Source: Herbiconiux gentiana
GTDB lineage: Bacteria > Actinomycetota > Actinomycetes > Actinomycetales > Microbacteriaceae
Length of the DNA stretch: 64,000 nucleotides
Direction of reading: 5' to 3'
Assembly: GCF_024978135.1 (NCBI RefSeq)
Contig: NZ_JANTEZ010000004.1
Location: forward strand, 248,001 to 312,000
The position numbers and the translations under genes were made by a program. Position 1 is the first letter of the stretch; each line of letters starts with the position of its first letter. Of the stretch, positions 1 to 64,000 are shown one piece after another. Below the pieces are notes generated by a model. That model saw only the letters and a list, made by a program, of their open reading frames with translations. It made no database searches and was not told the DNA's origin.

Positions 1-68
1 CCGTGCCGGAAGCCTCTAGCGCCGCCCCGCCCCGCGCCGGCACCCGCTAGCGCGCCCCGCGCCGCGCC

Positions 69-1349
69 TCAGTCGCGTTCGTCGGGCTCGGCCTCGGTGT
101 CGCCCAGCGCGACCGGCTCGTCGCGCGCGTGCAGCGCGGCGTTGCGGTCCCACTCGGCCAGCAGATGCTCGACGGCCCCGTGGAAACGGGCCGTCGCCGC
201 CCCGGGCGTCGTGTCGCCGAAGTAGTGCCGCACCCAGCGGCCGAGCCGCACCCCCGCCGCCGAGTCGTGCGAGAGCTCGTCGAGCCGCGCCCGCACCCGC
301 GGTGCCTCCTCGGCGGTCAGCCACTCGCAGTCCGACAGGTACCCGCCCATGTCGATCTGCGCCTCGGGCGACACGGGGCGCGTGATGAGCAGCGGCTTCC
401 CCGTCGCGAGCCGGTCGTAGACCATCGCCGAGACGTCGACGATCGCGATGTCGGCGGCCGCGAGCTGCCAGCCGAGCTCCGCGCCCGTGTCGTGCACGTG
501 CTGCGCCGAGGGATCGGCCCGGTTCGCCGCCGCGATCGCCTGCACGATCGACCGGTTCGCCGCCGCGTAGGCCGGGTCGAGCACCCCGCTCCGCGGGTGC
601 GGCCGGTAGATCAACCGGTGCGCCGGAGAGGCGAGCACGTCGCGCACCAGAGCCACGCCGTGCGAGGCGATCGACCCATAGGCGGCGGCCGAGCGGTCGC
701 CCTCCCAGGTGGGGGCGTAGAGCACGACCGTGCGCTCGTCGGGCGTGAACGGCGTGCGACCCGAGTAGTGGTCGGCCTGCGGCCGCCCGATCGGCAGCGC
801 GCGCTTGTCGAAGTCGAAGTCCCAGAGCACCCGCTGCAGTCGGGCGATCGCGGCGTCGCCGGCCACGAAGCTGTAGTCGTAGGCCTTGAACTGGTTCGTG
901 GTCATGTACATCTTGTCGCTCTCACCGTGATTGATGAACACGTGCCACCGGCGGCCGTAGCGCATCATCTGGAAGTTGCGAGCGTTCTGATTGACGTACA
1001 GCACGATCTTGAGGTCGTGCTCGCCGAGGAAGTCCTCGAGGTCGCGCACCGTGCGCACGTACGCCACCGGCACCGGCGACTCCTCGAGCAGGGCGCTGGT
1101 GCCCGCCGGGTTGCGGCTGAGGATCACGACGGGATGCGTCTTCGCCAGCTCGGCCAGCGGCTCGTACCACTGCCGCAGCTGGTAGAGGTTCACCGGCCCG
1201 TCGGCGAAGTAGACGCCGATCTCGAAGCGGCGGGTGGGCAGCGGGGCCCGCGAGGCGAGCTGACCGGCGAGGGTGCGGCGCACCGAACGCGCCTTCACGA
1301 GGTCGCGGACGACGGTCCATCCGAGCTTCGCATCGTTCAGCAGTCCCAC
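69..1349 (-). CDS. CDP-glycerol glycerophosphotransferase family protein (TagF/TagB-like)
   Basis: 426 residues from a GTG start. The sequence fits the CDP-glycerol:polyglycerophosphate glycerophosphotransferase family, which extends wall or membrane glycopolymers by transferring glycerol phosphate from CDP-glycerol at the cytoplasmic membrane face. Visible family features are the NHGESDKMY segment in the middle, the 'LYAPTWEG' stretch near residue 215, 'YRPHPRSG' (about 255) and 'DIAIVDVSAMVYDRL' (about 305), the usual GT-B donor-site motifs. No signal peptide; likely peripheral. It is the last gene seen of a minus-strand surface-polymer set with two GT2 enzymes and a CDP-alcohol transferase, but a 215-bp gap separates it from them, so it may have its own promoter. 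The polyol chemistry is inferred only from the family. Confidence 0.85.
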   Translation of the reverse strand: MGLLNDAKLGWTVVRDLVKARSVRRTLAGQLASRAPLPTRRFEIGVYFADGPVNLYQLRQWYEPLAELAKTHPVVILSRNPAGTSALLEESPVPVAYVRTVRDLEDFLGEHDLKIVLYVNQNARNFQMMRYGRRWHVFINHGESDKMYMTTNQFKAYDYSFVAGDAAIARLQRVLWDFDFDKRALPIGRPQADHYSGRTPFTPDERTVVLYAPTWEGDRSAAAYGSIASHGVALVRDVLASPAHRLIYRPHPRSGVLDPAYAAANRSIVQAIAAANRADPSAQHVHDTGAELGWQLAAADIAIVDVSAMVYDRLATGKPLLITRPVSPEAQIDMGGYLSDCEWLTAEEAPRVRARLDELSHDSAAGVRLGRWVRHYFGDTTPGAATARFHGAVEHLLAEWDRNAALHARDEPVALGDTEAEPDERD

Positions 1350-1454
1350 TCGTCAAGGCTAACGAGGGCCGTCGGGGCCACCCCCCGAATCGGGGTCTCC
1401 TAAGGGGTTCTTTAGGCAATCGTGACCTTCGTCACCTGTCGAGCGAGCGGATGC
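1350..1454. promoter_or_regulatory. Intergenic palindromes upstream of the glycerophosphotransferase
   Basis: The gap contains three short inverted repeats: CCCCGAATCGGGG near 1384, CCTAA/TTAGG arms around 1400-1414, and GTGAC-CTTC-GTCAC at about 1422-1435. They lie upstream of the minus-strand gene starting at 1349 and downstream of the GT2 gene ending at 1565, so they could be a weak terminator or operators. No convincing -35/-10 pair was recognised. Confidence 0.3.
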
Positions 1455-1607
1455 GCGTCCCGCCCGCTCTGCGCTCAGATGACCGGTGGGCGGCCGCCCG
1501 ACCCCGGCGGGCCGAACGGCGCTCAGCCGACCGGTCGGCGCCCGCCCCGCGGCCCGCTCGGCGCTCAGACGATCGGTGGCCGCCCGGCCGCTGCCATGCG
1601 CAGCACG
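1455..1607 (-). repeat. Stop-anchored tandem repeat at the 3' end of the GT2 gene
   Basis: Three degenerate copies of a 42-48 bp unit. Each contains a core close to ACCGGTCGGCTGAGCGCC on the minus strand. The TGA of the GT2 gene (1565-1567) lies in the first copy; the equivalent TGA triplets of the next two copies fall at 1523 and 1475. The array therefore starts inside the coding sequence and runs downstream. Confidence 0.75.
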
Positions 1608-2428
1608 GTGCGCCACGACATCGGCCGCCGCTCCCCCGCGTCGCTCCGCCACCCCTCGGCCCACCCGCCGAACCACGCCTTCAGGGCCGCCGGGCGCCGC
1701 GCCCAGCGCAGCAGCTGGATGCCCGTCCAACTCCCCACGTACAGCGGCACGAGCACCGCCGGCAGGTTGCGCTTGGCGAGCCACACCCGGTTCCGGGCGT
1801 TCAGCCGGTAGTAGTACGCGTGCCGGCTCGGCTCGATCGCCGGGTGGTTCGCGACCAGTGTCCCCTCGTACCAGGTGCGGAGCCCCTGGTCCCAGACCCG
1901 CCAGGCGAGCTCGATGCCCTCGTGCGCGTAGAAGAAGGGCGCCGCCCAGCCGCCCGTTCGGTCGAAGACGGCGCGCGGCAGGAGCGTCGCGCCCTCCCAG
2001 ACCGAGAACACCGGGCCCGACTGCTCGGGCGAGCCCTTGCGGATGCGCGGCACCCACCGGCGCGGGTTCTCGCGCCCCTCGGGATCGACGACCCGCGGCT
2101 GCAGCAGCCCGATCGAGGGGTCGGCGCGCAGCCGCGCGACGGCGTCGGCGAGGAACGTCGGCGACGGCAGGCTCGCGTCGTCGTCGAGGAAGAAGACGTA
2201 CTCGCCGGAGACGACCGCGGCCCCGGCGTTCCGACCGGCCGGGATGCCGACGTTCTCGGGCAGGGCCAGGGTCCGCAGCGCATCCGGGAACCCCGTGGGA
2301 ACCCACCCGTTGCCCACGCAGACGATGTCGAGCGCGACACCCCGCTGGGCGAGCAGCGATTCGGCGCCCCGCCGCAGCTCGGCCGGGCGGGTGCCCTGGG
2401 TGAGCAGCACCACGCCGATGGTGGGCAC
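1565..2428 (-). CDS. Family 2 glycosyltransferase (rhamnosyl/galactofuranosyl-type GT2)
   Basis: 287 residues. The start is taken as the GTG at 2428 (PTIGVVLLTQG follows), 47 bases after the stop of the preceding gene; no ATG or closer GTG is in frame. The N-terminal GT-A fold shows the nucleotide-sugar site, then 'ENVGIPAGRNAG' and the metal-binding run FFLDDDAS near residue 75, as in WbbL/GlfT-type GT2 enzymes. It probably adds a sugar from an NDP donor to a lipid-linked surface polymer at the inner membrane face. No membrane helix is obvious. The reading frame ends inside a tandem repeat that also carries the stop codon (see 1455-1607), so the last residues (AAGRPPIV) may be variable. Confidence 0.82.
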   Translation of the reverse strand: MPTIGVVLLTQGTRPAELRRGAESLLAQRGVALDIVCVGNGWVPTGFPDALRTLALPENVGIPAGRNAGAAVVSGEYVFFLDDDASLPSPTFLADAVARLRADPSIGLLQPRVVDPEGRENPRRWVPRIRKGSPEQSGPVFSVWEGATLLPRAVFDRTGGWAAPFFYAHEGIELAWRVWDQGLRTWYEGTLVANHPAIEPSRHAYYYRLNARNRVWLAKRNLPAVLVPLYVGSWTGIQLLRWARRPAALKAWFGGWAEGWRSDAGERRPMSWRTVLRMAAAGRPPIV

Positions 2429-2475
2429 CGACCCGCCGGAGGGTTCGCCCGCCCGCCCGGCCGAGGCCGCCTCGC

Positions 2476-3288
2476 TCAGGAGCGCACCCGCTTGGAGGCC
2501 ATGATCGCCACGAAGTGCCCCACGAGCGCCAGCAGCGACAGCGGCACGAGGGCGATGAGCAGGATGCGGTCGGCGAGGACCCCGCCGATGAACAGCCCCA
2601 CGACGGCGAACGCGAAGATCAGCATCGTCAGCTCGACCGAGTGGTAGAGCCGGTGGAACGGCACGAAGCGCGCCGCCCGGCGCAGACGCGCGACGAGGGC
2701 CTGGGAGGGCTCCGACTCGCCCTTCTTGTCGGCCAGCTTGTCGAGCCCGGCGTTCGCGCGGGCGACGTGCACCATGTCGTTCAGCGCCTTGTTCAGCACG
2801 ATCACGAGGGCGAGCAGAAGGCCGAGGGTCGTCCAGAGGAAGTCCTCCGGGGCCTCGAACGGGTAGCCGGCGGCCCGGAGGCCGAGCGCGATCGGGATGA
2901 GCGACTCGGTCGTGTAGTGGCCGACTTTGTCGAGGAACACCCCGGCGGGCGAGGAGGTGCGACGCCAGCGGGCGACCTCGCCGTCGCAGCAGTCGACGAG
3001 CATCTGCAGCTGGCCGAGCACGAGGGCGAGGGCGGCTCCGCCGATGCCCGGGATCAGCAGGGCGGCCGCCGTGGCCCACCCCGTGAGGATCATCAGCCCG
3101 GTGACGCCGTTGGCCGAGATGGACGTCTTGAGGAGCATCCACGTGACGTACGGGGAGAGGCGCCGCAGGTACAGCGACGCGGTCCAGTGCTCGGCGTTGC
3201 GGCGGCCGCGCACCTCGGGGGGCTGCGCGACGGCCTTGAGCTCGGCGATCGAGGTCGGCCGGGCGGAGGGGGCGTGGGGCACGGTCAC
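2476..3288 (-). CDS. CDP-alcohol phosphatidyltransferase family membrane protein
   Basis: 270 residues from a GTG at 3288 whose GTGA overlaps the stop of the upstream GT2. The family moves a phospho-alcohol from CDP-alcohol to an acceptor in the membrane. The signature is present at residues 99-124: D99xxD102-G-xx-A106-R107-x8-G116-xxx-D120-xxx, but the fourth motif position, normally Asp, is His124 (VGHY). Several membrane helices follow (about 55-98, 125-160, 215-260). Position between two GT2 genes and near a glycerophosphotransferase suggests a role in a phosphodiester-containing surface polymer or its lipid anchor rather than housekeeping phospholipid synthesis. Substrate unknown. Confidence 0.85.
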   Translation of the reverse strand: MTVPHAPSARPTSIAELKAVAQPPEVRGRRNAEHWTASLYLRRLSPYVTWMLLKTSISANGVTGLMILTGWATAAALLIPGIGGAALALVLGQLQMLVDCCDGEVARWRRTSSPAGVFLDKVGHYTTESLIPIALGLRAAGYPFEAPEDFLWTTLGLLLALVIVLNKALNDMVHVARANAGLDKLADKKGESEPSQALVARLRRAARFVPFHRLYHSVELTMLIFAFAVVGLFIGGVLADRILLIALVPLSLLALVGHFVAIMASKRVRS

Positions 3289-4352
3289 CTTCCCGTGTGC
3301 GCGGTGATGTTCTTCGTCAGCTTGAGGAATCCGAGGATGAAACCCAGGCCCCAGCTGAAATGGATGCACGGCAAGACTACGAGAAACCACGCCCCCGCGC
3401 GTCGACCCTGGCTGCGCGCGGCGCCGACGGCCGCGACCGCGACGAAGACGAGGTAGACGAGCGGCACGACGAAGCCGAGGGTCAGCCAGGTGCCCGTGGC
3501 GAGCCCGACGGCACCCACCGCGAGGCCGAGCACGACGGCCGCGACCATGACGGGCGGCACGAAGTACTTCAGGGCGTTGGCGGTGAAGAAGCGCCGGGCG
3601 AGCTCGCCGCGCCAGAGCCCGGTCGAGAAGAACTGCCGTGCGAGACGCTCGAGCGAGGGGCGCGGCCGGTAGGTCACCACGAGGCGGGGCGTGAACCAGA
3701 CGGTGCCACCCGCCTCGCGCAGGCGCCGGTTGAGCTCCCAGTCCTGGCCGCGGCGGATGTCCTTGTTGAACAAGCCCACCCGCGTCAGCCAGCTGCGCTG
3801 GAACACCCCGAGGTAGACCGTCTCGGCCGGGCCTTCGACCCCTCCGACGTGGTGCGCGCCGCCGCCCAGGCCGGCCTTGGAGCCGTAGGCGTGGGCGACC
3901 GCCCGCTCGAACGCCGTGGTGCCCTCCGCCTTCATGATGCCGCCCACGTTCGCGGCATCGGTGCGCAGCAGCGCCTCGACCGCCACCCGGGTGTAGTCGC
4001 GCGGCAGCAGCGAGTGCGCGTCGACCCGCACCACGACGGGGTAGCGCGAGGCGGCGATGGCGACGTTCAGCCCGCTCGGCGTCGAACCGGTGGGGTTCTC
4101 GATCACCCGGATGCGCGGGTCGACGCTCGAGAGCCGCCCCACCAGCTCGGTGGTGCCGTCGATCGACGGGCCGAGGGCGACGATGACGTCGAAGGGGCCG
4201 GTGTAGTCCTGGTCGAGCAGGCTGGCGATCGCGGCCTCGACGTGGGTGACCTCGTTCAGCACGGGCATCACGTACGACACACCCGGCAGCCCGGGGTCGG
4301 CCTGGTCGGGTGCCGCCTGGTCGGGTGCCGCCTGGCCAGAGGGGTCGGTCAT
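3285..4352 (-). CDS. Family 2 glycosyltransferase with C-terminal membrane helices (ExoA-like)
   Basis: 355 residues. A GT-A domain (about 25-250) carries 'SYVMPVLNE', 'ALGPSIDGT', the DxD-like VVRVDAH segment (about 125) and 'GQDWELNRRLREAGG' with the catalytic-base region. Three or so hydrophobic segments follow (about 265-340), as in ExoA/succinoglycan-type membrane glycosyltransferases. The first 22 residues contain a tandem AAPDQ repeat encoded by 15-bp repeats, probably disordered. It is the first gene of a tightly coupled set (GTGA overlap with the CDP-alcohol transferase). Its own ATG overlaps the stop of a tiny upstream reading frame (see 4353-4438). Sugar and acceptor are unknown. 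Confidence 0.85.
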   Translation of the reverse strand: MTDPSGQAAPDQAAPDQADPGLPGVSYVMPVLNEVTHVEAAIASLLDQDYTGPFDVIVALGPSIDGTTELVGRLSSVDPRIRVIENPTGSTPSGLNVAIAASRYPVVVRVDAHSLLPRDYTRVAVEALLRTDAANVGGIMKAEGTTAFERAVAHAYGSKAGLGGGAHHVGGVEGPAETVYLGVFQRSWLTRVGLFNKDIRRGQDWELNRRLREAGGTVWFTPRLVVTYRPRPSLERLARQFFSTGLWRGELARRFFTANALKYFVPPVMVAAVVLGLAVGAVGLATGTWLTLGFVVPLVYLVFVAVAAVGAARSQGRRAGAWFLVVLPCIHFSWGLGFILGFLKLTKNITAHTGR

Positions 4353-4438
4353 CGCATCCGCTCGTCGATCGTGGTGCCGGTGGAACCGTCGGCGCCGGTG
4401 GAACCCATAGTGCCGGTGGTGCCGGTGGTGCCGCCACG
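4353..4438 (-). other. Gly-X-Y-coding repeat leading into the GT2 start codon
   Basis: Reading on the minus strand toward the GT2 start, one frame encodes seven consecutive Gly-X-Y triplets (GTT, GTT, GTM, GST, GAD, GST, GTT) and then IDERMR, ending in a TGA that overlaps the GT2 ATG as ATGA. An in-frame ATG inside the run would give a 19-residue leader peptide. Not annotated as a gene because there is no clear ribosome binding site. It may be a repeat artefact or a translational-coupling leader. Confidence 0.3.
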
Positions 4439-4518
4439 ACGACGGAAGGCCCGCCGCCGCTCTGCAGCGACGACGAGCCTATCAGCCGGGTGTTCCCCGA
4501 TCCGGGTGGGCGGATGCC

Positions 4519-6261
4519 CTAGCCGGCGAGCTCCCCGAGGGTGACGGCGACCGTCTGCGACTTGCCGTCGCGCACGAACGTCAGCTCGGCCTTGCCGCCC
4601 GCGGGCTGCGTGCGCACGAGTGCGGTGAGGTCGATCGAGTCGGTGACCGGCTGACCGTTCAGCGCCGTGACGATGTCGCCCGCCTTCAGGCCCGCCGCCT
4701 CGGCGGCTCCCCCCGAGGAGACGGAGTCGATGTAGGCCCCGCCCTGGGTGCTGTTCGGCTGCGAGGCCGCGTCGGCCACCGAGGCGCCGAGCAGGCCGTG
4801 GGTGGCCTTGCCGTCGTCGATGATCTCGCCGGTGACCCGCTTGACGAGGTTGGCCGGGATGGAGAAGCCCACGCCGATGTTGCCGGACTGGCCCCCGCTC
4901 TCGCTGCTCGAGCCGGCACTCGCGATCGCCACGTTGATGCCGATCAGCTCGCCCTTGTCGTTCAGCAGCGCACCGCCGGAGTTGCCGGGGTTGATCGCCG
5001 CGTCGGTCTGGATGACCGAGAGCGAGATGGACTGCTGCTGGGTGGGGGCCTGCTGCTCCTGCTGCTGGTCGCCGCCCTGGCCCGGGAGGTCGAAGTTCCA
5101 GAAGTCGTACGGGCCCTGCTCGCCCTGGTCGGGGCTGGGGTTCGTCTCGGTGTCCTTCGGAGCCGCGGAGGAGGCGACCGTGATGCTGCGGTTCAGGGCG
5201 CTGACGATGCCGTTCGTGACGGTGCCGTTCAACCCGAGCGGCGAGCCGATGGCCACCGTCTGGTCGCCGACCTCGAGCTTGGAGGAGTCGGCGAACTCGA
5301 TCGGGGTCAGGTTCTTCGCGTCGGTGAGCTTGATCACGGCGAGGTCGGCGACCGGGTCGGTGCCGACGACGGTGGCGTTGTAGATCGTGCCGTCGTTCGC
5401 CTGCGCCTTGATCTCGGCGTTGCCGGTGGCTCCGTCGAGGGTGACGACGTGGGTGTTGGTCACCACGTAGCCGTCGGCGGTGAGCACGACGCCCGAGCCG
5501 GTGCCGGCGGCGGAATCGCCCGAGGCCGAGATGGTGACGACCGACGGTGAGGCCTTGGCGGCCACCGCGGTGACCAGGTTCGCGTCGTCGGGGTTGTTCA
5601 CGGTGATGCTCGTGGGGCTCGAGGCCGAGTTCGACGAGCCGCCGCCGTCCTGGTTCACCAGGAGCGCCGTGACGCCGGCGCCCGAGGCGCCGCCGATGAG
5701 GGCGCCGATGGCCAGCGCGGCGATCAGCACGGGGCCACCCCGGCGCTTCTTGGGCGCCGTGGGGGCCTTGCCCTGGTCGGCGTAGGCGCCGGAGGCGGCG
5801 TACATCGCGGAGTTGAAGTTCGGGTCGTGCGGCGCCGTGGCGTAGGGATGAGTGCCGGTGGGCGGGGTGCCGAAGGCGCCGTTGCCGTAGTGGGCGGGCT
5901 GCACGGGCTGGCCCTGCGGGGCGGGGTAGGCCGGGGCGGCCGGGGCCCCGGGGGTTGCCTGAGCGGCGGGGGCGGCCGCGGCGGGGGCTGCCGGGGCGGC
6001 CGGGGCGGCCTGGGTGTACGGCTGCGGCGCCTGGTACGGCGGAAGCGGGGTGGTGGCCTGCGTGGCGGCGGGCGACTGTGCCGGGGCCTCGGGCCGGGCC
6101 GTGTCCGCAGCCGCGGTCGGCGCCGGGGCCGGGACGATGGGAGGAACGACGGCGGTGGTGTCGTCGCGGTGGTCGGCTGCCGTCTCCGAGACCGGAGCGT
6201 CGTGCTTCGGCTGCTCGACGTCGGCCGGAATGCCCTCGGGGTTCTCGGTGCTCTCTGACAT
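4519..6261 (-). CDS. Membrane-anchored trypsin-like serine protease with PDZ domain (HtrA/DegP family)
   Basis: 580 residues; the start is the ATG at 6261 with an AGGAG about 8 bases upstream. Residues 1-172 are a Pro/Ala/Gln-rich cytosolic tail ending KKRR, then one membrane helix (about 175-202), then an extracytoplasmic chymotrypsin-fold domain with His271 (TNTHVV), Asp306 (ADLAVIKL) and Ser428 (NPGNSGGALL). A PDZ domain occupies about 490-575. An unusual Gln/Pro-rich insertion lies at about 370-412, just before the Ser loop, and may affect regulation. Actinobacterial HtrA proteins of this layout degrade or refold damaged envelope proteins. It is upstream of, and in line with, the glycopolymer genes after a 166-bp gap. 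Signature residues make the family assignment firm. Confidence 0.93.
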   Translation of the reverse strand: MSESTENPEGIPADVEQPKHDAPVSETAADHRDDTTAVVPPIVPAPAPTAAADTARPEAPAQSPAATQATTPLPPYQAPQPYTQAAPAAPAAPAAAAPAAQATPGAPAAPAYPAPQGQPVQPAHYGNGAFGTPPTGTHPYATAPHDPNFNSAMYAASGAYADQGKAPTAPKKRRGGPVLIAALAIGALIGGASGAGVTALLVNQDGGGSSNSASSPTSITVNNPDDANLVTAVAAKASPSVVTISASGDSAAGTGSGVVLTADGYVVTNTHVVTLDGATGNAEIKAQANDGTIYNATVVGTDPVADLAVIKLTDAKNLTPIEFADSSKLEVGDQTVAIGSPLGLNGTVTNGIVSALNRSITVASSAAPKDTETNPSPDQGEQGPYDFWNFDLPGQGGDQQQEQQAPTQQQSISLSVIQTDAAINPGNSGGALLNDKGELIGINVAIASAGSSSESGGQSGNIGVGFSIPANLVKRVTGEIIDDGKATHGLLGASVADAASQPNSTQGGAYIDSVSSGGAAEAAGLKAGDIVTALNGQPVTDSIDLTALVRTQPAGGKAELTFVRDGKSQTVAVTLGELAG

Positions 6262-6438
6262 GTGGGGTGCTCCTTCCAAGCTCAGGCCAGCATCCCCACC
6301 CAAACTGGGCGTTCTCTATGACCAGGCTGTATGCGGACTGCCGTGTGCTTATGACGACCCTAGGAACGACTCCCGGCCGGTACTCGAGCCTCCCCCTCCC
6401 GGGCCGGGACGGCACCCGCGTGACGGTAGGTTCTAAGG
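6262..6438. promoter_or_regulatory. Divergent promoter region between htrA-like and aminotransferase genes
   Basis: 177 bases separating two divergent start codons, so promoters for both must lie here. Part of it is less GC-rich than the neighbouring genes (around 6310-6365). I could not assign -35/-10 boxes with confidence. Confidence 0.4.
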
Positions 6439-7632
6439 ATGACCCTCTCCGGATCCTGGCAGCGCACCGCCCGCGGCGCCGGACTGCTGGCCCCCGACGG
6501 CCGGATCGCCTCGACCATCTTCGCCGAGATGAGCGCCCTCGCGGCCTCGACCGGCGCGATCAACCTCGGTCAGGGCTTCCCCGACGAGGCCGGCCCGGAC
6601 GAGGTGCTCGACGCGGCCCGCCGCGCGATCTCCGAGGGGGTCAACCAGTACCCGCCGGGCCCCGGCATGCCGGTGCTGCGCGAGGCCGTCGCCGCCCACC
6701 AGGAGCGCTTCTACGGCCTGAGCGTCGACCCCGCCGAGGTGCTCGTCACCGCGGGAGCCACGGAGGCCCTGGCCGCGACCGTCCTGGCGCTGGTCGACGA
6801 CGGCGACGAGGTCGTGACGCTCGAGCCGTTCTACGACGCCTACGGCGGACTGATCGCCCTGGCGCGAGGCCGTCACGTCACCGTGCCGCTGCGCGGCCAC
6901 GACTTCCTGCCCGATCACGACGAGCTGCGGGCGGCGGTCACCGACCGCACCAAGGTCATCCTGATCAACAACCCGCACAACCCCACCGGCACGGTGCTGC
7001 CCCTCGAGACCCTCGAGCTGATCGTCGAGTTGGCCCACGAGCACGACGCCGTCATCGTCACCGACGAGGTCTACGAGCACCTCGTGTTCGACGCCCCGCA
7101 CATCCCGGTCGCGTCGCTGCCCGGCGCCCGCGAGCGCACGGTCACCATCTCGTCGGCCGGCAAGACCTTCAGCGTCACCGGGTGGAAGATCGGCTGGATC
7201 GTCGCCCCGCGCGAGATCGTCACGGCGATCCTCGCGGTCAAGCAGTTCCTCACCTTCGTCAACGGTGCGCCGTTCCAGCCCGCCGTCGCCGTGGGGCTCG
7301 GCCTCCCCGACTCATTCTTCGACGGGATCGCCTCGACCCTGCGGGCGAAGCGCGACCTGCTGTCGCAGGGGCTGGTCAAGGCCGGGTTCGACGTCTCGTC
7401 GCCGCGCGGCACGTACTTCGTCGTCGCCGACGCCGCTCCGCTCGGCTACGCCGACGCGCGGGTGCTCTGCCGCGAGCTGCCGTCACTCGCCGGGGTCGTG
7501 GGGGTGCCGATCAGCGCGTTCTGCCACGAGGAGCTCGCGGGCGAGTACGCGTCTCTCGTGCGGTTCGCGTTCTGCAAGAAGACCGAGGTGCTCGAGCGCG
7601 CCGCGGCGCAGCTCGCCCGGCTCGGCCGCTAG
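6439..7632 (+). CDS. PLP-dependent class I/II aminotransferase (kynurenine/glutamine transaminase K type)
   Basis: 397 residues. Fold-type I aminotransferase with 'INLGQGFPDE' (41-50), 'NQYPPGPGMPVLREA' (69-83), 'NNPHNPTG' (177-184), 'TDEVYEHLVFD' (208-218) and the PLP lysine K242 in SSAGKTFSVTGWK; the C-terminal Arg segment 'LVRFAFCK' binds the substrate carboxylate. The QYxxxxGxPxLR pattern is typical of the KAT/GTK/YbdL branch, which transaminates Gln, Met, Kyn or aromatic amino acids, more than of DapC. A genuine DapC-like gene is at the right edge of the window, so a redundant lysine role is unlikely. It converges on an omega-amidase-like gene 13 bases away, a pairing that hints at glutamine transaminase/omega-amidase chemistry. 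Cytosolic. Confidence 0.85.
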   Translation: MTLSGSWQRTARGAGLLAPDGRIASTIFAEMSALAASTGAINLGQGFPDEAGPDEVLDAARRAISEGVNQYPPGPGMPVLREAVAAHQERFYGLSVDPAEVLVTAGATEALAATVLALVDDGDEVVTLEPFYDAYGGLIALARGRHVTVPLRGHDFLPDHDELRAAVTDRTKVILINNPHNPTGTVLPLETLELIVELAHEHDAVIVTDEVYEHLVFDAPHIPVASLPGARERTVTISSAGKTFSVTGWKIGWIVAPREIVTAILAVKQFLTFVNGAPFQPAVAVGLGLPDSFFDGIASTLRAKRDLLSQGLVKAGFDVSSPRGTYFVVADAAPLGYADARVLCRELPSLAGVVGVPISAFCHEELAGEYASLVRFAFCKKTEVLERAAAQLARLGR

Positions 7633-7645
7633 GCGCGCGGCGCTA

Positions 7646-8458
7646 CTAAGCCCGCGGCACCACGTCGAAGCGGCGCAGCGCGAGCGCCGGGTTCACCCGC
7701 CGCACCTCGTCGATGCGGGCCGGATCGACCCATGCCACCGCCACGTCCTCCCGCTCGCCGAGCGAGGCGATCGTCACCCCCATCGGGTCGACGACGAGGC
7801 TCGCGCCCACCCCGATCGGCGGCGTCTGGTCAGCGGCCGCGACGTAGATCGTGTTCTCGAGCGCCCGCGCCGTGACGAGCGAGCGCCAGTGGTGCTCCTT
7901 CAGCGGCCCGCGCACCCACTCGGCCGGCACCGCCACGAGATCGGCCCCGGCGTCGACGAGCCGGCGCGTCACCTCCGGGAACCGGATGTCATAGCAGGTC
8001 TGCAGCCCGATCGTCACACCCTGGATCGAGAAGGTCTCGGGCTCGGCGATCGCCCCGAGCTCCACCCAGTCGCTCTCGGTGGCCCCGAAGGCGTCGTAGA
8101 GGTGCAGCTTGCTGTAGGTCGCCACGAGTCCCTCGACCGGGTCGAGCGCCACGAGGCGGTTGGCGAAACGTCCCGGCTGCTCCGAGGTCGCGACGAGGCC
8201 GGCCACGACGTGCACGTCGAGCTCGCGGGCGAGGTCGGCGAGGGCCGCCACGAAGGGTCCGTCGACGGGCTGGGCGTGCTCGAGCATCCGCTCGCCGAGG
8301 GGGTCGACGAAGAACGAGGAGTATTCGGGGAAGACGACCAGCGAGGCGCCGCGGCCGACCGCGAGGCGGGTGAGCCGGTCGACGGCGGCCAGGTTGGCGT
8401 CGGTGTCGTCGCCGGGGGCGAACTGCGCGACGGCCACACCGAAGCCGGGCACGGTCAT
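7646..8458 (-). CDS. Carbon-nitrogen hydrolase (nitrilase superfamily amidase)
   Basis: 270 residues from the ATG at 8458. The Glu-Lys-Cys catalytic triad is clear: E45 (VVFPEYSSFF), K117 (YSKLHLYD) and C155 (LQTCYDIRFPE). The helix 'HHWRSLVTARALENTIYVAAAD' near 205 matches Nit1/Nit2-type amidases (deaminated-glutathione amidase or omega-amidase). It probably hydrolyses a carboxamide to acid plus ammonia. It is the third gene of a minus-strand set, 62 bases behind the SDR-P450 gene, and converges on an aminotransferase. It could serve either the P450 pathway or 2-oxoglutaramate removal; the sequence alone does not decide. Confidence 0.87.
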   Translation of the reverse strand: MTVPGFGVAVAQFAPGDDTDANLAAVDRLTRLAVGRGASLVVFPEYSSFFVDPLGERMLEHAQPVDGPFVAALADLARELDVHVVAGLVATSEQPGRFANRLVALDPVEGLVATYSKLHLYDAFGATESDWVELGAIAEPETFSIQGVTIGLQTCYDIRFPEVTRRLVDAGADLVAVPAEWVRGPLKEHHWRSLVTARALENTIYVAAADQTPPIGVGASLVVDPMGVTIASLGEREDVAVAWVDPARIDEVRRVNPALALRRFDVVPRA

Positions 8459-8520
8459 GCGCCTGCCCCCTCGACGGGGCGGGCGGGGCCGGGGAGCGGG
8501 GCTCTGCGCATGCCTCGATG

Positions 8521-10992
8521 CTACCGCCGGGCGCGCTCCAGGGTCAGCGAGCGATAGGCCGGGATGAGCGCCCCGCGCTGCGCCCGACGGCCGGTGATCG
8601 TCAGGGGCGCCTCGGCGTGGGCGTCGAGCACGGCTCCGATTGTGCGCTGGATCTGGGTCATCGCGAGTGGGGCGCCGAGGCAGAAGTGCGCTCCGGCCCC
8701 GAACCAGAGCTGCTTGAGCGACGCGGCCGGGTTGGCGACCGGGTCGAAGCGTCCGGCGCCGCGGTTCGCGAGAAAGGTGGCCAGCACGAGGCGGTCGCCC
8801 GGATGCACGTCCCGCTCCCCCACCCGGGCCGCCCGCGCGACGCTGCGGAGCATCACGGGCGAGGGGGTCGTGACGCGCAGGCCCTCGCCGATCGCGGCGT
8901 CGAGCAGGCGCCGGTCGTGGGCGAGCACGTCGAGCCAGCCGGTGTCGGCGAGGATCGCGACGAGCCGCGGGAGGTAGGAGACGAGCGTCTCGGTGCCGGT
9001 GAGCACGAAGGCGCCGACCGCGCCCATGGCCTCCTCCTCCGAGAGGCCGAGGCCGCGCATCCGGCCGGGGAGGGTCTCGTGGACGGCGCCTTGTGCGGCA
9101 CCAGGTCGGGCGCCCGCGGCGGCGGTGGCGTGTGCGGCACCGGCCCCCGCGCCGGTGGCGGCCTCGGCGCCGGCGTGGGTCGCGGCCGCTGGTGCGACGC
9201 CGGCTTCGGCGTCGGGTGCGCAACCGGGTCGGGACCCCGCGGCGGCGGCCGGGGCCGGGGCCTCGCGGTAGGCGCGGCGGGCGTGCCGGGTCAGCTCGTC
9301 GAGCACCTCGCGGGCCTCGCCGACCTGCGCGGGCGTGAAGCGCGGCCGGGCCAGCGAGACGAACCCGGTGACCGCGGACACCCGGGCGAACAGCTCCTCC
9401 CCCATCACCCCGCGGTCCAGGCCCATGAGCCGGCTGATCACCTGCCCCGCGTACTCCCGCACCTCGGCCACGAGGTCGACCGCTTCCCCGGCGACGAGTC
9501 GGGCGGTCAGCCGGTCGGCGCCGTCGCCGATGGTGTCCTCGGTCAGAGCGCCCACGAAGCCCGGCGCGAAGAGGGGCGCCAGCCGGCGGCGCAGGGCGGC
9601 GTGATCGGCGCCCTCCATGTTGAGCAGCACCGACGGGCCGAGCACGGGCGTCCAGAGCTCGGCCGACGACCCCGGCCCCGTCTTCGTGAAGCTCTCGGTG
9701 TCGAGGAGCACCGCGCGCAGCAGCGCTGCGTCCGACACGATCACGCCGACCCGCGGCACCCGCAGCGTGGCACGCCTGATGCGCGCCAGCAGCGGGTAGG
9801 CGAGCGGATGCGCGGTGCGCTGCACCCGTTCCTCCCACCGCCGCTCGGCCCCCGGTACGACGCGGGGCGCGCTCGGTGGTCTCGAGGCCCGGTCGGCGGG
9901 CGGCGGTGGGGGCCGTACGGGCGGTTCGGGCGTTGGGGGTGGCGGCGGCAGCTCTGGCGTCGCGGCGGCCTGCGAACGCGACCCGGAGGCCGCGTCGGCG
10001 GCCAGGTCGGCGATCAGCCGCTCGAGGCCCTCGGCCGTGGACACGATCGGCTCCCCCAGCACCGCGCGCGTCGCCGAGTCGTCGAAGGTGGTCGAGAAGG
10101 CGTACACCGACACCGAGTACCGCGTGATCGGCGGCTCCCAGCCCCGCCTCGTGACCCGCCAGGCGAGTTCGACGGCGCCGGCCACGGCGAGCGCCACCCG
10201 ACGCGAGACCCGGCGTCTAGGTGCGGGCAGCCCTGCGGCGGCGATCATCCGGCGCACCACCGCCTGCAGCTCGACCGCCTCTCCCCCGGTGACGACGAGC
10301 GTGCGACCCACCGCGGCCGGCCGGGTCGCCGCGCGCACGAGGTACTCGACGAGGGTGTCGATGTGCACGAGGTCCGACCGCACGGGCTCCGGAGCCGCGA
10401 ACTCGGGCAGGCGCCCCGCCGCCGCGGCACCGAGCACCCGCGGCAGCAGCGTGCCGTCGCCCGGTCCGAACACCGCGCGCGGCCGCAGCACGACCCACTC
10501 GCCGCGGTAGTCGTGCACGAGGCGTTCGGCGGCGGCCTTCGTGGCGGCGTAGCGGCTGACGAACGGCGGATGCGCGGCTGCATCCGAGGGCACGTCGAGC
10601 TGATCGGCGGCGCGCGTCAGCACCGAGGCGCTCGAGACCAACACCACCCGCGGCGGCACCGGCAGCCGCGCGGCGTACGCGAGCACCGTGCGGGTGAGGT
10701 CGACGTTCTCGCGCTCGAACTCGGCGCGCGAGCCCCACGGCGAGCTGCGCGCGGCGGCGTGCACGATCACGTCGGGCGCCGGCAGCGCGTCGAGAGCGGG
10801 CGCTGCTCCGGCATCGGCGAGGTCGAGCACCCGGTACCCGGCCACCCCGCCCGACGGCCGCCGCCCCACCCCGATCGCCTCGAACCCCGCATCGCCCCCC
10901 AACCGCGCCAGCAACGCCCCGCCCACGAACCCCGACGCCCCGGTCACGAGCACCCGCACCGGCCCCCTGCCTTCGGGGGCGCCGCCGCTCAC
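8521..10992 (-). CDS. Fused NAD-dependent epimerase/SDR - cytochrome P450
   Basis: A single open frame of 823 residues from a GTG at 10992, overlapping the upstream gene's stop as GTGA. Residues 12-300 are an extended SDR: TGASGFVGG (17-25), AARSSPWGS and the catalytic YAATK. Then comes a Pro-rich linker (about 315-345, PELPPPPPTPEPP). The rest is a P450: 'TGTET' in the I helix, EGLR as the ExxR motif, and heme loop FGAGAHFCLG with Cys about 771. An Ala/Gly-rich insert of about 60 residues interrupts the P450 before the I helix (plus-strand about 9070-9265). An internal GTG at 9825 with GGAGG five bases upstream could give a free 434-residue P450 as a second product. Likely function: oxidation/reduction of an acyl or polycyclic substrate activated by the upstream ligase-like enzyme; no ferredoxin or reductase gene is nearby. 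Substrate unknown. Confidence 0.85.
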   Translation of the reverse strand: MSGGAPEGRGPVRVLVTGASGFVGGALLARLGGDAGFEAIGVGRRPSGGVAGYRVLDLADAGAAPALDALPAPDVIVHAAARSSPWGSRAEFERENVDLTRTVLAYAARLPVPPRVVLVSSASVLTRAADQLDVPSDAAAHPPFVSRYAATKAAAERLVHDYRGEWVVLRPRAVFGPGDGTLLPRVLGAAAAGRLPEFAAPEPVRSDLVHIDTLVEYLVRAATRPAAVGRTLVVTGGEAVELQAVVRRMIAAAGLPAPRRRVSRRVALAVAGAVELAWRVTRRGWEPPITRYSVSVYAFSTTFDDSATRAVLGEPIVSTAEGLERLIADLAADAASGSRSQAAATPELPPPPPTPEPPVRPPPPPADRASRPPSAPRVVPGAERRWEERVQRTAHPLAYPLLARIRRATLRVPRVGVIVSDAALLRAVLLDTESFTKTGPGSSAELWTPVLGPSVLLNMEGADHAALRRRLAPLFAPGFVGALTEDTIGDGADRLTARLVAGEAVDLVAEVREYAGQVISRLMGLDRGVMGEELFARVSAVTGFVSLARPRFTPAQVGEAREVLDELTRHARRAYREAPAPAAAAGSRPGCAPDAEAGVAPAAATHAGAEAATGAGAGAAHATAAAGARPGAAQGAVHETLPGRMRGLGLSEEEAMGAVGAFVLTGTETLVSYLPRLVAILADTGWLDVLAHDRRLLDAAIGEGLRVTTPSPVMLRSVARAARVGERDVHPGDRLVLATFLANRGAGRFDPVANPAASLKQLWFGAGAHFCLGAPLAMTQIQRTIGAVLDAHAEAPLTITGRRAQRGALIPAYRSLTLERARR

Positions 10993-12443
10993 GGCGACTC
11001 CCGCACGATGCGGCGGAGCTTCGCGGTGGGGTCGCGCGGCGTCCACGGGTCGTGCACGACGCTCGCCGAGCATCCGGCCGACTCGAGCACCCGCGCGAGC
11101 GCGCGGTCGACCCCCTGCCACGCCGCCGCGCCCACGTCGGGGCCGGCGCCGCCGGGCGAACCGCCGCCGGGGTGACCAACCGGCCCGACCGGCAGGTCGA
11201 GTCCGGCGTGACCCACCGGCCCGGCCGGCAGGTCGAGGGAGACGTGCAGCGTCGTCCCCCGCTGCACCACCCGCCAGTCGGCGAAGGCCGCCGACTCGAG
11301 GGCGAACGCCCGCCGCACCACGTCGGGGAACACGTCCACGAGCCGAGACCCGTCCCGCGCCGGCAGCCGCAGCACCGCATCGGCCCGGCCGTCGACACCC
11401 GCCAGCACGGCGGTGACTCGCCCGCACGCACACCGCTCCGGAGCCGCCGGGTCGACCCGCAGCACGTCGTCGAGCCGGTACCGCGCGATGATCTGCGTGC
11501 GCCGCTCGAGGTCGCTGACCACGGGCACGAACCGGGTGCGCTCCGCGTCCAGCCACTCGCGGTCGACGCGCACGGTCTCTTCGGCGAGGTGCAGCGCCCC
11601 CGCGTTGCACGGCAGCGCGAGCAGCCCCTCGGTCGCCTGGTAGACCTGACGCGGCCGCACGCCCCACGCCCGCTCGATGCGGTCGGTGGTGTCGGGGTCG
11701 AGCACCTCGGCCACCGACACCACGATCCGCGGCGCCACGATCCGCGGCGCCTCGATCCGCGGCGCCTCGACCCCGGCGGGCCCGGCGGCCCGGGCGAGCG
11801 CGTCGAGAACGGATGCGGGACCCACCAGCACCGTCACCCGCCCGGCCGCGGCGAGCCGCCGCACGAGCCCGTCGAACGGCTCGGTGAGGTCGTAGTACTC
11901 GAACCGCACCCGCGAGCTCGCGACGGATTCGTAGAGCCGGCCGCCCGCCCGCAGGAAGAACGCGATCGTGACCGGCGGCCGCCACGGCTGCAGCAGCTGC
12001 GCCACGGCGGCCCGATCGAGAACCCGGGCGAGCACCGTCCCGGCCCAGAGCATCCGTTCTCGAGGACTGACGAGGAAGACACCCCGTCGCCCCGAGGTGC
12101 CGCTGGACAGCCCGACGGTGAGGTCGCCCGCCACCGTCGGCGTGAAATCGCGCGACCGCTCGGCCGCCTGGGCCGCGGCGAGCGCCTCGGTCAGTCGCAC
12201 GCCGCGGGTGTTCATGCTGTCGAAGTGCTCGAGCAGGGCGGCCTTGTCCGTCACGGGGAAGTCGCGGGCCGCGAGGCCGGCCCAGTGCGGGGCGCGCCGG
12301 GCGTGACGGAGGAATCCGCGCATCCGTCGCCGCTGCCAGGCCTCGAACCGGCGCCGGCTGGCGAAGCGGTAGCCCCAGCGCGCCCGCACGAAGCGTGCGA
12401 CGAGCACGGCTCGCAGAGCGCGGTCGGTCAGCGGGCCACCCAT
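10989..12443 (-). CDS. Adenylate-forming enzyme, F390 synthetase-related (PaaK/CoF synthetase-like)
   Basis: 484 residues from an ATG. It resembles the distinct 'F390 synthetase-related' clade of ANL enzymes: the phosphate-binding loop VGLSSGTSGRRG (110-121), 'YQATEGLLALPCNAGALHL' (the A5-like motif, with Glu) and 'IIARYRLDDVLRV' (A7-like Asp). The C-terminal subdomain is short and repeat-prone. A 'CACGRV' pair of cysteines follows. A tandem APRI(E/V) repeat (encoded around 11730-11775) and a GPVGH repeat near the end look like replication-slippage expansions. It probably activates a carboxylic acid as acyl-AMP. GTGA overlap with the SDR-P450 gene argues for a dedicated pathway. Members of this clade have, to my knowledge, no established substrate. 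Confidence 0.8.
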   Translation of the reverse strand: MGGPLTDRALRAVLVARFVRARWGYRFASRRRFEAWQRRRMRGFLRHARRAPHWAGLAARDFPVTDKAALLEHFDSMNTRGVRLTEALAAAQAAERSRDFTPTVAGDLTVGLSSGTSGRRGVFLVSPRERMLWAGTVLARVLDRAAVAQLLQPWRPPVTIAFFLRAGGRLYESVASSRVRFEYYDLTEPFDGLVRRLAAAGRVTVLVGPASVLDALARAAGPAGVEAPRIEAPRIVAPRIVVSVAEVLDPDTTDRIERAWGVRPRQVYQATEGLLALPCNAGALHLAEETVRVDREWLDAERTRFVPVVSDLERRTQIIARYRLDDVLRVDPAAPERCACGRVTAVLAGVDGRADAVLRLPARDGSRLVDVFPDVVRRAFALESAAFADWRVVQRGTTLHVSLDLPAGPVGHAGLDLPVGPVGHPGGGSPGGAGPDVGAAAWQGVDRALARVLESAGCSASVVHDPWTPRDPTAKLRRIVRESP

Positions 12444-12501
12444 CCCGACAGGATACGCAGGCCGGGGCCCCGGGCGAGCGGGGCGACCCTAGACTGACCG
12501 C

Positions 12502-13254
12502 ATGGCGGCGATCATCGGGCACCTCCTCCCGCTCGCGCTCGGGGTGGCGCTCAGCTCGGTGCCGATCGTGGTGATGGTGCTGATCCTGCTGTCGCCGCGC
12601 AGCCGCTGGTCGGCTCTCGCCTATCTGATCGGGGCGATCGTCGGGCTCGCCGGGCTGACCGCCCTGTTCACCGCGATCGCCTCGCTGCTGCCCCCCGTGC
12701 CGCCGGCCGAGCCGAACCCGGTGATCGCGACGATCGAGCTCGCGATCGGGGCGGCGCTGCTCGTGCTGGCCGTCGTGCGCTTCGCCAGGGCGCGGGCCCG
12801 GGTGCGAGCGCGGCTCAGCTCGAGCGAGGGTCGGCAGGTGGATGCTCTGACCGACCCGGCCGGTTTGGCCAATCCGGCCGATCTGGCCGACCCGGCCGCT
12901 CCCCCCGCGTGGATGACCCGCTTGACCTCGCTCGGCCCCGTGCCCTCGCTCGGCGTCGGTGTGGTGCTGATGCTGCGGCCGAAGAACCTCCTGCTCACCA
13001 TCGCGGCCGGCGTGGCGATCACCGCCGGCTCGGCTCCGCTCGGCGACCAGGTCGTGGCGATCGCCGTCTTCGTCGCGCTCGGCATCTCGACCCTGGCGGT
13101 GCCGATCCTGTTCGCGCTGGTCGACCCGGCCCGGATGCTCGGGCCGCTGCGCGAGCTCCGCGACTGGATCGCCCGGAACAGCTCGACCGTGACCACCGTG
13201 GTGCTCCTCGTGCTCGGCACCGTCATCATCGGCAGCGGGCTCACCCGCTTCTGA
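12502..13254 (+). CDS. GAP/Sap family membrane protein (LysE-like fold)
   Basis: 250 residues. Six hydrophobic segments (about 5-30, 37-60, 70-90, 150-175, 185-205, 225-247) and the spacing of 'RPKNLLLTIAAGVAI' match the GAP family (GPL-addressing/sulfolipid-addressing protein), small transporters linked to export of glycolipids in mycobacteria. A hydrophilic loop (100-135) contains an ADLADPA-type repeat. It is divergent from the F390-synthetase-like gene with only 58 bases between starts, so the two probably share a regulatory region; export of that pathway's product is possible but unproven. Confidence 0.75.
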   Translation: MAAIIGHLLPLALGVALSSVPIVVMVLILLSPRSRWSALAYLIGAIVGLAGLTALFTAIASLLPPVPPAEPNPVIATIELAIGAALLVLAVVRFARARARVRARLSSSEGRQVDALTDPAGLANPADLADPAAPPAWMTRLTSLGPVPSLGVGVVLMLRPKNLLLTIAAGVAITAGSAPLGDQVVAIAVFVALGISTLAVPILFALVDPARMLGPLRELRDWIARNSSTVTTVVLLVLGTVIIGSGLTRF

Positions 13255-13274
13255 ACCCGTTCTCCGGCCAGACG

Positions 13275-14546
13275 TCAGCCCAGCTCGACGACCACCAGCG
13301 CCCGTCCCGTGCCGAGGTCGATCGTGTGCTGGCCGAGACGGGTGAACAGCGGCCAGACGGCCGGGTCGATCGGCCGACGGTGCGTACCCGCGAGCGCGAA
13401 CGCGATGGCCGGAGGCGCCCCGGCCCCCGGCCGCGACGGCACGAGGGTCAGATCCAGGGCGGGAGCGGAGGGCGGCGCATCCGCGACCAGCAACCACACC
13501 AGCGCGAGCACCAGCCGGCGCTGCTCGGTGGTGAGCCGCGCGGCGAGCAGCGACGGGTCAACGATACGCACGACGTCGCCGAGGTGCTCCGACTCCGACA
13601 CGGCGAGCTGCAGCCAGGTCTGCTCGTGGTCGGCCAGCAGGGCGAGACGCAGCCCGTCGCCGAGCTGGGCGGCGGAGGCGGCCGTCTCGCCGTCGATCAG
13701 CTGCCCGGGAGCCAGGGCGGCGACCCCGGCGAGCAGTCGTTCGGCATCCCCGTCGAGCCGCCGCAGCTCCGATGCCGCGAGCACCCCGTGACCGATGGCG
13801 GGGGCCGTGACGAGACTGCCGGTGACCGCCCGGTCGATCGTCCGACCGAGGTAGCGATCAGCCGCCTGGATCATCGACACCCCGGCCAGCAGAGGCGCGA
13901 GCCCGAGCAGCAACCCGGTGACACTGGTGGAGAGAGTGCGTGGGTCGCCCACGACCCCCACCACAACCGAGACCGTGCCGACCCCGGCGAGCAGGGCGGT
14001 GCCGAGCACGCTCCAACGCAGCGGCTGCCGGGGCAGGCAGGCGAAGATGCAGGCGCCGAAGCCGATGGTCGCGGTCGGGTACATCCGCACCGCCCCGTCG
14101 AGGGCGAACGCACCGAGGTCGAGCAGCATGGCGACGAACCCCGAGGCGGTGACGAGGAGCGACAGCCGCGCCGGCAGAATGCCTCCCCGCAACCGCGCCG
14201 CGAGGAACGCCGCGACGAACGTGACGACCAGGAGCCCCCACGCCACCAGCGACAACCACCGCCACGACCCCTCGGCCCCGGCCCCCGCCCCCGATCCCGA
14301 GTCGGACGACACGTCGCCCCACGACCAGGCGAGCGACGCCAGGCCGCGAATCAGCAGCAGCACCGCGAACACCGTGAAGCCGAGGCCGAGATACCCGGCG
14401 CTGAGGTTACGGTCACGACGGATGCGCGCCCGCAGCCTGCCCCGGGCCTCCGGCCCCCCGCGCATCGCGGCCACGAGTTGCGCCAGTGAGCCGGCCCGCC
14501 CCGTGGTCGACGGCGACGGCGACACCGTGGTGCGCGCCGGGGTCAC
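13275..14546 (-). CDS. Membrane protein, partner of a two-component sensor kinase
   Basis: 423 residues from a GTG at 14546 that overlaps the kinase stop codon (GTGA). Hydrophobic segments around 50-70, 95-115, 128-150, 160-180 and 185-215 form the N-terminal half; the C-terminal half (about 240-423) is soluble. That half has the size of a DHp-plus-ATPase module but no H box, DxGxG or GxGxxL motif that I can find, so it may be a dead kinase-like domain or something new. Tight coupling with the kinase suggests an accessory sensor or regulator of signalling. Not recognised as a named family. Confidence 0.6.
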   Translation of the reverse strand: MTPARTTVSPSPSTTGRAGSLAQLVAAMRGGPEARGRLRARIRRDRNLSAGYLGLGFTVFAVLLLIRGLASLAWSWGDVSSDSGSGAGAGAEGSWRWLSLVAWGLLVVTFVAAFLAARLRGGILPARLSLLVTASGFVAMLLDLGAFALDGAVRMYPTATIGFGACIFACLPRQPLRWSVLGTALLAGVGTVSVVVGVVGDPRTLSTSVTGLLLGLAPLLAGVSMIQAADRYLGRTIDRAVTGSLVTAPAIGHGVLAASELRRLDGDAERLLAGVAALAPGQLIDGETAASAAQLGDGLRLALLADHEQTWLQLAVSESEHLGDVVRIVDPSLLAARLTTEQRRLVLALVWLLVADAPPSAPALDLTLVPSRPGAGAPPAIAFALAGTHRRPIDPAVWPLFTRLGQHTIDLGTGRALVVVELG

Positions 14547-15799
14547 CGGGGCACCTCGATCAGCACCGTCGTGCCGCGCCCCGGAGAGGAGAAGACGCGC
14601 AGCGACCCGCCGACCGACCTGAGCCGGGTCTGCACCGCCTCGATGGCCGCCTGGGCGGGCGAGGGCGGGGTCGGTGGGGCTGCCGTCGCGAAGCCGTGCC
14701 CGGTGTCGGTGACGACGGCACGCAGCACGGAGTCGCCGCCGCTCACCGTCACGTCGGCGGAGCGCACCCCCGAGTGGTGCTGCACCGCCTCCAGGCAGTC
14801 CGTGACGGCGGCGGCGAGCGCGGCACGGGTGACCGACCGCCCAGACCCGGAGTCCTCGCCGTGCCAGGTGACGTCGAGGCCCTTCAGCCGACACCAGTCG
14901 CGCACGGCTGTCCAGGGGTCGCTCGGTTCGGCGTCATCGGCGGACGAATCTGCCGACTCGAGGGCGTTCGGCCCGCCATCCCCGCCCGAAGCATCCGCTT
15001 CCGGACCGCGCTGCGGCACGAGGGTGCCCGTGGTGCGCAGCTGTCGCAGCAGCGCGCTGTCGTTCGCCGCCTGATCGCGCAGGGTCTCGGGCGGCACGCC
15101 CTGCCCGGAGTGCGCGATAAGGGTGAGCGTCGCCAGCACGGTGTCGTGCATCATCCGCGCCCCGTAGCGCAGCTCGGCCTCGGCCTCGGTGGAGCGGCGC
15201 TCGGCGGCGTAGCTCTCGAGCAGGCGCTCCTGCCCCGTCTCGGCCTGGCGGGCGCTGCGGGCGAGCCAGAGGCCCGCTCCGATCAGGGCGGTCCAGCCTC
15301 CGGCGATCGCCAGCACGACGAACGGAGCCCGACCCGTTTCGGCGGTCACCACCCAGCCGAGCACGCTCACGGGCAGCACCGTCACCGCCACGATGGCGCG
15401 AAGCGACCGTAGTTCGGCCACCGCGACGAAGACGGAGGGCACTGCCATCGACGCCAGGGCCGTGACCGTGGCGAGGCTCGGGCTGTCGTCGACCGCGGCC
15501 CCCGGCAGCAGGAAGGTCGCGAGGGTGCCCAGCGCGGCGCCGTAGGTCAGCAGGGCGACCACCCGCACGTTCCGGGGGCGGAGCGCGAGGAAGCCGGCGG
15601 TCATCAGGAGCATGCCGACGAGCGTCGGCACGAAGGCGCCGAGCCGCGCGTACTCGGGCACCGCCAGGTTCACGGCGGCGCACACCGTGCCGATGACCCC
15701 GAACCGTCGGGCGCAGAGCACACCAAGTCGCAGGTGCTCGCTCGAACCCGGCGCCCCCGGCACCGAGGGCGCCTCCTGGGCCGGGCTGTCGATCGCCAT
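14543..15799 (-). CDS. Sensor histidine kinase with altered N box
   Basis: 418 residues; ATG at 15799. Several membrane helices between 30 and 180, a coiled linker (185-212), then a HisKA_3-like dimerisation helix with phospho-acceptor H218 (ARMMHDTVLATL). The ATPase domain keeps 'VVTDTGHGF' (G1) and 'SSPGRGTTVLIEV' (G2). The N box, usually E-x-L-T-N, reads DCLEA before VQHHSG, so the Mg-coordinating Asn appears to be Ala. An acidic Ser/Asp-rich stretch lies around 265-290. It is divergent from a NarL-type response regulator 91 bases away and overlaps the membrane partner downstream. Activity may be weak, phosphatase-biased, or rely on another residue. Confidence 0.8.
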   Translation of the reverse strand: MAIDSPAQEAPSVPGAPGSSEHLRLGVLCARRFGVIGTVCAAVNLAVPEYARLGAFVPTLVGMLLMTAGFLALRPRNVRVVALLTYGAALGTLATFLLPGAAVDDSPSLATVTALASMAVPSVFVAVAELRSLRAIVAVTVLPVSVLGWVVTAETGRAPFVVLAIAGGWTALIGAGLWLARSARQAETGQERLLESYAAERRSTEAEAELRYGARMMHDTVLATLTLIAHSGQGVPPETLRDQAANDSALLRQLRTTGTLVPQRGPEADASGGDGGPNALESADSSADDAEPSDPWTAVRDWCRLKGLDVTWHGEDSGSGRSVTRAALAAAVTDCLEAVQHHSGVRSADVTVSGGDSVLRAVVTDTGHGFATAAPPTPPSPAQAAIEAVQTRLRSVGGSLRVFSSPGRGTTVLIEVPR

Positions 15800-15890
15800 C
15801 TGTCGACGATAGCGCGACGGATCGGTCCCGTCGGCGATTGCCCCGGAAGGGGGGACGGTCGGGCACTCGGGGCATGACAGGCTTGACGGC

Positions 15891-16556
15891 ATGGCCCGGG
15901 ACGTAGTGCGCATCGCGATCGTCGACGACCACCGGATGCTCCTCACCGCCCTGACCGAGTGGATCAAGAGCGTCGGCGACGACATCGTCTGCGTCGCCGC
16001 GGTCACCACATGGCCCGAGCTGCTCGCCCACCCCGAGTTCCCCGTCGACGTCGTGCTCCTCGACCTCGACCTGAAGGACGATCTGCCGGTCTCGATCAAG
16101 CTGCGCGCTCTCGACACGGCCGGGGTGAAGACCGTGATGATGAGCACCTACTCCGAGCCCGCCGTGGTGCGGGAGGCCCTGGCCGCCGGCGCCCACGGCT
16201 ACATCGTGAAGAGCGAGGGTGCGGAGACGATCGTCGTCGCCATCCGCCTGGCCCTCGCCGGCAGCCGTTTCGTCTCGCCGCTCGTCGGGCTGCAGCTCGA
16301 CGCCGCACCGGCGCTGACGAAGCTGAGCGCCCAGGAGCGCCGGGTGATGGCCCTGTACGGTTCGGGCGAGTCGGCCAAACGCATCGCCACCGTGCTGCAG
16401 ATCACCGAGCAGACCGCCAAGTCGCACCTCAAGCGCCTGCGGGCGAAGTACCGGCTGGCCGGCATCGACGTCGGCTCGAAGGTGGCGCTGCGCAACCAGG
16501 CCATCCGCGACGGTCTGATCCTGCTCGACGACACGGGCCGCACCCCCGGCTCCTAG
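15891..16556 (+). CDS. NarL/FixJ-type response regulator
   Basis: 221 residues. The receiver domain has IVDDH (10-14), phospho-acceptor Asp58 in VVLLDLDL, the Ser/Thr switch 'MMSTYS' and the conserved Lys in 'GYIVKSEG'. A LuxR-type helix-turn-helix occupies about 150-205 ('LSAQERRVMALYGSGESAKRIA', 'TAKSHLKRLRAKY'). It is a DNA-binding transcription factor, presumably phosphorylated by the divergent kinase at 14543-15799; the 91-bp space between them is the likely autoregulated promoter. The regulon is unknown. Confidence 0.92.
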   Translation: MARDVVRIAIVDDHRMLLTALTEWIKSVGDDIVCVAAVTTWPELLAHPEFPVDVVLLDLDLKDDLPVSIKLRALDTAGVKTVMMSTYSEPAVVREALAAGAHGYIVKSEGAETIVVAIRLALAGSRFVSPLVGLQLDAAPALTKLSAQERRVMALYGSGESAKRIATVLQITEQTAKSHLKRLRAKYRLAGIDVGSKVALRNQAIRDGLILLDDTGRTPGS

Positions 16557-16558
16557 GG

Positions 16559-16612
16559 CGCGTCGCCGAGCGCCTTCGGGTATCTGTTGGGCGATCAACT
16601 CGCGGCGACGCG
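16559..16612 (+). terminator. Inverted repeat downstream of the response regulator
   Basis: A perfect 10-bp inverted repeat (CGCGTCGCCG / CGGCGACGCG) with a 34-base spacer begins 3 bases after the regulator's stop. The long loop and lack of a T run make it a weak terminator candidate. Confidence 0.35.
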
Positions 16613-16694
16613 AGCCTGACGGGGATGATGACCAGTCAGGCCCCTGTCGGCCGCTCCAGGAACGGGGGTACTGCCGCAATTCGCAGCCCCACCG

Positions 16695-16907
16695 ATGGAA
16701 TTCCCATCGCAGCACTACGCGTATCTCCTCGACGACGCCCACTTCGACCGCTCCTACGCCACGATCACCGATCGCGGCTTCGATCACTGGGCAGACCCCC
16801 AGCGATCGAAGCCGGGAGAGATCAACCACGAGCACGGCGGACGAGGCGTCAATCTTCTCGACCCCTCAGGCCACTATCTCGAGCTGATCACCCGGCCCTA
16901 CCTCTAG
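16695..16907 (+). pseudogene. Truncated VOC-family (glyoxalase/bleomycin resistance) protein
   Basis: 70 codons matching only the C-terminal half of a small VOC protein: 'SQHYAYLLDDAHFD', then 'FDHWADP', 'PGEINHEHGGRG', and the metal-ligand end 'LLDPSGHYLELITRPY'. The usual N-terminal half with its first metal ligand is missing, and the sequence upstream back to the response regulator does not restore it in any frame I checked. Its last bases overlap the stop of the converging beta-amylase gene. Best read as a decayed remnant left by a deletion. Confidence 0.75.
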
Positions 16908-18457
16908 TGGAAGTCGCGGAGGAACCGCTCGAACTCGCTCCGCCCCGGCGCACCGGCCCTCGACACGTCGGAGATGCGCAGCACCGTGAGCCCGCGGTAC
17001 AGCGATGGTGACCCGCCGAAGGCGTCGCGGATGTGCGACCAGCCGACCGTGCTGGGCGACCCCGCGCTGCCGAGGTTCGACGCCAGGGCGTTCTCGCCCT
17101 TCAGTGTGACGTGCGCCTTCTGGGCGGCCGTGCCGACCCAGGACACGAGCGAGGCCGCGTCGGAGTAGGCGTGGTCGGAGCCGTCCCATTCCCGGCCGTC
17201 GGGCATCTCGAGCGCCGTGAAGTGCAGGGTGATCGGGTGCGTGGGCGTGGAGACGCCGTCGCCCGTGGTCTCGAGGTCGTGCACGAGCCCCATCAGGCCG
17301 TCGTAGCCGTGCCCGGTCGAGGCGTCGTTGAACGCCTGATCGGTGTGCACGAGCCCCGCCGCGATCTCGGGCACGCGCCGCATCGGGCTCGTGGCCATGG
17401 TCTGCCAGTGCACCCCGGGCACCTTGAGGCCGAGCGGCACCGCCGCGAACGGCCCGTCGAAGGCGCGGATGGCCTGCACCATCACGTCGTGCCCGTGCGA
17501 GAGCAGGCTCTCGCTGTACCAGCGGGTGAAGTCGCGCCCGTACTGGATGGAGGCGTACGAGCCCGAGGTGATGAAGCGGTCGTGGTCGGTGGGCGGGGTG
17601 ATCGCGGCGTAGCTGAGGCCCGGGATCTTCCAGGCCGTGCCGACCGCCGCCACCGACCCGTACTTCGCGACCGCCCAGTCGGCGAAGTCGCGCACGGCCG
17701 AGTCGGTGTAGCTCTGGAAGGTGCCGCGGTTCGGGTAGGCCGCCGGGCGGCCGGGGGCCGTGTCGTCGTGATGGGCGTAGGAGGGGTAGCGCAGCTCGCC
17801 GGCCGGGCCGGTGCCGATCGTGATCTCCTGGATGCGCCCCCGGTAGTCGGTGGTGCCGCTGCTGTAGTGGTCTTCGAACGCGTTCATGAAGTCGCGCATG
17901 TCGTCGAGGGCCCGGTCGACGCCGACGCCCCACGGCGCCACCGCCTCGCGGTTCTCGTTGCCGTACTCGCTGCGGTAATAGGCGTCGATGGGCGCCGCGG
18001 TGCACGGGCCGTAGATGCCGCAGATGCGGTCGGGCTCCCACACCCACGACGGGATGGGGATGGTGGTGCACGCGTCGTCGACGTTGCCGCCGCACTGGTG
18101 GAACGACATCATCGGCACCAGGTCGAGCCCGGCCGAGGTGGCCGCCGCGAACAGCTTGTCGTAGTACGCCCAGTCGAAGCCGCCCCGCGTGGGCTCGGCC
18201 TTCCCCCACCAGACGTCGACCGCCAGCGCGTCGACCCCCTGGGCGTCGGCCACCGCGAGTGAGGCGGTGAAGGCCCGCCAGTCGGGGCCGTCGCTCGCCC
18301 AGTCCTCGACGAACAGCGGCGCCATGACGTTGACGGTGGCGGCGGCACCCGGTGCGGCGGAGGCCGGCGGGACCGGGGCCGTGGAGGTGAGACCGGCGGT
18401 GAGGAGGGCGGTGGCCGCGAGTGCGAAGCCCACGCGGGGGAGGATGCGAGTTGCCAT
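16904..18457 (-). CDS. Secreted beta-amylase (glycoside hydrolase family 14)
   Basis: 517 residues with a Sec signal peptide (MATRILPR, hydrophobic core, cleavage near ASA-AP about 35). GH14 landmarks are present: 'VMAPLFVEDW', 'GVDALAVDVWWGKAEP' (about 75-90), 'MMSFHQCGGNVDD', the catalytic acid Glu in 'GPAGELRYPSY' (about 210) and the second Glu in 'LKGENAL' (about 465). These enzymes release maltose from non-reducing ends of starch-like glucans. No starch-binding domain is visible; the protein ends soon after the barrel. Upstream is an M28 peptidase in the same orientation, 50 bases away. Together with the GH63-like glucosidase at 21648 it suggests use of external alpha-glucans. Confidence 0.9.
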   Translation of the reverse strand: MATRILPRVGFALAATALLTAGLTSTAPVPPASAAPGAAATVNVMAPLFVEDWASDGPDWRAFTASLAVADAQGVDALAVDVWWGKAEPTRGGFDWAYYDKLFAAATSAGLDLVPMMSFHQCGGNVDDACTTIPIPSWVWEPDRICGIYGPCTAAPIDAYYRSEYGNENREAVAPWGVGVDRALDDMRDFMNAFEDHYSSGTTDYRGRIQEITIGTGPAGELRYPSYAHHDDTAPGRPAAYPNRGTFQSYTDSAVRDFADWAVAKYGSVAAVGTAWKIPGLSYAAITPPTDHDRFITSGSYASIQYGRDFTRWYSESLLSHGHDVMVQAIRAFDGPFAAVPLGLKVPGVHWQTMATSPMRRVPEIAAGLVHTDQAFNDASTGHGYDGLMGLVHDLETTGDGVSTPTHPITLHFTALEMPDGREWDGSDHAYSDAASLVSWVGTAAQKAHVTLKGENALASNLGSAGSPSTVGWSHIRDAFGGSPSLYRGLTVLRISDVSRAGAPGRSEFERFLRDFH

Positions 18458-18507
18458 CCCCCCACGCTAGGGACGTGGAGCCACCGCCCTACCTGAGTAC
18501 TTTCCAC

Positions 18508-20235
18508 CTACTCCTGGTCGTTCGTCGCCCCCGGTCGGGAGACCGCCTGGCGGCGCATCCGCACCACCACGAGCACGATGCCGGCACCGAGCGCCAGCAC
18601 GGCGAACGGGATGACGGCGAGCGCCCCGGACACGTCGGCACCGGTCGCGGCGAGCGACCCGTCCCCGCCCGATCCCGGCGCCGGAGCGGCGGTCGGAGGA
18701 GCGGGCGAACCGGTCGGCGCAGGCGTCGCCGTCGGCGTCGGCGTGGGCGTCGGGTCGACCCCGGGCCGGATGGCCGACAGGTCGTCCGACAGCGACGCCG
18801 TCACCGAGGCGATCGCCCCGAGGTTGATGCCGAGCGCCTCCGTGCTGATGTTCGCGATGTCGTCGCCCGCACCGTGGTAGTTCGGGTCGTACGCCTCACC
18901 GGCGGTGCCGCCGAACAGCTCGGCCTCCCCCGCGGTCTTGATGTCCTCGGCGCCGGTGAACAGGCCGGAGGCCGGCACCCCGTTGTCGATGAACGCCTGG
19001 TAGTCGCTGCGGCCGTCGAAGTTCGTGCCCTGGTGCGCCTGCCCGATGCCGTCGAAGTAGTCGGTCAGCGCCTTCTCGGTCGCGATCGAGCCCTCGGGGA
19101 TGTTGACCGTCGGGTCGACCTCGGTGTCCGAGCCGTCGGCGTCGTAGACACCGATGATGTAGTTCGGGGAACCGACCATGTCGAAGTTGAGGTAGGTCGC
19201 GATCTTCCCGAGCTCCTCCTCCGACAGGCTGTAGACGTACTCGGTCGAGCCGATCAGGCCGACCTCCTCGGCGCCCCACCAGCCGAAGCGCACGGCGTGG
19301 TCGAGCTGGCCCGAGTCGGCGAGCTGCACGGCGGTCTCGAGGATCGAGGCCGAGCCGCTGCCGTTGTCGTTGATGCCGGGGCCCGCGGGCACCGAGTCGA
19401 GGTGCGCACCGAGCATCACGACGTTCTCGTGGTCGTCGGCGTTCGGCGTCTCGGCGACGATGTTGAAGGTGTCGACGGTGCTGGTCGTCTGCTCGATGGT
19501 GAGGTCGACGAGCGCCGGCCCCTCGGCGATGGCGGCGAGCGCGTCGGCGCCCTCCTCGGGGGTCAGCCCGACACCCGGGACGAGACCGTCGACCGGGTCG
19601 CCGTAGGTGCCGTTCAGCGCACCGGCCTCGTTGTTGTAGACGAGGATCGCGACCGCGCCGGCGGCGCCGGCGGCGAGCGACTTCTGCGAGAAGGCGCACT
19701 CGCCCCGGCTGACGACGGCGACCTTGCCCGTGGCGTCGACCCCGTCCCAGGCAGCGGCGTCGCAGCCGAGCGGCGTGGCGGGCGCCACCAGCTCGGCGTC
19801 GACGATGCCGCCGGCCGGCGTGCTGGGCGTGAACTCCATCACCACGCGCTCGGGTGTGGCCGGGTCGAGCTCGCCCGTCGCGGGGTCGTAGGTGCTCGAG
19901 GTGCCCAGCAGGTCGATCGAGAAGGCCTGCACCGACTGCGTCGACGCCTGGAAGTCCTGCCGCACCGGGTCGTAGCCGGCCGCGCGCAGCACGCTCTCGA
20001 CGTACTGGCCGCTCAGCTCATAGCCCTCGGTGCCGATGGCGCGGGTGCCGTCGTTGGCGTCCGCGATGTCCTGCAGGGCCTGGAGGTGGCCCATCACGGC
20101 CTCCACCGTGACCCGCTCCTCGAGATCCGACGGGTCGACGGCGTACGCGGCCGAGGCTCCGAAGCCGGCGACCCCCGCGACCATCACCCCCGTTCCGATC
20201 CCGATCGCTGCGAGTCTCCGTCGACGTCTGATCAC
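18508..20235 (-). CDS. Cell-wall-anchored M28 family metallopeptidase with PA domain
   Basis: 575 residues; GTG start at 20235 with AGGGGAG upstream. N-terminal signal peptide (RRRRR then hydrophobic core, ASAAYA cleavage about 30). A PA insertion (about 125-255) is followed by the zinc peptidase core: 'GAHLDSVPAGPGINDNGSG', 'WWGAEEVGLIGS', 'NFDMVGSPN' and 'YHGAGDD' supply His, Asp, Glu/Glu, Asp and His. The C-terminus has a Pro/Thr stalk, an LAATG motif, a hydrophobic helix and RMRR, a typical class-E-sortase LAXTG anchor. It likely removes amino acids from extracellular peptides. No sortase gene is in the window. Confidence 0.9.
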   Translation of the reverse strand: MIRRRRRLAAIGIGTGVMVAGVAGFGASAAYAVDPSDLEERVTVEAVMGHLQALQDIADANDGTRAIGTEGYELSGQYVESVLRAAGYDPVRQDFQASTQSVQAFSIDLLGTSSTYDPATGELDPATPERVVMEFTPSTPAGGIVDAELVAPATPLGCDAAAWDGVDATGKVAVVSRGECAFSQKSLAAGAAGAVAILVYNNEAGALNGTYGDPVDGLVPGVGLTPEEGADALAAIAEGPALVDLTIEQTTSTVDTFNIVAETPNADDHENVVMLGAHLDSVPAGPGINDNGSGSASILETAVQLADSGQLDHAVRFGWWGAEEVGLIGSTEYVYSLSEEELGKIATYLNFDMVGSPNYIIGVYDADGSDTEVDPTVNIPEGSIATEKALTDYFDGIGQAHQGTNFDGRSDYQAFIDNGVPASGLFTGAEDIKTAGEAELFGGTAGEAYDPNYHGAGDDIANISTEALGINLGAIASVTASLSDDLSAIRPGVDPTPTPTPTATPAPTGSPAPPTAAPAPGSGGDGSLAATGADVSGALAVIPFAVLALGAGIVLVVVRMRRQAVSRPGATNDQE

Positions 20236-20273
20236 GTGGTTCTCCCCTTGAGTGGCGTGAAGTGTTTCCGGAA

Positions 20274-20312
20274 GGCTACCCCCGTGGAGGGGGCATCGAG
20301 CAAGGGGTAACC
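20274..20312. promoter_or_regulatory. Inverted repeat in divergent promoter region
   Basis: GGCTACCCC (20274-20282) and GGGGTAACC (20304-20312) form an inverted repeat matching at 8 of 9 positions, with a second CCCC/GGGG hairpin inside. It lies between the divergent M28 peptidase and the small membrane protein, an appropriate place for an operator or a 5' hairpin. Confidence 0.35.
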
Positions 20313-20340
20313 TGATGGAAACATCCAGAGGAAGCCGGCC

Positions 20341-20655
20341 ATGAGCGACGATCCGACGAAGATGGGCAATCAGCCCTCCCTCACGACCTCGACCGGCACC
20401 GTCTGGCTCGTGGTCGGTGGCATCATGGCGGCCATCTCGGTGGTGCTGCTGCTCGCCCTGCAGCAGGTCGACTCGAGCGGGGTCGCGCTGCTGGGGGTCG
20501 TGCTGATCGTGCTGTCGTACCTCGTCATGGTCGAGGCGCGGCTGCTCATGCGCGACCTCCGACGGCGACTGATCGTGCTGGCCGTGTTCTTCGGCATCAT
20601 CGCCGTGCTGGCCCTCGTGTTCGTCGTGCTGATCGGCATCTCGGCCGTCGACTGA
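20341..20655 (+). CDS. Small multispanning membrane protein, unknown function
   Basis: 104 residues with an AGAGGA ribosome site about 8 bases before the ATG. A hydrophilic N-terminus (1-20) is followed by three hydrophobic helices (about 22-42, 48-66, 80-102), with a basic 'RDLRRR' loop between helices 2 and 3. No motif recognised. Its stop is one base before the GTG of the EamA transporter, so the two are probably co-transcribed. Confidence 0.75.
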   Translation: MSDDPTKMGNQPSLTTSTGTVWLVVGGIMAAISVVLLLALQQVDSSGVALLGVVLIVLSYLVMVEARLLMRDLRRRLIVLAVFFGIIAVLALVFVVLIGISAVD

Positions 20656-20656
20656 C

Positions 20657-21685
20657 GTGCCAAACTGGGGCATGCTCCCCGCCCTGGCCGTCCTGCTGGC
20701 CGCCGTCTGCTTCGGCACCACCGGCACGGCCCAGGCGTTCGCCCCCACGGGTGCCGATCCGCTCTCGATCGGTGCGGCACGCATCCTCGTCGGGGGCGCC
20801 CTGCTGGCACTGATCGCCGCAGGCTCCCGGATGCGCGGCAGCACCCGAGCTGCCCGGCAGACGACCGTCGCCCAGCACCCCACCCCGCAGCACCCCACCC
20901 CCCGGCACCCCACCCCGCGGCACGCCCTCCCCCGCTGGGCCCTCGTGCTCATCGGCGCCGCCGGCGTCCTGGCCTACCAGCCCGCCTTCTTCGCCGGCAC
21001 GAGCGGCAACGGGGTCGCCGTCGGCACCGTGGTGGCCCTCGGCTCGGCCCCCGTCGTCACCGGACTGCTCGCCTGGCCGCTCACCCGCCGCGCCCCCGGC
21101 CTGCGCTGGGGCCTCGCCACCCTCGTCGCGCTGGCCGGGGTGGTGCTGATCAGCGGCGTCCTGGCGCCCGGAGCGCAGGGCGGAGCACCCGGGGCGGAGG
21201 GCGGAGCATCCGTCATCTCACTGCCCGGCCTCGCCGCCTCGCTCGGCGCCGGTGTCTCGTACGCCGTCTACACCCTCGCGAGCAAGGCGCTGCTCGACCG
21301 CGGCATGACGGCGAGCGGCACGATGGGCGCCGTGTTCGGCGTGGCCGCGGCCGCCAGCCTGCCGCTGCTGCTCGCAACGGACTGGAGCTGGCTGCTCACG
21401 CCCGCCGGGCTCGCGGCGGCACTCTGGCTCGGGGTCGTCACCACCGCCGTGGCCTACGTGCTCTTCGGCTGGGGGCTCGCGCGCCTGCCCGCCGCGACGG
21501 TGGCGACGCTGACCCTCGCCGAGCCGCTCACCGCGGCGCTGCTCGGCACCCTGCTGCTCGGCGAGGTGCTCGCCCCCGTGGCGGCCGTCGGGCTGGCGGT
21601 GCTCGCCGCGGGCATCCTGCTGCTGACGCTGCCGGCCGGCCGCGCCGTCAGGCCGACGGCCGGGGCCGCCGCCGCGTCACGATGA
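20657..21685 (+). CDS. EamA/DMT family transporter
   Basis: 342 residues. About ten hydrophobic helices in two EamA repeats, with 'AAVCFGTTGTAQAFAP' and 'ARILVGGALLAL' at the start and 'AEPLTAALLGTLLLGEVL' near the end, the hallmark of RhtA/YdcZ-like metabolite exporters. A hydrophilic loop (about 55-92) is expanded by an HPTP(Q/R) repeat. The start is uncertain: GTG at 20657 or ATG at 20672. The last 38 bases overlap the end of the converging glucosidase gene. The transported compound, perhaps an amino acid, is unknown. Confidence 0.85.
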   Translation: MPNWGMLPALAVLLAAVCFGTTGTAQAFAPTGADPLSIGAARILVGGALLALIAAGSRMRGSTRAARQTTVAQHPTPQHPTPRHPTPRHALPRWALVLIGAAGVLAYQPAFFAGTSGNGVAVGTVVALGSAPVVTGLLAWPLTRRAPGLRWGLATLVALAGVVLISGVLAPGAQGGAPGAEGGASVISLPGLAASLGAGVSYAVYTLASKALLDRGMTASGTMGAVFGVAAAASLPLLLATDWSWLLTPAGLAAALWLGVVTTAVAYVLFGWGLARLPAATVATLTLAEPLTAALLGTLLLGEVLAPVAAVGLAVLAAGILLLTLPAGRAVRPTAGAAAASR

Positions 21686-24269
21686 GGTGTGCCACGAGCG
21701 CCGTCCAGCCGGTCTGGTGCGAGGCGCCGAGCCCCTGGCCCGTGTCGCCGTGGAAGTACTCGTAGAACGCGATGTTGTCGCGCCAGCGCGGCTGCGAGAG
21801 CAGGGGGTAGCGCGCGTCCGAGGGGCGCGGATGCCCGTCGGCGGCCTCGAACAGCGAGACGAGCCGGCGCGAGAGGTCGTCGGCGATCTCGCCGAAGGTG
21901 GCGTGCTCCCCCGACCCGGCCGGGTACTCCACGAGGTGCGGTTCACCGAGACTGGTGTCGTAGCTCCGCAGCGACTCGATGATCAGCACGTTCAACGGGA
22001 ACCACACCGGCCCGCGCCAGTTCGAGTTGCCGCCGAACAGTCCCGACGTGGACTCCCCCGGCTCGTAGTCCACGACCGCCTGGGCCCCGGCCACCTCGAC
22101 CGCGAAGGGGTGCGTGCGGTGCTCGGCGGAGATGCTCCGGATGCCGTGCGGTGAGAGCATCCGCTCGTCGTCGAGCACACCGCCCAGGATGCGCTCGAGC
22201 CGTTCGGGCGAGACCAGGGCGAGCAGGCTCCGCACCCCGTCGGTGTGCTCGCGCACGTGCACGAACGGCGTGAAGCCCGGGTTCCGGGTGAGGAAGGCGA
22301 CACCCCGTTCGACGAACTCGTCGAGGTCGCCCATGCGGTGCCGCTCGAACACCAGCGCCGCCGTCACGGGAACCAGTCCGACCAGCGAGCGCACCGCGAG
22401 GGGCACGTCCCGCCCGTCGGCCAGGTGCAGGAGGTCGTAGTAGAAGGCGTCCTGCTCGCTCCACAGCCCGGCGTCGTTCGCCGACGCGGCGATCACCAGG
22501 AAGTGCTCGAAGAACTTCGTCGCCACGTCCTCGTAGGCGGGGTCGTGGGCGGTGAGCAGCAGCGCCATGTCGAGCAGCTGCAGCGCGTAGGTGGCCATCC
22601 AGGCGGTCGCGTCGGCCTGCTCGAGGGTGCCGACCTCGGGCGGCAGCGTGGAGCGGTCGAGCGGCGCGATGTTGTCGAGCCCGAGGAAACCGCCCTCGAA
22701 CAGGTTGTTGTCGCCGTGGTCCTTGTTGTTCGTCCACCAGGTGAAGTTCATCAGCAGCTTGTGGAACACCCGCCCGAGGAAGCGGTGGTCGCGGTGCCCG
22801 TCGATCTCGAACACTCGCAGCGCGGCCCAGGCCTGGATGGGCGGGTTCACGTCGCCGAAGTCCCATTCGTAGGCGGGCAGCTGGCCGTTCGGGTGCATGT
22901 ACCACTCGCGCACGAGCAGCACGAGCTGCGCCTTGGCGAACTCGGGGTCGAGATGGGCGTACGTCACGCAATGGAAGGCCAGGTCCCAGGCGGCGAACCA
23001 CGGGTACTCCCAGGGGTCGGGCATGAGCAGCACGTCACGGCTCGAGAGGTGCCGCCAGTCGGCGTTCCGGATGCGCGACCGCTCCGCCGGGGGCGGCGGC
23101 GAACTCGGGTCGCCGCTCAGCCAGCGGCGCACGTCGAAGTGGTAGAACTGCTTCGACCAGGTCAGCCCCGCGAAGGCCTGCCGGGCGATGGCCGCCTCCT
23201 GGGTGCTCGCGCCGGCCGGGAGGACGCCCTCGTAGAACTCGTCGGCCTCAGCGCGCCGGGCGGCGAGCACGGCGTCGGCGTCGCCCACGCCGACGGCGGG
23301 AGCATCCGCCCCCTCGGTGAGCCGCAGCCGCACGGTGCGCGACCCGCCGGCCGGCACGTCGAGGGTCACCCGGAAGGCGCTCTTCGTGCCCACACCGGCG
23401 GGGTTCACCGTGGCGCGGCCGGAGACGACGTGCTCGCCGATGCCGTTCTTCGGGTAGGCCGAGCGGCCCGGTTCGCCGAAGAGCAGCTCGGCGTCGGTCT
23501 CGTTGTCGCAGAACAGCGCCTCGGCCCGGTCGTCGTCGATGCGCAGGGTGAGGGGCGGATGCCCGGGCCGCTCGCCGCGGATCTCCCCCGGCCCCGTCGC
23601 CCTCAGCACGGGCAGCTCGGCGGGCCGCTCGGCCTCCCACCCCCAGGTGTTGCGGAACCACAGGGTCGGCAGCAGGTCGATGCGCGACTCCTCGGGCCCC
23701 GCGTTCTCGACCGTCACGCTCAGCACGAGATCGTGCGCGCCGGCCTTGGCGTAGTCGACCGTGACCACCCAGAAGCGGTCGTCGTCGAAGACCCCGGTGT
23801 CGGCGAGCTCGAACTCGTCCTCGTCCTTCGAGCGGGCGGCGTTCCGCTCGACCAGCTCCCCGTAGGGGAAGGCCCGCTGGGGGTAGTGGTAGCGCCAGCG
23901 CTGGAAGGAGTGCGTGGGGGTGCCGTCGAGGTACCACCAGTACTCCTTGGCGTCCTCGCCGTGGTTGCCTTCGGGGCCGGAGAGGCCGAACATCCGCTCC
24001 TTCAGGATCGGGTCGGTGCCGTTCCAGAGCGCCAGGGCGAGGCACCAGCTCTGCTGGGCGTCGGAGAAGCCGGCCATGCCGTCCTCGTTCCAGCGGTACA
24101 CGCGGGAGCGGGCGTGGTCGTGCGGGAAGGAGCGCCAGGCGTCGCCGTCGGCGCTGTAGTCCTCGCGTACGGTGCCCCAGGCGCGCTCGGCGAGGTAGGG
24201 GCCCCAGTCGCGCCAGCCCGCGGTGTCGGCCTCGGCGAGGCGGCGGCGTTCGGCGGGCTCGACGGTCAT
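21648..24269 (-). CDS. Glycoside hydrolase family 63-like glucosidase (MGH1-type)
   Basis: 873 residues, cytosolic (no signal peptide). Family signs are the N-terminal 'WGPYLAERAWGTVREDYS', 'KEYWWYLDGTPTHS', 'YPQRAFPY', the (alpha/alpha)6 barrel segment 'FEGGFLGLDNIAPLDRS' (about 525) and the C-terminal 'NSNWRGPVWFPLNVL' and 'GDTGQGLGASHQTGWTALV'. Bacterial relatives cleave alpha-glucosides, including mannosylglycerate- or glucosylglycerate-type compounds; the exact substrate cannot be read from sequence. It converges with the EamA gene, overlapping 38 bases. Confidence 0.85.
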   Translation of the reverse strand: MTVEPAERRRLAEADTAGWRDWGPYLAERAWGTVREDYSADGDAWRSFPHDHARSRVYRWNEDGMAGFSDAQQSWCLALALWNGTDPILKERMFGLSGPEGNHGEDAKEYWWYLDGTPTHSFQRWRYHYPQRAFPYGELVERNAARSKDEDEFELADTGVFDDDRFWVVTVDYAKAGAHDLVLSVTVENAGPEESRIDLLPTLWFRNTWGWEAERPAELPVLRATGPGEIRGERPGHPPLTLRIDDDRAEALFCDNETDAELLFGEPGRSAYPKNGIGEHVVSGRATVNPAGVGTKSAFRVTLDVPAGGSRTVRLRLTEGADAPAVGVGDADAVLAARRAEADEFYEGVLPAGASTQEAAIARQAFAGLTWSKQFYHFDVRRWLSGDPSSPPPPAERSRIRNADWRHLSSRDVLLMPDPWEYPWFAAWDLAFHCVTYAHLDPEFAKAQLVLLVREWYMHPNGQLPAYEWDFGDVNPPIQAWAALRVFEIDGHRDHRFLGRVFHKLLMNFTWWTNNKDHGDNNLFEGGFLGLDNIAPLDRSTLPPEVGTLEQADATAWMATYALQLLDMALLLTAHDPAYEDVATKFFEHFLVIAASANDAGLWSEQDAFYYDLLHLADGRDVPLAVRSLVGLVPVTAALVFERHRMGDLDEFVERGVAFLTRNPGFTPFVHVREHTDGVRSLLALVSPERLERILGGVLDDERMLSPHGIRSISAEHRTHPFAVEVAGAQAVVDYEPGESTSGLFGGNSNWRGPVWFPLNVLIIESLRSYDTSLGEPHLVEYPAGSGEHATFGEIADDLSRRLVSLFEAADGHPRPSDARYPLLSQPRWRDNIAFYEYFHGDTGQGLGASHQTGWTALVAHLIVTRRRPRPSA

Positions 24270-24289
24270 GCTGCGATCCTAGGGTCGCC

Positions 24290-24376
24290 CGGGCATCCGC
24301 TCGCTCAGCCCTGCCCGGGCGCGGTTGCAGGGGCCGTCGCGGTCGCTGTCGCTCAGCCCTGCACGAGCGCGTGCTC
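24290..24376 (-). repeat. Stop-anchored duplication at the 3' end of sufU
   Basis: The last codons and TGA of sufU (TGA at 24353-24355) are repeated 48 bases downstream: minus-strand GCAGGGCTGAGCGA occurs at both places, flanked by GCGCTCGT versus GCGCCCGG. This matches the pattern seen at four other genes in the window. Confidence 0.65.
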
Positions 24377-24793
24377 GAGCGCCACCCACGGCAGCATCGC
24401 GCACTTGATGCGAGTCACGTAGCGCGAGACCCCGCCGAGGGCGACGGCGTCGCCGAGCAGCTCCTCGTCGCCCTCGACGGCGCCCTTGGACTGCATCAGC
24501 TCCCGGAAGGCGTCGATGCGCCGGGTGAGCTCGTCGGCCGGCAGCTCGTGCACGAGGTCGCTCAGCAGCGAGGCCGAGGCGGTGGAGATGGAGCAGCCCT
24601 GCCCCTCCCAGCTGAGCGAGTCGACCGCGCCGTCGGCACCGCGGTGCACGTTGAGCGTCACCTCGTCGCCGCAGGTCGGGTTGATCTGGTGCGAGGAGCC
24701 CGAGGCGCCCTCGCGGAGGCCATAGCCGTGCTTCTCTTTGGAGTGGTCGAGGATGACCTGCTGGTAGAGCCCCTCGAGCTCGCGCGACGCCAT
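24353..24793 (-). CDS. sufU: SUF system sulfur-transfer/scaffold protein SufU
   Basis: 146 residues. NifU-like fold with the zinc/sulfur ligands in 'INPTCGDEV', 'GQGCSIS' and 'IKCAMLPW', and the SufU-specific insertion between them ('AFRELMQSKGAVEGDEE'). In Gram-positive SUF systems it accepts persulfide sulfur from SufS through zinc-ligand swapping and passes it to the SufBCD machine. Its ATG shares a base with the stop of sufS (TGATG), so the two are translationally coupled. The sufBCD genes are not in the window. Confidence 0.95.
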   Translation of the reverse strand: MASRELEGLYQQVILDHSKEKHGYGLREGASGSSHQINPTCGDEVTLNVHRGADGAVDSLSWEGQGCSISTASASLLSDLVHELPADELTRRIDAFRELMQSKGAVEGDEELLGDAVALGGVSRYVTRIKCAMLPWVALEHALVQG

Positions 24794-26151
24794 CAGGCGA
24801 CCCGGAAGAAGTCGCGCGAGTCGGCGACGGCCGCGACCGCCGCGTCGACGTCGCCGGTGGTGGTGTAGAGGTAGCTGCTCGCCCGGGTGGTGGCGGTGAC
24901 GCCGAAGCGCCGGTGGATCGGCTGTGCGCAGTGGTGCCCCACCCGCACGGCGATGCCCCGGTCGTCGAGGAACTGCCCGACGTCGTGCGAGTGGATGCCC
25001 TCGACCACGAAGCTCGCGAGCCCCACCCGTTCGGCGCCGGCGCCCGGCCCCAGCACCCGCACGCCGGGAACGGCGCGGAGCCCCTCGGCGAGACGGCGGC
25101 CGAGCTCGGCCTCGTGGGCGGCGATGCGGTGCATCCCCACCCCGCGCAGGTACTCGACGGCCCGCGCGAGCGCGATGACCTGCGAGACGCGCTGCGTGCC
25201 CGCCTCGAAGCGCATCGGAGCCGGCAGGAACGACGACTCGGTGAGGCCGACCGTGGTGATCATCGACCCGCCCGTGAGGAACGGCGGCAGCGCGTTCAGC
25301 AGCTCGGAGCGGCCGTAGAGCACGCCCACTCCCGTCGGAGCGAGCATCTTGTGCCCGGAGAACACGGCGAAGTCGACGTCGAGGGCCGCGAGGTCGAGCG
25401 GCAGGTGCGGCGCCGACTGGCAGGCGTCGAGCACGGTCAGAGCGCCGGCCTGTTTGGCGAGGGCCACGAGCTCGGCGACCGGGTTCACCCCACCCAGCAC
25501 GTTCGAGACGTGGCTGAAGGCCACGAGCTTCGTCTGCGGGCCGATCAGGGCGGCGGCCTCGTCGAGTCGCAGCGCGCCGTCGTCGTCGACGCCGATGACC
25601 TTCAGGGTCGCTCCGGTGCGGAAGGCGAGCTCCTGCCAGGGCACGAGGTTCGCGTGGTGCTCCAGCTCGGTGGTGACGATCTCGTCACCCGGGCCGATGC
25701 GGAAGCGGGCCGCCTCGGCTCCCCCGCGCCCGAGCGATGCGTTCGAGATGCCGTAGGCGATGAGGTTGATGCCCTCGGTGGCGTTCGACGTCCAGACGAT
25801 CTCGTCGTCGGCGACGTTCACGAAGCGCGCGACGGTCGCCCGCGCCTCCTCGAACAGCTCGGTGGCCTCGCCTGCGAGGGTGTGGGCCCCCCGGTGCACG
25901 GCGGCGTTCGACTCCTCGTAGTAGCGGCGCTCGGCGTCGATCACCGAGCGGGGCTTCTGCGAGGTGGCACCCGAGTCGAGGTAGACCAGCGGATGCCCGT
26001 TCACGGAGCGGCCCAGGATGGGGAAGTCGGCGCGCAGCAGGTCGACCTCCGCGTCGCTCAGGCCGGGGGTGGTCGCGCTGGTCGCAGCCGCGTCGGTGCT
26101 GTCGGTGGTCGCAGTGCTGTCGGTGGTCGGGGTGCTCACGTCGATCGTCAC
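24793..26151 (-). CDS. sufS: Cysteine desulfurase SufS
   Basis: 452 residues from a GTG. After a Thr/Ser/Asp-rich 35-residue N-terminal extension comes a class V aminotransferase fold: 'YLDSGATSQKP', 'AVHRGAHTL', 'ELEHHANLVPW', the PLP lysine in 'FSGHKMLAPTGVG' (about 265) and the group II active Cys in 'RVGHHCAQP' (about 412). It takes sulfur from cysteine as a persulfide for Fe-S cluster synthesis. It is followed immediately by sufU. The low-complexity N-terminal extension is longer than usual; an internal start nearer 'LSDAEVDLL' cannot be excluded. Confidence 0.95.
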   Translation of the reverse strand: MTIDVSTPTTDSTATTDSTDAAATSATTPGLSDAEVDLLRADFPILGRSVNGHPLVYLDSGATSQKPRSVIDAERRYYEESNAAVHRGAHTLAGEATELFEEARATVARFVNVADDEIVWTSNATEGINLIAYGISNASLGRGGAEAARFRIGPGDEIVTTELEHHANLVPWQELAFRTGATLKVIGVDDDGALRLDEAAALIGPQTKLVAFSHVSNVLGGVNPVAELVALAKQAGALTVLDACQSAPHLPLDLAALDVDFAVFSGHKMLAPTGVGVLYGRSELLNALPPFLTGGSMITTVGLTESSFLPAPMRFEAGTQRVSQVIALARAVEYLRGVGMHRIAAHEAELGRRLAEGLRAVPGVRVLGPGAGAERVGLASFVVEGIHSHDVGQFLDDRGIAVRVGHHCAQPIHRRFGVTATTRASSYLYTTTGDVDAAVAAVADSRDFFRVA

Positions 26152-26251
26152 AGGTGCCTCGGGGTGCTCGGGATCCGTCTGTCGTTCACAGGGTGCAAGC
26201 GCGTCGCCGGGTGCTTCATTCCATCGCCGCTCGACGCCCAGCCACTACGCA

Positions 26252-26283
26252 GAAGAGGCCCGGTCGGATGACCGGGCCTCTTC
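26252..26283 (-). terminator. Strong hairpin downstream of tRNA-fMet
   Basis: A perfect 13-bp inverted repeat, GAAGAGGCCCGGT / ACCGGGCCTCTTC, with a 6-base loop lies 6 bases after the tRNA 3' end on the minus strand. No T run follows on that strand; on the plus strand it is followed by GTCTTGTT. Likely the tRNA terminator. Confidence 0.75.
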
Positions 26284-26289
26284 GTCTTG

Positions 26290-26363
26290 TTGCGGGGACA
26301 GGATTTGAACCTGCGACCTCTGGGTTATGAGCCCAGCGAGCTACCGAACTGCTCCACCCCGCG
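26290..26363 (-). tRNA. Initiator tRNA-fMet (anticodon CAT)
   Basis: Reading the minus strand, a full cloverleaf begins CGCGGGG and ends CCCCGCA plus discriminator A. The C1-A72 mismatch and the three G-C pairs flanking the CTCATAA anticodon loop (stem CTGGG/CCCAG) are the diagnostic marks of initiator rather than elongator tRNA-Met. The T loop TTCAAAT is standard. The 3' CCA is not encoded (ACAA follows). A strong hairpin terminator follows at 26252-26283. Confidence 0.96.
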
Positions 26364-26410
26364 GCACAAGAAGAAACTCTAGCACACGATCGGAGTGGTG
26401 TTCGCCACGG

Positions 26411-29377
26411 CTACTGGGATGCAGCGATGGCGCGGTCCACCGCCTCCTTCAGACGGGCGTCGGCCTCGCCGTAGGCGGTCCAGTCGGCAGCCTTGAGGGC
26501 GGCGTCGCGGTCGGCCAGGGCCTGCTGCGCGTCGGCGAGGGCCTGGGTGAGGGCGGCGTCGCCGGTGAGGGTCGGTGCCGGGGTCGCCGTGCTCGGGTCG
26601 GTGGTGCCCGTGCCGGGGTCGGTGGTGCCCGTGCCGGGGTCGGTGCCGTCGGTCGGGATGGTGGACGTGCCGCCGCCACCCGTGTCGTCGGTGGGGATCA
26701 CGTTCTCGTCACCCGCGTTCGCCCCCGAATCGCCGCCGAACAGCGAGTCGAGCGCTCCGTCGAGGGTGTTCTCGAAGGCGATCTTGTTGCCGAACGAGAC
26801 CAGCACCTTCTGCAGCAGCGGGAAGCTCGTCTCACCGCGCGACTGCACGTAGACCGGCTGCACGTAGAGCAGACCGCCACCCACCGGCAGCGTCAGCAGG
26901 TTTCCGCTGATCACCTGGCTCTCGCCCTGGCGCAGCAGGTTCAGCGCCGAGCTCACCGCCGGATCGGAGGAGAAGCTGTTCTGCACCTGACCCGGGCCGG
27001 GGATCGTGTCGTCCTTCGGCAGCGTCAGGAGCCTGAGCTTGCCGTAGTCGCCCGACTTCTGCCCGTCGGTGCTGCCGGCGTTCGCGTCGACCGCGAGATA
27101 GCCGGTGAGCACGTTCCGGGAGCTCTCGGCCGACTGCTGGGTCGCCGGGATGAACGTCGAGTAGAGCGAGTACGACGGATCGTCCTGCGTCGGCATCTGC
27201 AGCGTCAGGTAGTACGGCGGCTGCAGCGTGGGGCTGGTCGAGGACGAGGTCGGATCGTTCGGCGTGGTCCAGGCGTCCTCCTGCGAGTAGAAGGAACCCG
27301 CATCCGTCACGTGGTACTGCCCGAGGATGGAGCGCTGCACCTTGAACAGGTCGGCCGGGTAGCGCACGTGGCTCATCAGCTCGCCGCTCATCTCGCTGAT
27401 CGGCTTCACCGTCGACGGGTAGATCTTCTGCCAGGTCTGCAGCAGCGGGTCGTTCTCGTCCCACGCGTAGAGCGTGACCGAGCCGTCATAGGCGTCGACC
27501 GTGGCCTTCACCGAGTTGCGGATGTAGTTGATGTCGTCGACCGGGTAGGCGGGCGTCGGCGTGTAGGTGTCGGCGATCGACGAGCTGAGCGACTGCACCC
27601 GCGAGTACGGGTAGTTCGCCGACGTCGTGTAGCCGTCGACCACCCAGACGACCTTGCCGTCGACGACCGACGGGTAGGGGTCGGAGTCGATCGTGAGGTA
27701 CGGCGCCACCTTCGAGACTCGCTCGGCCGGGTCGCGGTCGTAGAGGATCTGCGAGTCGTCGTTCACGGCGTCGGAAAGGAAGATCTGCTCGGACTGGAAC
27801 TTCAGCGCGTAGACCAGGCGCTTGAAGATGTTGTCGAGCTTCGGCCCGCCGTCGCCCTCGAAGGTCGTGTACGTCTGCGAGGCGCCGTCTTCGCCCGACG
27901 GGTAGTCGAGCTCGATCTGGTCGGAGCCCTCCGGCCCGCCGACGATCGAGTAGGCGGGCGAGTTCTCGCCGAAGTAGATGCGCGGCTCGAAGTCGCCGAG
28001 CTGGCCCACCGAGGGGATGCCCGACTCGATGAACACCGGCTGGCCGTCTCCGGAGCGCTGGTTGCCGTAGGCCGCCACCACGCCGTAGCCGTGGGTGTAG
28101 ACGACCGTCTGGTTGTACCAGGTGGCCGAGGAACCCAGGGCGTCGATGTCGATGTCGCGCACGGTGACCACCGCATCCTGGACCTCGCCGTCGATGTCGT
28201 AGCGGTCGACGTCGAGGTGGTCGGGGAACTGGTAGTACTGCCGGAACTGCTGCAGCTGCTGGAACGACTTGGTGACGAGGGCGGGGTCGAGGATGCGGAT
28301 GTTCGCGGTCGTCGCCGCGTCGTTGCGGAGCGCCCCCGGCTCGGCGGTGGTGGTCGCCTCGTAGGGCGTCTCCTCGACGTCGGCGACCCCGTAGGCGTCT
28401 CGCGTCATGTCGATGTTGCGCTGGATGAACTCCTGCTCCAGCGTTCGCTCGCTCGGGTCGACCTGGAAGCGCTGCACCACCCACGGTGCGAGCGAGCCGA
28501 GGATGAGGGCGCTCACGATGAGCAGCGCGGTGCCGATGATCGGCAGGCGCCAGCGGCCGATCACCGCGGCCACGATGAACAGCACGGCGACGAGCACGGC
28601 GATGCCGGCGAGGATCTGCAGACCCGGGATGGTCGCGTTGACGTCGGCGTACGACGCGCCGGTGATCAGCCCCGAGCTGTCGGCGAGGGTCGCGAACTGG
28701 TCGAGCCAGATGCTGACGGCCTGCAGCAGCAGGTAGACGGTGGCGGTGACGGCCATCTGGATGCGCGCGATCTTCGAGATGCGCACCTCCCGCTGCGAGA
28801 AGCGGATGGCCCCGTAGAGGTAGCTCGTCGCGATGGCGGCGAGGCCGGCGACGATGACGACGGCCGAGGCGAAGCCCACGGCCCCGCGCCAGAACGGGAG
28901 GTCGTAGATGTAGAAGGAGATGTCGAGGCCGAACTGCGGGTCGGTCTGACCGAACGCCGTGCGGTTCAGGTACTGCAGTGTCAGCTGCCAGCGCGACGCG
29001 GTGGCGACGCCGGCGAAGAGGCCGAGCACGGCCGGCACGCCGAAGGTGGCGAGGCGGCGCAGCGGCTCGATGACCTGCTGGTAGCGGTCGAGCTGGGAGT
29101 TGAGCTTGGCGTAGACGGGGCGCCAGCGGAAGGCGATCTCGATCGAGGCCCACACCGGCACGGCCATGGCCACGAAGCCCACCAGGAACATCACACCGCC
29201 GGCGAGCCACTGCGTCGTGAGCACGCTCAGGTAGCCCAGCTGGTCGTACCAGAGGATCTCGGTGTAGAGGGTGGAGAAGACGAAGAAGAGTATGGCGAGC
29301 ACGACCACGATCGCTATGGCGATCGCGAGAGTGACTCTCGAACGTCGTGCGGGCTTCTCTGCTGTTTGGGAAGTCAC
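26411..29377 (-). CDS. UPF0182 family large membrane protein
   Basis: 988 residues from a GTG. Seven or so N-terminal helices (to about residue 315), then a large extracytoplasmic domain with recognisable family segments ('YYQFPDHLDVDRYDI', 'TPTPAYPVDDINYIRNSVKATVDAYDGSV', 'HVRYPADLF'). The C-terminus has a Thr/Asp/Pro/Gly repeat (PGTGTTD) followed by a predicted helical tail. UPF0182 proteins are conserved across actinobacteria and of unknown function. It follows the Lon-like protease gene at 112 bases in the same orientation, as in mycobacteria. Confidence 0.93.
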   Translation of the reverse strand: MTSQTAEKPARRSRVTLAIAIAIVVVLAILFFVFSTLYTEILWYDQLGYLSVLTTQWLAGGVMFLVGFVAMAVPVWASIEIAFRWRPVYAKLNSQLDRYQQVIEPLRRLATFGVPAVLGLFAGVATASRWQLTLQYLNRTAFGQTDPQFGLDISFYIYDLPFWRGAVGFASAVVIVAGLAAIATSYLYGAIRFSQREVRISKIARIQMAVTATVYLLLQAVSIWLDQFATLADSSGLITGASYADVNATIPGLQILAGIAVLVAVLFIVAAVIGRWRLPIIGTALLIVSALILGSLAPWVVQRFQVDPSERTLEQEFIQRNIDMTRDAYGVADVEETPYEATTTAEPGALRNDAATTANIRILDPALVTKSFQQLQQFRQYYQFPDHLDVDRYDIDGEVQDAVVTVRDIDIDALGSSATWYNQTVVYTHGYGVVAAYGNQRSGDGQPVFIESGIPSVGQLGDFEPRIYFGENSPAYSIVGGPEGSDQIELDYPSGEDGASQTYTTFEGDGGPKLDNIFKRLVYALKFQSEQIFLSDAVNDDSQILYDRDPAERVSKVAPYLTIDSDPYPSVVDGKVVWVVDGYTTSANYPYSRVQSLSSSIADTYTPTPAYPVDDINYIRNSVKATVDAYDGSVTLYAWDENDPLLQTWQKIYPSTVKPISEMSGELMSHVRYPADLFKVQRSILGQYHVTDAGSFYSQEDAWTTPNDPTSSSTSPTLQPPYYLTLQMPTQDDPSYSLYSTFIPATQQSAESSRNVLTGYLAVDANAGSTDGQKSGDYGKLRLLTLPKDDTIPGPGQVQNSFSSDPAVSSALNLLRQGESQVISGNLLTLPVGGGLLYVQPVYVQSRGETSFPLLQKVLVSFGNKIAFENTLDGALDSLFGGDSGANAGDENVIPTDDTGGGGTSTIPTDGTDPGTGTTDPGTGTTDPSTATPAPTLTGDAALTQALADAQQALADRDAALKAADWTAYGEADARLKEAVDRAIAASQ

Positions 29378-29489
29378 GTATGCCTCTGGCTCGCTGTGCG
29401 GTGTCCATCGATTCTAGACAATGGAATCCTAGGCAGGGCTGGCTGAGGGTATGCCCGATGCGACGGCGCCCCGGGCGCGCGGGCGCGGG

Positions 29490-30593
29490 TCAGCTGCAGG
29501 TCGGCAGGGCAGAGGTGTCGCCGCCGGTCGAGATGGCCTTCAGTGCGGCGAGCGAGTCGTCGAGGGTCGTGACCGCGAACACCTGCAGACCGTCGGGTAC
29601 GTGCCCGACCACCTCGTCGCAGTTCGAGGAGGGGGCCAGGAAGTACCGGGCGCCCGCATCCTTCGCCCCCACCATCTTCTGGCGGATGCCGCCGATCGCC
29701 CCGACCTCGCCGGCCTGGTCGATCGTGCCGGTGCCGGCGACGTCCTTGCCGCCGTTCAGCTCCCCGGGGGTGAGCTTGTCGATGATGCCGAGCGCGAACA
29801 TCATGCCCGCACTAGGACCGCCGACGTCGTTCAGCTGGATGTCGACGGTGAAGGGGAACTCGAAGTCGTAGCCGGCGCTGATGCCGAGGGCCGGGGCATC
29901 CGTCTGCTCGGAGATGACGGGGGTGATGGCGACGGTCTTCTCGGCGCCGCCGTCGGAGGGCTTCACGGTGAGCTGCGCGGGCGTCGAGGTGCCGTTCGCG
30001 GCGAGCGCGGCCCGCAGCGCGTCGACGTCGGAGACCGCCTCGCCGTTGACCGCCACGATCGCGTCGCCCGCGTCGAGCTGCCCGGCGGCGGGGCCGTCGG
30101 GGTCGAGGCCGGCCACCGTGACCTCGGTAGTGTAGGAGATGTCGAGGTTCGACAGGGCGGCCGCGACGGCCTCCTTCTGGCTGTCGACCATCTGGGCCGC
30201 GTTCTGCTCGTCGCGCTGCTCGGTGGTGACGGTGGGCGGGTAGACGGCCTCGATCGGGAGCACGGCCCGCGAGCTGTCGAACCAGGCCGAGATGATCTCG
30301 GCCCAGGACGGCCGCTGCTCGGGGGTGCCGCGCACCGAGACGGTGAGCATGTCGAGCGTTCCGGCCGTGGGGTAGGTGTCGGCGCCCTCGATGGAGATCA
30401 GCGGCACGTCCTCGCCGTCCTGTTCCTGGCTGCCGAGCGTGTCGAAGACGGGGCCCGGCTGCTCGATCACGTACGGGGCCGGGAGGAAGCTCATCACGAG
30501 GCCCAGCACGAGGGCGATCAGCAGCACGGTCCAGCCGGTGCGCACGCGGCGCGACGGGCGCGGCCGCGCGTCGTCGGGTTCGAACAGACTCAC
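29490..30593 (-). CDS. PDZ domain-containing Lon-like serine protease, membrane-anchored
   Basis: 367 residues; GTG start at 30593 with GAGAGGA upstream. One N-terminal membrane helix (about 20-40), a PDZ domain (about 150-225, 'LDAGDAIVAVNGEAVSD'), and a Lon-type catalytic domain with the Ser261-Lys306 dyad ('GGPSAGMMFALG', 'GGIRQKMVGAKDAG'). It probably processes envelope proteins from outside the membrane. Divergent from the DUF2342 metalloprotease and upstream of UPF0182, the same arrangement as Rv3194c and Rv3193c in M. tuberculosis (from memory). Confidence 0.93.
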   Translation of the reverse strand: MSLFEPDDARPRPSRRVRTGWTVLLIALVLGLVMSFLPAPYVIEQPGPVFDTLGSQEQDGEDVPLISIEGADTYPTAGTLDMLTVSVRGTPEQRPSWAEIISAWFDSSRAVLPIEAVYPPTVTTEQRDEQNAAQMVDSQKEAVAAALSNLDISYTTEVTVAGLDPDGPAAGQLDAGDAIVAVNGEAVSDVDALRAALAANGTSTPAQLTVKPSDGGAEKTVAITPVISEQTDAPALGISAGYDFEFPFTVDIQLNDVGGPSAGMMFALGIIDKLTPGELNGGKDVAGTGTIDQAGEVGAIGGIRQKMVGAKDAGARYFLAPSSNCDEVVGHVPDGLQVFAVTTLDDSLAALKAISTGGDTSALPTCS

Positions 30594-30735
30594 GGCATCC
30601 TCTCGCTGTCGGCACTCGGTGGCTGTTCGCCACGGGCGCACGCAGCAGCGCTCAAGCTTATGGGAAAACCCAGCCTGGGCGGTGGGCCACCGGTTAGCGT
30701 AGGAGCACTATCTGACAGCCCGCATGGAGGACACC

Positions 30736-32109
30736 GTGAGCGACGAGAACCGCGACCAGCCGGAAGACGAGTTCCGCGACATGCTTCGGCAGTTCCTCTC
30801 GGGCAACTCCGACATCGACCCGTCGAAGCTGGCCAGCGCGGCCGGTCTGCCGTCCGACCCGGCCGCCGTGTCGCAGCTCATGGCGCAGCTGCAGAACGCC
30901 ATGCAGGCGTCGGGCGACGGGGTCGACTGGAGCGTCGCGACCAAGCAGGCGCAGGAGATCTCCGCCGCGGGCAGCCTCGCCGTCACCGACCAGACGAAGA
31001 CGCAGCTCGACCAGGCGCTGCACATCGCCACCCTCTGGCTCGACGAGGTCACGGGCCTGTCCGACTCCGCGGTCGCCCCCCGCCTGATGACCCGCCAGGA
31101 GTGGGCGACCACGACCGTTCCGGTCTGGACGGAGCTGGCCGAGCCCGTCGCCGAGTCGATCGCCGACGCCCTCACCGATGTGCTGCAGAACCAGGCGCCC
31201 GAAGAGATGGCGGGCATGATCGCGGGCGCCAGCCAGCTGATGCGCAACCTCGGCGGCACGCTGTTCGCGATGCAGCTCGGCCAGATCGTCGGCCAGCTCT
31301 CGAAGGAGGTCGTCTCGGGCGGCGACGTGGGCATCCCGCTCCTCGAGGAGGGCCAGGCCGCACTGGTGCCGCAGAACATCGCAGAGTTCGGCGAGGGCCT
31401 CGACATCCCCGACGAGGAGGTGCAGCTCTACCTCGCCATCCGCGAGCTCGCCCACGCCCGCCTCTTCCGGCACGCGCGCTGGCTGCGGCTGCACGTCATC
31501 TCCTCGATCACCGAGTTCGCGAAGGGCATCTCGATCGACACCGAGCGCCTCGAGGAGCTCGCCGGCAGCTTCGACCCCTCGAACCCCGAGGAGCTCAAGC
31601 AGGCGATGGCGAGCGGAGCGCTCATCCCGCCGAAGACCGAGCAGCAGCAGCACGCGCTGGCGCGTCTCGAGACGACCCTCGCCCTGATCGAGGGCTGGGT
31701 CGACACGGTCACCGCCCAGGCCTCGGTGCGCCTGCCGCGCTGGAACTCGGTGGCCGAGACGGTGCGTCGCCGCCGAGCCTCCGGTGGCCCCGCCGAGTCG
31801 GCGTTCGGCGCCCTGATCGGCCTCGAGCTGCGGCCCCGTCGCCTCCGCGAGGCGGCGGCCATGTGGCAGCAGGTGACGGATGCGGTGGGCCAGGAGCAGC
31901 GCGACGCCCTCTGGTCGCACCCCGACCTGGTGCCCACCACGGCCGACCTCGACGACCCGGCGGCGCTGATCGCGCGACTGCAGGCCGGGGAGCCGGAGCC
32001 CGACGAGATGGACCAGGCGCTGGCGGATCTGCTGCGCGAGGAGGAGTCGCGGGGGGATTCGCCTCGCGGGGATTCGCCGCGCGGGGACGAGCAGCCTCCG
32101 GTGGTCTAA
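30736..32109 (+). CDS. Zinc-dependent metalloprotease-like protein (DUF2342 family)
   Basis: 457 residues. The start is placed at the GTG (30736) because GGAGG lies five bases before it; an ATG at 30724 has no such site. The family motif region reads 'YLAIRELAHARLFRHARWLR' (about residues 234-253), a divergent HExxH-like metal site, with further Glu/Asp-rich helices after it. The acidic tail contains a tandem RGDSP repeat. Actinobacteria-specific and predicted cytosolic; function not established. Ortholog of Rv3195 by position. Confidence 0.85.
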   Translation: MSDENRDQPEDEFRDMLRQFLSGNSDIDPSKLASAAGLPSDPAAVSQLMAQLQNAMQASGDGVDWSVATKQAQEISAAGSLAVTDQTKTQLDQALHIATLWLDEVTGLSDSAVAPRLMTRQEWATTTVPVWTELAEPVAESIADALTDVLQNQAPEEMAGMIAGASQLMRNLGGTLFAMQLGQIVGQLSKEVVSGGDVGIPLLEEGQAALVPQNIAEFGEGLDIPDEEVQLYLAIRELAHARLFRHARWLRLHVISSITEFAKGISIDTERLEELAGSFDPSNPEELKQAMASGALIPPKTEQQQHALARLETTLALIEGWVDTVTAQASVRLPRWNSVAETVRRRRASGGPAESAFGALIGLELRPRRLREAAAMWQQVTDAVGQEQRDALWSHPDLVPTTADLDDPAALIARLQAGEPEPDEMDQALADLLREEESRGDSPRGDSPRGDEQPPVV

Positions 32110-32203
32110 GACTTCTCCTCCACCTCACCGGTTGCCGGGCGGCTTCGTCGACCGGGCTGTTGATAACCGCCTCGGCGGGGCTCGGGGGCGACAGGATGCC
32201 CGC

Positions 32204-33097
32204 ATGGCACTGCGTCTCTCCCCCTCCCACCCGCTCGTCTGGCGCACCCCCGACGAGCTCCAGTTCGGTGTCGAGCAGCCGCTCCTGAGGCTGCGCGGTC
32301 TCGACGAGCGGCAGCACTTCGTGCTCGGGTTGCTGCAGAAGGGCGTGTCGCGACCGGTACTCGGCGCGCTGGCGGCGTCGAAGGGCCTCGCACCCCCGGT
32401 GGTCGACGCGCTGCTGGCGTCGGTGACCCCGGCGCTCGAACGACCGTCGCCGCCCCCCGGTGCCGGGTCGCTCGACGGGGTGGCCGTGCAGGTGCTGGGG
32501 CACGGTGCTCCGGTGCCGGCGCTCGAGGCGGTGCTGGCGCGGTGCGGGGCCGTCGCTGCCGGCCCGGGGGCTCCGACCGCACTGGGGGTGGTGGTCTCGC
32601 ACTACGCCACGGCACCACGGCGGGCCTCCGCGTGGCTGCGCGACGACGTGCCGCATCTGCTCGTCGAGTTCGGCGACCGCTCGGTGCGCATCGGTCCGCT
32701 GGTGGTCGGCGGCATTTCGGCGTGCGCCGCCTACATCGAGTTCGCCCGCGCCGAGGCCGACCCCTGCTGGCCGGCGCTCGCCTCGCAGCTCGCGAGCCGT
32801 CAGGCGCCGACGGCCGACGCGGTGGGCGCGTCGATCGCCGCCGGGCTGGCGGTCTCGGCACTGCTCGAGCACCGCACCCTCACCGCGCGGGGCTCACCTA
32901 GTCCATGGCTGGGCCGGGCTCTCCGGGTGCAGCCCACCTCGTTGCTCGGCCCTCAGGGCGCCACAGTCGAGACGATCAGTCCGCATCCACGCTGCGCATG
33001 CCGGTCTCTGCCAGGAAGCGCGACGCCGCCCTCGGCGCCCCCCGGCGGATGCCGGCCGCCGCCCACGACAGCCGCAGCCGTTCCCGGGCCCGGGTGA
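32204..33097 (+). CDS. Cyclodehydratase/ThiF-like conserved actinobacterial protein
   Basis: 297 residues from the ATG at 32204. The N-terminal half looks like the winged-helix/peptide-binding part of YcaO-associated cyclodehydratase C-proteins ('DERQHFVLGLLQKGVSRPVLGAL'); the later part has 'VEFGDRSVRIGPLVVGG', 'CWPALASQLASRQ' and ends its conserved portion with HPRCAC, a zinc-type Cys motif. No adenylation glycine loop is evident. Beyond HPRCAC about 30 Pro/Ser-rich residues are read through the 3' end of uvrD2 on the opposite strand, so the native stop has probably been lost. Corresponds in position to Rv3196. No YcaO partner is nearby. Confidence 0.7.
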   Translation: MALRLSPSHPLVWRTPDELQFGVEQPLLRLRGLDERQHFVLGLLQKGVSRPVLGALAASKGLAPPVVDALLASVTPALERPSPPPGAGSLDGVAVQVLGHGAPVPALEAVLARCGAVAAGPGAPTALGVVVSHYATAPRRASAWLRDDVPHLLVEFGDRSVRIGPLVVGGISACAAYIEFARAEADPCWPALASQLASRQAPTADAVGASIAAGLAVSALLEHRTLTARGSPSPWLGRALRVQPTSLLGPQGATVETISPHPRCACRSLPGSATPPSAPPGGCRPPPTTAAAVPGPG

Positions 33098-34715
33098 TGC
33101 CGACGTAGAGCAGCCGCCGTTCCTCGTCGACGCCCTCGAGTCCCGAGGCGTAGGCGATCGGCAGCAGCCCCTCGGCGACGCCGACGATGAACACCGCGGG
33201 CCACTCCAGGCCCTTGGCGGAGTGCAAGGTGGCGAGCGTGACGGCGCGCACGGTGGGTTCGTGCTGCGACGACTGGCGCTCCTTCAGCTCGTCGGTGAAC
33301 TGCCGGAAGGTCGTGCCGGCGGGCATGCTCTCGGCGAGGCCCATCAGGGCGTTCAGCGACTCCCAGCGGTCGCGCACGGCGCCGACGCCCTCGGGCGGCA
33401 CCTGCGTCCAGCCGCGGGAGCGCAGCACGTCGCTGACCGACTTGAAGAGCGGCTCCTCCGAGATCGACACCGAGGCGGCGCGCAGCTCCATCACCGCCCG
33501 CTTCACGTCGGGCTGGTCGAAGAAGCGGGTGGCGCCGCGCAGCTGGTAGCTGACCCCGGCCGCCGTGAGGGCCTGCTCGAGCGGGGCCGACTGGGCATTG
33601 ATGCGGTAGAGCACCGCGATGTCCTGCGGGGCGGTGCCGGTCTCGATCAGGCGGGCGATCTCCGCGGCGACGCCGGCGGCCTCGTCGAGGTCGTGGCGGT
33701 AGGCGGTGACGGTGGGGTCGGGCGCTTCCGGTTCGGGAGTCGGCTTCCCGTCACTTTCGATATCTCTCGCGGCGGAGTGCAGGGTGAGCGCGCCGGGGCG
33801 GCCGCGCATGAGGCGGTTCGCCGAAGCCACGATCGGCGGGGTCGACCGATAGTTCTGCTCGAGCGTCACCACCGTGGCGCTGTCGTGCCGGCGCGGGAAG
33901 TCGAGCAGGAACTCCGCGCTCGCCCCCGCGAACGAGTAGATCGTCTGACTCGCGTCGCCCACCACGCAGAGGTCACGGCGGTCGCCGAGCCAGAGCTGGA
34001 GGAGATGGTGCTGCAGCGGGGAGACGTCCTGGTACTCGTCGACCACGAAGAAGCGGTACTGCTCCCGCACCTGGATGGCGACCGACGGCTCGATCTCGAT
34101 CATGCCCGCCGTGGCCAGCAGCACGTCCTCGAAGTCGAGCTGGCGGCGCTCGTCCTTCAGAGCCTCGTACTGCTTCTGCAGCGCGATCATCTGCTCGACC
34201 GAGAGGTTCGACGGCATCGTCCGCACGGTGCGGGCCTTCAGCTCGTAGTCGGCGAGCGAGAGGTTCGACACCTTCCGCCACTCGATCTCGGCGGCCACGT
34301 CGCGCAGGGTGGCGGTGTCGACGCGCAGGCGCAGGGTCTCCGCCGCGTGCGCGATGGCGCGGGCCTTGTTCTCGACGATCCGGGGCGCCTCCCCGCCGAT
34401 CACCTGCGGCCAGAAGTAGTTCAGCTGCGACAGCGCCGCCGCGTGGAAGGTGCGGGCCGCCACACCGCCGGCGCCGAGGGGACGCAGCCGCGAGCGCAGC
34501 TCGGCCGCGGCGCGCGACGTGAAGGTCAGCGCCATCACCCGGCTCGGCGAGTACACCCCGGTCGCGACGCCGTAGGCGATGCGGTGCGTGATGGCGCGGG
34601 TCTTGCCCGTGCCGGCACCGGCGAGAATGCACACCGGCCCGAGCAGCGCCCGAGCCGCGACCCGCTGCTGCGGATCCAGCGCCTCCAGCAGCTCCTCCGA
34701 CGAGGTGCCGATCAT
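32976..34715 (-). CDS. uvrD2: ATP-dependent DNA helicase UvrD2-like (SF1A), without HRDC domain
   Basis: 579 residues. All SF1A motifs are visible: Q motif (LDPQQRVA), Walker A 'AGAGTGKTRAI' (about 32-42), Ia 'TFTSRAAAELRSRL', Walker B 'FVVDEYQDVSPLQ', III 'GDASQTIYSFAGA', IV 'LEQNYRSTP', V 'TLHSAKGLEWPAVFIVG' and VI 'LLYVGITRARERL'. It unwinds DNA 3' to 5' in repair. It stops soon after motif VI, whereas mycobacterial UvrD2 (about 700 residues) continues through a cysteine-rich linker and an HRDC domain. It is translated just after nudC is read in the opposite order: its ATG overlaps nudC's stop. Confidence 0.93.
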   Translation of the reverse strand: MIGTSSEELLEALDPQQRVAARALLGPVCILAGAGTGKTRAITHRIAYGVATGVYSPSRVMALTFTSRAAAELRSRLRPLGAGGVAARTFHAAALSQLNYFWPQVIGGEAPRIVENKARAIAHAAETLRLRVDTATLRDVAAEIEWRKVSNLSLADYELKARTVRTMPSNLSVEQMIALQKQYEALKDERRQLDFEDVLLATAGMIEIEPSVAIQVREQYRFFVVDEYQDVSPLQHHLLQLWLGDRRDLCVVGDASQTIYSFAGASAEFLLDFPRRHDSATVVTLEQNYRSTPPIVASANRLMRGRPGALTLHSAARDIESDGKPTPEPEAPDPTVTAYRHDLDEAAGVAAEIARLIETGTAPQDIAVLYRINAQSAPLEQALTAAGVSYQLRGATRFFDQPDVKRAVMELRAASVSISEEPLFKSVSDVLRSRGWTQVPPEGVGAVRDRWESLNALMGLAESMPAGTTFRQFTDELKERQSSQHEPTVRAVTLATLHSAKGLEWPAVFIVGVAEGLLPIAYASGLEGVDEERRLLYVGITRARERLRLSWAAAGIRRGAPRAASRFLAETGMRSVDAD

Positions 34716-35794
34716 CCCTGTCCCGGGCCCGGTTCGACCGGGCGGTCGTCGGCGGCCGCGTCGGCCGGCAGCGCGACGGCCGACGGGGTGGTGCGCGGCA
34801 CGAGCGGTCCGCCGTACCAGCGCTCGATGATCGCGCGCGCGATCGACGACGGCCCGGGCAGCAGGAAGCCGTTGTCGGGGTCGACGATCTCCTCACGGCT
34901 GAACCAGCGCAGGTCGATGATCTCGTCGCCGTCGGGCCGCTCGCCGGAGGCGCCGTCCTCGGCGACCCGCGCCATGAAGCCCACCATCAGCGAGGCGGGG
35001 AACGGCCACGGCTGCGAGCCGACGTACTGCGGGTCGGCGATCACCACGCCGGACTCCTCACCCACCTCGCGGATCGCCGCCGCCTCGAGCGACTCCCCCG
35101 GCTCCACGAAGCCCGCGAGCAACGAGTAGCGGTTCTTCTCCCAGAGGGCGTTCGACCCGAGCAGCAGCCGCTCCTCGGCGTCGACGATGCCGACGATCAC
35201 GGCGGCGTCGGTGCGCGGGAACAGCTCGACACCCTCGACGGTGCAGCGCCTGACCCAGCCGCCGCTCTCGACCGTGGTCGTCGCGCCGCAGCGGGGGCAG
35301 TGGCTGCTCACGGCGTGCCAGTTCATCATCGCGAGCGCTTCGGTGAACACGCCCGCCGCGCTGTCGTCGAGATCGGTCGCCACGAGGCGGAGGTTGACCC
35401 AGGAGGCGCCGGGGCGTTCGGCGACGAGGGCGTCGGCGCGAGCATCCGGAACCGAGATCGCGAAGACCGGCGGCCCGGTCGGATCGTCGTGGGCGTCGAG
35501 CAGCACGCCGAGGTACAGGCGCACGGCGGTTTCGTCGGAGACGTCACCGGCGACCTCGTCGGGGCGGAGCAGCGCGAGTTCGGTGCGGATGCTCGGCGGG
35601 CGGTCGCCGAAGCCGTCCCAGCCCGAGGGCGCCGAGCCGGTCGAGGCGAGCGCGAGGCCGCGGTTCAGCACGAGCACGCGGGTGTCCGCCGACGACCAGA
35701 GGCGGTCGAGGGCGGCGGGGTCGGACCGGGTGTCGTGGTCCCGGTCGATGCGATGCCGCGATAGGGGCAACGAGGACGGGAAAGCGCGGGACAT
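34712..35794 (-). CDS. nudC: NAD+ diphosphatase (NUDIX), NudC
   Basis: 360 residues. A C-terminal Nudix domain carries the box 'GFVEPGESLEAAAIREVGEESG' pattern GX5EX7REUXEEXG in full, followed by the NADH-pyrophosphatase signature SQPWPFPAS. The central zinc ribbon has CPRC but the second pair is reduced to a single Cys (RRCTVEG), so zinc may not be held. The enzyme cleaves NAD(H) to NMN(H) and AMP and can remove NAD caps from RNA. Its stop overlaps the uvrD2 ATG (ATGA); divergent from the phosphotransferase-like gene 62 bases away. Confidence 0.93.
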   Translation of the reverse strand: MSRAFPSSLPLSRHRIDRDHDTRSDPAALDRLWSSADTRVLVLNRGLALASTGSAPSGWDGFGDRPPSIRTELALLRPDEVAGDVSDETAVRLYLGVLLDAHDDPTGPPVFAISVPDARADALVAERPGASWVNLRLVATDLDDSAAGVFTEALAMMNWHAVSSHCPRCGATTTVESGGWVRRCTVEGVELFPRTDAAVIVGIVDAEERLLLGSNALWEKNRYSLLAGFVEPGESLEAAAIREVGEESGVVIADPQYVGSQPWPFPASLMVGFMARVAEDGASGERPDGDEIIDLRWFSREEIVDPDNGFLLPGPSSIARAIIERWYGGPLVPRTTPSAVALPADAAADDRPVEPGPGQG

Positions 35795-35856
35795 GGTTGA
35801 CCAATCGTGCGTGGCGAAAGCCGGTGCGGGAGCCTGCCCGCCGTACCCTGGAAGGC

Positions 35857-36939
35857 ATGGCGAGATCCCACTTCACTCTAGCCGCGCTCGCGACCTCGGC
35901 CGTCGCCGGGGCGGACATCGTCGCGACCCGCCCGCTGTCGACGAGCACCGTGGGCCGCTTCGACTCCGCGGTGGTCACGCTGCGCTCGGGCGACGAGCTG
36001 GTGGTGCGGGTGCCCCGCGACGACGACGCCGGCTCGGAGCAGTCGCGCGACCTCGTGGCCCTCAACGCGCTGACCCCGGGTGTGCGCTCGCGGCTGCTCT
36101 TCCATGTGCCGGCCTTCGTCGGCCAGACCCCCGTCGGCGACACCCGCGCGGTGGTCTACGACTACATCCCCGGCCGCCCCGGCTCGCTGGCCGACGTCGG
36201 CGACGAGGACAGCGCGTCCGACTCGATCGGGCGGGCGATCGCGGGCATCCACTCGCTGCCCACCTCGGTGGTGTCGGATGCGGGGCTGCCCTCGAACTCG
36301 GCCGGCCAGATCGCCGCCACCTCCCGCAAGCTCACCGACCGCGCCGCGGCGTCGGGCCGGGTGCCGAAGGAGCTGCTGACTCGCTGGTCGCTGGCCCTGG
36401 AGGACAGCGCCCTCTGGCAGTTCCAGCCGACGGTGGTGCACGGGGCGCTCGCGCCGGAGTCGTTCCTGATCGCGGCCGACCAGGTCACGGGCATCCTGAA
36501 CTGGCACAACCTGCGCGTCGGCGACCCGGCGCTCGACCTGTTCTGGCTCAACTCGGCGACCCACATCGAGAGCGCCGACCGCGTCTACGCCGCCTACGCC
36601 CGCGCCGTCACGAGGCCCGCCGACCACCAGCTGCGCAAGCGCGCGCGGCTGTACGCCGAGCTCGAGATCGCGCGCTGGCTGCTGCACGGCGTCGACAGCC
36701 GCGACGAGGCGATCATCGCCGACGCGGAGAACATGCTCGCGGGCCTGCACGCCACCGTGCAGAACGACCTGCTCAACCCGCTGTCGACCGACACCGGCCA
36801 GATCATGGGGCTGGAAGACGTCGAGGCGCTGCTCGACCGCACCCCCGTCTCGGGCGGGGTCGCCGCGGGCGCCGCGCGCCCCGGCTCGGGCCTCGGCCCC
36901 CTCGCAACGGAGCACGCGAACCGCATCGCGGAGGACTGA
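35857..36939 (+). CDS. Degenerate aminoglycoside/macrolide phosphotransferase-like protein (pseudokinase)
   Basis: 360 residues from the ATG at 35857, with GGAAGG close upstream. The fold is that of the APH/Mph family ('YDYIPGRPG' hinge, 'GRAIAGIHSLP', then the C lobe). The catalytic loop HGDxxxxN is HGALAPES here (His195, Ala197, Ser202), and the metal-binding IIDW is ILNW (Asn215), so the catalytic Asp, the loop Asn and the DFG-type Asp are all replaced. GDPALDL follows intact. This should abolish ATP phosphotransfer. The protein may act as a scaffold or ligand sensor. It is flanked by nudC and adnAB, i.e. in a DNA-repair/NAD neighbourhood. The C-terminal 35 residues are low complexity. Confidence 0.8.
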   Translation: MARSHFTLAALATSAVAGADIVATRPLSTSTVGRFDSAVVTLRSGDELVVRVPRDDDAGSEQSRDLVALNALTPGVRSRLLFHVPAFVGQTPVGDTRAVVYDYIPGRPGSLADVGDEDSASDSIGRAIAGIHSLPTSVVSDAGLPSNSAGQIAATSRKLTDRAAASGRVPKELLTRWSLALEDSALWQFQPTVVHGALAPESFLIAADQVTGILNWHNLRVGDPALDLFWLNSATHIESADRVYAAYARAVTRPADHQLRKRARLYAELEIARWLLHGVDSRDEAIIADAENMLAGLHATVQNDLLNPLSTDTGQIMGLEDVEALLDRTPVSGGVAAGAARPGSGLGPLATEHANRIAED

Positions 36940-36959
36940 CCACGCTCCGCCCTCGGTGC

Positions 36960-37100
36960 GACCGGCCTACCCCCACCACTCAGGGCGCGGTGGGGCGGTT
37001 TTTGCCTGCCACTCAGGGCCCGGTGGGGCGAATTCCTCGGTGCAACCAGCCCACCCCCGCCACGCAGGGCGCGGTGGGTCGGCTTCCCCGTGCGTGAGCT
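36960..37100. repeat. Intergenic GC-rich repeats between convergent genes
   Basis: Three imperfect copies of CACTCAGGGCGCGGTGGGG begin near 36977, 37010 and 37061, each able to form a small CCCACC/GGTGGG hairpin. They occupy the gap between the pseudokinase and the converging adnB gene and may serve as a bidirectional terminator. Confidence 0.6.
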
Positions 37101-37104
37101 GCCC

Positions 37105-37185
37105 CGGTGGCGGCGCTCGTCAACCTGCGGCGTCGCGGAGCACGGCCGCGGCAGCGGCACTCGTCAGAGTGCCGCGTCGCGGAGC
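37105..37185 (-). repeat. Stop-anchored duplication at the 3' end of adnB
   Basis: The plus-strand segment GCGTCGCGGAGCA with the adjoining CTCGTCA (complement of the adnB stop context) occurs twice, 44 bases apart: the adnB TGA is at 37164-37166 and its downstream copy at 37120-37122. About 30 of 36 aligned bases agree. Confidence 0.65.
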
Positions 37186-40100
37186 AGCGCCTCGAGCTCG
37201 GCCTCGGAGTACAGACGGTCGGGCCGGATGACCTGATCGTCGGCCACGAAGTAGAACGACGCGTCGACGAGGTCGACGTCGATGCCCTTCCACCGCGCGT
37301 ATGCCAGCCGGTACAGCGCCAGCTGCAGCTGCTTCAGCTCAAGATCGGCGGCGTCGACGGGCGCCCGACCGGTCTTCCAGTCGACGACCTCGAACCGCCC
37401 GCCCCCGGCGAAGATGGCGTCGATCTTGCACACCACGATGCGCCCGCCCAGCACCAGGTGGATCTCGACCTCCACCTCCTCAGGCCGCCGCGCGGCGAAC
37501 GGCGACCGCCGGAACGTCTCGATCAGCTCGGCGAACCGCTGATCCTCGGCCGACGGCCCGCCCACCACATCGCCGCCGCCCGCCGCCGCGTCACCGGTCC
37601 CAGCCGCACCACCCACCGCCGCGTCGCCGCTAGCCTCCGGACCGCCGGTCACTGCCGCACCGCCACCCGCCGCCGCGTCAGCGGTCCCAGCCGCACCGCC
37701 GCCCGCCGCCACGTCATCGCCGGCGTCAGTGGCACCAGCCGGGTCCACACCATCACGATCGCCAAGGTCGTCGGATTCATCCTTGCCGCCGACGCCATCC
37801 ACACCACTGAGGCCGTCCCCGGCGCCAAGGCCATTCGCGCCACCGAGGTCATCCAGGCCATCCAGCCCATCGAAGTCGTCGAGGTCGTCGAAGTCGTCGA
37901 AGAGGTCGTAGTTGGCGAGGCCGTCGACGTGGTCCGCGCCGAGGGTCGGCAGGTCGACGAGGGCGTCGGCCCCGTCACGGCGGAACATCTCCTCGACCCA
38001 GGTGTGGAACCGCGTGCCGAGCCGTGTCTGCCGGTACGGGCGCTCGGGCATCGGGCGCTGAAGGGCACGCACGACCGCCTGCGGGTCGGACACGTAGTCC
38101 TTGAACCGCGACGCCGGGATGCGCACCGGCACGTCGAGCGCCACGTCGTCGCGCAGCCGGGCCCGTTCGGCGAGAAGCAGCTCGATGTCGTGGTCCCACG
38201 GCGTGGACGCACCCGGGTCGGCCGCGCGCACGGCTGCAGCGGCGGTCTCGACGCGAGAGCGACGGCCGCCGAGCGGGTCACGCGGCCACGGGACCCAGTT
38301 CTCCGCTTCGGCCAGCGGGTTGTCCTCGTGCTCGGGCGCATCCGGGAGCACGCCCTCGGCGACGAGGCCGATCGACCCGAGTTCGCGGAGGTAGAGGCCG
38401 GGGCCGCGGGGGCGCTTGACGCCGGTGGTCCAGAAGGAGCCGGTGAGCAGGAGCCTCTCGCGGGCGCGGGTGACCGCGACGTAGATGAGGCGGCGCTGCT
38501 CGGCGGCGTACTGCGCGGCGTTGTCGGCCTGGAAGGCGTCGAGCGCGGGCTTGAAGTCGCTCTGGGTGTCGATGCCCTGCCAGGCGAGTTTCGGCAGCTC
38601 GGCGCTGTCGCCGCGGAAGTCGAAGGGGAGCTCGCCGAAGCTCAACCAGCCCCGGCTGGAGCGCGGATCGCCCGGCAGCTCGCCCTCGACCATGCGCGGG
38701 ATGGCGACGACGTCCCACTCGAGCCCCTTGGCTCCGTGAATCGTCAGGATCTGCACGGTGCCCGGCTCGGCCTCCTCGCTGCGAGGCTCGAGGCGGTCGC
38801 GCTTCTCGGCCTCCTCGAGCCACGACAGGAAGTCGCCGAGACCCGCCGTGGGGTCGAGGGCGAGGAACGACGTGAGCTGCTCGGTGAACGCGTCGAGGCT
38901 GGCACGGCCGAGGGTGTGGTGGGGGCTGGCGAGCACCTCGATGTCGAGCAGGAGCTCCTGCTGCACGAGGTCGACGAAATCGACGAGCCCGAGCCCGGCC
39001 CGGGTGCGGAGGTGGGCGAACTGGGCGGCGGCCCGGCGGAGGCGGTCGAGCCCGACCTCGCTGAAGGGCTCGAGGGCCCGGTGGTCGGGCCGGGCGGTGG
39101 CGAGGAAGTCGAGGGCGTCGACGATCGACCTGTCCTCGTCGTCGACGACCGACCCGCGGAGGCGCCCCGAGACCTCGGGCTCGAGCTTCTGGAAGCGGTG
39201 GTCGCGCTCGGCGATCCACGAGGCGAGGGCGCGGAGGGCGACGAGGTCCTTCGTGCCGATGCGCCAGCGCGCTCCGGCCAGCACCCGGAGGAGGTCGGGG
39301 CCGGCCGTCGGGTAGTAGAGCACGCGGAGGGTCGACACGAGGTCGGCGACCGCGGGCTGCCCGAGCAGACCGCCGATGCCGAGCACGTGGTAGCGCACGC
39401 CCTTCGCCTCCAGCGCCGCGGTGAACGGCTCGATCTTCTTCACCGAGCGGCAGAGCAGCGCCGCCGACGGACGGGTGCCGTCGGGCCGGGCGCGCAACTG
39501 CTGCTCGAGCCAGGCCGCGACCTGCTCGGCCTCGTCGCGCACGGTCTCGCTGAAGCCGACATCGAGCCGGCCCGCGGCGACGTTCGGGCGGGGCCCGAGC
39601 TCCTCGACGGGAATGCCCGAGGTCGCCGTCAGCGGACGCACCAGCGTGTTGGCGGCCTTCAGCACCACCTCGGGATTGCGCCAACTCGTCGACAGGGCGA
39701 ACGGCGGTGCGCCCTTCGTCGCGGGGACTCTCTCGCCACCCGTCGGAGTGCCAACGGCGGAAGCACCTGCGACGTCGACGGCGGAAGCACCAATAATGGG
39801 ATCGGCTCTCACCGGCGCGACCGGCGCGACGTCGGTCGCCTTGCCGGCACCGCGCCGCGTGTCGCCGAAGTCGGCCCGGAACCGCGCCAGGTTCGCCGCG
39901 CTAGCCCCGCGCCACCCGTAGATCGACTGGTGCGGATCCCCGACCGCCATGACGGCATGCTCCCGGAACAGCACCGACAACAGTCGGGTCTGCACGACCG
40001 ACGTGTCCTGGTACTCGTCCAGCAGCACCACGCGGAAGCGGTCCCGGTAGTCGGCCACGACCCGCGGTGTGCTCTCGACGATCGCGAGCGCCAGCGCGAT

Positions 40101-41078
40101 CTGGTCGGAGAACTCGACGTACCCCCGCCGCACCTTCTCGGCCGCGTACTCGTCGGCGAGGTCGAGAAGCAGCGGAAGCGCGGCCACCGGCGCGATCGCC
40201 GACTCCAGATACCCGAAGACCGCCCCGCCCCGCGAGCTCTTGCCCTTCGGCAGGTCCGCAAGGGCGGCGAAGCGGTCGGCGTAGCGCGACACCGGGCCCG
40301 ACTCGGTCACGTTCTCGCTGAGCGCCCGGCTCAGGTTCAGCACCGCCGACGTCACCACGTCGACCGACCGGTCGATGCCGAGCAGCCGCTCATCGCGACT
40401 CGCCACCACCACCGACCGTGCCAGCTGCCACGCCGAGGCCTCGCTCAGCACCGCCGCCTCGCCCTCGCGGCCGATCAGCACCGCGTTCTCGCGGAAGATG
40501 CTGTTCGCGAACGCATTGTAGGTCGCGATCTCCGGCGCGTCGAAGGGGTCGGGCTCGCGCTCGGTGACCCGTGCCTCGGTCAGCTGCGCCAGTCGCCGGC
40601 GGATGCGCTCCGCCAACTCCCCCGCCGCCTTCCGCGTGAACGTCAGCCCCAGCACCTCGGGCACCTGCACCAGCCCGTTAGCGATCAGCCACACCACCCG
40701 GTTGGCCATGGTCTCGGTCTTGCCGCTACCGGCGCCGGCCACGACGATCCGCGGATCGAGCGGCGCCTCGATCACCGCACGCTGCTGCTCGGTCGGCCGC
40801 GGCAGCCCGAGACGGTCGGCGATCTCGACAGCCGAGATCAGATCCCCGGCCCGCTCAGCACCAGACGCCGACACGGTTCCAGGCGACGGATGCGCGGCCC
40901 CCTCCCCCGGCGACAGCAGCTCTGCCTCGTCCCGCGGCGACCGCGAGTCCGCCCCCACCGCAGGCGACGGATGGGCGGCCTCCGCTTCCGGCGGAAGACT
41001 CGAAGCCTCCCCACCTCGCGGCGCGACGAAGGCCCTCGGGTCGTCGAGGTCGGCCAGGTCGAAGAGCGCGTCGCTCAT
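37164..41078 (-). CDS. adnB: AdnB subunit of the AdnAB helicase-nuclease
   Basis: 1304 residues. A UvrD-type motor (Walker A 'VVAGAGSGKTETM' about 112, 'LLDEYQDTSVVQ', 'GDPHQSIYGWRGA', 'LTIHGAKGLEWDVVAIP', 'YVAVTRARERLLL') followed by a RecB-like PD-(D/E)xK nuclease ('VVCKIDAIFAGGG', 'EVVDWKTGRAP', 'QLQLALYRLAY'). With AdnA it resects double-strand breaks in actinobacteria in place of RecBCD/AddAB. About 115 residues of DDFDDLDD- and GGAAGTG-type repeats (plus about 37555-37910) are inserted before the nuclease core, unlike the compact mycobacterial protein (about 1100 residues). ATGA overlap with adnA. Confidence 0.93.
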   Translation of the reverse strand: MSDALFDLADLDDPRAFVAPRGGEASSLPPEAEAAHPSPAVGADSRSPRDEAELLSPGEGAAHPSPGTVSASGAERAGDLISAVEIADRLGLPRPTEQQRAVIEAPLDPRIVVAGAGSGKTETMANRVVWLIANGLVQVPEVLGLTFTRKAAGELAERIRRRLAQLTEARVTEREPDPFDAPEIATYNAFANSIFRENAVLIGREGEAAVLSEASAWQLARSVVVASRDERLLGIDRSVDVVTSAVLNLSRALSENVTESGPVSRYADRFAALADLPKGKSSRGGAVFGYLESAIAPVAALPLLLDLADEYAAEKVRRGYVEFSDQIALALAIVESTPRVVADYRDRFRVVLLDEYQDTSVVQTRLLSVLFREHAVMAVGDPHQSIYGWRGASAANLARFRADFGDTRRGAGKATDVAPVAPVRADPIIGASAVDVAGASAVGTPTGGERVPATKGAPPFALSTSWRNPEVVLKAANTLVRPLTATSGIPVEELGPRPNVAAGRLDVGFSETVRDEAEQVAAWLEQQLRARPDGTRPSAALLCRSVKKIEPFTAALEAKGVRYHVLGIGGLLGQPAVADLVSTLRVLYYPTAGPDLLRVLAGARWRIGTKDLVALRALASWIAERDHRFQKLEPEVSGRLRGSVVDDEDRSIVDALDFLATARPDHRALEPFSEVGLDRLRRAAAQFAHLRTRAGLGLVDFVDLVQQELLLDIEVLASPHHTLGRASLDAFTEQLTSFLALDPTAGLGDFLSWLEEAEKRDRLEPRSEEAEPGTVQILTIHGAKGLEWDVVAIPRMVEGELPGDPRSSRGWLSFGELPFDFRGDSAELPKLAWQGIDTQSDFKPALDAFQADNAAQYAAEQRRLIYVAVTRARERLLLTGSFWTTGVKRPRGPGLYLRELGSIGLVAEGVLPDAPEHEDNPLAEAENWVPWPRDPLGGRRSRVETAAAAVRAADPGASTPWDHDIELLLAERARLRDDVALDVPVRIPASRFKDYVSDPQAVVRALQRPMPERPYRQTRLGTRFHTWVEEMFRRDGADALVDLPTLGADHVDGLANYDLFDDFDDLDDFDGLDGLDDLGGANGLGAGDGLSGVDGVGGKDESDDLGDRDGVDPAGATDAGDDVAAGGGAAGTADAAAGGGAAVTGGPEASGDAAVGGAAGTGDAAAGGGDVVGGPSAEDQRFAELIETFRRSPFAARRPEEVEVEIHLVLGGRIVVCKIDAIFAGGGRFEVVDWKTGRAPVDAADLELKQLQLALYRLAYARWKGIDVDLVDASFYFVADDQVIRPDRLYSEAELEALLRDAAL

Positions 41079-44000
41079 TCGCTCACCGCCTTGATCAGCT
41101 GGATCCGGTACTCGTACCGGTTCTGGTTGTCCCGCTCCTCGGGCGCGGCCACCCCGGAGAACTCGGCGGCGGCCATCCCCTCGGCGACCGCCTCGATGCG
41201 CCGGGCGATGTCGGCGAGCGCCTCGTCGTCGAGCGGATCCTGCACCCGCAGCGTGAACCGCCCCTCCCGGTCACCCTTGGCGACATACAGCAGAGCCGCC
41301 CCCCGGTGCACGATCCCCGATCCCGCGTCGGTGGCGTCCGCATCCGCAGCCCCGAGCGACACCCCTTCCTCCAGCGCCCCCGCATCCGGCGCCCCGCCGC
41401 CCCGTGCACCACCCAACGGCGCCCCGCGGCCCAGTGCGCCACCCACCGGCGCCCCGCCGCCCAGTGCACCATCCACCAGCGAACCGTCGCCCAATGCACC
41501 ACCCTCCGGCGCCTCGTCGCCCGGCGCACCAGCCTCCGGCGAGCCCTCCTCCGGCGCCCCGTCGCCCGGCGCGCCGAGACCGTCCACCGACCCGCGCACG
41601 AGCGCGAGCTGGTACGCCGCCATCTGCGCGTGCGTGGGCATGTCGGCGGCCCGCACCGGATACTTGCCCGTCTTCAGGTCGATGACGAGCAGCGTGCCGT
41701 CGCCGTCGCGCTCCACGCGGTCGATCGATCCGTTCACCTGCGCCCGACCCTGCCGGAACGAGAAGCCCGCCTCCGCCCCGACCAGCTCGTGCCCGTCGCG
41801 GCTCTCGAAGCGCCGGAGGTAGTCGGCGAGACCGTCCAGCTTCGTCTCGAGGGCCCGCCGCTCCCGCTGCTCGATCCACGGCGCCTCGAAGCGCAGCTCC
41901 TTCCAGCGCTCCTCCGACACCCGCGCGAGCGCCTCGACCGTCGGCTCGGCCTCGGGATCGGTCGACACCGACTCCATCGCCGCGTGCACGATGGTGCCGA
42001 TGCCTGCCGCCAGGCTCTTCGACCCGCCGGCCACCTGGTCGACGAACCAGATCAGCGGCGACTGCTCGAAGGCCTCGATGCGCGACGGCGACACCCGCAC
42101 CACGGCCTCCTCGTCGGCCGGATCGATGACCGGCTCGTCGGTCGACGCCGTCAGCAGCCCGTACCAGTCGGCGGGGTCGGCCCCGGCCGCACCCTCCTGG
42201 GCGAGGCGCGCGAGTGCGGCGGCCGCGCGCGAATCGTCGTCCTCCGCCACACGGCGGCGCAGGTAGCCGGTCAGGCCGCGCAGGGTGAGCGGATGCCGCG
42301 CCTGCGCCATCGGCTCCGCGTCGGGCGCGAAACCGAAGAACGGCGAGGGCTGCTCGTCGTCGTTCGCGACGCAGCTCAGCACGGTCAGGGTGCGCGAGCG
42401 CGAGACGGCGAGGGCGAACATCCGCAGCTCGTCGCCGAGCACCTCGGCACGCTGAGCGGCGGCGGCAGCCCCGGCCGCCTCGCTGTCGGCCTCGGGGCTC
42501 GGCCCACCCGAAGGCCCGGCCGAGGGCGATCCGCCTGAAACCGAAACGGTCGTCGACGGCTCGTCCTCGTCCGCTCTGAGAGGTGCGGCCGGTGCAGGGG
42601 CACCTGGCAACGGGTCAGCGGATGCCCGCCCCCACGCCGCCCCCGACAGCTCCCCCGCTTCGGCGATCGCCGTGAGCCGCTGCGCGTGCAGCAGCGACCC
42701 CCGCAGCCGGAGGTTCGGCCATACCGACTCCTGCAGCCCCGCGACCACGACGACGTCGACCTCGACCCCCACCGCGCCCGTCGGCGTCGTGACGAGCACG
42801 GCGTCGCTGCGCGAGCGGGGTGAGAGCGTGTCCTCCGGCACCTCGGCCGTGAGGAACTCGTCGAGGAACAGCTCCGCCGGCCGCTCGGGGTCGCGCTCCA
42901 CCGAGCGACGAGCCGCTGTGAACAGCGCGACCGCACCGTCGAGGTTGCGGTTCGCCTCGTCGGCGACGATGCCCGTGCCGGCGGCGAGGTCGCCCCATCG
43001 CTTGGCCAGACCGGTGCGCTGCCAGAGTTCCCAGAGCAGCTCCTCGACGCTGGCCCCGGCAACGTGGCTCGCGCGAACCGCCGCGAGCGTGGTGCCGAGA
43101 GCGGCGACGCGGCGCGCGGGACCGGAGTCGATCGTGGCGAGCACACCGGGGATGCGCACCGCCTCCTCGAGGAGCTCGTCGGAGTGCCGGCTGCCTCCGC
43201 TCGCCAGCTCCTCGTGCCGCAGGGCGAGCCGCAGCCGCCGCAGCCCCACTGCGTCGACGCCGCCGAGCGGCCCGAGGATGAGTGAGGAGACCGCGTCGGG
43301 CGTCAGCTCGAGCCGCCCGATCGCGAGCGCAACCCCCTCGGCGAGATGGCGCGCGGCGTAGTCGTCCCGCAGAGCCTGCACGGCCGACAGCGTGCGCGTC
43401 GGCACCTCTGCGAGCCCCAGCCCGCGCGCCATGGCCGGCACGAGGGCACCCGAGCGCACGATCACCGCCATCTGCGACCACTCGATGCCGTGCAGCAGAT
43501 ACTGCTCGCGGAGCAGCCGCGCGACCGTGGCGATCTCCCCGGCGCGCGTGTCGGCCTGGATGCGCAGCACACGTCCCCCGCCCGCCGCACCGGCCCCGGC
43601 GGCAACCGCCTGCGCGCCACCTGCCGGGGCCGCTCCCGCTATACCCGCGTCTGTGCCCGCCCCCGCGGCACCCGCACCCGCCCCGGCACCCGCCGCAACC
43701 GCCCCTGCGCCACCCGCGCTCGCCCCAGCAGACTCCGCGCCACCTGCACCCGCCGCAGCCACCCCGGCCCCGGCCGCGCCACCCGCCTCCACCGTGTCCC
43801 GCTGCCGCCCCGCCGCCGCCGTCCCGATCCGCTCGGTCACCCTCCGCGTCAGCCCCCGCAGCGCGCCTCGCTGTCGATGCGACTCCCGCAACACCACCGG
43901 CGACAGCGTCGGCACCCCGAGCGCCCGCGACAACTGCCCGAGCGCCCGCACGTCCGACCCGCGGAACCCCGTCGTCGCCGTGTCGGGATCGCCGAACGCC

Positions 44001-44872
44001 ACCACGGCGGCCCCCTGCCGAGCGAACTCGCGCACGAGGTTGACCGCGCCGATCGCCAGGTCGGGGAAGTCGTCGACAACCACGAGCCGCAGCCCCGCCG
44101 GCAGCCCCGCGTCGCGCACGATGCGTCGCGCCTCGGCGAGCAGCTCGGCCGAGTCGAGGTGCGCGACCTCGTAGGCCTCCAGGGTCGCCTGGTACTCGGT
44201 GAGGAACGCCGCCGCCCCCTCCCACTCCGGTAGCCCCTGAGCGACGCCGAGCCGCGCCAGCCCCGACGGCGAGACCCCGTTCTCGGTCGCGCGCATCATC
44301 AGCTCGCGCAGTTCGGTGCGGAACTCCTTCAGGCTCCGCACCTCCGCCGGCAGCGACGCCGGCCACGGAACGGCCGCCCGCCCGGCGAGCTCGTCGTCGA
44401 TGCCGCCCTGCAGCAGTTCCGCCACGATCCTGTCCTGCTCCGCACCCGTCAGCAGCGCCACGGCCCGGGCAGGGGCGACGGATGCCCGCACCGAACCCGC
44501 GACCGCGGCGGCCCCTGCGCCGGCCGCCGTGCGGTCTCCCCCCGTGCGCACGATGCCGAACGCCGCCGAACTGGGCGTGCGCGCCAGCGGACCACTGCTC
44601 GGCACCCCGAGCCGGAGTGCCACCCGGTCGCGCAGCCGCGTCGCACTCTGGCGTGTCGGTGCGAGCACCAGCACGCTCTCGGGCGCGAGACCGTGCCGCC
44701 CCACCCGATCCGCCACGAACTCGACGAGCGCCGTCGTCTTGCCCGTGCCCGGCGCCCCGATCACCGCGAACGACGCCTCGACCGGCCGCGCGAGCAGCTC
44801 GGCGAACGCGCTGCGGGGGGCTTCGGAGGGTGCGTCGATCACGGCCACCACGGTACCGTCCCCCTCCGACAT
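41075..44872 (-). CDS. adnA: AdnA subunit of the AdnAB helicase-nuclease
   Basis: 1265 residues from the ATG at 44872 (MSEGDG); a GTG at 44986 would add 38 residues made largely of GAVVGGLV repeats. N-terminal SF1 motor with Walker A 'IGAPGTGKTTALVEF'; motif II is VVDDFPDL rather than DExxD, and motif III lacks the usual Gln ('FGDPDTATTGFRG'), consistent with the weaker motor role of AdnA. The C-terminal nuclease has 'VNGSIDRVE', 'LLVIDLKTGKYP' and 'QMAAYQLAL'. Two low-complexity insertions stand out: Ala/Gly-rich (plus about 43565-43815) and a GAPxGGA-type repeat inside the nuclease (plus about 41345-41585). Upstream partner of adnB. Confidence 0.92.
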   Translation of the reverse strand: MSEGDGTVVAVIDAPSEAPRSAFAELLARPVEASFAVIGAPGTGKTTALVEFVADRVGRHGLAPESVLVLAPTRQSATRLRDRVALRLGVPSSGPLARTPSSAAFGIVRTGGDRTAAGAGAAAVAGSVRASVAPARAVALLTGAEQDRIVAELLQGGIDDELAGRAAVPWPASLPAEVRSLKEFRTELRELMMRATENGVSPSGLARLGVAQGLPEWEGAAAFLTEYQATLEAYEVAHLDSAELLAEARRIVRDAGLPAGLRLVVVDDFPDLAIGAVNLVREFARQGAAVVAFGDPDTATTGFRGSDVRALGQLSRALGVPTLSPVVLRESHRQRGALRGLTRRVTERIGTAAAGRQRDTVEAGGAAGAGVAAAGAGGAESAGASAGGAGAVAAGAGAGAGAAGAGTDAGIAGAAPAGGAQAVAAGAGAAGGGRVLRIQADTRAGEIATVARLLREQYLLHGIEWSQMAVIVRSGALVPAMARGLGLAEVPTRTLSAVQALRDDYAARHLAEGVALAIGRLELTPDAVSSLILGPLGGVDAVGLRRLRLALRHEELASGGSRHSDELLEEAVRIPGVLATIDSGPARRVAALGTTLAAVRASHVAGASVEELLWELWQRTGLAKRWGDLAAGTGIVADEANRNLDGAVALFTAARRSVERDPERPAELFLDEFLTAEVPEDTLSPRSRSDAVLVTTPTGAVGVEVDVVVVAGLQESVWPNLRLRGSLLHAQRLTAIAEAGELSGAAWGRASADPLPGAPAPAAPLRADEDEPSTTVSVSGGSPSAGPSGGPSPEADSEAAGAAAAAQRAEVLGDELRMFALAVSRSRTLTVLSCVANDDEQPSPFFGFAPDAEPMAQARHPLTLRGLTGYLRRRVAEDDDSRAAAALARLAQEGAAGADPADWYGLLTASTDEPVIDPADEEAVVRVSPSRIEAFEQSPLIWFVDQVAGGSKSLAAGIGTIVHAAMESVSTDPEAEPTVEALARVSEERWKELRFEAPWIEQRERRALETKLDGLADYLRRFESRDGHELVGAEAGFSFRQGRAQVNGSIDRVERDGDGTLLVIDLKTGKYPVRAADMPTHAQMAAYQLALVRGSVDGLGAPGDGAPEEGSPEAGAPGDEAPEGGALGDGSLVDGALGGGAPVGGALGRGAPLGGARGGGAPDAGALEEGVSLGAADADATDAGSGIVHRGAALLYVAKGDREGRFTLRVQDPLDDEALADIARRIEAVAEGMAAAEFSGVAAPEERDNQNRYEYRIQLIKAVSE

Positions 44873-44910
44873 CGCCGGTCCGAGCATCCGCCCGCGCCCG
44901 TCGAACCCGG

Positions 44911-44975
44911 CACCGACCAGCCCACCGACCACGGCACCGACCAGCCCACCGACCACGGCACCGACGACGCCACCC
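44911..44975. repeat. 24-bp tandem repeat upstream of adnA
   Basis: CACCGACCAGCCCACCGACC plus ACGG is repeated exactly twice (44911-44934, 44935-44958), then a partial third copy follows. If adnA used the upstream GTG at 44986 it would encode GLVGAVVG repeats; otherwise it is a minisatellite in the divergent adnA/DUF3107 promoter region (44873-45115). Confidence 0.8.
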
Positions 44976-45115
44976 GAGCCCCTCACCCCACCCCGACCGC
45001 CCTGTTCGCTCTGGGCTGGTGCCCACGCGCCCCATTCGGCGGGCGGTGTCGGGGGTGTGCCGTACTCTGAAACCGTGGCCGGTCGAATCGGTCACGTGAC
45101 GTGAAAGGCACTTTG

Positions 45116-45340
45116 ATGGACATCCGTATCGGCATCGCCAACTCGCCCCGTGAGCTCAACTTCGAGTCGAGCCAGTCCCCCGCCGAGATCGAGGCGATCG
45201 TCTCCGAGGCCCTCACCAACGGCGGCACCCACGTCTCGCTGAAAGACGACAAGGGCAAGCAGTACCTCGTGCCCGTCGCCTCGCTCAGCTACGTCGAGAT
45301 CGGCAGCGAAGAGTCGCGCCGCGTCGGCTTCGTCGCCTAG
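45116..45340 (+). CDS. DUF3107 family protein
   Basis: 74 residues from the ATG at 45116, preceded by AAAGG at a good distance. The sequence 'MDIRIGIANSPREL', an alternating central part with 'VSLKDDKGKQYLVPVASLSYVEIG' and the end RRVGFVA match the small actinobacterial DUF3107 family (the TB9.4/Rv3208A type). Cytosolic and of unknown function. Divergent from adnA, and followed nine bases later by a small membrane protein. Confidence 0.9.
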   Translation: MDIRIGIANSPRELNFESSQSPAEIEAIVSEALTNGGTHVSLKDDKGKQYLVPVASLSYVEIGSEESRRVGFVA

Positions 45341-45349
45341 CCTCTCCTC

Positions 45350-45652
45350 ATGGAGCTGCTGTTCATCACCCTCGGCGGTGTCATCCTCGGGCTGATCGCG
45401 CGCTATGCCCTGCCGAACCGCGACCGGCACGGCGCCGTGGTGGTGCCCGCCATCGGCGCGGCCGTCGCGGCGGTCGTCTGGGTGGCTCTCACCTGGGCCG
45501 GCCTCCCGTGGGACGGTGGGTGGATCTGGGTGATCAGCCTGGTCGTCACGGCCGTAGCGGTCGTGGTGGCCGACGTGCTGATCGGCCGCACCCGCAAGGA
45601 GCGCGACGATCTGCGCCTGCAGCAGCTGCTGAAGGGCCGCGCCGCCGCCTGA
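45350..45652 (+). CDS. Small membrane protein, unknown function
   Basis: 100 residues. Three hydrophobic helices (about 2-18, 28-48, 57-78) and a charged C-terminal tail ('GRTRKERDDLRLQQLLKGR'). It has no motif I recognise. It probably shares a transcript with the DUF3107 gene. Its stop codon is the first element of a short degenerate tandem array running to about 45750. Confidence 0.75.
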   Translation: MELLFITLGGVILGLIARYALPNRDRHGAVVVPAIGAAVAAVVWVALTWAGLPWDGGWIWVISLVVTAVAVVVADVLIGRTRKERDDLRLQQLLKGRAAA

Positions 45653-45752
45653 GTGCGACGGCAAGCACTCCCGTGCTGCGGCAAGAACCTGAGTGCCGCG
45701 AAAACCACCTGGGTGCTGCGACAACCACCCGGCCGCTGCGGCACCATCCGTC
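45645..45752 (+). repeat. Stop-anchored degenerate ~20-bp tandem repeat
   Basis: Consecutive units resembling GTGCTGCGGCAAGAACCT start at the TGA of the 45350 gene and continue for about five copies (for example GAGTGCCGCGAAAACCACCT and GGGTGCTGCGACAACCACCC). The CCTGAGTG context of the stop codon recurs at 45690. The array fills the gap to the converging ferritin-like gene. Confidence 0.7.
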
Positions 45753-45783
45753 GTCGTCATCGAGCGGATGCTCGTCCCGGTGC

Positions 45784-46500
45784 CTAAGCGGTCAGCCCGA
45801 GCCGATCCATCCGCCGCGTGTGCGACGCGATCATCTCGGTGAACACGGGCTCGATCCGCTGCTCGTCCGTCGCCTGGTTGCCGGTCAGGTGGATGGCGGA
45901 GCGGCACACGAGCAGCGTGTCGCCGACGACCCTCCGCCCCCACATCGCGAGCCGCGGCCCGAGCACCGGATCGGCGGCGATCCCCTCGGCCAGCAGGTCG
46001 GCGATCGCCCGCCGGCCGGTCTCGGCGTCGAGGATCGCGACGCAGCGCGGAGCGATGTCACCGGGCAGACCGGCGGCCAACAGCGTGAAGAAGTCGTCGA
46101 GGATGCCGGCGGTGAGGTAGACGCTCGCCAGCTGCTCGAACCAGTCGCCGCCGCGCACCAGCGAGCGGTACCGGTCGATCCCGGCCACGAAGGGCGAGAT
46201 GACGTCGGCCGGCACATCCACCCGCCGACGGATCTCGGCGACCAGCCGTTCGTGCTTGTCGAGCGCCTGGCTGGCCGCGGGGGCCAGCGCCTGCTTGGCG
46301 GCCACCGTCGGAGCGGCGGCGATCGCATCCGACACCTCTTCGAACACGGCCAGCTGCACATAGGCGGCCTGCCCCAGATAGGGCAGCACCTCGGGCGTCA
46401 GCTCGGCCAGGTTGACCTTCGGGTAGCTCGCCGAGTCGTCCCGGGGTTTCAGCCGCGGGATGTCGATGCGCACCTTCGGGCGGCGGAGAAAACCGAACAC
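45784..46500 (-). CDS. Ferritin-like fold protein, conserved in actinobacteria
   Basis: 238 residues from a GTG at 46500 (MFGFLRRPKV). Helical ferritin-like layout with 'FEEVSDAIAAAP', 'LDKHERLVAEI', 'FFTLLAAGLPGD', 'AILDAETGRRAIADL' and 'EMIASHTRRMDRLG'; Glu/His residues in E-x2-H-like positions may bind a di-iron centre, as in tRNA (ms2io6A) hydroxylase relatives, but the full ligand set is not certain. Divergent from the RhlE-type helicase, as Rv3210c is from Rv3211. Function unknown. Confidence 0.8.
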   Translation of the reverse strand: MFGFLRRPKVRIDIPRLKPRDDSASYPKVNLAELTPEVLPYLGQAAYVQLAVFEEVSDAIAAAPTVAAKQALAPAASQALDKHERLVAEIRRRVDVPADVISPFVAGIDRYRSLVRGGDWFEQLASVYLTAGILDDFFTLLAAGLPGDIAPRCVAILDAETGRRAIADLLAEGIAADPVLGPRLAMWGRRVVGDTLLVCRSAIHLTGNQATDEQRIEPVFTEMIASHTRRMDRLGLTA

Positions 46501-46711
46501 GACGCCAATCCTAACGGGGCCTGCCACGGCCGTCCGACCCGCCGCCCGGGGCCTTCCGGCCTGTGCGCAGGCCCCGTCCACTAAACTCGATCCGGGCCCT
46601 GACGCAAATCGGGGCAATCCGCCGCCGCCCGGCGCCATCGCCGGTCATCGCTCAGGTCAGCCGAGCACCGTTCCTCACTACGGCGGCACCGCTTCCACGA
46701 CAGGTATCCAC

Positions 46712-48451
46712 GTGAATTTCTCAGACCTCAAGGTCGACCAGGACATGGTCGACGCTCTCGCGAGCAAAGGCATCCTCGAACCGTTCCCCATCCAGGAGCA
46801 GACCATCCCCCTGGCCCTCGACGGGCAAGACATCATCGGCCAGGCCAAGACGGGAACCGGCAAGACCTTCGGCTTCGGCCTCCCCCTCATCCAGCGCCTG
46901 GGTCTCGACCCCGAGCCCGGCGTCAAGGCGCTCGTCGTCGTGCCGACGCGCGAGCTGTGCGTGCAGGTCACCGAAGACCTCGAGATCGCCGCGGGCAACC
47001 GCCCCACGAAGATCGTCTCGATCTACGGCGGCAAGGCCTACGAGGGCCAGATCGAGCAGATCAAGGCCGGCGCTCAGATCGTCGTCGGCACCCCCGGGCG
47101 CCTGCTCGACCTCGCCGGTCAGCGCCTGCTGAACCTCGGCGCCGTGCAGGAGATGGTGCTCGACGAGGCCGACAAGATGCTCGACCTCGGATTCCTCGCC
47201 GACATCGAGAAGCTCTTCGCCCAGACCCCGGCGAACCGCCACACCATGCTCTTCTCGGCGACGATGCCCGGCCCGATCGTCGCCCTCGCGCGCCGCTTCA
47301 TGAACCGGCCCATCCACATCCGCGCCACGGACCCCGACGAGGGCCTGACGCAGGCGAACATCAAGCACCTCGTCTACCGCGCCCACAACATGGACAAGGA
47401 CGAGGTCATCGCCCGCATCCTGCAGGCCGAGGGTCGCGGCAAGACCGTCATCTTCACCCGCACCAAGCGCGCCGCGGCGAAGCTGGTCGAGGAGCTCAAC
47501 GACCGCGGCTTCAATGCCGCCGCCGTGCACGGCGACCTGAACCAGGAGCAGCGCGAGCGCGCCATGGCCGCCTTCAAGGCCGGCAAGAAGGACATCCTGA
47601 TCGCCACCGACGTCGCCGCCCGCGGCATCGACGTCGACGACGTCACGCACGTGATCAACCACACCATCCCCGACGACGACAAGACCTACCTGCACCGCGC
47701 CGGCCGCACCGGCCGTGCGGGCAAGACCGGCATCGCGGTCACCTTCGTCGACTGGGACGACCTGCACAAGTGGGCGCTGATCAACCGCGCCCTCGAGTTC
47801 GGCCAGCCCGAGCCGACCGAGACGTACTCGTCGTCGCCGCACCTGTTCACCGACCTCGACATCCCGGCGGGCACCCGCGGGCGGCTGAAGGCCACATCGC
47901 GGTCGGCCGAGGCCGGCACGGCGCCGCGCAGCGACCGCGGTGACCGTGGAGAGCGCGGCGGCGACCGCGGTGGTCGCGGGGGCGAGCGCCCCGAGCGCAG
48001 CGACCGTCCGGCTCGTGGCGGCGACCGCGGTTCCCGCGCGGGCTCGGGAGCGGGCACGGGGGCGCGCGCCACGCAGGGCACCGTCTCGGCTCCGGCCTCC
48101 GACGCGTCGGGCAGCGAGTCGGAGGCGCCCATCGCCGCCGTCGCCGCGAGCGCCACGGCGGCCGGTGAGAACGCCGGTGCCCCGCGCAACCGCAACCGCA
48201 ACCGCCGCTCGGGCGGCTCGGGCTCGTCTCCCACCTCGGTGCTCGACAACGACACCTCGCGCAAGCTCGCTCCGGGCTCGCTGGCCTCCGGCACGTTGCC
48301 CGACGCGATCAGGGCCTCGACGGGGCAGAAGCAGTCGGGGTCGACCGAGTCGACCTCGACCGGCTCGGGCAGCGAGCACCACGACAGCAACAGCGCCCCG
48401 CGTCGCCGCAGCCGTTCGCGCCGCCGCGGCCCCCGCCCCGCGGGCGAGTAG
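46712..48451 (+). CDS. DEAD-box RNA helicase (RhlE-like)
   Basis: 579 residues with a GTG start at 46712 (MNFSDLKVD), the usual N-terminus of the group; the open frame extends further upstream but without similarity. Motifs in order: Q motif 'PFPIQEQTIP', I 'AKTGTGKT', Ia PTREL, 'TPGRLLD', DEAD, SAT, 'VIFTRTKRAA', 'VAARGIDVDDV' and 'HRAGRTGRAGKTG'. After about residue 405 comes a long Arg/Gly/Ser-rich tail with RGG-like clusters (GDRGERGGDRGGRGG), which likely binds RNA non-specifically. Expected roles are rRNA maturation and mRNA turnover. Confidence 0.93.
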   Translation: MNFSDLKVDQDMVDALASKGILEPFPIQEQTIPLALDGQDIIGQAKTGTGKTFGFGLPLIQRLGLDPEPGVKALVVVPTRELCVQVTEDLEIAAGNRPTKIVSIYGGKAYEGQIEQIKAGAQIVVGTPGRLLDLAGQRLLNLGAVQEMVLDEADKMLDLGFLADIEKLFAQTPANRHTMLFSATMPGPIVALARRFMNRPIHIRATDPDEGLTQANIKHLVYRAHNMDKDEVIARILQAEGRGKTVIFTRTKRAAAKLVEELNDRGFNAAAVHGDLNQEQRERAMAAFKAGKKDILIATDVAARGIDVDDVTHVINHTIPDDDKTYLHRAGRTGRAGKTGIAVTFVDWDDLHKWALINRALEFGQPEPTETYSSSPHLFTDLDIPAGTRGRLKATSRSAEAGTAPRSDRGDRGERGGDRGGRGGERPERSDRPARGGDRGSRAGSGAGTGARATQGTVSAPASDASGSESEAPIAAVAASATAAGENAGAPRNRNRNRRSGGSGSSPTSVLDNDTSRKLAPGSLASGTLPDAIRASTGQKQSGSTESTSTGSGSEHHDSNSAPRRRSRSRRRGPRPAGE

Positions 48452-48463
48452 CACCCACCTACC

Positions 48464-48502
48464 GCGAAGACGGCCGCGCCCCTCGGGGCCGGCCGTCTTC
48501 GC
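48464..48502 (+). terminator. Hairpin terminator between convergent rhlE-like and PHP genes
   Basis: GCGAAGACGGCC (48464-48475) pairs perfectly with GGCCGTCTTCGC (48491-48502), 12 base pairs around a 15-base GC-rich loop, 13 bases after the helicase stop. No U tract follows, which is common for high-GC actinobacterial terminators. Confidence 0.75.
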
Positions 48503-48589
48503 CGTTCCCGGGCCCCGCGCCGGGTGGCCGGATGCGCGCGCCCGCGTCCCGGCCGAGCATCCGCCCCTCAGACCCGGCGGCGAACGGCC

Positions 48590-49459
48590 CTACGCGTAGA
48601 CCGGGCTCCAGCCGGTGGCGCGCGCGATGAGCCGGTCGAGCACCTCGGCCCGCGTGGTGTTCTCGCCGAGCCGGTTCGGCTTGCCCTCGCCGTGGTAGTC
48701 GCTCGACCCGGTGAGGGCGAGCCCGTACCGGTCGGCGAGCCGCAGCAGGCGCTCGCGCCCCTCGGCGGTGTTCTCGCGGTGGTCGATCTCGAGGCCGAAG
48801 AGGCCTGCGTCGACGAGGTCGCCCATGCGCTCGTCAAGCGCCACATCGGCCCGGCTGACGGTGGCCGGATGCGCGATGACCGGCACTCCCCCGGCCGCGA
48901 CCACGAGCTCGACCGCCAGCAGCGGGTCGGGGGCGTAGTGCGGCTGGTAGTAACCGGCGCGCCAGTGCAGGATGCCCGCGAACGCCTCACTGCGCGTCGC
49001 CGCCAGCCCCCGGGCCACGAGCGCGTCGGCGATATGCGGGCGCCCGACGGTGGCGCCGGGGGTCGTCTGGGCGAGCACGTCGTCCCACCCCACGTCGTAG
49101 TCGCGGCCGATTCGGGCCACCATCTCCTCGGCGCGGTGCAGGCGGGCCTCACGGATGCGCGCCGTCTCCGCCACGAGCTTGGCGTTGTTGGGGTCGAACA
49201 GGTACGCGAGCATGTGCACGCTCGACCAGTCGACACGGGTGCTGAGCTCCATGCCCGGGATGAGCGTGACGCCGAACTCGACAGCCGCGCCGCTCGCCTC
49301 CGACCAGCCGGCGGTGGAATCGTGGTCGGTCAGGGCGACGGTGCCGAGACCCGCGTCGGCCGCGGCCCGAACCAGGATGCCCGGCGACTCGGTTCCGTCG
49401 CTGACACGACTGTGCGTGTGCAGGTCGATCGGCGCACGGAACAGCCGATCGGGAGACAT
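48590..49459 (-). CDS. PHP-domain phosphoesterase (nucleoside 3',5'-bisphosphate phosphatase-like)
   Basis: 289 residues. Four PHP metal motifs are present: 'DLHTHSRVSDG' (12-22), 'TDHDST' (about 41), 'IAHPATVSRAD' (about 190) and 'SDYHGEGK' near 255, plus 'GMELST' for the Glu ligand. Cytosolic trinuclear-metal phosphoesterases of this type (YciV/TrpH/RnaA-like) hydrolyse 3',5'-bisphosphonucleotides or short 5'-RNA ends. Converges with the RhlE-like helicase across a hairpin and is divergent from pepP. Substrate inferred from family only. Confidence 0.9.
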   Translation of the reverse strand: MSPDRLFRAPIDLHTHSRVSDGTESPGILVRAAADAGLGTVALTDHDSTAGWSEASGAAVEFGVTLIPGMELSTRVDWSSVHMLAYLFDPNNAKLVAETARIREARLHRAEEMVARIGRDYDVGWDDVLAQTTPGATVGRPHIADALVARGLAATRSEAFAGILHWRAGYYQPHYAPDPLLAVELVVAAGGVPVIAHPATVSRADVALDERMGDLVDAGLFGLEIDHRENTAEGRERLLRLADRYGLALTGSSDYHGEGKPNRLGENTTRAEVLDRLIARATGWSPVYA

Positions 49460-49563
49460 CCCACCATGCTAACCACTCCACGATCCGTCCACAGACAGCC
49501 GCATCCGTCCACAGCCCGGGGTCGACCCCGCACACCGTCGGCGGCTGGGTGGAGAATGGAGGA

Positions 49564-51042
49564 ATGGCAGACACCACCGCACCCACCACGGCCGACCACT
49601 CCGTCACCGAGGCCCCGAAGCCGCGCGCCACGAGCAACCGGTCGACGACCCCCGCGTCCGACACGTTCCGCGACTACATCGGCAGCCAGTGGGCCGATCG
49701 CGAGGAGGAGCTGCCGACGGCGCGCGAGCAGGCGCCGTTCGCGGCCGAGCGGCGCCGACGCCTGTCCGAGGCCTACACCGGCAAGCGGCTCGTGGTGGCC
49801 TCGGGTGCGGCGAAGCAGCGCTCGAACGACACCGACTACCCCTACCGGGCGCACTCCGCCTTCTCCTACCTCACCGGCTGGGGCTCCGACAGCGAGCCGG
49901 GCTCCTTCCTGGTCTTCGAGCCGACGGATGCGGGTCACGACGTCACCCTCTACTTCCGTGAGCGCGCGGGCCGCGACTCCGACGAGTTCTACGCCAACCC
50001 CGAGATCGGCGAGTTCTGGATCGGGCCGCGCCCGTCGCTCGCCCAGGTCGCGAGCGATCTCGGGCTGACCACCGCGGGCATCGCCGGCTTCGAGGACGTG
50101 CTGTTCGACGACGACACGCTCGCCGTGCGCGAGGCCGCCCCCCAGCTCCCGGCGGGTGCGGGCGAGGAGGCCGACGCCGACTTCCACCGCTTCCTCTCCG
50201 AGATGCGCCTGGTGAAGGACGAGTACGAGATCGAGCAGATGCGACTCGCCATCGCCGCCACCGCCCGGGGCTTCGACGACGTCATCGCCGACTTCCCGCG
50301 CAGCTCGCAGCACGAGCGCGGCGAGCGCCTCGTGGAGGGCGTGTTCAACACCCGCGCACGCCTCGACGGCAACACGGTGGGCTACGACACGATCGCCGCC
50401 TCGGGCCCGCACGCCTGCATCCTGCACTGGACGAGGAACGACGGCCCCGTGCGGCCGGGCGACCTGATCCTGCTCGACGCCGGCGTGGAGCTCGACAGCT
50501 ACTACACGGCCGACATCACGCGCACGATCCCGGTCGACGGCCGGTTCACCGAGGTGCAGCGCACGGTCTACGAGGCGGTGCGCGAGGCCGCCGATGCGGC
50601 CTTCGCGATCGTGCGGCCGGGCATCCGGTTCCGTGAGATCCACCAGACGGCCATGGCCGTGATCGCCCGGCGCACCGCCGAGTGGGGGCTGCTGCCGGTC
50701 AGCGCCGAGGAGGCGCTTGAGGCCGACAACCAGCAGCACCGCCGCTACATGGTGCACGGCACGAGCCACCACCTGGGCATCGACGTGCACGACTGCGCGA
50801 AGGCCCGCCGCGAGATGTACCTCGACGGCGTGCTCGAGCCGGGCATGGTGTTCACGATCGAGCCGGGCCTGTATTTCCAGCCCGACGACCTGACGGTGCC
50901 CGAGGAGTTCCGCGGCATCGGGGTGCGCATCGAAGACGACATCCTCGTCACGGCCGACGGCGCCGAGAACCTCTCGATCGGCCTTCCCCGCACGGCCGAC
51001 GAGGTCGAGGCTTGGTACGCGCGCCAGAACCCGACCGCCTGA
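49564..51042 (+). CDS. pepP: Xaa-Pro aminopeptidase (aminopeptidase P, M24B)
   Basis: 492 residues from the ATG at 49564, with GGTGGAG and GGAGGA just upstream; a GTG at 49549 is a possible alternative. N-terminal AMP_N domain ('RRRRLSEAYTGKRLVVASG', 'YPYRAHSAFSYLTGW'), then a pita-bread domain with the two-metal ligands in 'LLDAGVELDSYYTADITRTIPVDG' (Asp, Asp), 'HGTSHHLGIDVHD' (His), 'FTIEPGLYF' (Glu) and 'GVRIEDDILVT' (Glu). It removes N-terminal residues ahead of proline. The stop codon lies in a repeated palindrome (51028-51122). Confidence 0.95.
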   Translation: MADTTAPTTADHSVTEAPKPRATSNRSTTPASDTFRDYIGSQWADREEELPTAREQAPFAAERRRRLSEAYTGKRLVVASGAAKQRSNDTDYPYRAHSAFSYLTGWGSDSEPGSFLVFEPTDAGHDVTLYFRERAGRDSDEFYANPEIGEFWIGPRPSLAQVASDLGLTTAGIAGFEDVLFDDDTLAVREAAPQLPAGAGEEADADFHRFLSEMRLVKDEYEIEQMRLAIAATARGFDDVIADFPRSSQHERGERLVEGVFNTRARLDGNTVGYDTIAASGPHACILHWTRNDGPVRPGDLILLDAGVELDSYYTADITRTIPVDGRFTEVQRTVYEAVREAADAAFAIVRPGIRFREIHQTAMAVIARRTAEWGLLPVSAEEALEADNQQHRRYMVHGTSHHLGIDVHDCAKARREMYLDGVLEPGMVFTIEPGLYFQPDDLTVPEEFRGIGVRIEDDILVTADGAENLSIGLPRTADEVEAWYARQNPTA

Positions 51043-51122
51043 GGCGGCCCCGCCACCAGCCGGCCCGACCGCCTGAAGCGGGCCCCCGCGACCTGTCGCC
51101 CCGGCCGCCTGAGGCGGGCCCC
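51028..51122 (+). repeat. Stop-anchored palindromic tandem repeat after pepP
   Basis: Three units of 34-36 bp, each containing the palindrome CCGCCTGAGGCGG or a one-base variant. The TGA of pepP (51040-51042) is the centre of the first palindrome; equivalents fall at 51074 and 51110. The array fills nearly the whole gap to the converging stress-protein gene and could fold as serial terminator hairpins. Confidence 0.85.
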
Positions 51123-51147
51123 CGCCACCCGCCCGGCCCGGGGCGAG

Positions 51148-51636
51148 CTACTCCAGGCCGAGCAGGTTGCGGGCGCGGTTCGCCAGGTCGGCGCTCGTGA
51201 GCACCGAGTACGAGGTGGCCACCACCTGCATCACCGAGGTGAAGTCACGCCGACGGCGGTTCAGGCTGTAGACGGCGATGTTGAAGAACATGCCGAAGCC
51301 GGCGCCGATCAGCGCGGCGGCCCCGATGAACAGCAGCGTGGAGGCGTTCGGCGACAGCAGCGTCAGCAGCAGGCCGAAGAACAGCCCGATCCACAGGCCC
51401 GAGAGGGCGCCCGCACCGGCGGCCCGGCCGTAGCTGAGCGTTCCGGTGACGCGTTCGACGCTGACGAGGTCGTTGCCGATGATCGACACCTCCTTCACCG
51501 GGAACTCCGCCTTCGACAGCGTGTCGACCGCCTTCTGGGCGTCGTCGTAGCTGTCGAAGGTGGCGACCACCTCGCCACGCGGGATGGACGGGAAGCGGGG
51601 CAGCCCGCGGCGGGTGGAAGAGGATCGGTCGCTCAC
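51148..51636 (-). CDS. General stress protein-like membrane protein (DUF1269/PF11181 type)
   Basis: 162 residues from a GTG at 51636. An N-terminal soluble ferredoxin-like part ('EVVATFDSYDDAQKAVDTLSKAEFPVKEVSIIGNDL' region, residues 20-57) typical of the YflT/GSP17M stress domain is followed by two hydrophobic helices (about 72-95 and 100-122) and a basic 'NRRRRDFTS' turn. Likely anchored in the cytoplasmic membrane. Role unknown; relatives are induced by general stress. Divergent from the MgtE-N/CBS gene. Confidence 0.85.
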   Translation of the reverse strand: MSDRSSSTRRGLPRFPSIPRGEVVATFDSYDDAQKAVDTLSKAEFPVKEVSIIGNDLVSVERVTGTLSYGRAAGAGALSGLWIGLFFGLLLTLLSPNASTLLFIGAAALIGAGFGMFFNIAVYSLNRRRRDFTSVMQVVATSYSVLTSADLANRARNLLGLE

Positions 51637-51765
51637 CCCCCGATCATCCCACGGGCGCCTCAGTGCGAACCGAGTGATGCCGGGCGCCGGTCCGCGCATC
51701 CGTCGCCCCGCCACCCCCGAGTGCCGCCCGGCTGACGTGCATGCCGGGGGTCTAAGTTAGTAGTC

Positions 51766-53103
51766 GTGAGTGCCACCAGAGTCTTCGTCGCCCGGTTGGT
51801 GGGGTGCACCGTCTTCGACCCCGCCGGCGACCGCCTCGGCAAGGTGCGGGACGTGCTGGTGGTGTACCGCAAGAGCGATCCGCCGCGGGTCGTCGGGCTG
51901 ATCGTCGAGATCCCCGGCCGCCGGCACGTCTTCGTCTCGATCGGCCGGGTAACGAGCATCTCGAGCGGCCAGATCATCACCACCGGTCTCATCAACGTGC
52001 GCCGCTTCGAGCAGCGCGGCGGCGAGGTGCGCGTGATCGCCGAGATGCTCGGCCGCACCGTCGTGTTCGCCGACGGCTCGGGCCAGGCCACGGTGGAAGA
52101 CGTCGCGATCGAGGAGCACGGCCCCGGCGAGTGGGCGATCGTGCAACTCTTCGTGCGCCGCCCCAAGACGAGCGCCAGCATCTTCGCCAAGGGCGCCACC
52201 GTCTACGCGAGCTGGAACGACGTGCGCGAGCAGACCGCCCGCGGCCAGGCGCAGTCGGCCGAGCAGCTGATCGCCACCTACAGCGAGCTGAAGCCCGCCG
52301 ACCTCGCGAGCACCCTGCTCGACCTGCCGCAGGCCCGCATGCTCGAGGTCGCCGAGGAACTGCCCGACGACCGGCTCGCCGACGTGCTGGAGGAGATGCC
52401 CGAGAGCGAACAGGTCGAGATCCTCGCGCAGCTCGACGACGACCGCGCCGCCGACGTGCTCGACCAGATGCAGCCCGACGACGCCGCCGACCTCATCGCC
52501 CAGCTTTCCGAGGAGCGCGGCGAGCACCTCCTCGAGCTCATGCAGCCCGAGGAGGCCGACGACGTGCGCATGCTGCTCGCCTACGCCCCCGACACCGCCG
52601 GTGGCCTGATGACCACCGAGCCCATCATCGTCAGCGCCGACGCCACGGTGGCCGAGGGTCTCGCGCTCATCCGCCGCCACGAGCTCGCGCCCGCCCTCGG
52701 AGCGGCCATCTGCGTCACCCTTCCGCCGTACGAGCCGCCGACCGGGCGGTTCCTCGGGGTCGTGCACTTCCAGCGCATGCTGCGGTACCCACCGCACGAG
52801 CGACTCGGCACCATCCTCGACCAGGGCCTCGAGCCCGTCACGGCCGACACCAGCGCAGCCGTCGTGTCGCGCATCCTGGCCAGCTACAACCTGGTCTCCG
52901 TCCCGGTTGTCGACGACAACCACCGCCTGGTCGGGGTGGTGACCATTGACGACGTCCTCGACTATCTCTTGCCCGACGACTGGCGAAGTAACGACAGCGA
53001 CCCCGACACCCCCCGGGTGCCGGATCGCACACTCTCGCGAGCGCAGGCGATCGCCCCGCGCTTGACCACCCGCGGAAGGAGGACCTCGAATGGCCGGTCG
53101 TAA
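51766..53103 (+). CDS. PRC-barrel / MgtE N-terminal / CBS domain protein without channel
   Basis: 445 residues from a GTG. Residues 5-80 look like a PRC barrel ('DRLGKVRDVLVVY'), a second such part follows to about 150, then the MgtE N-type superhelical repeat (about 165-275: 'ADLASTLLDLPQARMLEVAEEL', 'RAADVLDQMQPDDAADLIAQL'), then two CBS motifs (about 280-410, ending 'VVTIDDVLDYLLPDDW'). The MgtE transmembrane pore is absent, so this is probably a Mg2+- or nucleotide-sensing regulator rather than a transporter. Overlaps the DUF1003 gene by 14 bases; the pair is conserved in actinobacteria. Confidence 0.88.
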   Translation: MSATRVFVARLVGCTVFDPAGDRLGKVRDVLVVYRKSDPPRVVGLIVEIPGRRHVFVSIGRVTSISSGQIITTGLINVRRFEQRGGEVRVIAEMLGRTVVFADGSGQATVEDVAIEEHGPGEWAIVQLFVRRPKTSASIFAKGATVYASWNDVREQTARGQAQSAEQLIATYSELKPADLASTLLDLPQARMLEVAEELPDDRLADVLEEMPESEQVEILAQLDDDRAADVLDQMQPDDAADLIAQLSEERGEHLLELMQPEEADDVRMLLAYAPDTAGGLMTTEPIIVSADATVAEGLALIRRHELAPALGAAICVTLPPYEPPTGRFLGVVHFQRMLRYPPHERLGTILDQGLEPVTADTSAAVVSRILASYNLVSVPVVDDNHRLVGVVTIDDVLDYLLPDDWRSNDSDPDTPRVPDRTLSRAQAIAPRLTTRGRRTSNGRS

Positions 53104-53680
53104 CAGCAAGACCCAGAACCCGCTCGACGCCCCCAAGGGCCGCCGCACCAGCGTCATCCCCCGCCGACCGGTGACCTCGCGTGATCGCTTCGGCCGTGCC
53201 ACCGAGGCAATCGCCCGCGCCATGGGCACCCCGTTCTTCCTGATCGGGCTCACCCTGTTCTGCGTGGTCTGGATCGGGTTCAACTCGATCGGGCCCGAGA
53301 ACCTGCGCTTCGACTCGGCGGCCATCGGCTTCACGGCGCTCACGCTCATCCTGTCGCTGCAGGCCTCCTACGCCGCCCCGCTCATCCTGCTCGCGCAGAA
53401 CCGGCAGGACGACCGCGACCGCGTGCAGTTCGAGCAGGACCGCCAGCGCGCCGAGCGCAACCTCGCCGACACCGAGTACCTCGCCCGCGAGGTCGTGGCG
53501 CTGCGGCTCGCGATGCAGGACATGGCGAGCAAGGAGTTCATCCGCGCCGAGCTCCGTTCGCTGCTCGACGAGCTCGACCGGGGCCACGACGACGTGCCGG
53601 ATGCGCCTCCCGCCGGCTCGGCCCGCATCCGTTCGAGCCGCGGCACCCCGACCGGTTCGCTGCCGGTCGTGAACCCGTGA
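53090..53680 (+). CDS. DUF1003 family membrane protein
   Basis: 196 residues. A basic N-terminus, then two membrane helices (about 46-66 and 80-104) bracketing 'GFNSIGPENLRFDS', then a highly charged coiled-coil ('NRQDDRDRVQFEQDRQRAE') and a soluble tail. This is the DUF1003 pattern. Function unknown. It sits between the CBS protein and Mrp with overlaps on both sides (14 and 4 bases), so all three are surely one operon. Confidence 0.9.
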   Translation: MAGRNSKTQNPLDAPKGRRTSVIPRRPVTSRDRFGRATEAIARAMGTPFFLIGLTLFCVVWIGFNSIGPENLRFDSAAIGFTALTLILSLQASYAAPLILLAQNRQDDRDRVQFEQDRQRAERNLADTEYLAREVVALRLAMQDMASKEFIRAELRSLLDELDRGHDDVPDAPPAGSARIRSSRGTPTGSLPVVNP

Positions 53681-54945
53681 GCGACCGTGACACCGCGCTC
53701 GCCGGCGCCGTGCGTACGGCCCTCGGCCGCGTCATCGATCCAGAGATCCGCAAGCCCATCACCGAGCTCGACATGGTCGGCGGGGTGCAGGTCGACGCGG
53801 CCGGCCTCGCCTCGGTCGATCTGAAACTCACGATCGTCGGATGCCCGGCCGCCTCCACGATCGAGCGTGACGTGCGGCAGGCCGCCGCCGGCGTGCCCGG
53901 CGTCTCGGCGGTCGACGTGGCGGTCTCGGTGATGACGAAGGACGAGCGACGGGCCCTCACCGAGAAGCTCCGTGGCCCCGGCGGCCCGCGCACCATGCCC
54001 TTCGGCCCGGGTTCACTGACCCGCGTCTACGCGGTCACGAGCGGCAAGGGCGGCGTCGGCAAGTCGACGCTCACCGCGAACCTCGCCGTCGCGTTGGCCG
54101 CGCGCGGGCTCGCGGTCGGACTGGTCGACGCCGACGTCTACGGGTTCTCGATCCCGGGCATCCTGGGCCTCGTCGACGAGAACGGTGTGGCCGCGCGCCC
54201 GACGCGGGTGGACGACATGATCCTGCCGCCGGTCGCGCACGGGGTGAAGGTCATCTCGATCGGCATGTTCATCGACCCCGAGCAGAGCTCGGCCACCGGC
54301 GGCGCCGTCGCGTGGCGCGGTCCGATGCTGCACCGCACGATCACGCAGTTCCTCACCGACGTGTACTTCGGCGACCTCGACGTGCTGCTGCTCGACCTGC
54401 CGCCCGGCACCGGCGACGTGGCCATCTCGATCGGCCAGCTGCTGCCGAACGCCGAGGTCATCGTGCTGACGACCCCGCAGCCCGCGGCGGCCGACGTGGC
54501 CGAGCGCTCCGGCCTCGTGGCGATGCAGACGGGGCAGCACGTCTACGGGGTCATCGAGAACATGGCGGGCTACGCGGCGCCCGACGGCACGATCGTCGAC
54601 CTCTTCGGCTCGGGCGGCGGCGCGGAGGTGGCGCGCCGGCTCTCGGCCCGCCAGCAGGCGTCGACGTCCGCTGCTTCCCAGCGGGTATCCGCGACTACCT
54701 CGGGCGCCGGTGCTGCCGGCGCAGCATCCGCCACCAGCCCGGCAGCCGGCGACGACGGGGCCGTGCCGCTCCTCGCATCCGTACCGATCAGCGTCGCCCT
54801 CCGCTCCGGCGGCGACACGGGGGCGCCCGTCGTGCTGGCGCGGCCCGGCGATCCGGCCGCCGTCGCCATCGCGTCGGTCGCCGACCGCATCGCCCGCCGC
54901 GGCCGCGGTCTCGCGGGCCGCAAGCTCGGGCTCGCACCGGCATGA
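53677..54945 (+). CDS. mrp: Mrp/NBP35-family P-loop ATPase (ApbC-like Fe-S carrier)
   Basis: 422 residues from a GTG overlapping the previous stop (GTGA). N-terminal MIP18/DUF59 domain (about 5-88), then the deviant Walker A 'SGKGGVGKSTLTANLAV' (about 122-138), switch I 'DADVYGFSIPG' and 'LLDLPPGTGDVAIS'. The Cys pair (CxxC) that holds an Fe-S cluster in many Mrp/Nbp35 proteins is absent: the region reads 'IENMAGYAAPDGTIVDLFGSGGG'. A Ser/Ala/Thr-rich insertion (about 325-355) interrupts the C-terminal part. The lack of CxxC suggests cluster handling by other residues or another role. ATGA overlap with the lipoprotein gene. Confidence 0.92.
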   Translation: MSDRDTALAGAVRTALGRVIDPEIRKPITELDMVGGVQVDAAGLASVDLKLTIVGCPAASTIERDVRQAAAGVPGVSAVDVAVSVMTKDERRALTEKLRGPGGPRTMPFGPGSLTRVYAVTSGKGGVGKSTLTANLAVALAARGLAVGLVDADVYGFSIPGILGLVDENGVAARPTRVDDMILPPVAHGVKVISIGMFIDPEQSSATGGAVAWRGPMLHRTITQFLTDVYFGDLDVLLLDLPPGTGDVAISIGQLLPNAEVIVLTTPQPAAADVAERSGLVAMQTGQHVYGVIENMAGYAAPDGTIVDLFGSGGGAEVARRLSARQQASTSAASQRVSATTSGAGAAGAASATSPAAGDDGAVPLLASVPISVALRSGGDTGAPVVLARPGDPAAVAIASVADRIARRGRGLAGRKLGLAPA

Positions 54946-55970
54946 GCACCCGGGCCGCCACCACCGCCGCGCTGACCGCGCTGCTGCTGGTCGCGGTCTC
55001 CGGATGCTCGAACCCGGCCACCCCCGCCGCGGGACCCGCCGCGTCCTCCTCCGCCACCACCCCGGCCGGGGCATCCGTCGCCCCCACCGGCACCACCGCC
55101 AACGGCACCACGCCCCCCACGGTGGCGCCCGTCGTCGTCGACGGTCTCGGCCTCGCGATCGTGCAGAACCGCCCCGACTACGGCGCCCGACGCCTGCAGC
55201 TCTCGATCACCAACGAGAGCGCCTCTCCCGTCACCGTCACCGCCGCGCAGTTCAGCTCACCGCAGTTCACGGCCCCGGTCGCCGCCGCGAAGGGCACCGA
55301 GATCCCGGTGGGACTCACCCGGTTCCTCCCCGTGCTGCTGCCCGAGGCGGTCTGCCCGGCACCGTCCACCACCCCCACACTGACGGTCACGGTGACCGAC
55401 GCCGCAGGAGCCTCGCGCGAGGTGGCCGGCAGCCCCGCCGACCCCTTCGCGGTGCTCCCCCGCATCGCCGGAGAGGACTGCCTCGACGATGCCGTCGCGA
55501 CGGTCGCCGACCTCCGCCTCGCTGACACCCTCGAGGTCACCGGCGCGGGATCCGACTCGGTGGCGCACCTGCAGCTGATCGTCGACCCCCGGCCGATGGC
55601 CACGACGACCGACACCGGCGCCTCCAGTCGCACCGCGCCGCTCTCCCCCACCGGTGCCGGACCGATCACCCTCCGGCTCGACCACGCGGCGTCCACCATC
55701 CTGCTGCGGCCCGCGGACGGCACCGACTGGCCGATCGATCTCGAGGTCACCCCCGGAGACGCCCCGGTCACCGTCACGCTCGACGCCGTCCCGGCGCGCT
55801 GCGACCCGCACGCCATCGCCGAGGACAAGCGCGGCACCTTCGTGCCCGTCACACTCGAGATCCCCGGCGGACCGGCCGGCACCGTCTCGATCCCGTCGAG
55901 CGACACCCTCCGCCTGGCAATCTACGACTACCTCGCGAGCACCTGCGGGTTCGCGGTGGCCACCGGCTGA
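54942..55970 (+). CDS. Secreted lipoprotein, unknown function
   Basis: 342 residues; ATG at 54942 overlaps the mrp stop. A type II signal peptide ends in the lipobox VSGC (Cys about 22), followed by a Thr/Pro/Ala-rich linker to about 60 and a beta-rich domain with three or four further cysteines ('EAVCPAPS', 'EDCLDD', 'ARCDPH', 'STCGF'), likely paired in two disulfides. No family recognised. It is co-transcribed with mrp and converges on tatB, 19 bases away. Confidence 0.8.
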   Translation: MSTRAATTAALTALLLVAVSGCSNPATPAAGPAASSSATTPAGASVAPTGTTANGTTPPTVAPVVVDGLGLAIVQNRPDYGARRLQLSITNESASPVTVTAAQFSSPQFTAPVAAAKGTEIPVGLTRFLPVLLPEAVCPAPSTTPTLTVTVTDAAGASREVAGSPADPFAVLPRIAGEDCLDDAVATVADLRLADTLEVTGAGSDSVAHLQLIVDPRPMATTTDTGASSRTAPLSPTGAGPITLRLDHAASTILLRPADGTDWPIDLEVTPGDAPVTVTLDAVPARCDPHAIAEDKRGTFVPVTLEIPGGPAGTVSIPSSDTLRLAIYDYLASTCGFAVATG

Positions 55971-55989
55971 GAGCCGACTCGGCTCGGCG

Positions 55990-56553
55990 TCAGGTGGCCT
56001 CGGAGTCGTAGGCGGTCGCGACAGGACGCGGCGTCGCCTCGGAGCCGTCCACTGCCCCGGTCACGCCCGTGTCGGCAGACGAATCGGCACCACCGACCGC
56101 GGCAGCGCCAACCCCCGCAGCCCCGACGCCAGCCGCACCGTCCCCGGCCGCCCCGGCACCCGCCGACCCCGGCTCCACGACCGGCACCGGCCCCCCGGCC
56201 GACTTCGCCTTGTGCTGCAGATACGCCGGCTCCGGCCGCGGCCGACTCGGTGGCCGCACCGCCGACCCCGCCGCTCCGGCCGCCGCGCCGTCAGCGGGCC
56301 CGTCGTCGAGCAGCGCCTCGCGGATGATGCGCCGCGGGTCGTACTGCCGCGGGTCGAGCTTCTTCCAGTCGACGTCGTCGAACTCGGGGCCCATCTCGTC
56401 GCGCATCCGGCTCTTCGCACCGTTCGCCATGTCGCGCACCGTGCGCACGAACTGAGCCAGCTTCGCCGTGTACCCGGGCAGGCGTTCGGGGCCGAGCAGG
56501 AACACCGCGATGATCCCGATCAGGAGCAGCTTCTCGAAGGTCAGCCCGAACAT
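55990..56553 (-). CDS. tatB: Sec-independent translocase protein TatB
   Basis: 187 residues from the ATG at 56553. N-terminal membrane helix 'MFGLTFEKLLLIGIIAVFLLGPERLP' with the conserved LGPERLP hinge, then an amphipathic helix ('LAQFVRTVRDMANGAKSRM') and a Pro/Ala-rich tail with AGVGA repeats. As TatB it would bind twin-arginine substrates together with TatC (not in the window). Divergent from the O-methyltransferase, 137 bases away. In M. tuberculosis a sigE-rseA-htrA cluster separates these two genes; here it is absent. Confidence 0.9.
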   Translation of the reverse strand: MFGLTFEKLLLIGIIAVFLLGPERLPGYTAKLAQFVRTVRDMANGAKSRMRDEMGPEFDDVDWKKLDPRQYDPRRIIREALLDDGPADGAAAGAAGSAVRPPSRPRPEPAYLQHKAKSAGGPVPVVEPGSAGAGAAGDGAAGVGAAGVGAAAVGGADSSADTGVTGAVDGSEATPRPVATAYDSEAT

Positions 56554-56690
56554 TCTTGAATCATAGCCGCGCGCGGTGACACCGCTGCCGGGCATCCGCT
56601 GTGGGGACCCGAGATCCCGCCCCGGCCGCCTGCCGCGTGGCACCCCGGTGCCCGCGCGCCCACTGCCTAAGCTGAACCCGGAGGCCATCA

Positions 56691-57320
56691 GTGACTAAAG
56701 AATCCAGCTGGAAGTTCGCCGACGACATCGTCGTCGAGACGACGCAGATCGTCGCCGCGCGCACGCACGCGGCCGAGGTGGGGGTCGAATCCGTCTCCCC
56801 GGCGATCGGCAGCCAGCTGGCGGTGATCACCGCGGCGGCCCGCGCGAAGTCGATCGTCGAGATCGGCACGGGGCTCGGCGTGTCCGCCCTGTGGATGCTC
56901 CGCGGAGCCCCCGACGCCACCATCACCTCGATCGACACCGAGCTCGAGCACCAGCAGGTGGCCCGGGCCGCGCTGCTCGACGCGAAGGTGCCGGCCAACC
57001 GCATCCGTCTGATCACCGGGAAGGCGGGCGATGTGCTGCCCCGCCTGAACGAGAGCTCGTACGACGTGGTGCTCGTCGACGCGGATGCTGCATCGGTGAT
57101 CGAGTACGTCGAGCACGGGCTGCGGCTCGTGCGTCAGGGCGGCACCGTGCTCGTGCCGCACGCGCTCTGGAAGGACAAGGTCGCCGACCCGGCGCAGCGT
57201 GGTGAGACCGTGGGCGACTTCCGCACGCTGATCGCCGAGCTGTCGGCGTCGGAGGCCGTGCTGGTGGCGCTGTCGCCCGCGGGCGACGGGCTGCTGCAGG
57301 TCACCAAGGTCGTCGAGTAG
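56691..57320 (+). CDS. O-methyltransferase family 3 (SAM-dependent)
   Basis: 209 residues from a GTG with GGAGG seven bases upstream. CCoAOMT-like layout: 'SIVEIGTGLGVSALWML' (SAM glycine loop, about 45-61), 'TSIDTELEHQQVARAAL' (acidic ribose ligand), 'YDVVLVDADAAS' (metal-binding Asp region) and 'GGTVLVPHALWKDK'. It probably methylates a catechol-like hydroxyl with a divalent metal. Ortholog of Rv1220c by neighbourhood. Converges on the DUF3117 gene across a hairpin. Confidence 0.88.
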   Translation: MTKESSWKFADDIVVETTQIVAARTHAAEVGVESVSPAIGSQLAVITAAARAKSIVEIGTGLGVSALWMLRGAPDATITSIDTELEHQQVARAALLDAKVPANRIRLITGKAGDVLPRLNESSYDVVLVDADAASVIEYVEHGLRLVRQGGTVLVPHALWKDKVADPAQRGETVGDFRTLIAELSASEAVLVALSPAGDGLLQVTKVVE

Positions 57321-57410
57321 GCCCCAGCGCCCCGCGCGCCGGCCCACCGCCACGGGCAGGGCCGCCACGCGCCGGCCCGGCACACCGGCACGGCCCGACC
57401 CCTTAACTGC

Positions 57411-57457
57411 CGACGACCCCGGCGCCCGATCCGAGGATCGATGCGCCGAGGTCGTCG
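57411..57457. terminator. Bidirectional hairpin between convergent genes
   Basis: CGACGACCCCGGCGC (57411-57425) pairs with GCGCCGAGGTCGTCG (57443-57457) with one mismatch in 15; the loop contains a further CGATCC/GGATCG pair. It lies between the O-methyltransferase (ends 57320) and DUF3117 (ends 57470). Confidence 0.7.
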
Positions 57458-57469
57458 CGAGCCTGCCTG

Positions 57470-57643
57470 CTAGGCGGGGCTGACCACTCCTGCGAGTGCG
57501 TCGTGAAGCTCTTTCGCCTCCGCGTCGTTGACGGAGACGACCAGGCGACCCCCGCCCTCCAGCGGCACTCGCACGATGATGAGGCGTCCTTCTTTCACTG
57601 CCTCCATAGGCCCGTCTCCGGTCCTCGGTTTCATGGCGGCCAT
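57470..57643 (-). CDS. DUF3117 family small protein
   Basis: 57 residues. The start is the ATG at 57643 (MAAMKPRTG), chosen because AGGGGAG stands just upstream. 'MKPRTGDGPMEAVKEGRLIIVRVPLEGGGR' and 'LVVSVNDAEAKELHDAL' identify the small, highly conserved actinobacterial DUF3117 family. Function unknown; probably cytosolic. Separated from the mannosyltransferase-like gene by 133 bases. Confidence 0.92.
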   Translation of the reverse strand: MAAMKPRTGDGPMEAVKEGRLIIVRVPLEGGGRLVVSVNDAEAKELHDALAGVVSPA

Positions 57644-57776
57644 TCGGCTCCCCTTTCCTGGTGTTGTCTCCATTATCTCCGATAGTGACGCGTGCTCGGA
57701 ACCAGCGGCCCGATTGGCCACCCGGACGACGGGCCCGACCGCGCCCGTCACCGGGCGCCCGGTGACGCCCCGCCGA

Positions 57777-59135
57777 TCACGGCGGCGTCCAGTCCCGCCC
57801 GTCGACCCCCCAGCCGATCGCCATCCACCCCACCTGCCCCGCGATCGCGACCAGCACGATCAGCACCCGGTACACCGGCGACTTCGGCAGCGCGAGCGCC
57901 CCGAGCGCCGGGAACAGCGGCATCAGCAGCCGGAACGTGCTCGACTGCGGGAAGAACACCGCGAGCAGGTAGAGGGCGTAGCTCGCCAGCCAGAACCGCA
58001 GATCGACCCCGAGCCGCTTCACCGGCGGCAGGAACAGGAACACCGCGAACCCCACGATCAGCAGCACCACGACGATCGGCCCCCACGGTGCGCCCAGCCA
58101 CCAGACGCCGCTCTCGAACCATGCGGTGAAGGGCACGAGCTCGCCGTAGCCGATGTAGGCGGCCCGCCAGGCGAGCTCGGTGTCGGTGTAGGCGGTCGGC
58201 GAGCCGGTCGCGATCGCCGCGATCCCGAGCCAGGCCAGCCCCATCACGCCGCTGAATACAGCCAGAGCGGATGCCGTCACCCGCTCACGGAGCGGGAACG
58301 GGTCGCGACCGCGGGTGAGGAACCGGTACCCCACGTGCAGCACGAGGAACAGCGCGAACGCGAGCCCCGAGGGCCGGGTCAGCGCCATCACGGCCACGAT
58401 CGGGAACACCCAGCCGTACCGCCGGGTGACCACGAGGTAGAGCGCGCCGACGAGCAGCAGCAGCCCCATCGACTCGGCGTAGGCGAACTGCAGCAGCGGC
58501 GACAGCGGCGCCACGCAGAACAGCACGACGGCGAAGAGGGCGGTCCGGGCATCCTGGAGCACGCGGTTCATCAACCGGTAGAAGACGAGCACGGTGGCCG
58601 CGGCACAGAGCACCGAGACGGTGACGGCGACGAGCTCCCAGGTGGTGCCGGTCAGTGCCCGCAGCCCCGAGACGAGGAACGGGTAGCCCGGCATGAACGC
58701 CCAGGCGCTCTCGCCCACGTGGCCGTCGGCGGTGACGGGCAGCACCGAGGGGTAGCCGTAGAACGAGATGATCTTGTACCAGTTGCCGTCCCAGATGGCG
58801 GCGTAGCTGAGGTAGGGCGGGTTCGCGCCCGTCCAGGGGTTGGGGCCCTGGGCCCGGGCGAAGAGCAGCACGATGATCGTGGTGACGACGCGCGAGAGCA
58901 CGAAGACGCCGAGCACCCGGGCCCACCACGGTGTCGCGCGCCAGGCACGGGCGACGGATGCGCGTCCGCCGCGACCCGCCTCGGCCTCCGTCACGGCACC
59001 GCCCGCCGCGGGGCCGCCCGCACCCGCGCCCTCGCCCGGCTCGGCGCCGACGCCAGCGCCCGCCTCCGCACCCGCGCCCCCGCCCGGCTCGGCGCCCGCC
59101 GCCGCGGCCGCCTCAGCACCCGAGCCCGAGCTCAC
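57777..59135 (-). CDS. Polytopic mannosyltransferase-like protein (PIG-V/GT-C type)
   Basis: 452 residues; GTG at 59135 overlaps the dapE stop (GTGA). The first 65 residues are an Ala/Gly/Glu repeat region, then a GT-C arrangement of about 10-12 helices. 'WDGNWYKIISFYGYP' (about 115-130) carries the acidic residue typical of PIG-V-like mannosyltransferases; 'FAFMPGYPFL'-type and 'LLQFAYAESMGLLLLVGALYLV' segments match the same family. It probably uses a polyprenyl-phosphate sugar to modify a wall polymer or lipoglycan. Acceptor and sugar unknown. Confidence 0.82.
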   Translation of the reverse strand: MSSGSGAEAAAAAGAEPGGGAGAEAGAGVGAEPGEGAGAGGPAAGGAVTEAEAGRGGRASVARAWRATPWWARVLGVFVLSRVVTTIIVLLFARAQGPNPWTGANPPYLSYAAIWDGNWYKIISFYGYPSVLPVTADGHVGESAWAFMPGYPFLVSGLRALTGTTWELVAVTVSVLCAAATVLVFYRLMNRVLQDARTALFAVVLFCVAPLSPLLQFAYAESMGLLLLVGALYLVVTRRYGWVFPIVAVMALTRPSGLAFALFLVLHVGYRFLTRGRDPFPLRERVTASALAVFSGVMGLAWLGIAAIATGSPTAYTDTELAWRAAYIGYGELVPFTAWFESGVWWLGAPWGPIVVVLLIVGFAVFLFLPPVKRLGVDLRFWLASYALYLLAVFFPQSSTFRLLMPLFPALGALALPKSPVYRVLIVLVAIAGQVGWMAIGWGVDGRDWTPP

Positions 59136-60232
59136 CCGCGCCCGGTCAGCCACGCCCGCAGCCCCGCCTCGCACTCCTCGATCTGCGACACCCGCACCCG
59201 CTCGTCGTCGGCGTGCGCCTTCATCGGGTCTCCGGGCCCGTAGTTCACCGCCGGCACCCCCATCGCCGAGAACCGGGCCACGTCTGTCCACCCGTACTTG
59301 GGCTTCGCCTCGCCCCCCACGGCGGCCTGGAAGCGCTGCGCGAGCGGAGCATCCAGCCCCGGCCGGGCCCCCACCGCCAGGTCGACGATCGTCACGTCGT
59401 ACCCCTCGAACAGCGAGCGGATGTGCGCGACGGCCTCCTCGCCGCTGCGCGACGGCGCGAAGCGGTAGTTCACGTGCACCATCACCTCGTCGGGGATGAC
59501 GTTGCCCGCCACCCCGCCCGAGATGCCCACCGCGTTCAGCCCTTCGCGGTACACCAGCCCGTCGACCTCGACCTGCGGCGCCTCGTACGAGTCGAGGATC
59601 GCGAGGATGTCGGCCGCCTTGTGGATCGCGTTGTCGCCCACCCAGCTGCGCGCCGAGTGCGCCCGCAGCCCGTACGCGCGGATCTCCGCCCGCAGGTTGC
59701 CGTTGCACCCGCCCTCGATCTGCGAGTTCGACGGCTCCCCCAGGATGGCGAAGTCGCCCGCGAACAGCTCGGGACGGTTCGCCGCGAGCCGCGTCAGCCC
59801 GTTCAGCTCGTTCGAGACCTCCTCGTGGTCGTACCACATCCACGTGATGTCGACGACGGGGTCGGTCAGCTCGGCCGCGAGCTTCAGCTGCACCGCGACA
59901 CCGGCCTTCATGTCGACCGTGCCGCGCCCCCACAGGTACTCCTCGCCGTCGACCGTCTCGTAGCGCGTCGGCAGGTTGTCGTTCAGCGGCACCGTGTCGA
60001 TGTGCCCGGCGATCACGACCCGCTGCTCGCGGCCGAGGTTCGTGCGCGCCACGATCGTGTCGCCGTCGCGGATGATCTCGAGGTGCTCCGCCCCGGCGAG
60101 CGACGCGACGATCGCGTCGGCGAGCAGCGTCTCGTCTCCCGACACCGACTCGACGTCGCAGATCTGCTGCGTCAGCACGGTCGATGAGTCGGTGAGGTCG
60201 AAGACCGGATGCGCGGGGTCGAAACGAGGCAT
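59132..60232 (-). CDS. dapE: Succinyl-diaminopimelate desuccinylase
   Basis: 366 residues. M20 fold: 'VVIAGHIDTVP' (His ligand), 'WGRGTVDMKAGVA' (bridging Asp), 'WYDHEEVSNELNG' (catalytic and metal Glu pair), 'FAILGEPSNSQIEGGCNGN' and the lid domain 'RAHSARSWVGDNAIH'. It removes succinate from N-succinyl-LL-DAP in lysine and peptidoglycan precursor synthesis. Divergent from dapD with 39 bases between start codons, so the two share a promoter region. Confidence 0.95.
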   Translation of the reverse strand: MPRFDPAHPVFDLTDSSTVLTQQICDVESVSGDETLLADAIVASLAGAEHLEIIRDGDTIVARTNLGREQRVVIAGHIDTVPLNDNLPTRYETVDGEEYLWGRGTVDMKAGVAVQLKLAAELTDPVVDITWMWYDHEEVSNELNGLTRLAANRPELFAGDFAILGEPSNSQIEGGCNGNLRAEIRAYGLRAHSARSWVGDNAIHKAADILAILDSYEAPQVEVDGLVYREGLNAVGISGGVAGNVIPDEVMVHVNYRFAPSRSGEEAVAHIRSLFEGYDVTIVDLAVGARPGLDAPLAQRFQAAVGGEAKPKYGWTDVARFSAMGVPAVNYGPGDPMKAHADDERVRVSQIEECEAGLRAWLTGRG

Positions 60233-60271
60233 TGTCCAAGTTTAGGGTTCCGCGCCCCATACGCTTGAGTC

Positions 60272-61225
60272 ATGCCTGAAGAAGTACTGAACCCCACCCA
60301 CGCCTGGGGCCACGGACTCGCCACCATCGCCTCCGACGGCACCGTGCTCGACACGTGGTACCCGTCGCCCGCGCTCGGCTCGCCGCCCGACGCGGCCACG
60401 CTGCACGCGCCCGCCGAGCTCCTCGCGCACGCGGTTCCGGATGCTCGCCGCGACGTCTCGGTCGAGCTGGTCGCCGAGGTGATCGAACTCGACGCGCCGC
60501 CCCGCTCCACCCCCGACGCCTACCTCCGCCTGCACCTGCTCTCGCACCTGCTCGTCGCGCCGAACACGATCAACCTCGACGGCATCTTCGCGCACCTGCC
60601 GATCGTGGTGTGGACGAACGCCGGCCCCGTGCATCCGGAGGCCTTCGACCGGCTGCGGCCTGCCCTGCAGCGCGCGGGCATCCAGGCCTACGGCGTCGAC
60701 AAGTTCCCGCGGATGCTCGACTACGTCACCCCGCCCAAGGTGCGCATCGCCGACGCCTCGCGGGTGCGACTCGGCGCGCACCTCGCACCGGGCACCACCG
60801 TGATGCACGAGGGCTTCGTAAACTTCAACGCCGGAACCGTCGGCACCTCGATGGTGGAGGGCCGCATCTCGCAGGGCGTCGTCGTGGGCGACGGCTCGGA
60901 CATCGGCGGCGGCGCCTCGATCATGGGCACCCTCTCGGGCGGGGGCACCCAGCGCGTCGCGATCGGACGGCGCGCCCTCCTCGGCGCGAACGCCGGCATC
61001 GGCATCTCGATCGGCGACGACTCGGTCGTCGAGGCCGGACTCTACGTCACGGCCGGCACCAAGGTCGTGCTCATCGACGGCGACGACGAGAACCGCATCG
61101 TGAAGGCGGTGGCGCTTTCTGGTGTCCCGAACCTCCTCTTCCGCCGCAACTCCCTCACGGGCGCCGTCGAGGCGACCCCCCGCACGGGCTCGGGCGTAAC
61201 CCTCAACCCCACCCTCCACGCCTGA
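60272..61225 (+). CDS. dapD: 2,3,4,5-tetrahydropyridine-2,6-dicarboxylate N-succinyltransferase
   Basis: 317 residues, the length of the actinobacterial DapD group. The C-terminal half is a left-handed beta helix built of hexapeptides ('[26 protein letters not shown]' region, '[24 protein letters not shown]', '[35 protein letters not shown]'). It succinylates tetrahydrodipicolinate with succinyl-CoA as the first step of the succinylase branch; dapE diverges from it and the dapC end is 2.5 kb downstream. Citrate synthase close by links to the CoA donor pathway. Confidence 0.95.
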
Positions 61226-61231
61226 CCCTGG

Positions 61232-61291
61232 ATCGAGCCGTCACAAATCGCCCTTTCAGCGCCCGGAGAGGGCGATTTTCGACGGGTCGAT
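61232..61291. repeat. Left palindrome bracketing the DUF559 gene
   Basis: A 60-base imperfect palindrome: ATCGAGCCGTCACAAATCGC with CCT, and its mirror ending GACGGGTCGAT (about 20 of 23 arm positions pair). It ends exactly where the DUF559 stop codon begins and shares its consensus with the palindrome at 62294. It may also terminate dapD and the DUF559 gene. Confidence 0.8.
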
Positions 61292-62233
61292 TCACGAGGC
61301 CGGGCGCCACGAGCGCGAACGGAGGGCGTGCTCGGCGCGCACCGGCGCCGAGCGGAGGCCGATGCGCGGCGTCTCCTTCGTCGCCCGGACGACGTGCCAC
61401 CCCGCGCGGTGCAGAGCTTCAAGCCGTTCGACATCGCGATAGTACTGGCGCGAGTCGCTGCGGTGCTGCTCGCCGTCGTACTCGACGAGCACCTTCCACT
61501 CGGGGTAGACGAGGTCCCCGTACCCGATGCGGAGGCCTCGAGCATCCTCGATCGAGACGTTGAGCTCCGGCTCGGGCAGTCCGTGGCGCACGAGCGCCAG
61601 GCGGAGGTGGGTCTCGCGGGGCGACTCCGCCCCGTCGCGCACCAAGGCCAGCGCGCGAACGGCGGACGCCTTCCCCCGTCCGCAGTGGAGCTCGAGCCGC
61701 TCGGCCAGCTCGTCACGCGAGCAGAACGGTCGGGTCTGAGCGACTGCTTGCCGCCGCGGTGTCAGCACGAGATGATCCGCCGCCGCCACGAGGTCGTCGA
61801 GCGGCAGCATCACTGCGAGCTGCACCCACGCGGTCATCGGGTCCACCACTCTGAGCTCGTCGATGCTCCGGATGCTCGTGCCGACCCCATCGCCCTCGTG
61901 CCCCACGATGCCTGCGGTACGGGGGCGCGAACCGCCTCCCGAGGCGGTGACGTGCAGGCGGGCATCCGTCGCGTGCGCCGGCGGAAGCGGAAGCCCCCAG
62001 AGCAGCGCGGCCGTCGTGTGGCTGAACACCTGCCCCTCGGGCATACGGACCGCGTAGGAGCGACAGCGCTGCAGCACACTCGGACGCGAGACGGGCCGCC
62101 GGCGGACACCGTGGTACGGGCGCTCCAGGTCGGAGCCGCGCATCCGCTTCTCGCTCAGCCCCGCGGCGGCACCGTCACCCACCCCGAAGGCGCGCTCGCT
62201 CAGCTCGGCGGGAAGCGGCACGTGCCTGACCAT
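61292..62233 (-). CDS. AbiEi-like N-domain / DUF559 (Vsr-like endonuclease fold) protein
   Basis: 313 residues from the ATG at 62233 (MVRHVPLP); a GTG at 62254 adds seven residues. The N-terminal part (to about 100) has the winged-helix and 'VFSHTTAALLWGLPLP' pattern of AbiEi-type antitoxin proteins. The C-terminal 110 residues are DUF559: 'RHGLPEPELNVSIEDARGLRIGYGDLVYPEWKVLVEYDGEQHRSD' (cf. the E-x-D-x-(Q/H) nuclease-like core) and 'YYRDVERLEALHRAGWHVVRA'. No toxin partner is adjacent. The gene is bracketed by two related palindromes and interrupts a lysine/citrate housekeeping region, consistent with a small inserted cassette. Function unknown. Confidence 0.8.
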   Translation of the reverse strand: MVRHVPLPAELSERAFGVGDGAAAGLSEKRMRGSDLERPYHGVRRRPVSRPSVLQRCRSYAVRMPEGQVFSHTTAALLWGLPLPPAHATDARLHVTASGGGSRPRTAGIVGHEGDGVGTSIRSIDELRVVDPMTAWVQLAVMLPLDDLVAAADHLVLTPRRQAVAQTRPFCSRDELAERLELHCGRGKASAVRALALVRDGAESPRETHLRLALVRHGLPEPELNVSIEDARGLRIGYGDLVYPEWKVLVEYDGEQHRSDSRQYYRDVERLEALHRAGWHVVRATKETPRIGLRSAPVRAEHALRSRSWRPAS

Positions 62234-62293
62234 CCGCCCACGGTGCCAGACCACCGCCTCCGCCAGGGGCGCGCGTCACGATCTGTGGATACC

Positions 62294-62349
62294 CGAGCCG
62301 TCAAAAAACGCCCTCTCGAAGGGGTGAGAGGGCGTTTTCCGACGGCTCG
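62294..62349. repeat. Right palindrome bracketing the DUF559 gene
   Basis: CGAGCCGTCAAAAAACGCCC plus TCTC (62294-62317) pairs with GAGAGGGCGTTTTCCGACGG plus CTCG (62326-62349) at 22 of 24 positions, 8-base loop. With its A/T tracts it is also a good terminator for citrate synthase. The arms share the motif CGAGCCGTCA...CGCCCT with the palindrome at 61232. Confidence 0.85.
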
Positions 62350-62373
62350 ATCAGAGCGGAAGGACGGGCGGGG

Positions 62374-63660
62374 TCAGCGCGGGGGGAGGTCGCGGGCCGG
62401 GGCGCCCAGGTAGAGCTGCTGGGGGCGGCCGATCTTGGTCTGCGGGTCGGTGGCCATCTCGCGCCAGTGCGCGATCCAGCCCGGGAGCCGGCCGATCGCG
62501 AAGAGCACCGTGAACATGCGCGTCGGGAAGCCCATCGCCTTGTAGATGACGCCCGTGTAGAAGTCGACGTTGGGGTAGAGCCGCCGCGAGATGAAGTAGT
62601 CGTCCGACAGGGCGACCTGCTCCAGCTCCTTCGCGATGTCGAGCAGCGGGTCCTGCACACCGAGGGCGGTGAGCACCTCGTCGGCGCTCTCCTTGACGAG
62701 CTTCGCGCGCGGGTCGTAGTTCTTGTAGACGCGGTGACCGAAGCCCATGAGGCGCACGCCGGCCTCCTTGTTCTTCACCCGCTCCACGAACTTCGCGACG
62801 CCCTCGCCCGACTCCTGGATCTCGCGGAGCATCGTCAGCACCGCCTCGTTCGCCCCGCCGTGCAGCGGCCCGAAGAGCGCGTTGATGCCGGCCGAGATCG
62901 ACGCGAACATGTTCGCCTCGGTCGAACCGACGAGCCGCACGGTCGAGGTCGACGCGTTCTGCTCGTGGTCTTCGTGGAGGATGAGCAGACGCTCGAGCGC
63001 CTTCGACAGCACCGGGTTCACCTCGTACGGCTCCGCCATGGTGCCGAAGTTCAGCCGCAGGAAGTTGTCGACGAAGGACAGCGAGTTGTCGGGGTAGAGG
63101 AACGCCTGCCCGAGGCTCTTCTTGTGCGCGTAGGCCGCCATCACCGGCAGCTTCGCCAGCAGGCGGATGGTCGAGATCTCGACGTCCTCCGGCTTGTGGG
63201 GGTTCAGCGAGTCCTGGTAGTACGTCGACAGCGCCGAGACGCCCGACGAGAGCACCGACATGGGGTGGGCGTTGTGCGGCAGCGCGTCGAAGAAGCGCTT
63301 GAGGTCTTCGTGCAGCAGGGTGTGACGACGGATGCGCTCGTCGAACTCCGACAGCTCCGACGCCGAGGGCAGCTCGCCGTAGATGAGCAGCCAGGCGGTC
63401 TCGAGGTAGGTCAGCGACGTCGCGACCTGCTCGATCGGGTAGCCGCGGTAGCGCAGGATGCCCTGGTCGCCGTCGATGTAGGTGATCGCCGACTTGGTGG
63501 CGGCGGTGTTCACGAAACCGTAGTCGACGGTCGTCAGGCCGGTCTGCTTGGTGAAGGTCGAGATGTCGAGCGAGGATGCCCCGTCGACGCTCTTCAGGAT
63601 CGGGAACTCGGCCGTTCCACCGGGATAGGTGAGCGTGGCCTTCTGCGCGTCGTCCGTCAC
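62374..63660 (-). CDS. gltA: Citrate synthase (type II)
   Basis: 428 residues; GTG at 63660 with a perfect AGGAGG upstream. Catalytic elements are all present: 'LFGPLHGGANEAV' (first His), 'MGFGHRVYKNYDPRA' (second His and Arg) and 'YPNVDFYTGVIYKAMGFP' (Asp). It condenses oxaloacetate and acetyl-CoA at entry to the TCA cycle. It lies downstream of the dapC end, 91 bases away, in the same orientation; the actinobacterial order dapC-gltA-dapE/dapD is familiar. The downstream palindrome at 62294 probably terminates it. Confidence 0.96.
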   Translation of the reverse strand: MTDDAQKATLTYPGGTAEFPILKSVDGASSLDISTFTKQTGLTTVDYGFVNTAATKSAITYIDGDQGILRYRGYPIEQVATSLTYLETAWLLIYGELPSASELSEFDERIRRHTLLHEDLKRFFDALPHNAHPMSVLSSGVSALSTYYQDSLNPHKPEDVEISTIRLLAKLPVMAAYAHKKSLGQAFLYPDNSLSFVDNFLRLNFGTMAEPYEVNPVLSKALERLLILHEDHEQNASTSTVRLVGSTEANMFASISAGINALFGPLHGGANEAVLTMLREIQESGEGVAKFVERVKNKEAGVRLMGFGHRVYKNYDPRAKLVKESADEVLTALGVQDPLLDIAKELEQVALSDDYFISRRLYPNVDFYTGVIYKAMGFPTRMFTVLFAIGRLPGWIAHWREMATDPQTKIGRPQQLYLGAPARDLPPR

Positions 63661-63751
63661 GGAGCCTCCTTGAGTGATCCTGCCTGAGTGGTTTCTGTGG
63701 CGGGACGCAGGCTGCATCTGTAGACCGTGACCGCGTTGACCCGCCTACAGC

Positions 63752-64000
63752 CTAATGTCCGCGCGAACGCAAACGCGACGCGGCGGCGTCGATGCGCTCG
63801 TCGGTGGCGGTCAGTGAGAAGCGCACATGCTCGGGGAAATGCGCCCCGTAGAAGTGCCCCGGCCCGGCGAGGATACCGAGCGACGCGAGGTCGGAGATCG
63901 TCGACCAGGCGTCGCGCCCCTCGGTGGCCCAGAGGTAGAGCCCGGCGACGCTCTCGTCGATGCGCAGCCCGGCGGCCTCGATTGCCGGCCGCAGCACGGC
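63752..64000 (-). CDS. dapC: Succinyldiaminopimelate transaminase, C-terminal part
   Basis: Only the last 82 or so codons are in the window; the gene continues past the right edge. 'ESVAGLYLWATEGRDAWSTISDLASLGILAGPGHFYG' and 'HVRFSLTATDERIDAAASRL' match the end of the actinobacterial succinyl-DAP aminotransferase (PLP fold-type I, with the substrate-carboxylate Arg in HVRFSL). Proximity to dapD and dapE supports the assignment over a general aminotransferase. Confidence 0.82.
   Translation of the reverse strand, partial: AVLRPAIEAAGLRIDESVAGLYLWATEGRDAWSTISDLASLGILAGPGHFYGAHFPEHVRFSLTATDERIDAAASRLRSRGH

Follow-up and report, generated by a model that had tools for sequence, protein, structure and literature searches.

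The closest described counterparts of the locus examined here are the oleABCD and oleA-oleBC-oleD operons of Xanthomonas and Micrococcales. Like these, the full operon found in the genus Herbiconiux combines an OleA-like KASIII, an OleD-like SDR, and an adenylate-forming enzyme. It differs in having an F390-related enzyme in place of OleC, no OleB-like gene that we could see, and an added cytochrome P450 and zinc alcohol dehydrogenase. The form present in the 64,000-nucleotide stretch of DNA that we analyzed (the window), from the soil actinobacterium Herbiconiux gentiana, departs further from oleABCD in lacking KASIII. Actinoplanes atraurantiacus offers another point of comparison, with an OleA, glycosyltransferase, OleC, P450, and OleD set for which β-lactone production is predicted (PMC7064751). 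As far as that source describes the cluster, its P450 context is of the same kind as that of the actinobacterial loci with an OleC-like gene considered below; it differs from loci with an F390-like gene, which hold OleC-like and glycosyltransferase genes in none of nine cases and an alcohol dehydrogenase in six of nine.

The F390-like gene of the window (10989–12443, minus strand) encodes a 484-aa protein that scores 321.5 bits against the NCBIfam model TIGR02304, "F390 synthetase-related protein" (cut-off 251.9), and thus belongs to this family. Its motifs, all on the minus strand, are SSGTSG (12090–12107), YQATEG (11625–11642), YRLDDVLRV (11454–11480), CACG (11421–11432), and the Lys of AKLRRI (11007–11024). 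SSGTSG, YQATEG, YRLDD, and K475 are invariant in all 10 aligned rows, indicating an ANL (adenylate-forming) enzyme; we take the motifs to fill the P-loop, A5/A8-like, and C-terminal Lys roles. A Pfam search with the window protein alone returned no match, a profile search matched phenylacetate-CoA ligase (PDB 4r1l, 2.6e-7), and AlphaFold gave a low-quality model (mean pLDDT 54). NCBIfam matches are confined to TIGR02304 and DVU1553, with none to the OleC sequence family (PF00501/NF045786); judged by sequence, the protein is at most an OleC analog rather than a member of that family. The gene contains tandem repeats of 15 bp (×4.0, 11720–11778) and 36 bp (×2.0, 11167–11237), and we found no sigma-70-like promoter or terminator at 12400–12560. 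Across the phylum, TIGR02304 matched proteins in 135 of 396 genomes, only one of which (the window's own) exceeded the family cut-off, and this search was left out of the neighbor counts. In the open-access literature, we found no paper that assigns a substrate to the F390-synthetase-related clade.

Sharing a GTGA overlap with this gene (10989–10992) is an 823-aa open frame (8521–10992, minus strand) that joins an SDR to a P450. Coordinates, motifs, and family matches bear out both genes and their overlap as the first-pass annotation had described them. The SDR domain (9979–10959; Pfam Epimerase, 1.6e-25) carries GASGFVG (10921–10941) and YAATK (10537–10551), the GxxGxxG and YxxxK signatures of extended SDRs. 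Its best NCBIfam match by E-value is OleD (2-alkyl-3-oxoalkanoate reductase, NF042422) at 132.8 bits, far below the cut-off of 580, which the canonical OleD of the window genome likewise misses (291.6 bits). The P450 domain (8524–9846; Pfam p450, 5.6e-7) is identified as a cytochrome P450 by EGLR (ExxR, 8875–8886), the heme-Cys motif FGAGAHFCLG (8674–8703), and its fold, and it has an I-helix GTETL. An AlphaFold2 model of 8524–9867 reaches a mean pLDDT of 82, and the top 50 Foldseek rows contain broad P450 matches alone (TM 0.61–0.68 by query length) and no substrate hint. Within the P450, a 60-aa Ala-rich insertion (9082–9261) is disordered in the model (pLDDT <50) and is longer than in 19 aligned relatives.

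The two domains are connected by a Pro-rich linker (aa 335–382, 9847–9990), at the site where KASIII stands in relatives. The stretch from codon 317 (within the SDR) to codon 390 (within the conserved beginning of the P450) contains no in-frame ATG, GTG, or TTG, which leaves the P450 without a usual in-frame start codon of its own. GC content at the three codon positions sets the linker (0.83/0.83/0.79) apart from the SDR (0.79/0.58/0.94) and the P450 (0.80/0.58/0.93), although Pro- and Ala-rich sequence is necessarily GC-rich at positions 1 and 2. In placing a P450 and another enzyme in a single polypeptide, SDR::P450 resembles P450 BM3, CYP116B, and similar self-sufficient fusions; there, the heme receives its electrons from a reductase partner, a role that no SDR is known to play.

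On one side, 62 bp beyond SDR::P450, lies a nitrilase-fold hydrolase (CN_hydrolase; 7646–8458, minus strand), whose best NCBIfam match is deaminated glutathione amidase (231 bits, below the cut-off of 355). The first-pass annotation counted it as a pathway gene. Orthologues with at least 50% identity occur in 16 of 21 Microbacteriaceae genomes from other genera, none of these 16 having an F390 match, and the hydrolase is probably a family-wide neighbor instead. A class I/II aminotransferase (6439–7632, plus strand) forms a conserved flank and serves as a synteny anchor. The divergent neighbor on the other side, an SfLAP membrane protein (PF11139, "Sap, sulfolipid-1-addressing protein"; 12502–13254, plus strand), keeps its place in all 16 Herbiconiux loci; the first-pass annotation had suggested that it might export the product.

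We searched the genus with the F390-like protein and the P450 domain as queries. Homologues of the F390-like protein are found in 16 of 16 Herbiconiux genomes, which together with the conserved gene order rules out a chance frame. The full operon runs F390-like gene, OleD-like SDR, OleA-like KASIII, P450, and zinc alcohol dehydrogenase, the last being the gene that relatives carry between P450 and nitrilase. KASIII stands between separate SDR and P450 genes in 12 genomes, and a thirteenth locus is interrupted by a contig end. It is absent from the locus in three: the window genome (G000) and its sisters G304 and G300, which form one clade (support 1.00). G000 has the fusion. G304 has an SDR stop followed by a coupled P450 start in another frame (a GTGA-coupled pair). 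In G300, the SDR is gone save for an in-frame scar, in which the SDR start and SDR C-terminal codons are read in frame with the P450. The conserved gene set agrees with the earlier proposal that carboxylate activation, an SDR redox step, and P450 oxidation belong to one operon; the set seen in the window was taken to be complete, and this it is not, as KASIII and the zinc alcohol dehydrogenase are missing. The window locus is thus without the condensing enzyme of an ole-type operon, and no KASIII orthologue was found anywhere in the G000, G304, or G300 genomes (best 31%).

The genes remaining at the reduced locus are under purifying selection. In the KASIII-less clade, dN/dS is 0.13–0.19 for the P450, 0.25 for the SDR, and 0.27–0.29 for the F390-like gene. 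For the last, intact pairs give 0.17–0.18 (the two closest) and 0.22–0.30 (two more distant), and its constraint may be slightly relaxed in the KASIII-less clade.

Three further readings of the reduced locus were weighed. The first-pass annotation viewed the one-piece protein as purposeful, enforcing channeling in an undescribed pathway. The protein is indeed a single open frame with no separate P450 start, and the active-site motifs are intact in both halves. Yet only one of 60 loci holding both domains has them in one frame, namely, the window itself (72 loci were examined, eight genomes among them being counted twice). In the genus relatives, the two are separated by KASIII or stand as a coupled pair, or the SDR is missing; the G300 P450 is still constrained though its SDR is gone, and the linker differs in composition from its coding flanks. 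Purposeful channeling is therefore highly improbable, and the simplest account of the fusion is that it arose as a by-product when KASIII was lost. An assembly error may be possible in the C/G-rich linker, which has runs of four to five bases (CCCCC, CCCCC, CCCC, and GGGGG), and the coupled pair in G304 would suggest that the gene is really split. The first-pass annotation had raised this prospect of genes that are separate in relatives and joined here through a lost stop. The genes are indeed separate in relatives (by KASIII, or as coupled genes in G304). The other two frames are stop-free across the window linker, so a one-base shift there restores no G304-like SDR stop. As G300 also has SDR codons in frame with its P450 at the same junction, we regard such an error as very unlikely. 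Finally, the locus could be a decaying remnant with no present function that is heading for loss. Stepwise gene loss within the clade, the repeat expansions in the F390-like gene, the Ala-rich insertion in the P450, and the somewhat raised F390 dN/dS all fit this picture. It is nonetheless rather unlikely, as no stop or frameshift was seen in the F390-like or P450 genes of the three species, dN/dS is far below 1, and motif residues are preserved.

The KASIII of the full operon, which is not in the window, aligns with PDB 3row at the Cys, His, and Asn positions and so has the residues expected of OleA; we take 3row, labeled 3-oxoacyl-[ACP] synthase III, to be Xanthomonas OleA and the three residues to be catalytic. 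On PRK09258, it scores 157.9 (cut-off 285), compared with 442.5 for the canonical OleA of the window genome. It falls below every family cut-off, and FabH-type entries are slightly closer than 3row in a PDB search.

Among 55 actinobacterial loci with this P450, an F390-like gene is present in nine (F390-type), an OleC-like AMP ligase in 38 (OleC-type), and both in none. Each accompanies KASIII and an OleD-like SDR, and a GT2 glycosyltransferase is found in 36 of the 38 OleC-type loci. Eight of the nine F390-type loci belong to Herbiconiux genomes already counted among the 16 above; the exclusion rests on Herbiconiux and Psychromicrobium and perhaps reflects one switch. Clade tests on KASIII with unknown-type rows inside the groups were confounded, and the tree, whose first version had dropped one of 49 rows, was rebuilt without them and also without rows of at most 310 aa, L085, L097, L101, L117, L119, and rows with neither F390 nor OleC. 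In the KASIII tree, actinobacterial F390-type sequences form one clade (100/97) nested within the OleC-type, and a single OleC-type clade received a p-AU of 0.017 in a test made after the first tree was seen. The P450 tree, from which two of 55 rows (≤330 aa) were dropped, does not join Psychromicrobium with Herbiconiux and has long branches. The Psychromicrobium SDR groups with SDRs of OleC-type clusters and the Herbiconiux SDR does not; tree and scores disagree on whether the latter derives from MBL-type or OleC-type clusters.

Plasmid-borne TIGR02304 cassettes resemble the full Herbiconiux operon: an adenylating enzyme of this family is again accompanied by KASIII and an OleD-like SDR. They differ in having a lactonase-like MBL-fold hydrolase and, in the cassettes examined, no annotated P450. 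All four genes occur together in 12 of 13 plasmid records; in record L033, the F390-like gene has no KASIII or SDR nearby. The Paraburkholderia hydrolase has AttM as its best NCBIfam match, below the cut-off. Taken together, the absence of co-occurrence, the shared KASIII and OleD-like SDR, and the plasmid cassettes place the F390-like enzyme, most likely, in the OleC slot of an ole-type (β-lactone/olefin) pathway.

A possible alternative is that the F390-like enzyme acts first, converting a free fatty acid to acyl-AMP or acyl-CoA that feeds KASIII, the product being a modified fatty acid or lipid with no β-lactone. The relationship to phenylacetate-CoA ligase and an Escherichia coli plasmid cassette that also encodes a desaturase, a sterol-desaturase-like protein, and a PAP2 phosphatase lend themselves to this explanation, under which the reduced operon could work without KASIII. 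We find it doubtful given the mutual exclusion with OleC-like genes, the nesting of F390-type loci within OleC-type clusters in the KASIII tree, and the match of the OleC-slot ligase to the olefin β-lactone synthetase model, albeit far under the cut-off (118 versus 900).

We favor, with some confidence, the reading that the locus is a shortened ole-type operon in which KASIII was lost, SDR::P450 was fused as a leftover, and the F390-like enzyme takes the OleC role. By analogy with OleA, KASIII would join two acyl chains to a β-keto acid, which the SDR would reduce to a β-hydroxy acid as OleD does. The F390-like enzyme would adenylate this acid and perhaps close the β-lactone in the manner of OleC, the P450 would hydroxylate a chain, and the alcohol dehydrogenase could oxidize it further. 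KASIII and the alcohol dehydrogenase would have been lost in the common ancestor of G000, G304, and G300. The one-piece protein would have arisen when the SDR and P450 frames of G000 became continuous through the Pro-rich linker. A canonical oleA-oleBC-oleD operon is present elsewhere in exactly G000, G304, and G300 among the 16 Herbiconiux genomes; its presence and the KASIII loss fall on one branch, so their match counts as a single event, and we infer that the loss happened once. The canonical OleA could supply the β-keto acid to the reduced locus. We infer every reaction, product, and cross-supply in this scheme. In an unlikely, more far-reaching version, the F390-related family would serve Proteobacteria, Bacillota, and actinobacteria as a second way, not orthologous to the first, of carrying out the OleC step; in the KASIII-less Herbiconiux clade, the genomic OleA would have replaced KASIII, and the fused SDR::P450 would tailor canonical ole products.

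At this locus, an enzyme fusion that seems designed is most simply explained as a leftover of gene loss, which calls for caution in reading fusions as evidence of channeling. "F390 synthetase-related protein" has been a name without a reaction, and the comparison of relatives gives this family a first testable role.

Family searches placed Epimerase (SDR) and p450 domains together in a single 823-codon frame of the window (8521-10992, minus strand). This frame shares a GTGA overlap with the F390-synthetase-related gene (10989-12443, minus strand; TIGR02304 above cut-off), and a nitrilase-fold gene (7646-8458, minus strand) lies 62 bp beyond it, just as the first-pass annotation had described from the sequence. 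Between codons 317 (SDR) and 390 (P450) the fused frame contains no in-frame ATG, GTG, or TTG, so that the P450 would be made solely within the fusion, barring a rare start. The P450 carries a 60-residue Ala-rich insertion (9082-9261), which measures ~10-30 residues in several other Herbiconiux species and is almost missing from other aligned genera. Tandem repeats occur in the F390 gene at 11720-11778 (15 bp, 4.0 copies) and 11167-11237 (36 bp, 2.0 copies); their units are multiples of three and yield the repeated peptides APRI(E/V) and LDLP(A/V)GPVGH.

The F390 gene was found in all 16 Herbiconiux genomes searched. Eleven share the order F390, SDR, ketoacyl synthase III (KASIII), P450, zinc alcohol dehydrogenase, and nitrilase, and the full order also occurs in G026, a genome from another genus of the family. 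G288 lacks the alcohol dehydrogenase alone; in G306 a contig end interrupts the operon, with a KASIII-like match near the nitrilase on a different contig. KASIII and the alcohol dehydrogenase are both missing from three genomes, namely that of the window (G000), G304, and G300. In a whole-genome search, the best KASIII match in each of them stayed at or below 31% and no orthologue was detected; the same query gave 75% identity for G288 and 100% for its own source genome, G155. A tree built from five proteins of the operon and its flanks unites the three (support 1.00), with G304 closest to the window (support 0.87).

In G304 a stop codon closes the SDR and the P450 begins at an overlapping GTG in a different frame, and in G300 the SDR is reduced to its start plus ~8 C-terminal codons in frame with the P450. 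The fused frame is real, and its simplest explanation is that genes were lost from an ole-type operon, now reduced: a single loss of KASIII would have come first, and in the window the frames of SDR and P450 would then have run together. Since G304 is unfused, the G300 scar may either descend from the window's fusion or have a separate origin. A tally of SDR-P450 fusions, called for by the first-pass annotation, which read the fusion as a channelling device, turned up none but the window itself. Across 72 loci (55 collected by P450 domain, 16 from the genus and family, and the window, eight genomes being counted twice), SDR and P450 are both present in 60 and form a single open frame in one.

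Free decay of the reduced locus is disfavoured by dN/dS values (Nei-Gojobori, seven chosen pairs); part of this signal may be older than the loss. Values for P450, SDR, and F390 were 0.13-0.19, 0.25 (one pair), and 0.27-0.29 in the KASIII-less clade, 0.14-0.15, 0.21-0.22, and 0.17-0.18 in the two closest full-operon pairs, and 0.20-0.25, 0.34-0.38, and 0.22-0.30 in two more distant ones. The flanking aminotransferase gave 0.08-0.10 in the KASIII-less clade. Constraint on the P450 is thus about the same after KASIII loss as before, and the F390 gene is perhaps slightly relaxed.

The best distant KASIII match in G000 is a canonical OleA (PRK09258, 442.5 bits; cut-off 285), encoded outside the window and followed by an OleB-OleC fusion (oleBC) and oleD (~G000:C16:15052-19810; L159:7053-11811). 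Across G000, G304, and G300, identities are ~99% for OleA, 86-91% for OleBC, and 90-92% for OleD; the MoxR-like gene preceding oleA is 98% identical among the three. Matches in the other 13 genomes reach at most 35% for OleA, mostly to the operon KASIII or FabH-like genes, and at most 33% for OleBC. The canonical operon is present in exactly the three KASIII-less genomes of the 16, and KASIII and canonical OleA are thus mutually exclusive in 16/16, with G306 counted through its KASIII-like match. Because the three form one clade, this exclusion represents one evolutionary coincidence, not three. It makes cross-supply of a beta-keto acid from the canonical ole operon to the reduced operon plausible at most.

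The nitrilase is a conserved neighbour and probably not a pathway gene: at ≥50% identity, an orthologue was found in 16 of the 21 Microbacteriaceae genomes from other genera, and those 16 have no F390 match. The one F390 match among the 21, in a genome lacking the orthologue, has an E value of 7.4e-4 and contains internal stops. The divergent PF11139 protein keeps its position in 16/16 genus loci, as does the aminotransferase in all except the locus cut by a contig end.

In Actinoplanes atraurantiacus, a published cluster groups OleA, OleC, and OleD with a glycosyltransferase and a P450. The chemistry proposed for it comprises a Claisen condensation, a reduction, hydroxylation, glycosylation, and the closing of a beta-lactone, and the same study interprets clusters without OleB as beta-lactone producers (PMC7064751). 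We saw no OleB-like gene among those of the full Herbiconiux operon. In another paper, an acyl-CoA ligase-like gene of a D. psychrophila cluster is annotated as 'F390 synthetase', with glycerol attachment as a guess (PMC2649909). Our search of the openly accessible literature found no paper assigning a function to the TIGR02304 family.

Among the 55 named P450 loci (gene presence, match >90 bits), nine contain an F390-like gene, 38 an OleC-like AMP ligase, none both, and eight neither; at least three of the last (L066, L069, L089) end at contig ends. Loci L101 (Fodinicola) and L117 (Nonomuraea) carry KASIII, P450, and SDR, with no OleC-like or F390-like gene found nearby. In F390-type vs OleC-type loci, KASIII occurs in 8/9 vs 35/38, SDR in 9/9 vs 32/38, a GT2 glycosyltransferase in 0/9 vs 36/38, and the alcohol dehydrogenase in 6/9 vs 0/38. 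Eight of the nine F390-type loci belong to genomes already among the 16 of the genus, so the F390/OleC exclusion draws on few lineages. The ninth, a Psychromicrobium silvestre cluster (L092:5256-12063), has F390 along with a 761-aa protein that fuses an ATP-grasp and a GNAT domain, and with KASIII, P450, and SDR; in the Paraburkholderia and Paenibacillus cassettes ATP-grasp and GNAT are separate genes.

In the KASIII tree, actinobacterial F390-type sequences form one clade (100/97) that joins OleC-type sequences of Agrococcus, Galactobacter, and Arthrobacter (100/99) and is nested within the OleC type overall. Forcing all OleC-type sequences into one group was disfavoured (p-AU 0.017, in a test that followed a first tree and used an outgroup at great distance). 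The P450 tree, with long branches flagged, did not join Psychromicrobium and Herbiconiux. Matches of P0009, the ligase in the OleC slot, to PRK09274 and to the model for olefin beta-lactone synthetase fall well under cut-off.

Outside actinobacteria, the F390-like gene keeps company similar to that in actinobacterial loci. We examined 13 plasmid records spread over genera (32 had a match, 20 of them listed; two unannotated records were read by tblastn). KASIII, SDR, an MBL-fold hydrolase, and F390 lie inside ~6 kb in 11 and over ~10 kb in one; the remaining record (L033) has neither KASIII nor SDR near its F390-like gene. A family sample gave matches in 17/299 genomes: SDR, hydrolase, F390, and KASIII are grouped at L042 and L043, and none of the three partners was found around the weak match at L046 (27%). 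The Paraburkholderia cassette hydrolase is closest to AHL lactonases, under cut-off. An E. coli plasmid (L030:6152-13033) carries the KASIII-SDR-hydrolase-F390 cassette and, after it, genes for PAP2, a sterol-desaturase-like protein, and an acyl-CoA desaturase.

Taken with the nesting in the KASIII tree, the exclusion between F390-like and OleC-like genes suggests, short of proof, that the F390-like enzyme took the place of OleC, the adenylate-forming, beta-lactone-closing enzyme of ole-type pathways. This indication that the F390-related family may serve the OleC step is of greater value than the fused frame itself.
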